From the IMG/VR virus record IMGVR_UViG_3300049893_001531, positions 1 through 26,173 of that record: a DNA stretch of 26,173 bases; one strand, 5' to 3'. A program made the translations under genes and the position numbers. This DNA comes from a virus. Positions 1 through 26,173 of the stretch are shown here, in pieces; the stretch's first letter is position 1, and every line of letters begins with the position of its first letter. The notes under the pieces were generated by a model. It was given only the letters and a program-made list of their open reading frames with translations. It was not told where the DNA came from and did no database searches.

Positions 1-115
1 CCCTTAACCTCTTTACGGCAGCAGCTAAACGGTCTGCCAAAGTTCTATTAAGCCTTAGCGGTTTCTGAATCTTTTGCGGAAGCATCTGTTTTATCCGCGT
101 CCTGGTTCGTCCCAT
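1..115 (-). CDS. Partial leftward gene, N-terminal 38 residues, unknown function
   Basis: The minus strand is open from an ATG at 115 to the window edge, so only the N-terminus is present. The fragment begins MGRTRTRIKQMLPQ and is rich in Arg and Lys with Leu/Ala heptads near the end, so it could be nucleic-acid binding. An AAGGAA Shine-Dalgarno site at 129-124 lies 8 nt before the ATG at 115 and only 2 nt before another in-frame ATG at 121, so 115 is preferred. A well-formed leftward promoter lies just upstream. No family is recognised. The clear ribosome site and promoter make it likely to be a real gene rather than a chance frame. Confidence 0.6.
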   Translation of the reverse strand, partial: MGRTRTRIKQMLPQKIQKPLRLNRTLADRLAAAVKRLR

Positions 116-143
116 TGTCATGTTTCCTTAAAAGTGATATCAT
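115..143 (+). promoter_or_regulatory. Rightward promoter with extended -10
   Basis: TTGTCA (115-120), a 17-bp spacer, then TATCAT (138-143) preceded by the TGn extension at 135-137. Both boxes match five of six sigma70 consensus bases and the spacing is ideal. It points at the small gene starting at 184. Its -10 box lies inside the palindrome at 134-151. Confidence 0.65.
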
Positions 144-151
144 CATATCAC
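134..151. promoter_or_regulatory. 18-bp palindrome, shared divergent -10 region or operator
   Basis: GTGATAT-CATC-ATATCAC is a perfect 7+7 inverted repeat between two divergent genes. Its left half carries the rightward extended -10 and its right half the leftward one. A protein bound here would silence both promoters. The 10-mer GTGATATCAT recurs in the leftward promoter at 8705-8696. Confidence 0.6.
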
Positions 152-170
152 GGCAAACACATCCTGGCAA
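142..170 (-). promoter_or_regulatory. Leftward promoter with extended -10
   Basis: Read on the minus strand: TTGCCA (170-165), a 17-bp spacer, then TATGAT (147-142) preceded by TGn at 150-148. It points at the partial gene starting at 115. Its -10 box overlaps the -10 of the rightward promoter through the palindrome at 134-151. Confidence 0.6.
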
Positions 171-183
171 GAGGATTGAATAT

Positions 184-396
184 ATGCGAAACACAGCCAC
201 CATGAACACTTCCGAGCTACTAACACAGGCTACGCCAGAAGAATTAACAAAAGAAATTGATATCTTAAGAAAGCAGATTATTGATTTGCAAGCTCAACTC
301 ACGGAGGCGCAACATAAATTCTGGCGGGCAGACCAAGACCTGCGGGACATAACCTGTGGTATATTGAAGGCATTGAAGGCGCTAGGCGCTCCATAG
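184..396 (+). CDS. Small coiled-coil protein, unknown function
   Basis: A 70-residue protein. The ATG at 184 is chosen because AAGAGG (169-174) sits 9 nt upstream; a longer frame from 115 would overlap the promoter and lacks a ribosome site. Residues about 20-50 form a heptad-like stretch with many Glu, Lys, Gln and Leu, so an alpha-helical coiled coil is likely, followed by a short Leu/Ala tail. There is no recognisable domain. It is the first rightward gene behind the divergent promoter and is followed by a hairpin terminator, so it looks monocistronic. A small regulator or chaperone role is possible but is only a guess. Confidence 0.6.
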   Translation: MRNTATMNTSELLTQATPEELTKEIDILRKQIIDLQAQLTEAQHKFWRADQDLRDITCGILKALKALGAP

Positions 397-426
397 AAAG
401 TTTTCTTCGCATGTGTTTTCCGCATT

Positions 427-456
427 AGAGCCGCCGGTGCTGGCGGCTCTAGTGTT
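427..456 (+). terminator. Rho-independent-type terminator
   Basis: AGAGCCGCC (427-435), a 6-nt loop, then GGCGGCTCT (442-450) form a perfect GC-rich 9-bp stem, followed by AGTGTTTTAT. The T tract is short and interrupted, so termination may be partial. It separates the small gene at 184-396 from the structural genes starting at 485. Confidence 0.7.
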
Positions 457-484
457 TTATGACTCAGTTTGTTAGACTGCTGCC

Positions 485-1903
485 ATGAATAAACTACTTG
501 TTTTCTTAATCTTGTTTTTTGCGACAGTACCAGCCTATGGGCAGAATGCCGCATCTAGTTGGCCATTTTTCAGGCTAGCGGACCAAACCGGCAACAAGCC
601 TATTAACAATACTAATCCTTTGCCGGTCAGTGTTATCTCTGGGGGGAGCCTATCGACCAACGCCACAATAGTTAATCCGTTAACAGGCTCTGGTAATTTA
701 AGAATCTCGCTAGAAGAAGCAAGCATTCCCTTGCCTGTAACTGGTACATTCTGGCAAGCTACGCAGCCAATATCTGCTGTTAGTTTGCCATTACCAACAG
801 GGGCAGCGGCAGCTTCGCAGTTTCCGGCGGCTCTTGTGTCAGGTAGGCTTGATGTTAATGTTGGCAATACTCCGACAGTCACGGTAAGTAATTTCCCTGC
901 TACGCAACCAGTATCAGGCACCGTCACCGCTAATGCTGGCACGGGCGTCTTTACTGTTAATGGCTCTGGTTTCACGCAACCTATCTCTGGCTCTGTCAGT
1001 ATTACAGGCACTCCCACAGTTTCTGTATCCAACTTCCCTGCTACACAAGCAGTTACCCAAAGCGGAACGTGGACAGTGCAGCCGGGCAACACGGCCAATA
1101 CTACCCCGTGGCTTACGACTATTAATCAAGGTGGCAACTCCGCTACTGTCTCAGGAGCAGGTGCATTAAAGGTTGACGGTTCAGCGGTTACTCAACCGGT
1201 GTCCGGAAGCGTTACTGTATCAGGCACAACCACGGTTAGCGGCACGGTCACGGCTAACATAGGAACAACAGGCGGACTGGCTCTTGATACTACGTTAACA
1301 GGTGGTACTCAAAAGACTAAGCTTGTAGATTCTGGTGGCGTTAATGTTGCAAGCATTAACGGTAGTGGCGCTTTGCTGGTAACGACTACCGGCGGGGGTA
1401 GCGCTGCTGTCTATTCTGCTACTTCTGGTATTTTTGCTCCTGCCGCCCTAGCTACCACGGATATTTTTATTATCTCAGGTTCTGCGACCAAGACGGTACG
1501 GATTTTATACGTTGGATGCACAATTACTCAGAACGTTGCAGCAGTAAAAGAAGTTAGGCTGGTTAAGCGCAGTACAGCTAATAGCGGCGGCACGGCATCA
1601 GCAGCTACAAAAGTGCCTTTTGACTCAACATCAGCGGCGAGTACGGTAGCGACTTGTCAAAGTTATACAGCCAATCCAACGCTAGGAACGACAGTAGGGA
1701 ATATTTCTACCGTGCAATTTATTGCACCCGACAATTCCCTTTCTAATACTATTTGTGATTTGACACTTTTTGACAGCCAAATGAGTACTTCTAACCCTAT
1801 AATACTCCGTGGGGTAGCTGAAAACCTGGCGGTTAATTTCGGTGGCGTGGCGCTAGGTACTGGACCCGCAACGACAGTAACAGTTGTTTGGAGCGAGGAA
1901 TAG
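485..1903 (+). CDS. Fibre-like beta-repeat protein with signal peptide
   Basis: A 472-residue protein. Residues 1-19 look like a Sec signal peptide (MNKLL, a hydrophobic run, then VPAYGQ). Residues about 125-260 carry imperfect repeats of the type TVTVSNFPATQPVSGTVTA, a Thr/Ser/Val/Gly-rich beta pattern common in phage virion and fibre proteins. The C-terminal 160 residues start with the pattern DIFIISGSATKTVRI and include LVKRSTANSGGT, which resembles a domain seen in phage structural proteins. It probably forms a fibre or surface decoration. The signal peptide is odd for a virion protein. The ribosome site before 485 is weak. No promoter is clear between the upstream terminator and this gene, so it may rely on read-through. 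Confidence 0.8.
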   Translation: MNKLLVFLILFFATVPAYGQNAASSWPFFRLADQTGNKPINNTNPLPVSVISGGSLSTNATIVNPLTGSGNLRISLEEASIPLPVTGTFWQATQPISAVSLPLPTGAAAASQFPAALVSGRLDVNVGNTPTVTVSNFPATQPVSGTVTANAGTGVFTVNGSGFTQPISGSVSITGTPTVSVSNFPATQAVTQSGTWTVQPGNTANTTPWLTTINQGGNSATVSGAGALKVDGSAVTQPVSGSVTVSGTTTVSGTVTANIGTTGGLALDTTLTGGTQKTKLVDSGGVNVASINGSGALLVTTTGGGSAAVYSATSGIFAPAALATTDIFIISGSATKTVRILYVGCTITQNVAAVKEVRLVKRSTANSGGTASAATKVPFDSTSAASTVATCQSYTANPTLGTTVGNISTVQFIAPDNSLSNTICDLTLFDSQMSTSNPIILRGVAENLAVNFGGVALGTGPATTVTVVWSEE

Positions 1904-1906
1904 GAG

Positions 1907-2263
1907 ATGGGAGTTGTTTATGCTGGGACAGCACAGTCATTTTGTTTAAGAGTCAATACTGAGACTTTGCATTCAACATTGGATCCCTATTTGGTTGACG
2001 GTGGTTTGCCTGAAGCTGGCGAAGCCGAGCTTGTTAGGTCATTAGTGCCCGTACTAGATACTGCCTTAAGCGAAACAATCGACAGTCGGGTTAGGGTAGC
2101 TTTGGAAAATATGCCGGACATTTCTGCTGCCTTAAGCGCATTTCTTGAATCTCTAGACTTCCGCCTACAGGCTGTTTCGGTCGAAGAACTAAACGGGCAA
2201 ATAGCGGACGCGGAACAAAGAGCAGAGCTAGCGCAAGAGATACTATCCAGAGCGATTGTCTAA
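1907..2263 (+). CDS. Small acidic protein of the fibre module, unknown function
   Basis: A 118-residue acidic protein that follows the fibre-like gene after 3 nt and overlaps the next frame at its stop (TAATG). GAGG at 1893-1900 and AGGAG at 1902-1906 precede the ATG, the latter directly abutting it, so initiation is probably coupled to the upstream stop. The sequence is mostly helical-looking, with a C-terminal half rich in Glu, Ala and Leu (EELNGQIADAEQRAELAQEI), compatible with a short coiled coil. No family is recognised. Its position suggests a structural or chaperone partner of the neighbouring fibre-like proteins. Confidence 0.65.
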   Translation: MGVVYAGTAQSFCLRVNTETLHSTLDPYLVDGGLPEAGEAELVRSLVPVLDTALSETIDSRVRVALENMPDISAALSAFLESLDFRLQAVSVEELNGQIADAEQRAELAQEILSRAIV

Positions 2264-2295
2264 TGTTATTCTTATCGTGGCAAGAGGGGGCGAAT

Positions 2296-2730
2296 ATGAG
2301 ATTACTAGCTTTAATTTTGATGCTGCTCCTTGCAGCGCCAGCACAAGCGCAGCAATACGTAAGACTATGCGGAGGCACTCAAAATCAGACGCCGCCTGTT
2401 CCTGCAAGTGCTAGCAATCCCGTACCCGTAGGGATAAGCAGCACGGTTAATCCTAGCGGCGTGGCTCTTAATCTTATAACCAACACTACTGCGAATATTC
2501 CCAACATTTCTACTACTGTGACGCTAGCGGCAGCTAGTAGCAATGTAACGATCAGCACAGCCAGCACAAGCGCGGTGTTATACGTGGACTTTACGGGTGG
2601 GACAGCAACAAGCGGAGATTATGCTATTCAGCCGGGCGCTAGCATAACGTACTGCGGAATACCCGCAGTCTCAACATTTAAGATTATTGGCGCAAGTGCC
2701 ACGGGCACCTATTCTGTTTTCGCGCATTAG
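2296..2730 (+). CDS. Secreted-type beta-rich protein of the fibre module
   Basis: A 144-residue protein. The ATG at 2296 is preferred over the one at 2263 because GAGGGGG lies 6-7 nt upstream and because it gives a clean Sec signal peptide, MRLLALILMLLLAAPAQAQQ, with cleavage expected after AQA. The mature part is rich in Ser, Thr, Ala and Val, with a beta pattern (ISTTVTLAAASSNVTIS) and two Cys residues (near positions 24 and 121) that could form a disulfide after export. No family can be named. Together with 485-1903 it makes two signal-peptide proteins in one phage structural operon. Confidence 0.65.
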   Translation: MRLLALILMLLLAAPAQAQQYVRLCGGTQNQTPPVPASASNPVPVGISSTVNPSGVALNLITNTTANIPNISTTVTLAAASSNVTISTASTSAVLYVDFTGGTATSGDYAIQPGASITYCGIPAVSTFKIIGASATGTYSVFAH

Positions 2731-2742
2731 GGGGTCAAGCAA

Positions 2743-4305
2743 ATGGCAGACGGAGCAAGTAGCGCACCAGGTATTAGCCCAGCCGCGGATGTCCTGACAG
2801 CAAGCAATTTAACGGCAAGTATTCCTAATTCTCGACAGCTTGTAAACGGCACCAATACCACAATTGATACCAGCGTGCCAGGGCAGATTAAGGTTAATGC
2901 TTCTGGCGGGGGTGGCGGTGGCTCTGCCATCACTATTAACACCGCTGGTACTACTTTGATCACAAGCACGGATGAGTTTATAACCGCAGATCTGATAACG
3001 GCGGCGGGAGCAATAACTATTCAATTACCTGCGGTGCCTGTTGCAGGAGAGATCCATTACGTAACAGGACTAACCGATCTTACACCGGGACAAGATTTAA
3101 TCATTGACGGTAATGGAAATATTGTCGGTCCAAGCTCAGATCCTTCGCGAACATTCAGTTTGTTGCAGGTGATTTCCACAGAAAGGATTTTCCCACTTTT
3201 CATTTATTGGTCCGGCGCTGGCAGATGGGATGTTCAGGGAGGTGGTATCCCTACTTTCCTCAGTAGTATTCTACGTGTCGTCGAAACACCGGGAACCACT
3301 GAATTTTATCAGGACAAAGTAGGCGAAACACCGGGAACCATAACGGATTTGGTCATTAAAGATCCTGGCAGCGCTAATGTACAGCAAGTTTTTGCTAGTC
3401 CCGCCGGAGCAGCTACTAATAGTCAGGTTTTTTGGCAGTCGGGGCCGTCACAAGGCGGCCATCTTAAGTTTTATCAGGCTGAGGCTTTTGTCGGGACAGG
3501 TACATTTACTATTGATGACGCGACTAGGTGGGTCGACGCTAATCCTAGCGGCGGGACTCTTACTGTGGAGTTTCCACTGAGTCCTACTCAAGGGCAAGAG
3601 ATACAAATTTCCGCAAATATCACAGGGGCAGATTTATTAGTTCTTGATGGTAATGGAAACGATCTTGGCGCGTTCGCTTCTCCTTTAACGATAGGGGCTG
3701 CGTTCGGTTCTTATATTTTCCAATCTCCGTTAATTTTTACGTTTAATGCAGCTCAAGGATCTTGGCTATGCACGTCTGCCAGCAATGCCACCGTGGCAAT
3801 AGCAGAACAGCCGCTTGTTTTATTCGAGCAGGCCAATTCTGGATTTGCGTATAGCATTATTGCGGCAGCGCCCGCCCAAAATACGGGAGTGAGCGTTCTT
3901 GATCCAGGCGCGGCGACCGTGCAGATGGGCATGGTTGATCTGGCGGGAGGAACAACAGGACAAGTGCCAGTTTGGAACGCTGGACCAGGTACTGGCGGGT
4001 ATTTTTCTTTGGTTGCAGCAACGCCAGGGTTTGACAGTAATACAGTCACAACGCTAGCGGGCAGCACAAGTGGAAACTTTCGATACAACATGCCAGAACA
4101 AGCAACGGGTCACAAAAAATTTATCGTTGTTTTTGACTCTGTAACTGATGCTGGTGTAACGCTCAATTTCCCTACAGCCTTCACCTACACACCTTCTATC
4201 ACTGGAAACGGCACAGGGCTGACATTCTCTAACCCTAGCACTACTCAATTAGTGATACCGGCAACAACAGCGGCCACAGGCGTTGTAGTAGTGGAGGGAA
4301 TATAG
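2743..4305 (+). CDS. Fibre-like protein with a 180-residue internal duplication
   Basis: A 520-residue protein behind a GGGGG ribosome site. After an N-terminal linker ending in a Gly run (55-60) come two copies of a unit. DGNGN occurs at 122-126 and 302-306, DPG at 207-209 and 387-389, and WxxGP at 231 and 411, each pair exactly 180 residues apart. The DGNGN segment resembles the beta domain of many phage fibres (pattern LPxxPxxGqxIxI...DGNGN). A C-terminal beta segment (about 440-520) ends the chain. There is no signal peptide. The role is probably receptor-binding or head/tail fibre. It follows directly on the signal-peptide gene and precedes two related small proteins. Confidence 0.75.
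   Translation: MADGASSAPGISPAADVLTASNLTASIPNSRQLVNGTNTTIDTSVPGQIKVNASGGGGGGSAITINTAGTTLITSTDEFITADLITAAGAITIQLPAVPVAGEIHYVTGLTDLTPGQDLIIDGNGNIVGPSSDPSRTFSLLQVISTERIFPLFIYWSGAGRWDVQGGGIPTFLSSILRVVETPGTTEFYQDKVGETPGTITDLVIKDPGSANVQQVFASPAGAATNSQVFWQSGPSQGGHLKFYQAEAFVGTGTFTIDDATRWVDANPSGGTLTVEFPLSPTQGQEIQISANITGADLLVLDGNGNDLGAFASPLTIGAAFGSYIFQSPLIFTFNAAQGSWLCTSASNATVAIAEQPLVLFEQANSGFAYSIIAAAPAQNTGVSVLDPGAATVQMGMVDLAGGTTGQVPVWNAGPGTGGYFSLVAATPGFDSNTVTTLAGSTSGNFRYNMPEQATGHKKFIVVFDSVTDAGVTLNFPTAFTYTPSITGNGTGLTFSNPSTTQLVIPATTAATGVVVVEGI
3282..3340. repeat. 17-bp perfect direct repeat within a fibre-like gene
   Basis: CGAAACACCGGGAACCA occurs at 3282-3298 and again at 3324-3340. The 42-bp period keeps the reading frame and encodes two ETPGT peptides 14 residues apart. 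It could allow in-frame deletion or expansion by recombination. Confidence 0.85.
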
Positions 4306-4306
4306 A

Positions 4307-4810
4307 ATGGCTGACTACAATATGTCCACGAGAATTATCAATCCGTCAAACGGTGACATTCTTACGTTTAACGGCGGGAGTATTCAGCCAGTAGCACCTC
4401 CCATACCTACTGCTAACGACTTGAAATATATCGAAGTATTAGTCTCATCTGCTCAGATTTTAGCGATGCATACTACTCCGGTAGATATTATCGCGGCTCA
4501 AGGTGCTGGAAAGACAGCTTCTATTATTAAAGCTACAATTAAATTGATTGCCGGTACACCATATGCAGGGGGGGCCAACTTTGGACTCTACTACGATAGC
4601 GGGACTCTTAGCACCGCAAGTACGGGCGTACTAATTGCTAATACATTTTTGGCAAGTGCAACTGATAGACAAGGTGTACTTATTGCAAATGCTACTGGTA
4701 CTGTAGGTGCTCTTGTCCTGGATAATGCAGCCATAAAGTTAGCTACTACTGTCGCCTTTACGACCGGGACAGGCACACTAACACTTCAAATTTGGTATAC
4801 AGTGAGCTAG
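4307..4810 (+). CDS. Small virion-type protein, GAGK family, copy 1
   Basis: A 167-residue protein with GAGGG 6-7 nt before the ATG. After a short N-terminal segment (1-38) comes the pattern ILAMHTTPVDIIAAQGAGKT (51-70), then a beta-rich stretch with NFGLYYDSG and a C-terminal LQIWYTVS. Short phage proteins with a similar LHxTPV-x-LxxAxGAGK pattern sit among virion genes and are of unknown function. The next gene carries the same pattern, so the two are paralogues. The AAQGAGKT stretch matches the loose P-loop pattern but lies in a beta-rich protein with no Walker B, so ATP binding is doubtful. Confidence 0.7.
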   Translation: MADYNMSTRIINPSNGDILTFNGGSIQPVAPPIPTANDLKYIEVLVSSAQILAMHTTPVDIIAAQGAGKTASIIKATIKLIAGTPYAGGANFGLYYDSGTLSTASTGVLIANTFLASATDRQGVLIANATGTVGALVLDNAAIKLATTVAFTTGTGTLTLQIWYTVS

Positions 4811-4820
4811 GAAATAGAAA

Positions 4821-5213
4821 ATGGCAGTATTGCAAACAACAAAAACAATAACGTCAGCAGAGCTTCTTGATCTGCACAATACAGATGTGGAATTAATCGC
4901 AGCTCAAGGCGCAGGCAAAACGGCTGCTATCGTGACAATAATAGCCAAACAGAATTTTAATACCACAGCTTACAATCGAGGCTGTGAGCTAATAGGCAAG
5001 TATGCAGGCACAGACCAAGAAGCTTTTAGAATCTCTCACTACGTTGTACAAGCCACAGCAACGCGCAGCAAAGTTGTGCAGCCAGAGCCTGAGTGTAATT
5101 GTGACGTGCTACTTGATGACATTTCAAATAAAGCAATAGTATTGACGTGTAGCGAAGCTTTCATTGACGGGGACGGGGATCTAGAGCTAGAAATAGCGTA
5201 CATGGTGAATTAA
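4821..5213 (+). CDS. Small virion-type protein, GAGK family, copy 2
   Basis: A 130-residue protein starting 10 nt after the previous stop, with AGGA about 9 nt upstream. Residues 13-34 (ELLDLHNTDVELIAAQGAGK and on) align with the upstream neighbour, but the downstream halves have diverged: this copy has NRGCELIGKYAG, a CNCD pair and an acidic C-terminus. Both end in a short beta strand (LEIAYMVN versus LQIWYTVS). It is likely a diverged tandem duplicate. The function is unknown; surface decoration or a fibre accessory role is an inference from position. Confidence 0.7.
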   Translation: MAVLQTTKTITSAELLDLHNTDVELIAAQGAGKTAAIVTIIAKQNFNTTAYNRGCELIGKYAGTDQEAFRISHYVVQATATRSKVVQPEPECNCDVLLDDISNKAIVLTCSEAFIDGDGDLELEIAYMVN

Positions 5214-5515
5214 TGCCGATTTATTGCATAGGAGATGGCGGCAGTAGGGAACTCGTAGATTGCAAGCAGGTAGGTAGAGAGGGGTCTTGGATATTTTATG
5301 ATTTTACGATGATAAACAATGAAGGTCGCGAAGAAGTCATAAGCGCAGACCAGCTATGCAAGCTGACAAAAAACGGATTATTTGTACAGGCGCCAACATT
5401 GGCAGAGGCAGAGAGGTTACGGTGGGAGCCTAAAATGTGTCAACAAGTTCGGCTAGGAGACTGGACCGCAGTGATAATAGCATCAGAGGGGAAACCTATA
5501 TGTTCGAGAAATTAG
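5213..5515 (+). CDS. Hypothetical protein, 100 residues
   Basis: The start overlaps the preceding stop (TAATG), so translation is probably coupled. The protein has a hydrophobic-aromatic N-terminal half (GSWIFYDFTMI) and four Cys residues that do not form a clear zinc motif. No family is recognised. The next gene begins inside its last 16 nt. Conserved overlaps on both sides support it as a real gene of the rightward operon. Confidence 0.6.
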   Translation: MPIYCIGDGGSRELVDCKQVGREGSWIFYDFTMINNEGREEVISADQLCKLTKNGLFVQAPTLAEAERLRWEPKMCQQVRLGDWTAVIIASEGKPICSRN

Positions 5516-5748
5516 TAGGCGCAATAAAGGCGTTAGGGCTTGCAAAGCGAGCTTTCGACACATACCAAGTTAAGTTAAAAGCAGCCATGGACGACATTGA
5601 CCAAGACGGCACGCCAGAATTTATCGAGTTAAAGACAGAGTTTTTGGGGCTAGTGGCTGACTACAAGAAATTGTTTAGTGCGACTAAGATTTTCTGTGTA
5701 CAATGTTGGGGGCTAGTAAAGCATGTCGCAGAGGCAAAAGCAGAATGA
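5500..5748 (+). CDS. Hypothetical helical protein, 82 residues
   Basis: The ATG at 5500 is preferred because GAGGGG lies 9 nt upstream; the longer frame from 5437 has no ribosome site and would overlap more of the previous gene. The sequence MFEKLVGAIKALGLAKRAF looks amphipathic, followed by an acidic segment (DDIDQDGTPEFIE) and a Lys/Ala-rich tail. There is no clear transmembrane span. The amphipathic N-terminus might touch membranes, and holin-like roles are conceivable at this position, but nothing in the sequence proves it. Confidence 0.55.
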   Translation: MFEKLVGAIKALGLAKRAFDTYQVKLKAAMDDIDQDGTPEFIELKTEFLGLVADYKKLFSATKIFCVQCWGLVKHVAEAKAE

Positions 5749-5990
5749 TAGTCAAGATATTGAGCTTATTAATTGCACTGATGTTTGCAATGACACCGGT
5801 TGGCGCGCAGCCAAGGGACACTTACCCGAGCGGGACGGTAGTAACGGAGTACAAGAAGCTACCATTTCGGGAGAGGCACCCAAAGATATACAGGCAGACA
5901 AAGAAGGTTAGGGTAGTCTGTGTATTCGTAAAGCCTATTATTGAAGTGGCAGGGGCGACAGCGCAGGTTGTCGGTCTTTTCGTGAGATAG
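5745..5990 (+). CDS. Small exported basic protein
   Basis: An 81-residue protein whose ATG overlaps the previous TGA (ATGA). Residues 1-21 (MIVKILSLLIALMFAMTPVG) look like a Sec signal peptide or membrane anchor with likely cleavage after GAQ. The remainder is short and strongly basic (RERHPKIYRQTKKVRVV) and ends in a second hydrophobic stretch. An outer-membrane or periplasmic lysis role (spanin-like) is possible because of size and export, but there is no lipobox Cys and no proline-rich Rz1 pattern. The function is unknown. Confidence 0.55.
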   Translation: MIVKILSLLIALMFAMTPVGAQPRDTYPSGTVVTEYKKLPFRERHPKIYRQTKKVRVVCVFVKPIIEVAGATAQVVGLFVR

Positions 5991-5993
5991 CTT

Positions 5994-6179
5994 ATGGCAG
6001 AAAAGCAAGATTGGGGAGTAATGCTGCTTAAGATACCGAAGCAGCTCTCGGACGAAGTAGACGCATACTTAAAACGCCGGGCGATCTGGGGTAGTCGCTC
6101 AGCGTTTATAAGGCAGGCTATTAGGGCACATTTAGTTAGTTGTCAGCTTGAAGAGCAGGCATTAGCCCGCAAGGACTAG
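5994..6179 (+). CDS. Ribbon-helix-helix (CopG-like) regulator
   Basis: A 61-residue protein. Residues 10-47 (VMLLKIPKQLSDEVDAYLKR and on to SRSAFIRQAIRAHL) fit the ribbon-helix-helix fold: a short beta strand, a helix, then the SRSAFIRQAI second helix. Such proteins dimerise and bind DNA palindromes as small repressors. It is the last gene of the rightward block and ends head-on against the leftward operon. Plausible targets are the palindromic promoters at 134-151 and 8696-8724, which share a 10-mer; this is an inference. The ribosome site is weak, so translation may be coupled to the gene ending 3 nt upstream. Confidence 0.65.
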   Translation: MAEKQDWGVMLLKIPKQLSDEVDAYLKRRAIWGSRSAFIRQAIRAHLVSCQLEEQALARKD

Positions 6180-6457
6180 TTTATTTTATGAGCAGTGAAA
6201 GCCTCGTTACGTGCGGCTTTGTCGCATGCGTGGCATAGTTCGTCAGGGTGGTTATGCACCCAAGCTTTGCAGCCGTGGAGGTATGCAGGGCAAGGCCAAG
6301 CGTGAGGGTGTGGAACGCCATGCCAGATAGCTTGTTCAACGTATGATAGGCACACGCCGCAGTCAGGGTATTTAGCGGCTTGTTCTTTAGCGAAGCGCAT
6401 GCGGATGTCATGGCACCAATCTTCAAAGCCTTCGGCGTATTCTTCGTCATTTTCCAT
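6176..6457 (-). CDS. Cys/His-rich probable zinc-binding protein
   Basis: A 93-residue protein, last gene of the leftward operon. Cys pairs C33-x2-C36 and C75-x2-C78, plus C56, C63 and many His, suggest one or two zinc sites. AAGGAA lies about 8 nt before the ATG, and the start overlaps the upstream gene by 11 nt. No family is named. Its TAG stop and the TAG of the opposing gene share the palindrome CTAG at 6176-6179, leaving no room for an intergenic terminator. Confidence 0.65.
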   Translation of the reverse strand: MENDEEYAEGFEDWCHDIRMRFAKEQAAKYPDCGVCLSYVEQAIWHGVPHPHAWPCPAYLHGCKAWVHNHPDELCHACDKAARNEAFTAHKIN

Positions 6458-6959
6458 TTTGTGTTTCCTTCTTAGTTTTGAGTGTTATTCCTAGCCACTT
6501 GTCAATGAGTTTGATTTTTCCTTTGATGTTGCTAGTATCCCAGGTGCGTTGCAGTCGCCACCCTATAGTTTTAGGGTAGCAAGTAGGGCGGTAGACAAGG
6601 TTCAGGCGTGTGTCTTCAACGTCGTCATATTTAGTGATGAACGCTAAGGCTGCTTGAGTGTGTGCTAGCACGAAGTTAGTTTGACGTTCAAATCTCAGGC
6701 GGGCGGTGCGAGTATCCATCCACTGTTTAACAGGCAGTTTCAAATCATCGTCACCTATTTGTCGTACGCAGTCAGAGCCCACGATAGACTTTTTGCCGAA
6801 GCTGTCAGCGATAACACACACGATTTTTAGCTCACGTGTGCAGTATTGACAGGTAGAATCTTCTTCAAGCATCTCAACGAGCCGGAAGGGCGCTGTACCT
6901 AATCCGGCTTGCTCAAATGGATGTTGAGCCATTTCTATTTTCCACAACTCGTTAGTCAT
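6447..6959 (-). CDS. Phage zinc-knuckle-type hypothetical protein
   Basis: A 170-residue protein with AAGGAG 6 nt before the ATG. Residues 24-66 follow a pattern seen in phage accessory proteins: PFRLVEML, then C37-x2-C40, a beta hairpin with ADSFGKKS, and VGSDCV (60-65). The paired Cys and the GSDC loop probably bind zinc. The C-terminal half contains basic helices (GKIKLIDKWLGITLKTKK). Such proteins are usually early, small and of unknown function. It overlaps both neighbours by a few bases, consistent with one polycistronic message. Confidence 0.65.
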   Translation of the reverse strand: MTNELWKIEMAQHPFEQAGLGTAPFRLVEMLEEDSTCQYCTRELKIVCVIADSFGKKSIVGSDCVRQIGDDDLKLPVKQWMDTRTARLRFERQTNFVLAHTQAALAFITKYDDVEDTRLNLVYRPTCYPKTIGWRLQRTWDTSNIKGKIKLIDKWLGITLKTKKETQNGK

Positions 6960-7164
6960 AAAGGCTCCTTACGGTTTGAGCGAGTTTGTCGTAGTCAGTG
7001 GCATCGCATATGTCATGCGAGTATGTGTCATCTAGCAGGGCGGCTAGGTCGTAGTCGCCTAAGAGTTTGCATTTTCTCTCCCAATAGTCAAAGAGAGTTT
7101 GATCGCAATTGATACGGAACAAGATATCTTCTGTTTTGTCGTTTTGTTTCATGTGTATCACCAT
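6952..7164 (-). CDS. Small acidic hypothetical protein
   Basis: About 66-70 residues. The ATG at 7164 overlaps the upstream stop (ATGGTGA). An alternative ATG at 7152 has GGTGA 5 nt upstream and may be the true start. The protein is acidic with clustered Asp/Tyr (DDTYSHDICDATDYDKL) and has no recognised domain. Size and charge are compatible with a small inhibitor or anti-restriction-type protein, but that is only a class resemblance. It is part of the overlapping leftward operon. Confidence 0.55.
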   Translation of the reverse strand: MVIHMKQNDKTEDILFRINCDQTLFDYWERKCKLLGDYDLAALLDDTYSHDICDATDYDKLAQTVRSLYD

Positions 7165-7646
7165 ATTTTGTCAATCTCGTGAACTATGGTCCGTTGAAGT
7201 GCGCCCATTTTGTCCTTGTCGTGCATAACTTCGCCATGCAGAGCCACTATCCACAGTCTAGAGCCGCCCCATTTCCATGGACAAAGTGAAGCATGCAATG
7301 CATGTGCAGAGCAAAGCAGTAGTGGTCCTTTCACTATTTCCATGGCTCCGATTTGACGGGGTGCGCCACTATTACATCCTGGCGACAGATCATTTTTGGA
7401 CTTCCAGAACGCCAGTGTAGCACCGGCTGCTTGCAGCTTAAGCGCTTCCGGGCTGGCATATGCTTGTAGGTAGGCAATGGCTATATCAGCTGTTTTTTGA
7501 TCGCCATAGCCATCGCCATAGCTATAGCCAGAGCCATAGCCAAAACCAGAGCCAAAACCAGAGCCATAGCTATAGCTATAGCCATCGCCATAGCCATCGC
7601 CATAGCTATAGCCAGAGCCATAGCCATAGCTATAGCCTATCCCCAT
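7158..7646 (-). CDS. Gly-Tyr repeat protein with C-terminal phage domain
   Basis: A 162-residue protein. The ATG at 7646 is chosen because GGAGAAG lies 5 nt upstream; frames from 7685 or 7661 lack this. Residues 4-49 are pure low complexity: alternating G/S/D with Y or F (GYSYGYGSGYSYGDGYGDGY). The rest (50-162) is an ordinary globular sequence with C112-SAHALHASL (112-121), a Trp-rich loop, LWIVALHGEV (131-140) and a helical end, similar to a small domain I recall from phage accessory genes (DUF7666-like, unverified). The start overlaps the upstream stop by 10 nt. The repeat may drive phase separation or simply link an extended tail; this is unknown. Confidence 0.7.
   Translation of the reverse strand: MGIGYSYGYGSGYSYGDGYGDGYSYSYGSGFGSGFGYGSGYSYGDGYGDQKTADIAIAYLQAYASPEALKLQAAGATLAFWKSKNDLSPGCNSGAPRQIGAMEIVKGPLLLCSAHALHASLCPWKWGGSRLWIVALHGEVMHDKDKMGALQRTIVHEIDKIW
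7496..7646. repeat. Hexanucleotide low-complexity repeat (Gly-Tyr coding)
   Basis: About 150 bp of degenerate 6-bp units, GGCTAT, GGCTCT, GGCGAT or GGTTTT on the minus strand, encoding G-Y/S/D/F pairs. All units stay in frame. The tract is prone to slippage, so length may vary between related phages. It also creates false open frames on the plus strand. Confidence 0.85.
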
Positions 7647-7930
7647 GGTTGCTTCTCCCATGCGGCGGTAGCTTCCGGCGTGCAAGTCATGATACTTGTC
7701 ACGTCAGTTAAAATCAGATCTGGGGCTGCTTTAGTGATTTTACAGGCAGAGTCAGGACCGGTCACAGAGAGTCCAACAACTCCTTGAACATTAACAGACC
7801 AGTAGACGCACATGCGCGCCTGAGTTAAGGTTACTATTTTATTGTCAGGGATATTAGCTGAGCCGTACCCGAAGAAAACCCCTTTGTGAGCAGTCGTAAC
7901 TACAAGCCCTATTTTTTTTTGTTTTGTCAT
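7637..7930 (-). CDS. Conserved phage hypothetical protein (DUF6948-like)
   Basis: A 97-residue protein. The ATG at 7930 sits in TAATG with the previous stop, and AAGGAA lies 6 nt upstream; a longer frame from 7963 is not supported. The N-terminus, KIGLVVTTAHKGVFFGYG, and the following strand/loop pattern (DNKIVTLTQARMCVYWS) match a small beta-rich family I recall from phage early regions, often beside Gly-Tyr-rich proteins. The family name is from memory and was not searched. Function unknown. It is encoded in tight overlap between an HTH-like gene and the Gly-Tyr protein. Confidence 0.65.
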   Translation of the reverse strand: MTKQKKIGLVVTTAHKGVFFGYGSANIPDNKIVTLTQARMCVYWSVNVQGVVGLSVTGPDSACKITKAAPDLILTDVTSIMTCTPEATAAWEKQPWG

Positions 7931-8394
7931 TATTTTTCCTTTGTTTGTGGGACTTTCCAGCAATAGACTGTCCCGTTATTGCTAACCGAATATTCCACGA
8001 TTAATTTATTATCGCGGAAAGCTTGCAGTTTACTACCAGGCTTGAGAGCCTTGGCAAGCTTATGCAAGTTTACAAGTGAGTTACAGCGTCCTTGCTCATG
8101 GGTGCCGTCAAGATACGTTGTAATGGTGGCGTATCTGTCAGTGTGTTCAGTAGCACGGACGCGGGTGTATTTAGTGATCTTTCGACCACTGCCAATCTTA
8201 GGCTGGAAGAACAGCTTAGGATCAAGGGTTACGGGCACACAGATGCGTCCGTAGAAGTGTTTATAGTCGCTAAAGCGGCAAGACAGACGAGCCGCCGCGA
8301 CACGATAGCGAATCATGTGTAGGCGGCAATAGTCTGCCAATGTAATCCACCCTTCAGGGAGTGGAGGGCTAGGTGAAGGGGAGCGACTAGTCAT
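7930..8394 (-). CDS. Probable winged-helix DNA-binding protein
   Basis: A 154-residue protein. The ATG at 8394 has AGAGGGG 5 nt upstream and overlaps the previous stop (ATATGA); the longer frame from 8505 has no ribosome site. Residues about 12-50 (EGWITLADYCRLHMIRYRVA, then FYGRICVPV) resemble excisionase/MerR-like short helix-turn-helix domains: a helix, a recognition helix, then a wing strand. The same N-terminal pattern (EGYIPLSRWCEQH) occurs in the gene at 11541-11239. The C-terminal half is basic with predicted beta strands. A regulator of early genes is plausible but unproven. Confidence 0.6.
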   Translation of the reverse strand: MTSRSPSPSPPLPEGWITLADYCRLHMIRYRVAAARLSCRFSDYKHFYGRICVPVTLDPKLFFQPKIGSGRKITKYTRVRATEHTDRYATITTYLDGTHEQGRCNSLVNLHKLAKALKPGSKLQAFRDNKLIVEYSVSNNGTVYCWKVPQTKEK

Positions 8395-8648
8395 ATGATC
8401 CCCTCTCTGAAAGCCCAATGCCATAGACGCATATCTGTGGCGTCTATACAAGCCTCTCGGGAGCTTTCCCCGAGAATCTGTACGAGACTCTCTGTGAGCC
8501 ACCATCTGCCGTCATCGGTTAGACGGAGGAAGTTGTCAATACACCCCGCAGGGGTTTCCTGCAAGGAACACTTTGATTCCTCCGAGATACACTCGGAGGA
8601 ATACTGATTGTGCGTGGTGCACCACGCGTCAAAAAATAAGATGTTCAC
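8391..8648 (-). CDS. First gene of leftward operon, hypothetical
   Basis: An 85-residue protein starting with GTG at 8648. AGAGG lies 6 nt upstream and the gene sits about 50 nt behind a strong leftward promoter, so the non-ATG start is well supported. It contains six Cys (C10, C20, C27, C36, C67 among them) and two Trp-rich patches (DDGRWWLTESLV, RLWHWAF), giving a compact, possibly metal-binding protein. No family is recognised. As the promoter-proximal gene of an early-type operon it is a candidate host-takeover factor, by position only. Confidence 0.6.
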   Translation of the reverse strand: MNILFFDAWCTTHNQYSSECISEESKCSLQETPAGCIDNFLRLTDDGRWWLTESLVQILGESSREACIDATDMRLWHWAFREGII

Positions 8649-8695
8649 GTTTTACCTCTTTGCCCCATGCGGGGCGATGTGTGTTTTCTAAATTC

Positions 8696-8724
8696 ATGAT
8701 ATCACTTATCTAAGCTCGTGTCAA
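8696..8724 (-). promoter_or_regulatory. Strong leftward sigma70 promoter
   Basis: On the minus strand: a perfect TTGACA (8724-8719), a 17-bp spacer, then TATCAT (8701-8696) with TGn at 8704-8702. The -10 region contains GTGATATCAT (8705-8696), identical to the core of the divergent promoter palindrome at 134-143. It drives the operon 8648-6176. It is the best promoter match in the window. Confidence 0.75.
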
Positions 8725-8962
8725 ATGCCTTGTGTTTTCAAGCTTTTCTGGACTTTTCAGAGTTTCAAGGATATGTGTGCATAGTACTAGACACGGAATT
8801 GGAGCTAGCATGCACTTTTATTAACCATTGAGTTACATGCAAGCTGCCGCTTGTACTTTGGTTTAATGAAGGGAATCTTGAGCGCTGCGCTAGGCGAGTC
8901 TGCCATCTAGAGGGGGTTAAAAAAACCTCTATGCTCCGCTTAGGACCAAGCTACAGGGACAA
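8725..8962. other. Intergenic stretch with T7 tract and short palindromes
   Basis: No credible gene. Read leftward, a run of seven T (8925-8919) lies about 40 nt after the stop of the 8963-9265 gene and is flanked by TAGAGG (8908-8913) and CCTCTA (8926-8931). It may act as a weak terminator, though the stem before the T run (GCTT/AAGC) is short. AGCGC-T-GCGCT at 8881-8891 is a small palindrome. Nothing else stands out. Confidence 0.4.
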
Positions 8963-9265
8963 TTAAGAGAAGTTTTTCAAGCTCTGGATTAAAGTGTTAT
9001 CTGAAGCAGAGTTATGTTGTTTCTTGTACCAATAACCTTGAGTTTTATTCCACCAATATCTATGACTTTTAAGCAGAGCAATAATATCTGTACCAGGGTA
9101 GTCACTAAAGATGAATCTATTAGGGTAGACAGTGACTTGAACACCGTTAGGTAGTAAGGCATCTAGGAGAGGGTCTGAGGGATAGGAGACAGTGACTTCC
9201 CCGCCGGCAGCTATACCGTTAACCCCTGTACCCAAGTCTACGATACTAGTCCTGAGCATACGCAT
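8963..9265 (-). CDS. Isolated leftward hypothetical protein
   Basis: A 100-residue protein with AAGGGGA about 8 nt before the ATG at 9265; an ATG two codons later is an alternative. The sequence shows a beta-rich centre (GGEVTVSYPSD, GVQVTVYPNRFIFSDY) and an aromatic C-terminal part (YWWNKTQGYWYKK), suggestive of a small globular protein. No family is recognised. It lies between a long non-coding region and the promoter of the next leftward operon. No convincing promoter was found upstream, so it may be transcribed through the non-coding region. Confidence 0.6.
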   Translation of the reverse strand: MRMLRTSIVDLGTGVNGIAAGGEVTVSYPSDPLLDALLPNGVQVTVYPNRFIFSDYPGTDIIALLKSHRYWWNKTQGYWYKKQHNSASDNTLIQSLKNFS

Positions 9266-9480
9266 AGGTACACTTCCCCTTAATCTCCATACAAGTATAT
9301 TTTAGCTACAGAATGTACGTACTACACTCGGCTTGGAGCCTCGTTTCGTACGAATTAGTTAATGTATCGGTATGTTCATGATATTAACAACACTTGCCTT
9401 GAGGGAGCGAAGCGTTCGCTATATGCAGCTGATTAAACGAGCGAAGATGTTAAGCTGAAGCAGGAAGCGCGCGATACTCA

Positions 9481-9528
9481 GTCTCAGTTACTTGCCTCTC
9501 GGTCGTTCGCGCTTCGCGAAGCTGAGAC
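9481..9528. repeat. Nested hairpin, outer 7 bp and inner 6 bp
   Basis: GTCTCAG (9481-9487) pairs with CTGAGAC (9522-9528). Inside, TTCGCG (9506-9511) pairs with CGCGAA (9515-9520) across a 3-nt loop. The perfect nesting suggests a stem-loop arm of an RNA or a protein-binding cruciform. Confidence 0.7.
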
Positions 9529-9778
9529 AACATCAAGCGAGCTACCTTGTTGTTTTGTTACACTCTAGCGAGTGTTCTAATATGTCAGAACAGTCTCTCA
9601 TTGTCTAGGCTCTGTGTCTTATCTTGTAGCTTAGTTATTTAATCTATTGGCTAGGTAAGTGTGTCTATCGTTTTATTTGACGGTTATTTGATTGCATTGA
9701 TTGGTTAAGCGTTATCTCTTTACATCCTCCTGCCTCTCTCTGCTTGTTCGAGGCTCTAGAGTATCGGTGTGAATAATT

Positions 9779-10027
9779 GAGCCGAGGTAAATTGGGGTCG
9801 GTACCATAAAGGATTGTGTGAGCAACAAACCAATCCATTTACGCCACAGAAACTGTGCGAGGTTCTGACATAAGAACAGACCGAAGGTCTGAAGGCTTCT
9901 AGTGAATAAGTCACCAGACTTAATTCACATTAGAGGGAATTGAGAAAACTAGAAGGATTGAGGCGCGAATAGGAGAGTTAAGGACATTAGCGACAGGCGC
10001 TCCATTCTCGCGCCGAAGGCCTTCTAG
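9779..10027 (+). ncRNA. Core of a candidate ornate structured RNA
   Basis: A chain of adjacent stems covers most bases: GTAAAT/ATTTAC (9787-9792/9837-9842) stacked on GGATTG/CAATCC (9811-9816/9831-9836); CACAG-AAA-CTGTG (9845-9857); GTTCT/AGAAC (9862-9877); CAGACC-GAA-GGTCTG (9877-9891); an 11-bp stem with one bulge (9902-9928); and a long arm CTAGAAGG/CCTTCTAG (9949-9956/10020-10027) enclosing GGCGCGA/TCGCGCC (9962-9968/10008-10014) and GGAG/CTCC. Loops and linkers are purine-rich on the plus strand, which favours plus-strand RNA. The strand is an inference. No known RNA class could be assigned by eye; size and phage context recall GOLLD/ROOL-type RNAs. Confidence 0.45.
9891..10027 (+). repeat. 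Repeated GAAGGC(C)TTCTAG, alternative pairing partners
   Basis: GAAGGCTTCTAG (9891-9902) and GAAGGCCTTCTAG (10015-10027) are near-identical. Either can pair with CTAGAAGG at 9949-9956, so two mutually exclusive helices are possible, as in RNA switches. Confidence 0.6.
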
Positions 10028-10078
10028 AAAATAAACGTATTCGCACGTTGATTCCATGATTAAAGGGGTAGGTTTTTT

Positions 10079-10151
10079 AACATATTGTTACTAAAATTAT
10101 TTCACTAGCTAATTCTACTACGTTTCGGGGAGTTTATTATCACAATATGTT
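10079..10151. repeat. 10-bp perfect inverted repeat with 53-nt loop
   Basis: AACATATTGT (10079-10088) and ACAATATGTT (10142-10151) are exact reverse complements. They could close an RNA domain or form a paired operator. The T6 tract at 10073-10078 directly precedes the left arm. Confidence 0.7.
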
Positions 10152-10164
10152 ACGATTCGTGTTT

Positions 10165-10231
10165 AGGGGTTTATTTCTCTAGTGATTGTGCTCTACCCCT
10201 CTGTTATTAGGTTTAAGGGGATTTTACCCCT
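10165..10231. repeat. Two tandem similar hairpins with AGGGG/CCCCT stems
   Basis: AGGGGT/ACCCCT (10165-10170/10195-10200) and AGGGG/CCCCT (10216-10220/10227-10231) are preceded by GTTTA and followed by CTCT or TCTT, so the unit appears duplicated. The second hairpin starts 1 nt past the stop of the leftward gene at 10233 and may be a weak leftward terminator, but its following T tract is poor (TTAAACC). Confidence 0.55.
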
Positions 10232-10232
10232 C

Positions 10233-10460
10233 TTATTCATATCCTTGCCACCTGTACACACCACTCCCGAGAAGGAAGATATGCTTACCTTCTTTCTTAT
10301 CAAAATAGTTGTCTAATACTAAAAGCTCTGGCGGACACTTACACAATCGTTCCTTTAGCCTCCCCTGTACCATTGTTGAAATACCTATGCCCCTTGGCTT
10401 CATCTCTGGTAGGGTTATGAGCTTGTTGCATTTACCGCATCTCAAGAGCTTAGTCGCCAC
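10233..10460 (-). CDS. Small zinc-ribbon-like protein
   Basis: A 75-residue protein starting with GTG at 10460; AGAGG lies 3 nt upstream and the start overlaps the previous gene by 19 nt. C8-x2-C11 at the N-terminus and C40-K-C42 later form a likely zinc-binding four-Cys set, followed by a basic and aromatic C-terminus (KHIFLLGSGVYRWQGYE). It resembles treble-clef or zinc-ribbon accessory proteins of phages, perhaps nucleic-acid binding. It is the last gene of the leftward operon that starts at 11930. Confidence 0.6.
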   Translation of the reverse strand: MATKLLRCGKCNKLITLPEMKPRGIGISTMVQGRLKERLCKCPPELLVLDNYFDKKEGKHIFLLGSGVYRWQGYE

Positions 10461-10645
10461 CCGCCTCTTAGTCTCTCTATTGAGTCATTTATAGCCTCAA
10501 CTATTTGCTCATCCGTATAGCCTCTATAGAGAGGATTCTTGCTGTGATTTTTACCGTCCGGGGAATCATGAGAATAACAACCACAATCCCAAGGATCATC
10601 CCCGGGAATAATACATTCGTCTTTGTCGCAGCAATCATTACTCAT
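10442..10645 (-). CDS. Small acidic Cys-rich protein
   Basis: A 67-residue protein with a very strong ribosome site (AAGGAGGGG just before the ATG). The N-terminal 30 residues are acidic and contain C5, C6, C11, C21 and C23 with two His nearby, a possible metal site. The C-terminal part (DEQIVEAINDSIERL) is a predicted helix. No family is recognised. Its start overlaps the stop of a 33-residue gene (ATGA). Confidence 0.6.
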   Translation of the reverse strand: MSNDCCDKDECIIPGDDPWDCGCYSHDSPDGKNHSKNPLYRGYTDEQIVEAINDSIERLRGGWRLSS

Positions 10646-10743
10646 TTCCCCTCCTTCGCTTTACGCCATTCTTCAAGTGCTCTACCGTCTACAATATATT
10701 CACGACCTTTATCTTTTTCATTAACTTCTCCTTGTTTGTTCAT
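10642..10743 (-). CDS. 33-residue gene between overlapping neighbours
   Basis: The frame reads MNKQGEVNEKDKGREYIVDG and ends ALEEWRKAKEGK. Its ATG overlaps the upstream TGA (ATGA, 10743-10740) and its TGA overlaps the next ATG (10645-10642). The double ATGA junction fills the only gap in the operon and argues strongly that it is translated by coupling. It is very short, charged and probably helical. The function is unknown. Confidence 0.55.
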   Translation of the reverse strand: MNKQGEVNEKDKGREYIVDGRALEEWRKAKEGK

Positions 10744-10901
10744 GCTATTCCACTTACCACCGGTGCATTAGCTAATAGTTCTAGTAGTTTCTTCGCCAGA
10801 CTTGAGGCTTCCTTGTGTGCATCTTCGTATGTTTCATACTCCATGACTGGGATCCTGCCTTGTCCGTGGTTTTCGCGAATAATTATGTAATGTGCTTTCA
10901 T
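10740..10901 (-). CDS. Small hypothetical protein, 53 residues
   Basis: The ATG at 10901 overlaps the stop of the RusA-like gene (ATGA) and AGAGGT lies about 10 nt upstream; the longer frame from 10922 is not needed. The pattern MKAHYIIIRENHGQGRIPVM followed by EYETYEDAHKEASSLAKKL is a strand-then-helix arrangement typical of small phage proteins with an edge strand and an amphipathic helix. The gene at 11930-11538 has a similar style (KQAHLEAEKYAKNNPG). Function unknown. Confidence 0.6.
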   Translation of the reverse strand: MKAHYIIIRENHGQGRIPVMEYETYEDAHKEASSLAKKLLELLANAPVVSGIA

Positions 10902-11359
10902 TTTGTTCTTACCTCTATCCAAACACCCTCTAACTCTTTACCTTCACACCACTCTTTGCTTAATTGCACAGATGCAATCTGACAATCATCCACCCAAACA
11001 ATATCGCTTAATGCATCTTCGGTGCCCCGCCACAGCTTCGTTAGGTCTGGCTTATACGTATGGTCCATTGGCACTGATGGCTTTAGTTCATGCGAGTTTT
11101 TCCCTGTTCGATAATGAGACTTCGGACGAGCTAAGTAAAACTCTGCAATTACTTCTAGAACTCCTGAAACGGGATGCCCCTTCGATATCTTCTGATATTG
11201 CTCTCTAGCAGTCTTAGCTACTAATTCCTTCCACCCTTTTACTTTGTTGCTGGCTTCCACCAAAACAACCCGTTTGGAATTTCTGATGGGGAGCATTTTT
11301 TTGCTTCCCCCTGGCGCTGGTTCACCAAAGACTCGAATCGCTGTAACAAGTCTGGACAT
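10898..11359 (-). CDS. rusA: RusA-family Holliday junction resolvase
   Basis: A 153-residue protein, close to the usual length of RusA enzymes, which dimerise and cut Holliday junctions during phage recombination and genome maturation. The ATG at 11359 has AAGGAAG 7 nt upstream. The family signature is clear: HTYKPDLTKL (100-109), TEDAL (113-117) and IVWVDDCQI (120-128). Acidic residues D105, E114/D115 and D124/D125 are candidates for the metal site. The second Asp of the usual PDxDN motif is replaced by Thr107, with Glu114 as a possible substitute. The gene start overlaps the upstream HTH gene by 121 nt, an unusually long overlap. Confidence 0.85.
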   Translation of the reverse strand: MSRLVTAIRVFGEPAPGGSKKMLPIRNSKRVVLVEASNKVKGWKELVAKTAREQYQKISKGHPVSGVLEVIAEFYLARPKSHYRTGKNSHELKPSVPMDHTYKPDLTKLWRGTEDALSDIVWVDDCQIASVQLSKEWCEGKELEGVWIEVRTK

Positions 11360-11541
11360 GAATAATCTTCCTTTATAAATAGGTGCGTACCTATGCGAAT
11401 ACACGGCAATATCATCCGCTGGACTTGAGCGCCACAATATGCTCTAAATCTCTTGTTGGTCCCTGTCGGAGCATGCTGCTCACACCACCGAGATAGTGGT
11501 ATGTATCCTTCTGGCGCTTTAATCCTGTCTGCGTGGCTCAT
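11239..11541 (-). CDS. Small HTH/excisionase-like protein
   Basis: A 100-residue protein. The ATG overlaps the upstream stop (ATATGA) and AAAGG lies about 9 nt upstream. Residues 10-55 (EGYIPLSRWCEQHAP, then YCGAQVQRM, LPCIRIGTHLFIKED) match the layout of short MerR/excisionase-like domains: helix, recognition helix, wing. Its N-terminal pattern parallels the gene at 8394-7930. The last 40 residues (about 60-100), Lys/Glu/Ser-rich, overlap the RusA-like gene in another frame and may be a disordered tail. Likely a DNA-binding accessory or regulator. Confidence 0.6.
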   Translation of the reverse strand: MSHADRIKAPEGYIPLSRWCEQHAPTGTNKRFRAYCGAQVQRMILPCIRIGTHLFIKEDYSCPDLLQRFESLVNQRQGEAKKCSPSEIPNGLFWWKPATK

Positions 11542-11930
11542 ATAGCAGCCTTTGTATATAATGGCACGCCTAGTACTGCCGTAGTTTCGGGCGGAGATAC
11601 GGCAGATTCAGAAACGGCAACAGCCTCTAAGATAAAAAACTTGGTCCCAGGATTGTTTTTTGCGTATTTTTCAGCTTCTAGATGAGCTTGCTTAGGTTCA
11701 TGGATTACAGGGAACTCGCTTCTCTCATCATAAATAACCCAAAACTTTTCTTTTGATGGCATTGCAACGGGCGGATCTGTATCATTCGTCTCGATAGGAT
11801 AAACCCCAAAATTATCATTTGGTAGTATCTCCCGCAATTCGGCAAGGGCTTCTCTGACTTCTTCTATAGAACTATACTCTCCTACTAGAATGTTCTCTTG
11901 CGGGGCCTTGTGGTGTATCACCTTGTACAT
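11538..11930 (-). CDS. First gene of second leftward operon, hypothetical
   Basis: A 130-residue protein. The ATG at 11930 is preferred because GGGAG lies about 9 nt upstream; the longer frame from 11960 would extend over the promoter. It has two similar halves of strand-helix type: an N-terminal part (YKVIHHKAPQENILVGEYSS then EEVREALAELREI) and a central part (KFWVIYDE then KQAHLEAEKYAKNNPGTKF) followed by FILEAVAVSE. The second half matches a pattern frequent in small phage early proteins. The function is unknown. It starts about 30 nt from a leftward extended -10 box. Confidence 0.65.
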   Translation of the reverse strand: MYKVIHHKAPQENILVGEYSSIEEVREALAELREILPNDNFGVYPIETNDTDPPVAMPSKEKFWVIYDERSEFPVIHEPKQAHLEAEKYAKNNPGTKFFILEAVAVSESAVSPPETTAVLGVPLYTKAAI

Positions 11931-11952
11931 TCTAATCACTCCCTCATAAAAG

Positions 11953-11981
11953 TTAAACAAAAGTATAACATTTGGTATAAT
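11953..11981 (+). promoter_or_regulatory. Rightward promoter of the regulatory/late block
   Basis: TATAAT (11976-11981) with the TGn extension at 11973-11975 is a perfect extended -10. The -35 (TTAAAC, 11953-11958, 17-bp spacer) is poor, as is usual for extended -10 promoters or ones needing an activator. It drives the AbrB-like gene at 12008. Confidence 0.65.
11962..11967 (-). promoter_or_regulatory. Leftward extended -10 box
   Basis: On the minus strand TATACT (11967-11962) preceded by TGT (11970-11968) forms an extended -10 facing the one at 11976-11981, only 8 bp apart. No good -35 was seen. GTATAA occurs twice (11963-11968 and 11975-11980), a possible repeated operator half-site covering both boxes. 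Confidence 0.5.
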
Positions 11982-12007
11982 TGCATCGTGAGACAGAGAG
12001 GAATTTT

Positions 12008-12214
12008 ATGTTGATTCGGAAACTTTTTAGAATCGGCGGGAGTGTCGCTATACTCGTCCCTAAGGCGCTCATGGAATTTGTCGGGCTGGCCCCTGGTGAT
12101 AAGGTGCAGGTAATATTTCAGGATGGCGGCCTTTTCTTTAAGAAAGCGCATGACGAAAAAACACTATTACCACATGATAAAAAACGCGGTGGAGATGTTA
12201 AAACTAGACCGTGA
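12008..12214 (+). CDS. AbrB/SpoVT-type (MazE-like) regulator
   Basis: A 68-residue protein with GAGGAA 5-6 nt before the ATG at 12008. Residues 2-45 (LIRKLFRIGGSVAILVPKAL, then LAPGDKVQVIFQDGGLFFKK) are a textbook swapped-hairpin AbrB domain: strand, GGS turn, PKAL helix, LxxGDxV strand. Such proteins dimerise and bind A+T-rich promoter DNA as transition-state regulators or antitoxins. It lies directly behind face-to-face promoters, so autoregulation and control of the leftward operon are plausible. No toxin partner is visible. The next gene starts inside its last 65 nt. Confidence 0.75.
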   Translation: MLIRKLFRIGGSVAILVPKALMEFVGLAPGDKVQVIFQDGGLFFKKAHDEKTLLPHDKKRGGDVKTRP

Positions 12215-12653
12215 GACGACAGAAGAAGCTATATCTCTCATGTGCATGGAGGTTTGTCAGAATCCCTCAATGTTTGAAGCTAAAATGAACCAGTTCGTAA
12301 ACTTCGACGATTCTTTGCCCTGGTGGAAACAAAGGGCTAACTGGCGAGCAATAGATATCTTGCGTAAAAACACTGCTCACCAAAAACATCTCAAAGGCAA
12401 CATAGAACGTTTTGCATTAGAGATGTTTGTTGTCCCTAGTCACTATTCGGCAATGGTTCACGAATACATGAAGCATGTTCAGAAGGTGCTTGCAAAGCAC
12501 CCAAGAGAAGAAGTGCAAATCTTCCTTTTGAGGAAATATCACAAAGCAAATTTAGATGTTATCTCTAAGATGACATCTGTATCGACAACAGACATAAAGA
12601 AACTAATCACGCAGATAGAAAGCGAGATAGGAGATATTAATGAGTGGCTATAA
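12150..12653 (+). CDS. Sigma-factor-like transcription regulator (divergent)
   Basis: A 167-residue protein if started at ATG 12150 (AAGAAAG upstream); 12123 and 12174 are alternatives. Residues 57-74 (PWWKQRANWRAIDILRKN) resemble the core-binding/-10 helix of sigma70 region 2 in ECF-type factors. Residues 112-160 (KHPREEVQIFLLRKYHKANL, then DVISKMTSVSTTDIKKLITQI) resemble region 4 with its helix-turn-helix. Total size fits small sigma factors. It sits between the AbrB-like gene and the packaging genes, where a late-gene activator would be expected. The similarity is by eye and weak, so a generic HTH regulator is the main alternative. Confidence 0.5.
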   Translation: MTKKHYYHMIKNAVEMLKLDRETTEEAISLMCMEVCQNPSMFEAKMNQFVNFDDSLPWWKQRANWRAIDILRKNTAHQKHLKGNIERFALEMFVVPSHYSAMVHEYMKHVQKVLAKHPREEVQIFLLRKYHKANLDVISKMTSVSTTDIKKLITQIESEIGDINEWL

Positions 12654-12828
12654 CCAGTGCATTTGGGTGCGTCAACGCAACGATGGCACTTGGGAGCAAG
12701 TAACAGTATCCGAAGAAAAGCAAGAAGACGTACCTAAAAGACGTGGCAATGCTGCCGTTTTAGATGCAATGCCTTTAGATGTTTATGACTATAATCATGG
12801 CAAAGATAATCCTGATATCTTGCCTTAG
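12640..12828 (+). CDS. Small hypothetical protein, 62 residues
   Basis: The start overlaps the previous gene by 14 nt and AGGAG lies about 7 nt upstream, a good ribosome site. The sequence MSGYNQCIWVRQRNDGTWEQ suggests a short beta hairpin, followed by a charged, probably disordered tail. No family is recognised. Translation is likely coupled to the sigma-like gene. Confidence 0.6.
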   Translation: MSGYNQCIWVRQRNDGTWEQVTVSEEKQEDVPKRRGNAAVLDAMPLDVYDYNHGKDNPDILP

Positions 12829-12917
12829 TACAGTCGATATATAGATTTCAAGCCTTGCCAGAAATGATAAGCGTGTTATTGTTGTCGTGTTGAATTGTTA
12901 ACAAGTCGTATTGTCGT

Positions 12918-13064
12918 ATGTGCAAAATAGCTGAATGGTTTTTATGTTTCTCGATAGGCGTCTTGTTCATTTATGCAGTTCATTTGTTTGAGTGGCAAGC
13001 ATTTGAGATTCAAAGACTCAAAGAGCAATTAGGACAAGGAGCGCCAGGGATACCTAATGGATAA
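12918..13064 (+). CDS. 48-residue single-span membrane protein
   Basis: The frame begins MCKIAEWFLCFSIGVLFIYA and ends GQGAPGIPNG, with a stop TAA inside the next gene's start (ATGGATAA). Residues 7-24 are a hydrophobic helix long enough to cross a membrane, followed by a charged helix (QRLKEQL). The overlap with the next gene and its perfect fit in the 228-nt gap support it. The ribosome site is weak. Small one-span proteins of phages include holin-type, superinfection-exclusion and Rz-like proteins; none can be chosen here. TTGTTAACAA, a 10-bp palindrome, lies at 12895-12904 just upstream. Confidence 0.5.
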   Translation: MCKIAEWFLCFSIGVLFIYAVHLFEWQAFEIQRLKEQLGQGAPGIPNG

Positions 13065-13716
13065 ACGAGAGCCTAGTGCAGACTCGCCAGAAGAAATTAG
13101 TAAGCATATGCCTTCTGCTGAGCAGCAGTACAAAGACGCTCAAGAAGTACATGAACTATTTAACAGGAATAATCGCGCTGGTGCTGGCGGTACAAAAGCG
13201 GGGTTAGTAGGTCTTAGACCAAAAGGATTAAAGAAGGCTTCCGAGTTTATTGATAAATATACTCCGGGCAAATATCAAGCGCCTGCGCGCCCTTTTAGTC
13301 AAACATTAGAGTCCCCGAAAAATACGGCTAGCCACGGTGAAATAGACAAACTTTTAAGGGCTGTTTGTGAAAGACGTTTCTGTCCTGATTGCAATAGATA
13401 TGATCGTCCGCTTGAAGGCGGTGCGATTAATCTAACTGTCTATACTGAGGCACACCCGGAAATGGGGATATCTAAGAACGATGCAATAGTATCGTTCTTC
13501 TGCCAAGAATGCTGCGAAACATTCCGGGCCCTAAGAAACGATCCGGCATCTCAACTGAAAATAAAAACAGCGCACGGAGAGAAGGCGCTAGGCGAGATAA
13601 AAGGCGTGCAACGATTGCATCGCGTCAAAGACAACACCACTACTTATTTGCGCATCAAATGGATGAATAACGTTTGGGGAGAAGATTCGATCTATGTCAA
13701 AAGACCTACCGATTAA
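13057..13716 (+). CDS. Zinc-binding-type protein upstream of packaging genes
   Basis: A 219-residue protein with AGGG about 7 nt before the ATG. The N-terminal 90 residues are charged and probably disordered, rich in Pro, Lys and Ser. The C-terminal part carries C109-x2-C112 and C149-x2-C152, a well-spaced zinc-ribbon-like pair, followed by a beta-rich end (TTTYLRIKWMNNVWGEDSIY). No family is recognised. It lies at the head of the packaging block and could be a DNA-binding or adaptor protein; this is inference from position. Confidence 0.65.
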   Translation: MDKREPSADSPEEISKHMPSAEQQYKDAQEVHELFNRNNRAGAGGTKAGLVGLRPKGLKKASEFIDKYTPGKYQAPARPFSQTLESPKNTASHGEIDKLLRAVCERRFCPDCNRYDRPLEGGAINLTVYTEAHPEMGISKNDAIVSFFCQECCETFRALRNDPASQLKIKTAHGEKALGEIKGVQRLHRVKDNTTTYLRIKWMNNVWGEDSIYVKRPTD

Positions 13717-14245
13717 TAGCGTTATCAAACTAACCGGCAAAGGCCCTTTTAAGACACGAGCCATTTCTTTGCCTACAGAGATTCACGCATTCAGTACTTT
13801 TAGAGACAACCCGGCTGGATTAGTGGAAATCTTGCAATCCGTGGACGGAGATGTCGAGCATTATTGCGAACAATTCAAAGCAAGTACTCATGTGTCAGGC
13901 TTAAATATTCTGACTCGCTCGCTCATACTGCTTAGGCAGCCTGGCAATGAAGAGCACTTAGCTAAGTTTGAGGCTTTAATAGCTGCCTGGAAGCATGCAA
14001 AAGTTATGCTTGCTGAACATAAAGCTATGGCTTATATAGCTGACTTTCAACTACCCTCCAAGGGTGATATCTCTAAAGGGGACATTTCGGCGTACTCGCA
14101 ATTCTCCCGTTTGTGGCTTACTCATCACTTGCAAGCCGAAGTTCAAAGACGGAAAGCAAAAGGCAAAGCCGCAGGGATAGAAACAACCGATCCGTATGCA
14201 TCGCTTCTTGAGGGATTAAAGGATGAACAAGCAAGCGCAGACTGA
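13694..14245 (+). CDS. Probable terminase small subunit (position-based)
   Basis: A 183-residue, mostly helical protein that overlaps the previous gene by 23 nt. There is no sure sequence match to small terminases. The size, helical makeup (residues about 85-180, for example EEHLAKFEALIAAWKHAKVM and a Lys-rich segment HLQAEVQRRKAKGKAAG) and place just upstream of the large subunit fit the role of the DNA-recognition subunit. If so it would recognise the packaging site and feed DNA to the motor. A repeated KGDISKGDIS (about 123-132) is a small internal duplication. It could also be an unrelated structural accessory. Confidence 0.45.
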   Translation: MSKDLPINSVIKLTGKGPFKTRAISLPTEIHAFSTFRDNPAGLVEILQSVDGDVEHYCEQFKASTHVSGLNILTRSLILLRQPGNEEHLAKFEALIAAWKHAKVMLAEHKAMAYIADFQLPSKGDISKGDISAYSQFSRLWLTHHLQAEVQRRKAKGKAAGIETTDPYASLLEGLKDEQASAD

Positions 14246-14471
14246 ATACATGCAATTACTTGCTAATCTCATGTATCACGCAGCAACGCAGATGGATTAT
14301 TGGAGCAAGGTGCATAACTCTTTATCGAAAGTTTTAGAGGCTAACGAACAACAAGAAAAAATCATAATTGATCTCGAGAACGAACTATCTTGGTGGAGAC
14401 GCAGGCATAGACGAAGTATAAAGGCAGCTTATAACATGCCGCCGCCTGGTGAGGCATTATGCCAGGAGTAA
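14223..14471 (+). CDS. Short coiled-coil protein of the packaging block
   Basis: An 82-residue protein that overlaps both neighbours (23 and 13 nt). GAGGG lies 9 nt before the ATG. Residues 25-60 have heptads rich in Leu, Glu and Gln (LSKVLEANEQQEKIIIDLEN), ending in a basic patch (WWRRRHRRSIK). The acidic coiled coil plus basic patch suggests a DNA- or protein-binding helper. No family is recognised. Confidence 0.6.
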   Translation: MNKQAQTEYMQLLANLMYHAATQMDYWSKVHNSLSKVLEANEQQEKIIIDLENELSWWRRRHRRSIKAAYNMPPPGEALCQE

Positions 14472-16285
14472 AGCGCACAGCTTCCACGCCGCAAATAATC
14501 ACACCTAAACTTAATGAGATTAGGCGGTTTGCTGCACATAACACTGATGCTTTTGTGCAGAAGTTCATGAAAACGATTGATAAACGCACAGCTAAAGCAA
14601 TCCCTTTTAAGTACAAATTCGGACAACAACAAGTAGCAAAAGTTATCGAGGAAGTTAAATCTTCTGGCGATCCGCTTCGTCTGTACATATTGAAATCAAG
14701 ACAAATAGGTATGTCTACAATGATTGCCGCTAGGCAGTTTGTGCATACTTGGGCGAACAATAACATGGAAGCTGTTATTATCGCTCACCAACAGAAACGA
14801 GCAGAAGAGCTATTACAAAGAGTCAAGTTCTTCTATCAAGCATTGCCTGAGCCGCTAAAGCTAGTTCTCTCGCAAGACAGCAAAGACGGACTCATGTATG
14901 CTGACACCCGCGGTTCTATGATCATTGTTACTGCTAATAACTTTGACGCTGCTCGCGGTGGCACAAAGCAACGCGCCATGTTCTCAGAGTTTGCGTATTA
15001 CAAAAATGCTCTTTATGTTCTCTCGGAAATAGAGCAGTTAATAGCCTTTGACCCTGCAACAGAGATTATTATTGAAACCACAGGCAAGGGGTATAACTCG
15101 CCCGCTCATCAGTTCTGGGAAGCAAGCAAACAAGGGCGAACTCCTTATATTGCCCTGTTTCTTCCTTGGCAAGACGACCCTGATTGCACATTCTTCTTTG
15201 AATCTGACAGACAGAAGGATACATATATTGGCACAGCATTAGATTATGAGCCGCGCCTGAAAGATCACGGTGAATATCATCGCTGGACGCCTGGCAATTT
15301 ATACTGGGCGTACACGGTGCTTAGAAACCAGTGCCACGGCGATTGGGAGAAGTTCAAGCGCGAATACCCTTCGGATGACAATGAAGCCTGGACAACAAGC
15401 TCTACTAGCTTCTTCGGTGGCGAGAACCTTAACAAGCTGCATCCTAATGAGTTTCCCGCTCAATACTATGTATACGGAACAGGGGCATCATTAGGTGAGC
15501 AATTCGATAGTTGGGACATGCTCGATACAGTCAAGAAAGTAGATGAAAATGGTTCAAGACCTTTCTTCAAAGTCTGGAGTCTTCCTCACCCAAATGGACA
15601 GTACATAGTCTCCGGAGATTCTGCTCATGGCGCCGAAGATGGCAACTTTACAAGCTCTTTTGTGATTGACATGTACACGCTTGAGATGATGGCAGAGTTT
15701 CACGGCAGGATACGTCCTGATGAACACGCTTCCGTTATTGCGTCCCTATGCGGAATTTACAATGATGCTATTGCGGCGCCTGAGTATAACCAACCTGGCA
15801 ACGTCACATTGCTTGAATTACAGCGGCGCTTCTCTGTGAACCTGTACAGATATAAGCGCATGGATGATTATAAATTCCGTGCATCGCGCTTCTTGGGTTG
15901 GCAAACGAATCACGTTACAAGACCATTAATGCTTGCTCTTGCTAAGCGCATAATAGAGGACTTAGCAGAAGGCAGAGTCACCAATCTAGGTATTGTTAAA
16001 TCTTGGGCTCTGGTACAAGAGATGATGACATTCGTAACTGATGATGAGACAGGCAGAGCAGAAGCCATGTCTAATTGCAATGATGACAGGGTAATGGCAT
16101 GGGCAATAGCTATCATGGTCGCTAGCCAGGAGACGCACGGCAGCGAACGTGATATCTTAAGCCTGTATAAAACTTCTACCCCGGATTCCAATACAAAGTT
16201 ATTGTTCGGTGATGACAGCAAATACACCACTGACCCGGAGGATGTTATTGCAAGACTGTCTGCAAGAAGGAATGAGCTTATTTAG
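14459..16285 (+). CDS. terL: Terminase large subunit (ATPase-nuclease motor)
   Basis: A 608-residue protein with GAGG 5 nt before the ATG. It pumps and cuts phage DNA during packaging. The N-terminal ATPase shows a variant Walker A KSRQIGMST (79-87), a Walker-B-like stretch RAMFSEFAYY (172-181, with E177) and a coupling motif ETTGKG (206-211). The C-terminal nuclease has an RNase H-like layout: D387 in VSGDSAHG, E442 in APEYNQ and D542/D543 in NDDRVMA. Length and domain order fit tailed-phage terminases. The Walker A lacks the classical GxxxxGK form but keeps the Lys-Ser-Arg-Gln variant common in this family. This is the surest call in the window. Confidence 0.95.
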   Translation: MPGVKRTASTPQIITPKLNEIRRFAAHNTDAFVQKFMKTIDKRTAKAIPFKYKFGQQQVAKVIEEVKSSGDPLRLYILKSRQIGMSTMIAARQFVHTWANNNMEAVIIAHQQKRAEELLQRVKFFYQALPEPLKLVLSQDSKDGLMYADTRGSMIIVTANNFDAARGGTKQRAMFSEFAYYKNALYVLSEIEQLIAFDPATEIIIETTGKGYNSPAHQFWEASKQGRTPYIALFLPWQDDPDCTFFFESDRQKDTYIGTALDYEPRLKDHGEYHRWTPGNLYWAYTVLRNQCHGDWEKFKREYPSDDNEAWTTSSTSFFGGENLNKLHPNEFPAQYYVYGTGASLGEQFDSWDMLDTVKKVDENGSRPFFKVWSLPHPNGQYIVSGDSAHGAEDGNFTSSFVIDMYTLEMMAEFHGRIRPDEHASVIASLCGIYNDAIAAPEYNQPGNVTLLELQRRFSVNLYRYKRMDDYKFRASRFLGWQTNHVTRPLMLALAKRIIEDLAEGRVTNLGIVKSWALVQEMMTFVTDDETGRAEAMSNCNDDRVMAWAIAIMVASQETHGSERDILSLYKTSTPDSNTKLLFGDDSKYTTDPEDVIARLSARRNELI

Positions 16286-16294
16286 GAGATGAAT

Positions 16295-17086
16295 ATGAGT
16301 AAGTCAGATAAGAAAGCAGCAACTCAAGAAGTGCTAGAGCCATCGGCTCAGCTTCAAGAGATAATCAGTAATCTAGGTAGCATGGATGTTGACCCTATTG
16401 GCGCTGACAGACAGCAAGGCGTTAAGTTTGTCCCTGAGTCACAAGTATTAATGCCTAGTGATGCAGCTATCAATAACACGATGATTGCTTCTTTAGGAGA
16501 CAACCCGAAAGCAATAAACTTAAGCCCTGCTATGGCAAAAGAGCTTGATCATATTCGCCAAACTGAAGATGTTAAAGTGGCGCTAGCCACCAAACCTAGC
16601 ACATTTGCTATGGGAACTACCGCGGTGAATCAACCGGCAGAAGTCAGAGACGTTCCCAATCGCCTCTATTACACTAAAGATGCTAATGGGCGCATGGTGC
16701 TAGCAGACAAAGGGCCATCTGATAATCTTCTTTTGGCTTTGTTTGGCAGAGATTTGGGCAAGTGCATAATGCAAACTGCGGCACAATGCGGCTTTGACCA
16801 AAAGCCCCTTATTTGGATTAGTCAACAACTTTGGATGGAGATGCTACAAGATAGACCGCGTGGATGGAATACCGCCATTCATCCTGATGTCATCATAGGG
16901 CCATTCATTCCTGAACATGACCAGCATGGAAGCTCTCCTATATTGTCTAGGCTGAAAACTATCACTGATGGCATGACAGTCAACAACCTTGTTCAGCGAG
17001 CAAAATACAACCAGGTAAGCGTGCTGACAGTCATTCGAGTTATTATGGCTGAAATTTGCAAAGAGATGAAAACGTTAAAGGTATAA
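16295..17086 (+). CDS. Hypothetical protein between terminase and portal
   Basis: A 263-residue protein starting at ATG 16295, 6 nt after AGGAG; an ATG at 16289 directly abuts AGGAG and is less likely. The N-terminal 100 residues look flexible. The C-terminal half is more ordered, with LLLALFGRDLGKCIMQTAAQ, a Trp-containing segment (LIWISQQLWMEML) and a helical end (MTVNNLVQRAKYNQVSVLTV). No known family is recognised. It is a late gene by context; an internal virion or packaging accessory protein is possible. Confidence 0.6.
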   Translation: MSKSDKKAATQEVLEPSAQLQEIISNLGSMDVDPIGADRQQGVKFVPESQVLMPSDAAINNTMIASLGDNPKAINLSPAMAKELDHIRQTEDVKVALATKPSTFAMGTTAVNQPAEVRDVPNRLYYTKDANGRMVLADKGPSDNLLLALFGRDLGKCIMQTAAQCGFDQKPLIWISQQLWMEMLQDRPRGWNTAIHPDVIIGPFIPEHDQHGSSPILSRLKTITDGMTVNNLVQRAKYNQVSVLTVIRVIMAEICKEMKTLKV

Positions 17087-17089
17087 ATA

Positions 17090-17524
17090 ATGTCGAACGA
17101 AACTTTATTGGCTTTGGGTATTGCCACTTCTTTGTTTGCAATGCTTCTATCTGTGCTATGTATTGCTCTCTTGCATGCGTGGCATGGGCGCTTCTTTGAC
17201 ATGAAAGATACTCTTTCCGGGTTATCAATTTCCGATACTCTTTCAAAAGAAAGGCAGAAAGACCTAGCCGTCGAGATAGACGCGCTCAAGAAATTAGTCA
17301 GTGAATCGCTAGGCATGGTTGAGCCTGGCTATTACATGGAGTCAATTAACCCTGCTACAAAAGAAAGAGAGATCATCAAAGTCGACAAAGACGGAGCTTG
17401 TGCATACTGTCAGCTAGGGGCTTGCCGCGCTCACGGAAAAATGGAAACCCTTTGGGGTGTTGACCAGGCAGTAAAAGAAGCGGATGATTTACTGGCGGAG
17501 GTGCTACCAGATGGACGAAGATGA
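17090..17524 (+). CDS. Membrane-anchored protein with CX2CX4CX2H motif
   Basis: A 144-residue protein. Residues 4-30 form one transmembrane helix (LLALGIATSLFAMLLSVLC), then comes a charged helical stalk (about 50-75). The C-terminal part has C104-x2-C107-x4-C112-x2-H115 (CAYCQLGACRAH), likely a small zinc site. The same spacing recurs in the gene at 19514-19714. A membrane anchor with a cytoplasmic zinc knuckle between terminase and portal genes is unusual. Its role is unknown. Confidence 0.6.
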   Translation: MSNETLLALGIATSLFAMLLSVLCIALLHAWHGRFFDMKDTLSGLSISDTLSKERQKDLAVEIDALKKLVSESLGMVEPGYYMESINPATKEREIIKVDKDGACAYCQLGACRAHGKMETLWGVDQAVKEADDLLAEVLPDGRR

Positions 17525-19451
17525 ACTTGAATATGGCATGCCACGGTTAACTATTGCAGAATACGAGCAGTATCAAGAAGCTCCGCAATGGGAAAGGGAT
17601 GGTTACTCATCAGAAGATGCTTATCACGAAGATTGGGCATCAAAGATCCATACCTGGCAAAAGGCATACGATAGTCATTTCAAAGAGACAAAAGACCGCT
17701 GGAAAAGCGCTATTGAATACATAGAGACTGCGCCTAAGCGCACTTTCGATACTTACGCCCCTGACTCCACGCTAGCAGATAGCCGTATTCCTTTTGCGTT
17801 TTTTAGCATCATGGAAAAAAATGCTCTGCTTTATTCTAACTATCCTATCCCTATATTCATTAGCCCCGGCAAGGATACTGACATCTATGCTATGGCATTG
17901 AATCAATGCACGCAGATAGAGCTAAAGGCAAATAACTTTAGCGCTCTAATGTTTGATGTTGGCTTAGATGTCGGTATTGCAAATCTTGGGGTACTGAAAG
18001 TATGGGTAGATCCTGACCAGAAGGGACCATACGGGCAAGATGGAAAGATAGTTATTGAAAAGATTGATCCTTCCAAGATGGCATTTGACCCGAAAGCAAA
18101 GCGTCTGCGTTGGGAGAATCTAGGCTATGTGATTGCTACTGAAGAATATGACCTTGGCACGGCTAGGCGGATATTCAAAGGCAGCGGGCACAGGCTTACG
18201 GAAGCTATGGCAATGCGCCAAGACTCAGACGATAAAGACAAAGGCTCTATGTACGGGTCTTTTCTGACTAGCCCCGTTCCTAACCCTATGGAAGGTAATG
18301 CTTCTAATAGAAATAGGGTGCTTATTAGAGAATGCTGGTTCAAAGATGAACGATTGAAGTTTGAAGCGTTTGAGGAAACCGTAGATAATTCTGAGTTTAT
18401 CCTTAGTGATGATGGCTTTAGAGAGCCTAACCCGGATTATGATCCTGAGCGCGAGGAAATATATACTCGCCCTAAAACAGACGAGGCCGGCTTTGTGATA
18501 GGACATATGGTGCAAGCGTATCCTAATGGGCGATGCATTATCACTGCAAACGACTCAGTAGTTGTCAGAGATTTCGAAAATCCTTTCTGGCACAAGCGGG
18601 CCCCTTTTATATTCTTCAAGACCCGCCCTAGCAAAGGCTTGGTAACGACAGGGGATCTTACTAACTTAATAGTCATCGACCAGAAGTTAAATGATATTCT
18701 GTCTCGCATTCATACGATGGCACAAAACGAAATTGAACGTCCGATGATAGCTGAAACTAATACGTTCAGGACGCCTCGGGCTTGGATGAAGATGACCGGG
18801 CAAGCCACAGCTGTATTAGTAAAGAATGCTGGCAAAGAGTTTGGGCGTATGCCGTTCATGGAAATCCCTAGTTTCGTCTGGCTATATTTGCAACAACTTT
18901 ATGCTGCCTTGGATAAAGTCATGGCAGTAGCAGGAGTTATGCGCGGACAACTAACCGAAGGCTCACAGCTATCAGCCGAAGCAGTCGGAGACTTACAAGG
19001 TATGGCTAGTTCTATTCTTAAGATGCAGGCGGATTTAGTATCTGAAGGAATGAAAGAGCTAGGTTATCAAATGTCTTGGCTGGAAAGACAGACATACAAG
19101 TTCAATATCCCTCTAACTATCACCTTGCCGGACGGCGAGAAAGAGCAGCTAGAGTGGAACGAGAAAGACGCTGCGGCAGACTATATAGTTGATATACAAC
19201 CTGGCTCTGGAATGCCTGGATCTAATCAAATGCAAGTATCACAAGTATTGCCGCTATACAGAGAAGGTCTCATCGACCAGATGGCAGCGCTCACGGCGAT
19301 TAAATGGCCGGACAAAGACGAGATTGTCCCCCGCATGCAAAAGAATAAGCTGGCTAAGATTGAATCAGCCGCAGCAGGTAAGGCTATGGGCACTGTCATT
19401 AAACAGTTCGAAAAAACAGACGGTTCTGCTGGCAGAAAAGAAAAACCCTAG
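17511..19451 (+). CDS. Portal protein
   Basis: A 646-residue protein starting at ATG 17511, with GGAGGT 8 nt upstream; the longer frame from 17484 is not supported. It overlaps the previous gene by 14 nt. It sits between terminase and scaffold/capsid genes and has the length and layout of podovirus portals: an acidic N-terminus, a mixed alpha/beta body with KIDPSKMAFDPKAK and FENPFWHKRAPFIFFKTRP, then a helical C-terminal region (VAGVMRGQLTEGSQLSAEAV). Portals form a dodecameric ring through which DNA enters the head and which binds the terminase and tail. No frameshift is seen. Confidence 0.85.
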   Translation: MDEDELEYGMPRLTIAEYEQYQEAPQWERDGYSSEDAYHEDWASKIHTWQKAYDSHFKETKDRWKSAIEYIETAPKRTFDTYAPDSTLADSRIPFAFFSIMEKNALLYSNYPIPIFISPGKDTDIYAMALNQCTQIELKANNFSALMFDVGLDVGIANLGVLKVWVDPDQKGPYGQDGKIVIEKIDPSKMAFDPKAKRLRWENLGYVIATEEYDLGTARRIFKGSGHRLTEAMAMRQDSDDKDKGSMYGSFLTSPVPNPMEGNASNRNRVLIRECWFKDERLKFEAFEETVDNSEFILSDDGFREPNPDYDPEREEIYTRPKTDEAGFVIGHMVQAYPNGRCIITANDSVVVRDFENPFWHKRAPFIFFKTRPSKGLVTTGDLTNLIVIDQKLNDILSRIHTMAQNEIERPMIAETNTFRTPRAWMKMTGQATAVLVKNAGKEFGRMPFMEIPSFVWLYLQQLYAALDKVMAVAGVMRGQLTEGSQLSAEAVGDLQGMASSILKMQADLVSEGMKELGYQMSWLERQTYKFNIPLTITLPDGEKEQLEWNEKDAAADYIVDIQPGSGMPGSNQMQVSQVLPLYREGLIDQMAALTAIKWPDKDEIVPRMQKNKLAKIESAAAGKAMGTVIKQFEKTDGSAGRKEKP

Positions 19452-19513
19452 AGGACTAGACAGAGCGTTCATTAAAAGGCTAACATTTAGCCAAACTAAG
19501 GGAGAAGGGGCAG

Positions 19514-19714
19514 ATGATTGTCTGTTGTTGCTGTGAATTAGCAGACGAATTAGAGAATATGCAAATATTAGAGGATGGAACATATGTTTGTATGCAATGC
19601 TTGGAAGAAATGGAGAAAGAAGTCATCAAGTCTAATGACTGCGTTTATTGCAAGTATGGCATGTGCCTCTCCCACGTTCGGGCAAGCAACCAACGCCCTG
19701 GACCAGGAAATTGA
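19514..19714 (+). CDS. Small Cys-rich protein with CX2CX4CX2H motif
   Basis: A 66-residue protein with a GGAGAAGGGG ribosome site before the ATG. It has a CCCC run (4-7), C26-x2-C29 and C43-x2-C46-x4-C51-x2-H54 (CVYCKYGMCLSH), so it probably binds one or two zinc ions. The last motif matches the membrane-anchored protein at 17090-17524 in spacing and in several residues (C-x-YC-x2-G-x-C). Its last 131 nt overlap the next gene in another frame. The function is unknown; the two proteins may act together or bind the same partner. Confidence 0.55.
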   Translation: MIVCCCCELADELENMQILEDGTYVCMQCLEEMEKEVIKSNDCVYCKYGMCLSHVRASNQRPGPGN

Positions 19715-20090
19715 AATTAACGCAGCAGTAAGCTTCGGGTTGTCTTACTTCGGCAACACTAGCTTATTGCAATACGTTGAACCTACGACTACAAAAGCAA
19801 AGTTTCAGAACAGTTCTACTGTTGTCCTTTCTCCTAACACCACAAACAACCCGATCAACCTTGCTACGTTATTTCCTAGCCTGAATACGGCGCTCGTCTA
19901 CGGCATTAAAGATATGTCGCAACCAGGGCAGCAGGTTAACGTTGGCATGGCGGCGGGTGGTTCACGGTTTAACATGGCTCCTGGCGGATTCTTCCTTGTT
20001 AGAGTATCTGGTTCTAGCCCAACAATATATGCAGATAATCCGAGCCTAACGAAGTTCGCTATCGTCCAAGTCTTTTCTCTTGGTAATTGA
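19584..20090 (+). CDS. Virion-type beta protein with apparent signal peptide
   Basis: A 168-residue protein. The ATG at 19584 is chosen because AGAGGA lies about 9 nt upstream; 19635 and 19656 are alternatives with weak ribosome sites. With this start, residues 1-31 look like a signal peptide: a basic part (WKKWRKKSSS), a hydrophobic core (LMTAFIASMACA) and a cleavage-like end PTFGQA. The mature part (ATNALDQEIEINAAVSFGLS and on) is beta-rich, ending in FAIVQVFSLGN, like small phage structural proteins. It is encoded largely inside the 3' half of the preceding gene's frame at its start. If a shorter start is used, the signal peptide disappears. Confidence 0.6.
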   Translation: MFVCNAWKKWRKKSSSLMTAFIASMACASPTFGQATNALDQEIEINAAVSFGLSYFGNTSLLQYVEPTTTKAKFQNSSTVVLSPNTTNNPINLATLFPSLNTALVYGIKDMSQPGQQVNVGMAAGGSRFNMAPGGFFLVRVSGSSPTIYADNPSLTKFAIVQVFSLGN

Positions 20091-20091
20091 A

Positions 20092-20268
20092 ATGAAAACA
20101 ACAAGACTCAATCTCTCGACATCTTTAGGACTAATGCCTAAGCAAAACATGAGCGCTAGGTCGTCAGTCAGGAACTACACTGGGAGCGCATTAGGACGGG
20201 TACAGAGCCGAGGCATGTCTAGCTCTCGAATGTCAGGAATAAGACGCGCTAGTCGACGAATGAGGTAA
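20092..20268 (+). CDS. Small, extremely basic Arg/Ser/Met-rich protein
   Basis: A 58-residue protein, ATG 2 nt after the previous stop. It has 13 Arg/Lys against almost no acidic residues and ends SRMSGIRRASRRMR. No fold is evident. Such composition suits nucleic-acid binding, for example a DNA-condensing protein packaged in the head, or a disordered scaffold accessory. The ribosome site is weak, so it is probably coupled. Not certain to be expressed. Confidence 0.45.
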   Translation: MKTTRLNLSTSLGLMPKQNMSARSSVRNYTGSALGRVQSRGMSSSRMSGIRRASRRMR

Positions 20269-20279
20269 TTTGGTCTGGC

Positions 20280-20315
20280 TTAACAATTGACGAAGCTCGC
20301 GCTAGTTGTTAACAT
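20280..20315 (+). promoter_or_regulatory. Candidate promoter and hairpin before scaffold genes
   Basis: TTGACG (20287-20292), a 17-bp spacer and TAACAT (20310-20315) form a fair sigma70 promoter. They overlap an inverted repeat TTAACAA (20280-20286) and TTGTTAA (20306-20312), so an operator is possible. It would give extra transcription of scaffold and capsid genes, which need high output. Confidence 0.4.
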
Positions 20316-20345
20316 TCCCTTGTCTACCATACAGACAGGTGCGGA

Positions 20346-20702
20346 ATGCTTCCAGACATCCAGGCTCTTATACAAGGCACAGAACGCGGCAAGATGCAAC
20401 TTGCAGGCATGGTGCCGTCAGCGCAAAACGTTGGCGGTGCAGCGCCACCCATAGACCCGACAGCCCCGCAGGCAGACTTAGCCGAGCGGGTTTTATTGGA
20501 TTATGTGGCGGCTCTCAATGCAGCAAGAGACGACCGTAATGCTAATCGTGTTTTGAAACTTGTAACAGCCCTTGGTGATGTGAAGCAGGATAGACGGAAA
20601 GAGATAGCCGACTATCAAGCCTCCGGGCAAAACGGGCCTTCTGGCGGCGGACTAGCAGCCGTACAAGGCTTACATGCAATGGGGGTGCCTAATGGGCAGT
20701 AA
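20346..20702 (+). CDS. Hypothetical protein upstream of the scaffold gene
   Basis: A 118-residue protein with a moderate ribosome site (AGGTGCGGA). The centre (DLAERVLLDYVAALNAARDD, then RVLKLVTALGDVKQDRRK) is strongly helical; both ends are Gly/Pro-rich and flexible. Size and helical character fit a small head-assembly accessory or a portal-associated protein, but no family is recognised. The scaffold gene starts within its last 11 nt. Confidence 0.6.
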   Translation: MLPDIQALIQGTERGKMQLAGMVPSAQNVGGAAPPIDPTAPQADLAERVLLDYVAALNAARDDRNANRVLKLVTALGDVKQDRRKEIADYQASGQNGPSGGGLAAVQGLHAMGVPNGQ

Positions 20703-21642
20703 CACAAGAGCTTACATTCAATCATTAATTCCGAAGCCGGAAGCAAGTCACAGTGCAACAGATAGCTTGCCTGGCTCAGATACGGACTTGCTAGACGTAG
20801 TGCTAAAAGAAGGGCTAGGGCACAAGATGACAGCACACCCTGTCATGGACCAGGTGCGCGCAGACCAAGATACTTTGCTCTCAGCACCAGCGCAGTTAGA
20901 GCCTGAACCAACAGCAGAGGATATTTCGGACCCTGGACAGAAAGAAGAAGAGCCGCCGAAGTGGTTCCATGCCCTGAACAATGAACAGCAAAGGTTAAGG
21001 CAAGAGCAACACCAGTTTGCCGCACAGCAAGCGCAAGAGCGACAACAATACTTACAAGCCTTACAACAGATTCAACAAAAGTCTGTTCCTGAACCTAAAG
21101 AGCCAGATATATCCCAGTTCTATGACGAGCAAGGATATGTTGACGTTGGCAAAATGTACAAGCATTTGCGCCAAGAGATCCAGCAGTCACAAGCTCAAGC
21201 TGTTATGCCGGTTCAAGCAGAGATTGCTGCTGAGCGCTTTGGGCGTGCTGCTGCTGAATTAAGCAAAGAGCTTCCTGATTTCGAGAACTATTTTCCTAAA
21301 GGCTCGTTGACGAATTATTATCAGCACCTTGTCCAAAAGGGCTATTCACCAGCTTATCTAGCATCTATTCCGTGGCATCAAGAGTTTCGTAATTTATACG
21401 ATGCAAAAGAGGCCCCGAAGATTCGGCAAGAGCTTAAAGAAGCAAAAGAGAAGCTTGCTGCTCTTGAATCAAAGAAAGAAGTTAAGAAGGCTGAACAGAC
21501 CCGCAACTTAAGGGCGGTTCCTTCGGCTACTCAACAATCCCCTACTACTAGTACGAGGCAAATGACATTCGATCATCTACCTCGCAGGCGCAGCTTTGAA
21601 GCTTTCGGGCAAGAAATGAAGCGTCAGTTATTTGGTCGTTAA
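20692..21642 (+). CDS. Scaffold protein
   Basis: A 316-residue protein starting at ATG 20692 (GGGGGTG about 6 nt upstream; the frame from 20674 is less likely). The N-terminal 80 residues are acidic and flexible. A Gln-rich coiled coil (about 85-160, for example EQQRLRQEQHQFAAQQAQER) and a Lys/Glu-rich helix near the C-terminus (LKEAKEKLAALESKKEVKKA) follow. The basic C-terminus (HLPRRRSFEAFGQEMKRQLF) fits coat-binding tails of scaffolds. It lies directly upstream of the major capsid gene as expected. It guides head assembly and is usually lost or recycled before DNA filling. The call is by position and composition. Confidence 0.75.
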   Translation: MGSNTRAYIQSLIPKPEASHSATDSLPGSDTDLLDVVLKEGLGHKMTAHPVMDQVRADQDTLLSAPAQLEPEPTAEDISDPGQKEEEPPKWFHALNNEQQRLRQEQHQFAAQQAQERQQYLQALQQIQQKSVPEPKEPDISQFYDEQGYVDVGKMYKHLRQEIQQSQAQAVMPVQAEIAAERFGRAAAELSKELPDFENYFPKGSLTNYYQHLVQKGYSPAYLASIPWHQEFRNLYDAKEAPKIRQELKEAKEKLAALESKKEVKKAEQTRNLRAVPSATQQSPTTSTRQMTFDHLPRRRSFEAFGQEMKRQLFGR

Positions 21643-21670
21643 TGTCTAGCACAAAGGAAGGTATGAAGAA

Positions 21671-22699
21671 ATGGCAGTATTAACCCCGGATACTATTGAA
21701 ACAGAGATTCTACCTCAGTTCGACCGCGAACTAGTAGATGACCTGTTTATGTCGACAGCCCTATTTGAGTATATGTGGGATCGGGTTGATCCTGTCCCTG
21801 GCGGCTTGGTGATTAAGCAACAGATTTCATATCTGGCTTCACCTAATGCTGATGTGTTTGCAGGTGGTGTATCTGAATTACCAGCAAGCTTTGTAGGTAA
21901 TGCAACCACTACCACATTCCCGCCATGCTATTACTTCTATAGTATTGCGATTCCGGAGACTACGCGCATTCTAAACGAAGGCGAAGGCTCCATAATCGAT
22001 ATTATCGCTGCTCAATACGAGCTAGCATTGATGTCTTTGAATAACGTTCTAGGGCAAGATGTTTACGGCGATGCTACCCCACGTAATGGTGGACCTACTC
22101 TTTCAGGATTAGGGCAAGCGATTACTTTTGGAGCTGATGCAGCCGGGGGAGCTTATGGTGGTATTTCCCGCGTAGGTTCATCTGGTTCATTCAAAGCCCC
22201 TGTTGGCAATGCAGCATTCTGGAATAGCAACGCTCTGGTTATTAACGGCGGTGCTCAGACCGTTTGGGCTGGCACTGTTGACACTGGCGCAGTAACTACT
22301 TTATCTATTGGAGCTATGCAAGCGCTAGTTTCGGTTTGTACAGTAGGTCAATTCCGCCCTGATGTTATCTTCACAGATTTGATTGGCTTCAACGCCTACC
22401 ATAATCTGCTAGTTCAGACAGTGCGACAAGCGCCGATAGCTAATATAGGTCGTCAAGGCTTTACAGGACTAGCATATGCGGATCTTATCGTTGTTAAAGA
22501 TGATCAGTGCCCAACAGGTACTATGTTCGCTCTAAACAACATGCTTAAGTTCCGCCCATGGAAGGGTGGCTTCTTCCGTCAATTGCCTTGGAGACAACCA
22601 CCAAATAGCTTGGTGAATATCAAGTATGGCTTGCTCATTGCAAACATGACTCATACAAGACCAAACACATTAGGCAAACTAACCGGTATTACTGGTTAA
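21671..22699 (+). CDS. Major capsid protein
   Basis: A 342-residue protein behind a very strong ribosome site (AAAGGAAGG). Position (after portal and scaffold), length and pattern fit an HK97-fold coat protein: the N-terminal arm ETEILPQFDRELVDDLFMST, the inner part with FPPCYYFYSIAIPETTRI, and a P-domain-like segment FRPDVIFTDLIGFNAYHNLL. The C-terminal end has FFRQLPWRQPPNSLVNIKYG. It forms the head shell. The 23-nt leader ACAAAGGAAGGTA and on to the ATG is almost repeated before the next gene, so both products are probably made in large amounts. Confidence 0.85.
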   Translation: MAVLTPDTIETEILPQFDRELVDDLFMSTALFEYMWDRVDPVPGGLVIKQQISYLASPNADVFAGGVSELPASFVGNATTTTFPPCYYFYSIAIPETTRILNEGEGSIIDIIAAQYELALMSLNNVLGQDVYGDATPRNGGPTLSGLGQAITFGADAAGGAYGGISRVGSSGSFKAPVGNAAFWNSNALVINGGAQTVWAGTVDTGAVTTLSIGAMQALVSVCTVGQFRPDVIFTDLIGFNAYHNLLVQTVRQAPIANIGRQGFTGLAYADLIVVKDDQCPTGTMFALNNMLKFRPWKGGFFRQLPWRQPPNSLVNIKYGLLIANMTHTRPNTLGKLTGITG

Positions 22700-22724
22700 T
22701 CCAAACAAAGGAAGGTAAGAAAAA

Positions 22725-23198
22725 ATGCTAACACCAGTAACAGTAGGACGGGCAAATGATGTCTATGCATCCCTTCCGCAAGCTTTAGGGCTTGAACTAG
22801 GGATGGTAGTGCAAGAGCCTAATACCGGCGACTTCCGCCAATTGTTGCAAGCAGACCCGCTAGCAGCTGCCCCGTTAAAAGTAGGCGGAGCGCTCAAGCT
22901 CACCGGAGATTATGTAGTCGATATGACCGCGGCTCTAGGTGACATCGTATATGCAGTCAGCGACCTAGCTGGCGTAGTGATTCCTGCTGGTAGCTACTTT
23001 TGGGCTACTATCCAAGGAAACATGAATCCACTTGTGGCTGATGGCGTAAGCGCTGATGAGCTACTTGTAGCCAGTGCAGTGGCAGGAGTATTAGACACGT
23101 TTGACTTAACCCCGGCTGTTTTTCAAAACAACAACCTGTTATGTCGCGCTGCTAATATTTCCGGAGTACCAGCGCAGAGAGCGGGTATCATACTCTAG
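22725..23198 (+). CDS. Capsid decoration-type protein (probable)
   Basis: A 157-residue protein. Its leader ACAAAGGAAGGTAAG and on matches that of the capsid gene at 21 of 23 nt, so similar strong translation is expected. It is beta-rich with hydrophobic strands (LKVGGALKLTGDYVVDMTAA, GVVIPAGSYFWATIQGNM) and ends SGVPAQRAGIIL, resembling small phage head-decoration proteins in size and style. High copy use and position right after the capsid gene support the role of head stabiliser. The family assignment is by eye only. Confidence 0.6.
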   Translation: MLTPVTVGRANDVYASLPQALGLELGMVVQEPNTGDFRQLLQADPLAAAPLKVGGALKLTGDYVVDMTAALGDIVYAVSDLAGVVIPAGSYFWATIQGNMNPLVADGVSADELLVASAVAGVLDTFDLTPAVFQNNNLLCRAANISGVPAQRAGIIL

Positions 23199-23210
23199 GA
23201 GCAATAGTCA

Positions 23211-23987
23211 ATGCAGTTACGAGATGGCGTATTAGCTGTCCGAAACAACATTGGTGAAATTGTTCCCCAATTTTGGAGTAATGACTTCATAGTTGATGCT
23301 CTTAACGTATCCGCTAGGGCGATGACTTCCGAAGCGCAGAGCCTACAAACCTTTGCTACCTTCAATACGAAGCAACTCCCTAGCGGCGTATGGGCTCAAG
23401 AGTACATATTACCTGGTGACATAGACCAGATAATAGGTGCGGCATATCTCTCAGGCGTCGTGTTCCCCTTGACGCCTGTGCCGCGTGAGAGCGTGCAGCT
23501 TGGCAGTTATGTGGGCGGTATCCCTATGTATTTCTACGAGAAGCAATACACACAGGAACTCACGCACCAGACGCCTACAGGCATAGAGATGGAAGCCATT
23601 AACCCTAATGACTTAGCTGGCTCAAGATGCACTATCGGGTTTTATCCTGTGCCTCAGCAAGTATTGCCGGTATATATCTGGTATCAGCAGTGGCACCCAC
23701 AGATGAAGAACCCGACAGATTTATGTTTAATACCAGACAAGTTCAAACAAGGCTGGATAGCTTATGCAGTCGCCAGGTGTAAAGAGAAAGAAGCAGCAAT
23801 GCAGGAGGCTCAATATTGGGATGGCGTGCATATGCGGGTTAAACAGGAGTTTGTAGATTGGAGAATAACTAACGGGCAAGAGATTACTCCGCCTACATTC
23901 AGCAACAGACCACTACCCCCGTACTTCTTGAGAGGGGCATCAAGCGTGATCGTTGTTGCACAGAATCCAGGACTTGTTAATCCGTAG
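23211..23987 (+). CDS. Head-tail adaptor-type protein
   Basis: A 258-residue protein, AGGAG 9 nt before the ATG. It follows the capsid and decoration genes and precedes a gp10-like hub, the same place as gp4 in P22-type phages. The sequence has a helical first third (FWSNDFIVDALNVSARAM), a central beta region with LPSGVWAQEYILPGDIDQII and VPVPRESVQ-like spacing, and a helical segment (FKQGWIAYAVARCKEKEAAM) typical of adaptor rings that bridge portal and tail. The call is inferred from order and layout. Confidence 0.65.
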   Translation: MQLRDGVLAVRNNIGEIVPQFWSNDFIVDALNVSARAMTSEAQSLQTFATFNTKQLPSGVWAQEYILPGDIDQIIGAAYLSGVVFPLTPVPRESVQLGSYVGGIPMYFYEKQYTQELTHQTPTGIEMEAINPNDLAGSRCTIGFYPVPQQVLPVYIWYQQWHPQMKNPTDLCLIPDKFKQGWIAYAVARCKEKEAAMQEAQYWDGVHMRVKQEFVDWRITNGQEITPPTFSNRPLPPYFLRGASSVIVVAQNPGLVNP

Positions 23988-23995
23988 GAGGGGCT

Positions 23996-25744
23996 ATGGC
24001 ACAACCAGCAAAAGGCGTGCTTGATGACTCCTACACAAAGCTAGTCTTAATGGACTTTTCGGGCGGCGTGAATCTATACAAAGGCGCGCTTGCACTTGGT
24101 ACTAATGAATCACCTGAGATGTGGAATGTTATTCCATTCCCCGGGAGATTGCAGTATCGTGGCGGCTGGACTCCTACTTGTACACTCCCAGGAGAAGCAG
24201 ACCAAGCTTACGCTTTCTATGACACGATAGGGGCTAAGCGCTGGGTAGTCTGGACAGGTGGCGATCTTTATGACGTTACAAGCGGCGTCCCTATTTTAAT
24301 TGAAGCTGGTGCTTACACCGCTGGCGAGCGTGTTGGTGTTGTTGACTTAAACGGCATAATGTATTGGTCAACATGGACCACGCCGATAAGGTATTGGGAT
24401 GCTCAAACATCGACAGCAGCCGCTGTAGTAGCAAGTGGTCCAAGCCCTGTCCCTGCTTCGCCTCTATTGATGCTTTACACAAATGCCATCGTTGCTTTCG
24501 GTGTCAAGTTTGGTGCATTCCCAAGGCAGCCTAATGTATTTTCTTGGTCCAATATTAATGACCCGACATTCTGGGATGCTTCAAACTCGCAAGCAGTCGG
24601 ACCAAACAACGGAGCAGAATTAAGCTTTGCTCTTGTCTTTGGTATAGCTGAAATAGGCGTGGCTCCTTTCAGGACATTTTTAACTGCACGTACAGATCAC
24701 GGCTTATATGCATACCAAGGAGCTTTAGGGACTTTAGCAGAGTCAGTTATCAACCTGCCTACTGGCTGTGCTCATGGTGAATCTGCTCAGTATCTGCCTA
24801 GTATGGGCGACAACGGGACTATTGTTTTTCTAGGAAACGATGCTCAGTTCTGGGCCACTAACGGTATCGTGGCTAAGCCTGTCTCGCTCAATATTCTGCC
24901 TTTGTTGCAATCACAAGCTAATTTAGCTGCCGTCAATAATCCTAACTCTAAGGCGTGGGGCGGCTACAATCAGGCATGGCAGTATTACTTTTGTGATATC
25001 GACGGTATACAGTTTGTCTATAAATGGGACACAGGAGCATGGACGTTATTTACAGGCTGGCCTTCTGGACCTGTCGTTCAGAGTACTAATGTTAATGGTG
25101 CCCCTAGTTTATTCATCGCTTCAGGCAACGGATTAGGCACGCAATATTGGAGCCAGATAGGATTAGGTGGAGTTGACGACAACGGCAACACGCCGAGGAT
25201 ATCTTGGACTAGCCCATTTTTACATATGGGCAATCCTGAGAAATTAAAGATATTCGATTGGGTTAGTATGGTGAGTTACAACACAGCAACGACTTATAAA
25301 GTTGATGCTAGGTCTTTGTCCCGTGCTAATGGAGAGTGGCAACAGGCAGAGACTCTATATTTCAGCAACGCCCTACCTGGCACAGGCAATCCATTTATTC
25401 TAGACTTGTCACTATTAGATGGTCCTGGATTATTGGTTCAGCCACCAGTATTAGCGCCGCCTGTTTCGCCCGTTATGAATCATGGGCGCATTAGCGTACC
25501 TGTTGCAGTAGATGTTAATGATCCGTGGCTACACGGGATAACCGGGATGTCAGAACAAATGGCAAGCCCGGCAGTCCAATTTACGGTGGCCTATGACTCT
25601 GGTACACTCGATTACGAACTATTGGCATTGGAGGTGAGGTTCCTTGATAGAGGCTATTTGCGAGAAGGTGGCAATCAATTTAGTGGCCAGGCTGGCGTTG
25701 TTGGTCGCAATATTTTTGTGCCTAACTCCGAAAACCCAAGCTGA
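23996..25744 (+). CDS. gp10-like tail hub/stabilisation protein
   Basis: A 582-residue protein with AGGAGGGG 5 nt before the ATG. The N-terminal pattern LMDFSGGVNLYKG, then NESPEMWNVIPFPGRLQYRG, matches the start of podovirus stabilisation/nozzle proteins of the P22 gp10 type. The middle carries repeated Trp-rich blades (RWVVWTGGDLYDV, MYWSTWTTPIRYWDA, FSWSNINDPTFWDASN, QFWATNGIVAKPVS) consistent with a beta-propeller. It plugs the portal-adaptor channel and carries the tail tip. The next gene begins inside its last 100 nt. Identity is fairly secure by pattern and order. Confidence 0.75.
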   Translation: MAQPAKGVLDDSYTKLVLMDFSGGVNLYKGALALGTNESPEMWNVIPFPGRLQYRGGWTPTCTLPGEADQAYAFYDTIGAKRWVVWTGGDLYDVTSGVPILIEAGAYTAGERVGVVDLNGIMYWSTWTTPIRYWDAQTSTAAAVVASGPSPVPASPLLMLYTNAIVAFGVKFGAFPRQPNVFSWSNINDPTFWDASNSQAVGPNNGAELSFALVFGIAEIGVAPFRTFLTARTDHGLYAYQGALGTLAESVINLPTGCAHGESAQYLPSMGDNGTIVFLGNDAQFWATNGIVAKPVSLNILPLLQSQANLAAVNNPNSKAWGGYNQAWQYYFCDIDGIQFVYKWDTGAWTLFTGWPSGPVVQSTNVNGAPSLFIASGNGLGTQYWSQIGLGGVDDNGNTPRISWTSPFLHMGNPEKLKIFDWVSMVSYNTATTYKVDARSLSRANGEWQQAETLYFSNALPGTGNPFILDLSLLDGPGLLVQPPVLAPPVSPVMNHGRISVPVAVDVNDPWLHGITGMSEQMASPAVQFTVAYDSGTLDYELLALEVRFLDRGYLREGGNQFSGQAGVVGRNIFVPNSENPS

Positions 25745-26173
25745 TCCTGTAATCCTGCCGTTCACTTGGACCGCTGGACAGACTCTGCCAGCCGCTCAAC
25801 TCAATGCGAATTTTTCGACACTAACTAACGCATTCTCGACAATCTCGAATGTGAATGTGAAAAGTGGCGCTGCTATTTCTTTGCTCAAATTAGGCTTAGA
25901 CCCTGGCGAGGAAGCTTTCAATATTAGAGGCGCAGGAAGTAATACTTGGGGAGCAGGAACCACGGGTGACACAGAGCCGCGCGTAGTGATGACCTCTGAC
26001 GGGCAGTTAGGCTTTGGCGGTGGCACGGCAGGCTTTGATATTTATTTGAGTGAGCCTGTGGCAGGCACTATCCGCTTAGCCTTAACTGGCGGCGGCATGC
26101 CTAACCTAGACCTCAACACGGGCAACCTTCTGAATGTCACAAGCATTAGCGATGCTTCCAATAACTCTGGTAC
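25644..26173 (+). CDS. Fibre-like protein with signal peptide, non-ATG start, partial
   Basis: The frame is open from 25644 to the window end but has no early ATG. A TTG at 25644 has GGAGG (25630-25634) 9 nt upstream, the best ribosome site; GTG at 25668 or 25683 are alternatives. All give a signal-peptide-like start (ARLALLVAIFLCLTPKTQA, cleavage after TQA). The mature part begins DPVILPFTWTAGQTLPAAQ and LNANFSTLTNAF, a pattern typical of phage fibre N-termini, then Gly-rich beta sequence. The gene overlaps the hub gene by about 100 nt. It continues past the window. Likely a tail fibre or spike component. Confidence 0.65.
   Translation, partial: MIEAICEKVAINLVARLALLVAIFLCLTPKTQADPVILPFTWTAGQTLPAAQLNANFSTLTNAFSTISNVNVKSGAAISLLKLGLDPGEEAFNIRGAGSNTWGAGTTGDTEPRVVMTSDGQLGFGGGTAGFDIYLSEPVAGTIRLALTGGGMPNLDLNTGNLLNVTSISDASNNSG

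Follow-up and report, generated by a model that had tools for sequence, protein, structure and literature searches.

The largest gap in the contig studied here, 967 bp at positions 9266-10232, contains no gene and matches no known RNA family, and its right-hand part (9877-10232, the core) folds beyond its dinucleotide shuffles. The explanation that we favor, tentatively, is that the gap is transcribed leftward into an untranslated structured RNA that belongs to no known family. This reading is most credible for the core. The significance of the predicted fold, the nesting of its long-range helices and the better folding score in the direction in which the flanking genes are read make a structured RNA plausible.

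The contig and its gene-free stretch

The window, meaning the whole stretch of DNA that was analyzed, is the complete IMG/VR record IMGVR_UViG_3300049893_001531 (26,173 bases). It is a fragment of a tailed phage, in which these genes were identified:

14459-16285, terminase large subunit
17484-19451, portal
21671-22699, major head protein
10898-11437, minus strand, RusA-like resolvase

Between 11960 and 6176 the genes point leftward; in the rest of the window they point rightward. Two relatives were found in IMG/VR, a 36-kb contig (head protein 68%, terminase 47%) and an 8.7-kb contig (terminase 56%), and no prophage relative was found in the genome collection. Annotated phages gave only distant matches for the terminase (23-28% among the matches listed) and the head protein (27%), and none for the portal or a 582-aa virion protein. 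Near the left end of the window, two near-consensus promoters stand face to face at 115-170 (115-143 on the plus strand, 170-142 on the minus strand), and a perfect palindrome of 7 bp lies at 134-151. Small leftward ORFs at 7930-8395 and 11239-11541 have in common, by eye, the motif PEG(W/Y)I(T/P)L..(Y/W)C..H and are possible paralogues.

The stretch and its neighbors are as follows:

9266-10232, minus strand, gene-free stretch of 967 bp, candidate untranslated structured RNA; no ORF, no family match
8963-9265, minus strand, ORF of 100 aa directly downstream of the stretch; coding by codon score
10233-10460, minus strand, ORF of 75 aa directly upstream of the stretch; weak codon score, no family

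The gap is about three times as large as the next in the contig (the next largest being 314 and 228 bp). Its longest stop-to-stop frame is 70 aa, and all ORFs starting with ATG, GTG or TTG have 57 aa or fewer. The frames tested showed no match in Pfam or PHROG and no trace of a decayed gene; the codon score picked out no coding frame and none resembling the structural genes, and no long frame was opened by reading TAG or TGA as sense. An earlier note on this DNA had described about 1 kb without a credible ORF between two leftward genes, and this description holds on both counts. The downstream ORF, 8963-9265, has a codon score of 0.12 in frame, versus -0.54 to 0.003 in the other frames, and no Pfam or PHROG match. 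The upstream ORF, 10233-10460, carries a CxxC...CxC pattern that looks zinc-ribbon-like by eye.

Hairpin density and folding significance

Stems in the stretch were compared with those in 200 dinucleotide shuffles. Perfect stems of at least 6 bp with loops of up to 20 nt numbered 11, against 3.5 +/- 1.7 in the shuffles, none of which reached 11; with loops of up to 60 nt the counts were 22 and 11.4 +/- 3.6. At any distance, there were 13 stems of at least 8 bp (6.1 in the shuffles) and two of at least 11 bp, where 0.08 would be expected; these two perfect 11-bp helices speak for the RNA reading.

Folded whole, the 967 nt gave a z of -3.9 leftward and -2.6 rightward (60 shuffles each), while other segments of this size range from about +2 to -5.8, some coding segments reaching -4 or beyond, which counts against the RNA reading. 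The core reached z values of -4.97 leftward, -3.24 rightward and -5.91 as single-stranded DNA, and none of 100 leftward shuffles folded as well. Among the 137 segments of 356 nt in the window, the leftward core ranks second, behind a hexanucleotide-repeat coding stretch at 7477. (The tandem repeat itself, 22.5 units at 7503-7637, encodes a leftward protein rich in GYGSGYSYGDG.) Within the stretch, z was -5.28 for the domain 9877-10027, a modest -2.4/-2.1 for the domain 9576-9877, whose structure depends on an 11-bp helix with a span of 270 nt, and -1.3, no better than shuffles, for 9266-9575, the 3' third in the leftward reading; the values for such pieces are somewhat flattered because the pieces were picked after the full fold had been seen. 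The share of unpaired A in the fold equals that in shuffles and is therefore uninformative as a sign of RNA.

The series of adjacent inverted repeats at 9811-9928 and the nested ones at 9481-9528 and 9949-10027 that the earlier note had listed are all present. Its broader claim of dense hairpins stands as an excess over shuffles but not as a uniform property, since the excess is concentrated in 9877-10232 and absent from 9266-9575. The kilobase is gene-free and its excess of hairpins is real, but such density is not special to it and is also seen in ORF 8391-8648.

That ORF coincides with seven consecutive strong hairpins at 8391-8690, within and just before it, with a z of -4.5 leftward and -5.7 rightward, which makes this array stronger than the gene-free stretch. 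The array includes an 11-bp perfect stem at 8576-8602 and the hairpin GCCCC GCAU GGGGC near the presumed transcript start, and it has no Rfam match. Three features argue that ORF 8391-8648 is real: a promoter upstream of it, a ribosome site, and a stop codon that overlaps the start that follows. Its weak codon score means that it might be mis-called. Should it be a gene, dense hairpins in this phage are found in coding sequence too, and because an equally dense array lies inside it, hairpins as such are not proof of noncoding RNA here. The upstream promoter is the best of the window (8724-8696, leftward, TTGACA-17-TATCAT, near-consensus with a TG extension) and would start the next leftward unit, 8648 to 6176. 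It lies in a second gene-free gap, 8649-8962 (314 bp), just downstream of ORF 8963-9265, the middle of which is not hairpin-rich.

Predicted fold of the leftward strand

Mutual nesting is seen among the strongest helices of the predicted leftward fold, whose pair probabilities range from 0.78 to 0.99. The elements, all on the minus strand and from right to left except for the last line, are:

9877-10232, structured core, 5' third of the leftward RNA; z -4.97, rank 2 of 137
10213-10221, 5' half of a possible closing helix, UCCCCUUAA
10062-10202, nested hairpin with a 10-bp outer helix (10202-10193/10071-10062); pair probabilities 0.94 and 0.83 for outer and inner helices
10152-10142/10088-10078, inner 11-bp helix of that hairpin
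9949-10027, hairpin of stacked helices, 8 + 8 + 4 bp; pair probabilities 0.95-0.99
9902-9928, hairpin of two 5-bp helices with a bulge and a UGGU loop; pair probability 0.93-0.94
9877-9891, perfect 6-bp hairpin with a triloop, CAGACC UUC GGUCUG; pair probability 0.98
9576-9875, long-range domain with a 270-nt interior, 11 perfect bp (9872-9862/9591-9581) plus short flanking helices; pair probability 0.98
9575-9560 and 9528-9481, hairpins
9275-9283, 3' half of the possible 9-bp closing helix, perfect complement of 10213-10221; pair probability 0.78
9896-9903, second copy of ACUAGAAG, an 8-bp perfect complement of 9948-9955; direct repeats

The stacked hairpin at 9949-10027 consists of 10027-10020/9956-9949 (CUAGAAGG/CCUUCUAG), 10014-10007/9969-9962 (GGCGCGAG/UUCGCGCC) and 10003-10000/9975-9972 (GGAG/CUCC). 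CCUUCUAG (9956-9949) could pair either with 10027-10020 or, after a one-base shift, with 9903-9896, since CTAGAAG(G)CCTTC occurs as a repeat. Alternative pairing of CUUCUAG (9949-9955) could thus make a two-state switch, a possibility read from one sequence. A UUCG tetraloop in CAGACCUUCGGUCUG was considered as a mark of the leftward strand and rejected; the element is a 6-bp stem with a UUC triloop instead.

Read from right to left, the RNA would begin with a chain of hairpins (9877-10232), continue into the long-range domain (9576-9877) and end in a 3' part of weak structure (9266-9575). The stretch would form the untranslated part of a leftward unit running from the RusA-like resolvase gene (10898-11437) to ORF 8963-9265, and its role would most likely be that of a phage-encoded structured noncoding RNA, either processed free or kept in the transcript. 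Its ends may be closed by the helix 10221-10213/9283-9275, which overlaps the ribosome site of ORF 8963-9265: the AAGGGGA sequence sits in 9275-9283 and may be hidden by the pairing.

The leftward strand has the better z for both the stretch and the core, in agreement with the way in which the two neighboring genes are read. It counts against the RNA reading that folding beyond shuffles is also seen for the rightward strand and for single-stranded DNA, the reason being that most of the helices are perfect palindromes. Promoter-like matches within 9266-10232 are weak, so the stretch is most simply read as co-transcribed from the upstream operon; that no strong promoter or clear leftward terminator was found to bracket it is a further point against the RNA reading.

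Comparison with known RNAs and search for homologues

With cmscan at the gathering score, none of the 4227 families of Rfam 15, OLE included, matched in the window. A permissive search of both strands (E up to 5) gave nothing credible, the hits being unrelated eukaryotic families at chance level. ARAGORN found no tRNA in the 26 kb and no tmRNA. The resemblance to GOLLD and ROOL proposed in the earlier note is therefore not borne out. The stretch shares with GOLLD a size of roughly 0.8-1 kb, a gene-free phage setting and many helices, and with ROOL the character of a large phage RNA with a multi-helix structure. However, it has no match to the GOLLD covariance model at E up to 5 and none to ROOL in Rfam, and no homologue of it was found. 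In phages, tRNA islands are often found in the neighborhood of GOLLD and ROOL (PMC12286853). GOLLD occurs in phages or prophages, in many cases but not always close to tRNA genes; the present contig is from a phage but carries no tRNA. A multimeric RNA cage is a further feature of ROOL.

Blastn of the stretch against phage and plasmid collections returned only chance pieces with E of 3-4. IMG/VR scans, whose queries were the proteins TerL, MCP, portal and RusA, three flanking ORFs and a DNA motif of 18 nt, and further scans of genomes gave no homologue of the stretch and only the 36-kb and 8.7-kb relatives, neither of which reaches it; the absence of a homologue counts against the RNA reading. 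By a rough gene call, the 36-kb relative has no gap above 341 bp. A covariance model built from the single sequence 9877-10027 and run against 20 sources had no match outside the window, and its second match within the window is the palindrome itself.

Alternative explanations

Structured leaders and RNase III processing hairpins occur in the early operons of phages, and the stretch resembles these in placing hairpins between co-directional genes, one of them touching a ribosome-binding site. It could be a long intercistronic leader that acts only in cis and controls how ORF 8963-9265 and the genes after it are translated or processed. We regard this as somewhat unlikely. In its favor, the start codon at 9265 follows the stretch immediately, a 9-bp complement allows UCCCCUUAA (10213-10221) to mask the AAGGGGA site, and the two partners of 9949-9955 are mutually exclusive, as a switch in CUUCUAG would have it. 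However, the stretch is much longer than typical leaders and RNase III hairpins, and 967 nt ahead of a 100-aa ORF would be exceptional. The pairing against the ribosome site would span 929 nt in a sequence where runs of G and C are common, and while the 12 closing pairs exceed the 0-9 seen in 40 leftward shuffles, up to 13 arose in 25 rightward ones.

A spacer that carries no selected RNA structure, recently acquired or decayed and lying in a leftward region that is palindrome-rich in general, is in our judgment unlikely. It would account for the near-shuffle folding of the 3' two thirds, for the array in ORF 8391-8648 and for the lack of a homologue in the searches, but not readily for a core with a z near -5 and no equal among 100 shuffles, nor for the two 11-bp helices. 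Phages seldom keep 1 kb of spacer, and the frames tested hold no remnant of a gene. The palindromes could instead be cruciforms or protein sites in a DNA-level element such as a replication origin, or a recombination or partition site, and this we hold to be improbable. Such an element agrees with the perfect palindromes, with the fold of single-stranded DNA being as significant as that of RNA (z -5.9), with a local peak of the cumulative GC skew near 9751-10250 and with the resolvase encoded nearby, a nuclease of branched DNA. However, the GC skew partly follows gene direction, the stretch has no iterons or tandem repeats, and no replication initiator was identified among the genes tested on the contig, so that the stretch does not have the makeup of an iteron-type origin. 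Helix interiors of 270 and 929 nt do not make cruciforms and speak for RNA; in duplex DNA, the 11-bp helix spanning 270 nt has no obvious meaning.

Significance

Very large phage RNAs fall into few known classes, and in two of these the RNA forms a cage whose function is unknown (PMC12286853). In our view it is rather unlikely that the RNA reading holds in its strongest form, in which an uncharted phage lineage carries a large noncoding RNA of up to about 960 nt that belongs to a new class, has no relation to GOLLD or ROOL, is closed in its architecture and possibly contains a switchable helix. What single-sequence folding provides here is a defined candidate, the core 9877-10232 on the leftward strand, not a discovery. 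If true, a further class of large RNA would help to show whether such RNAs are common.
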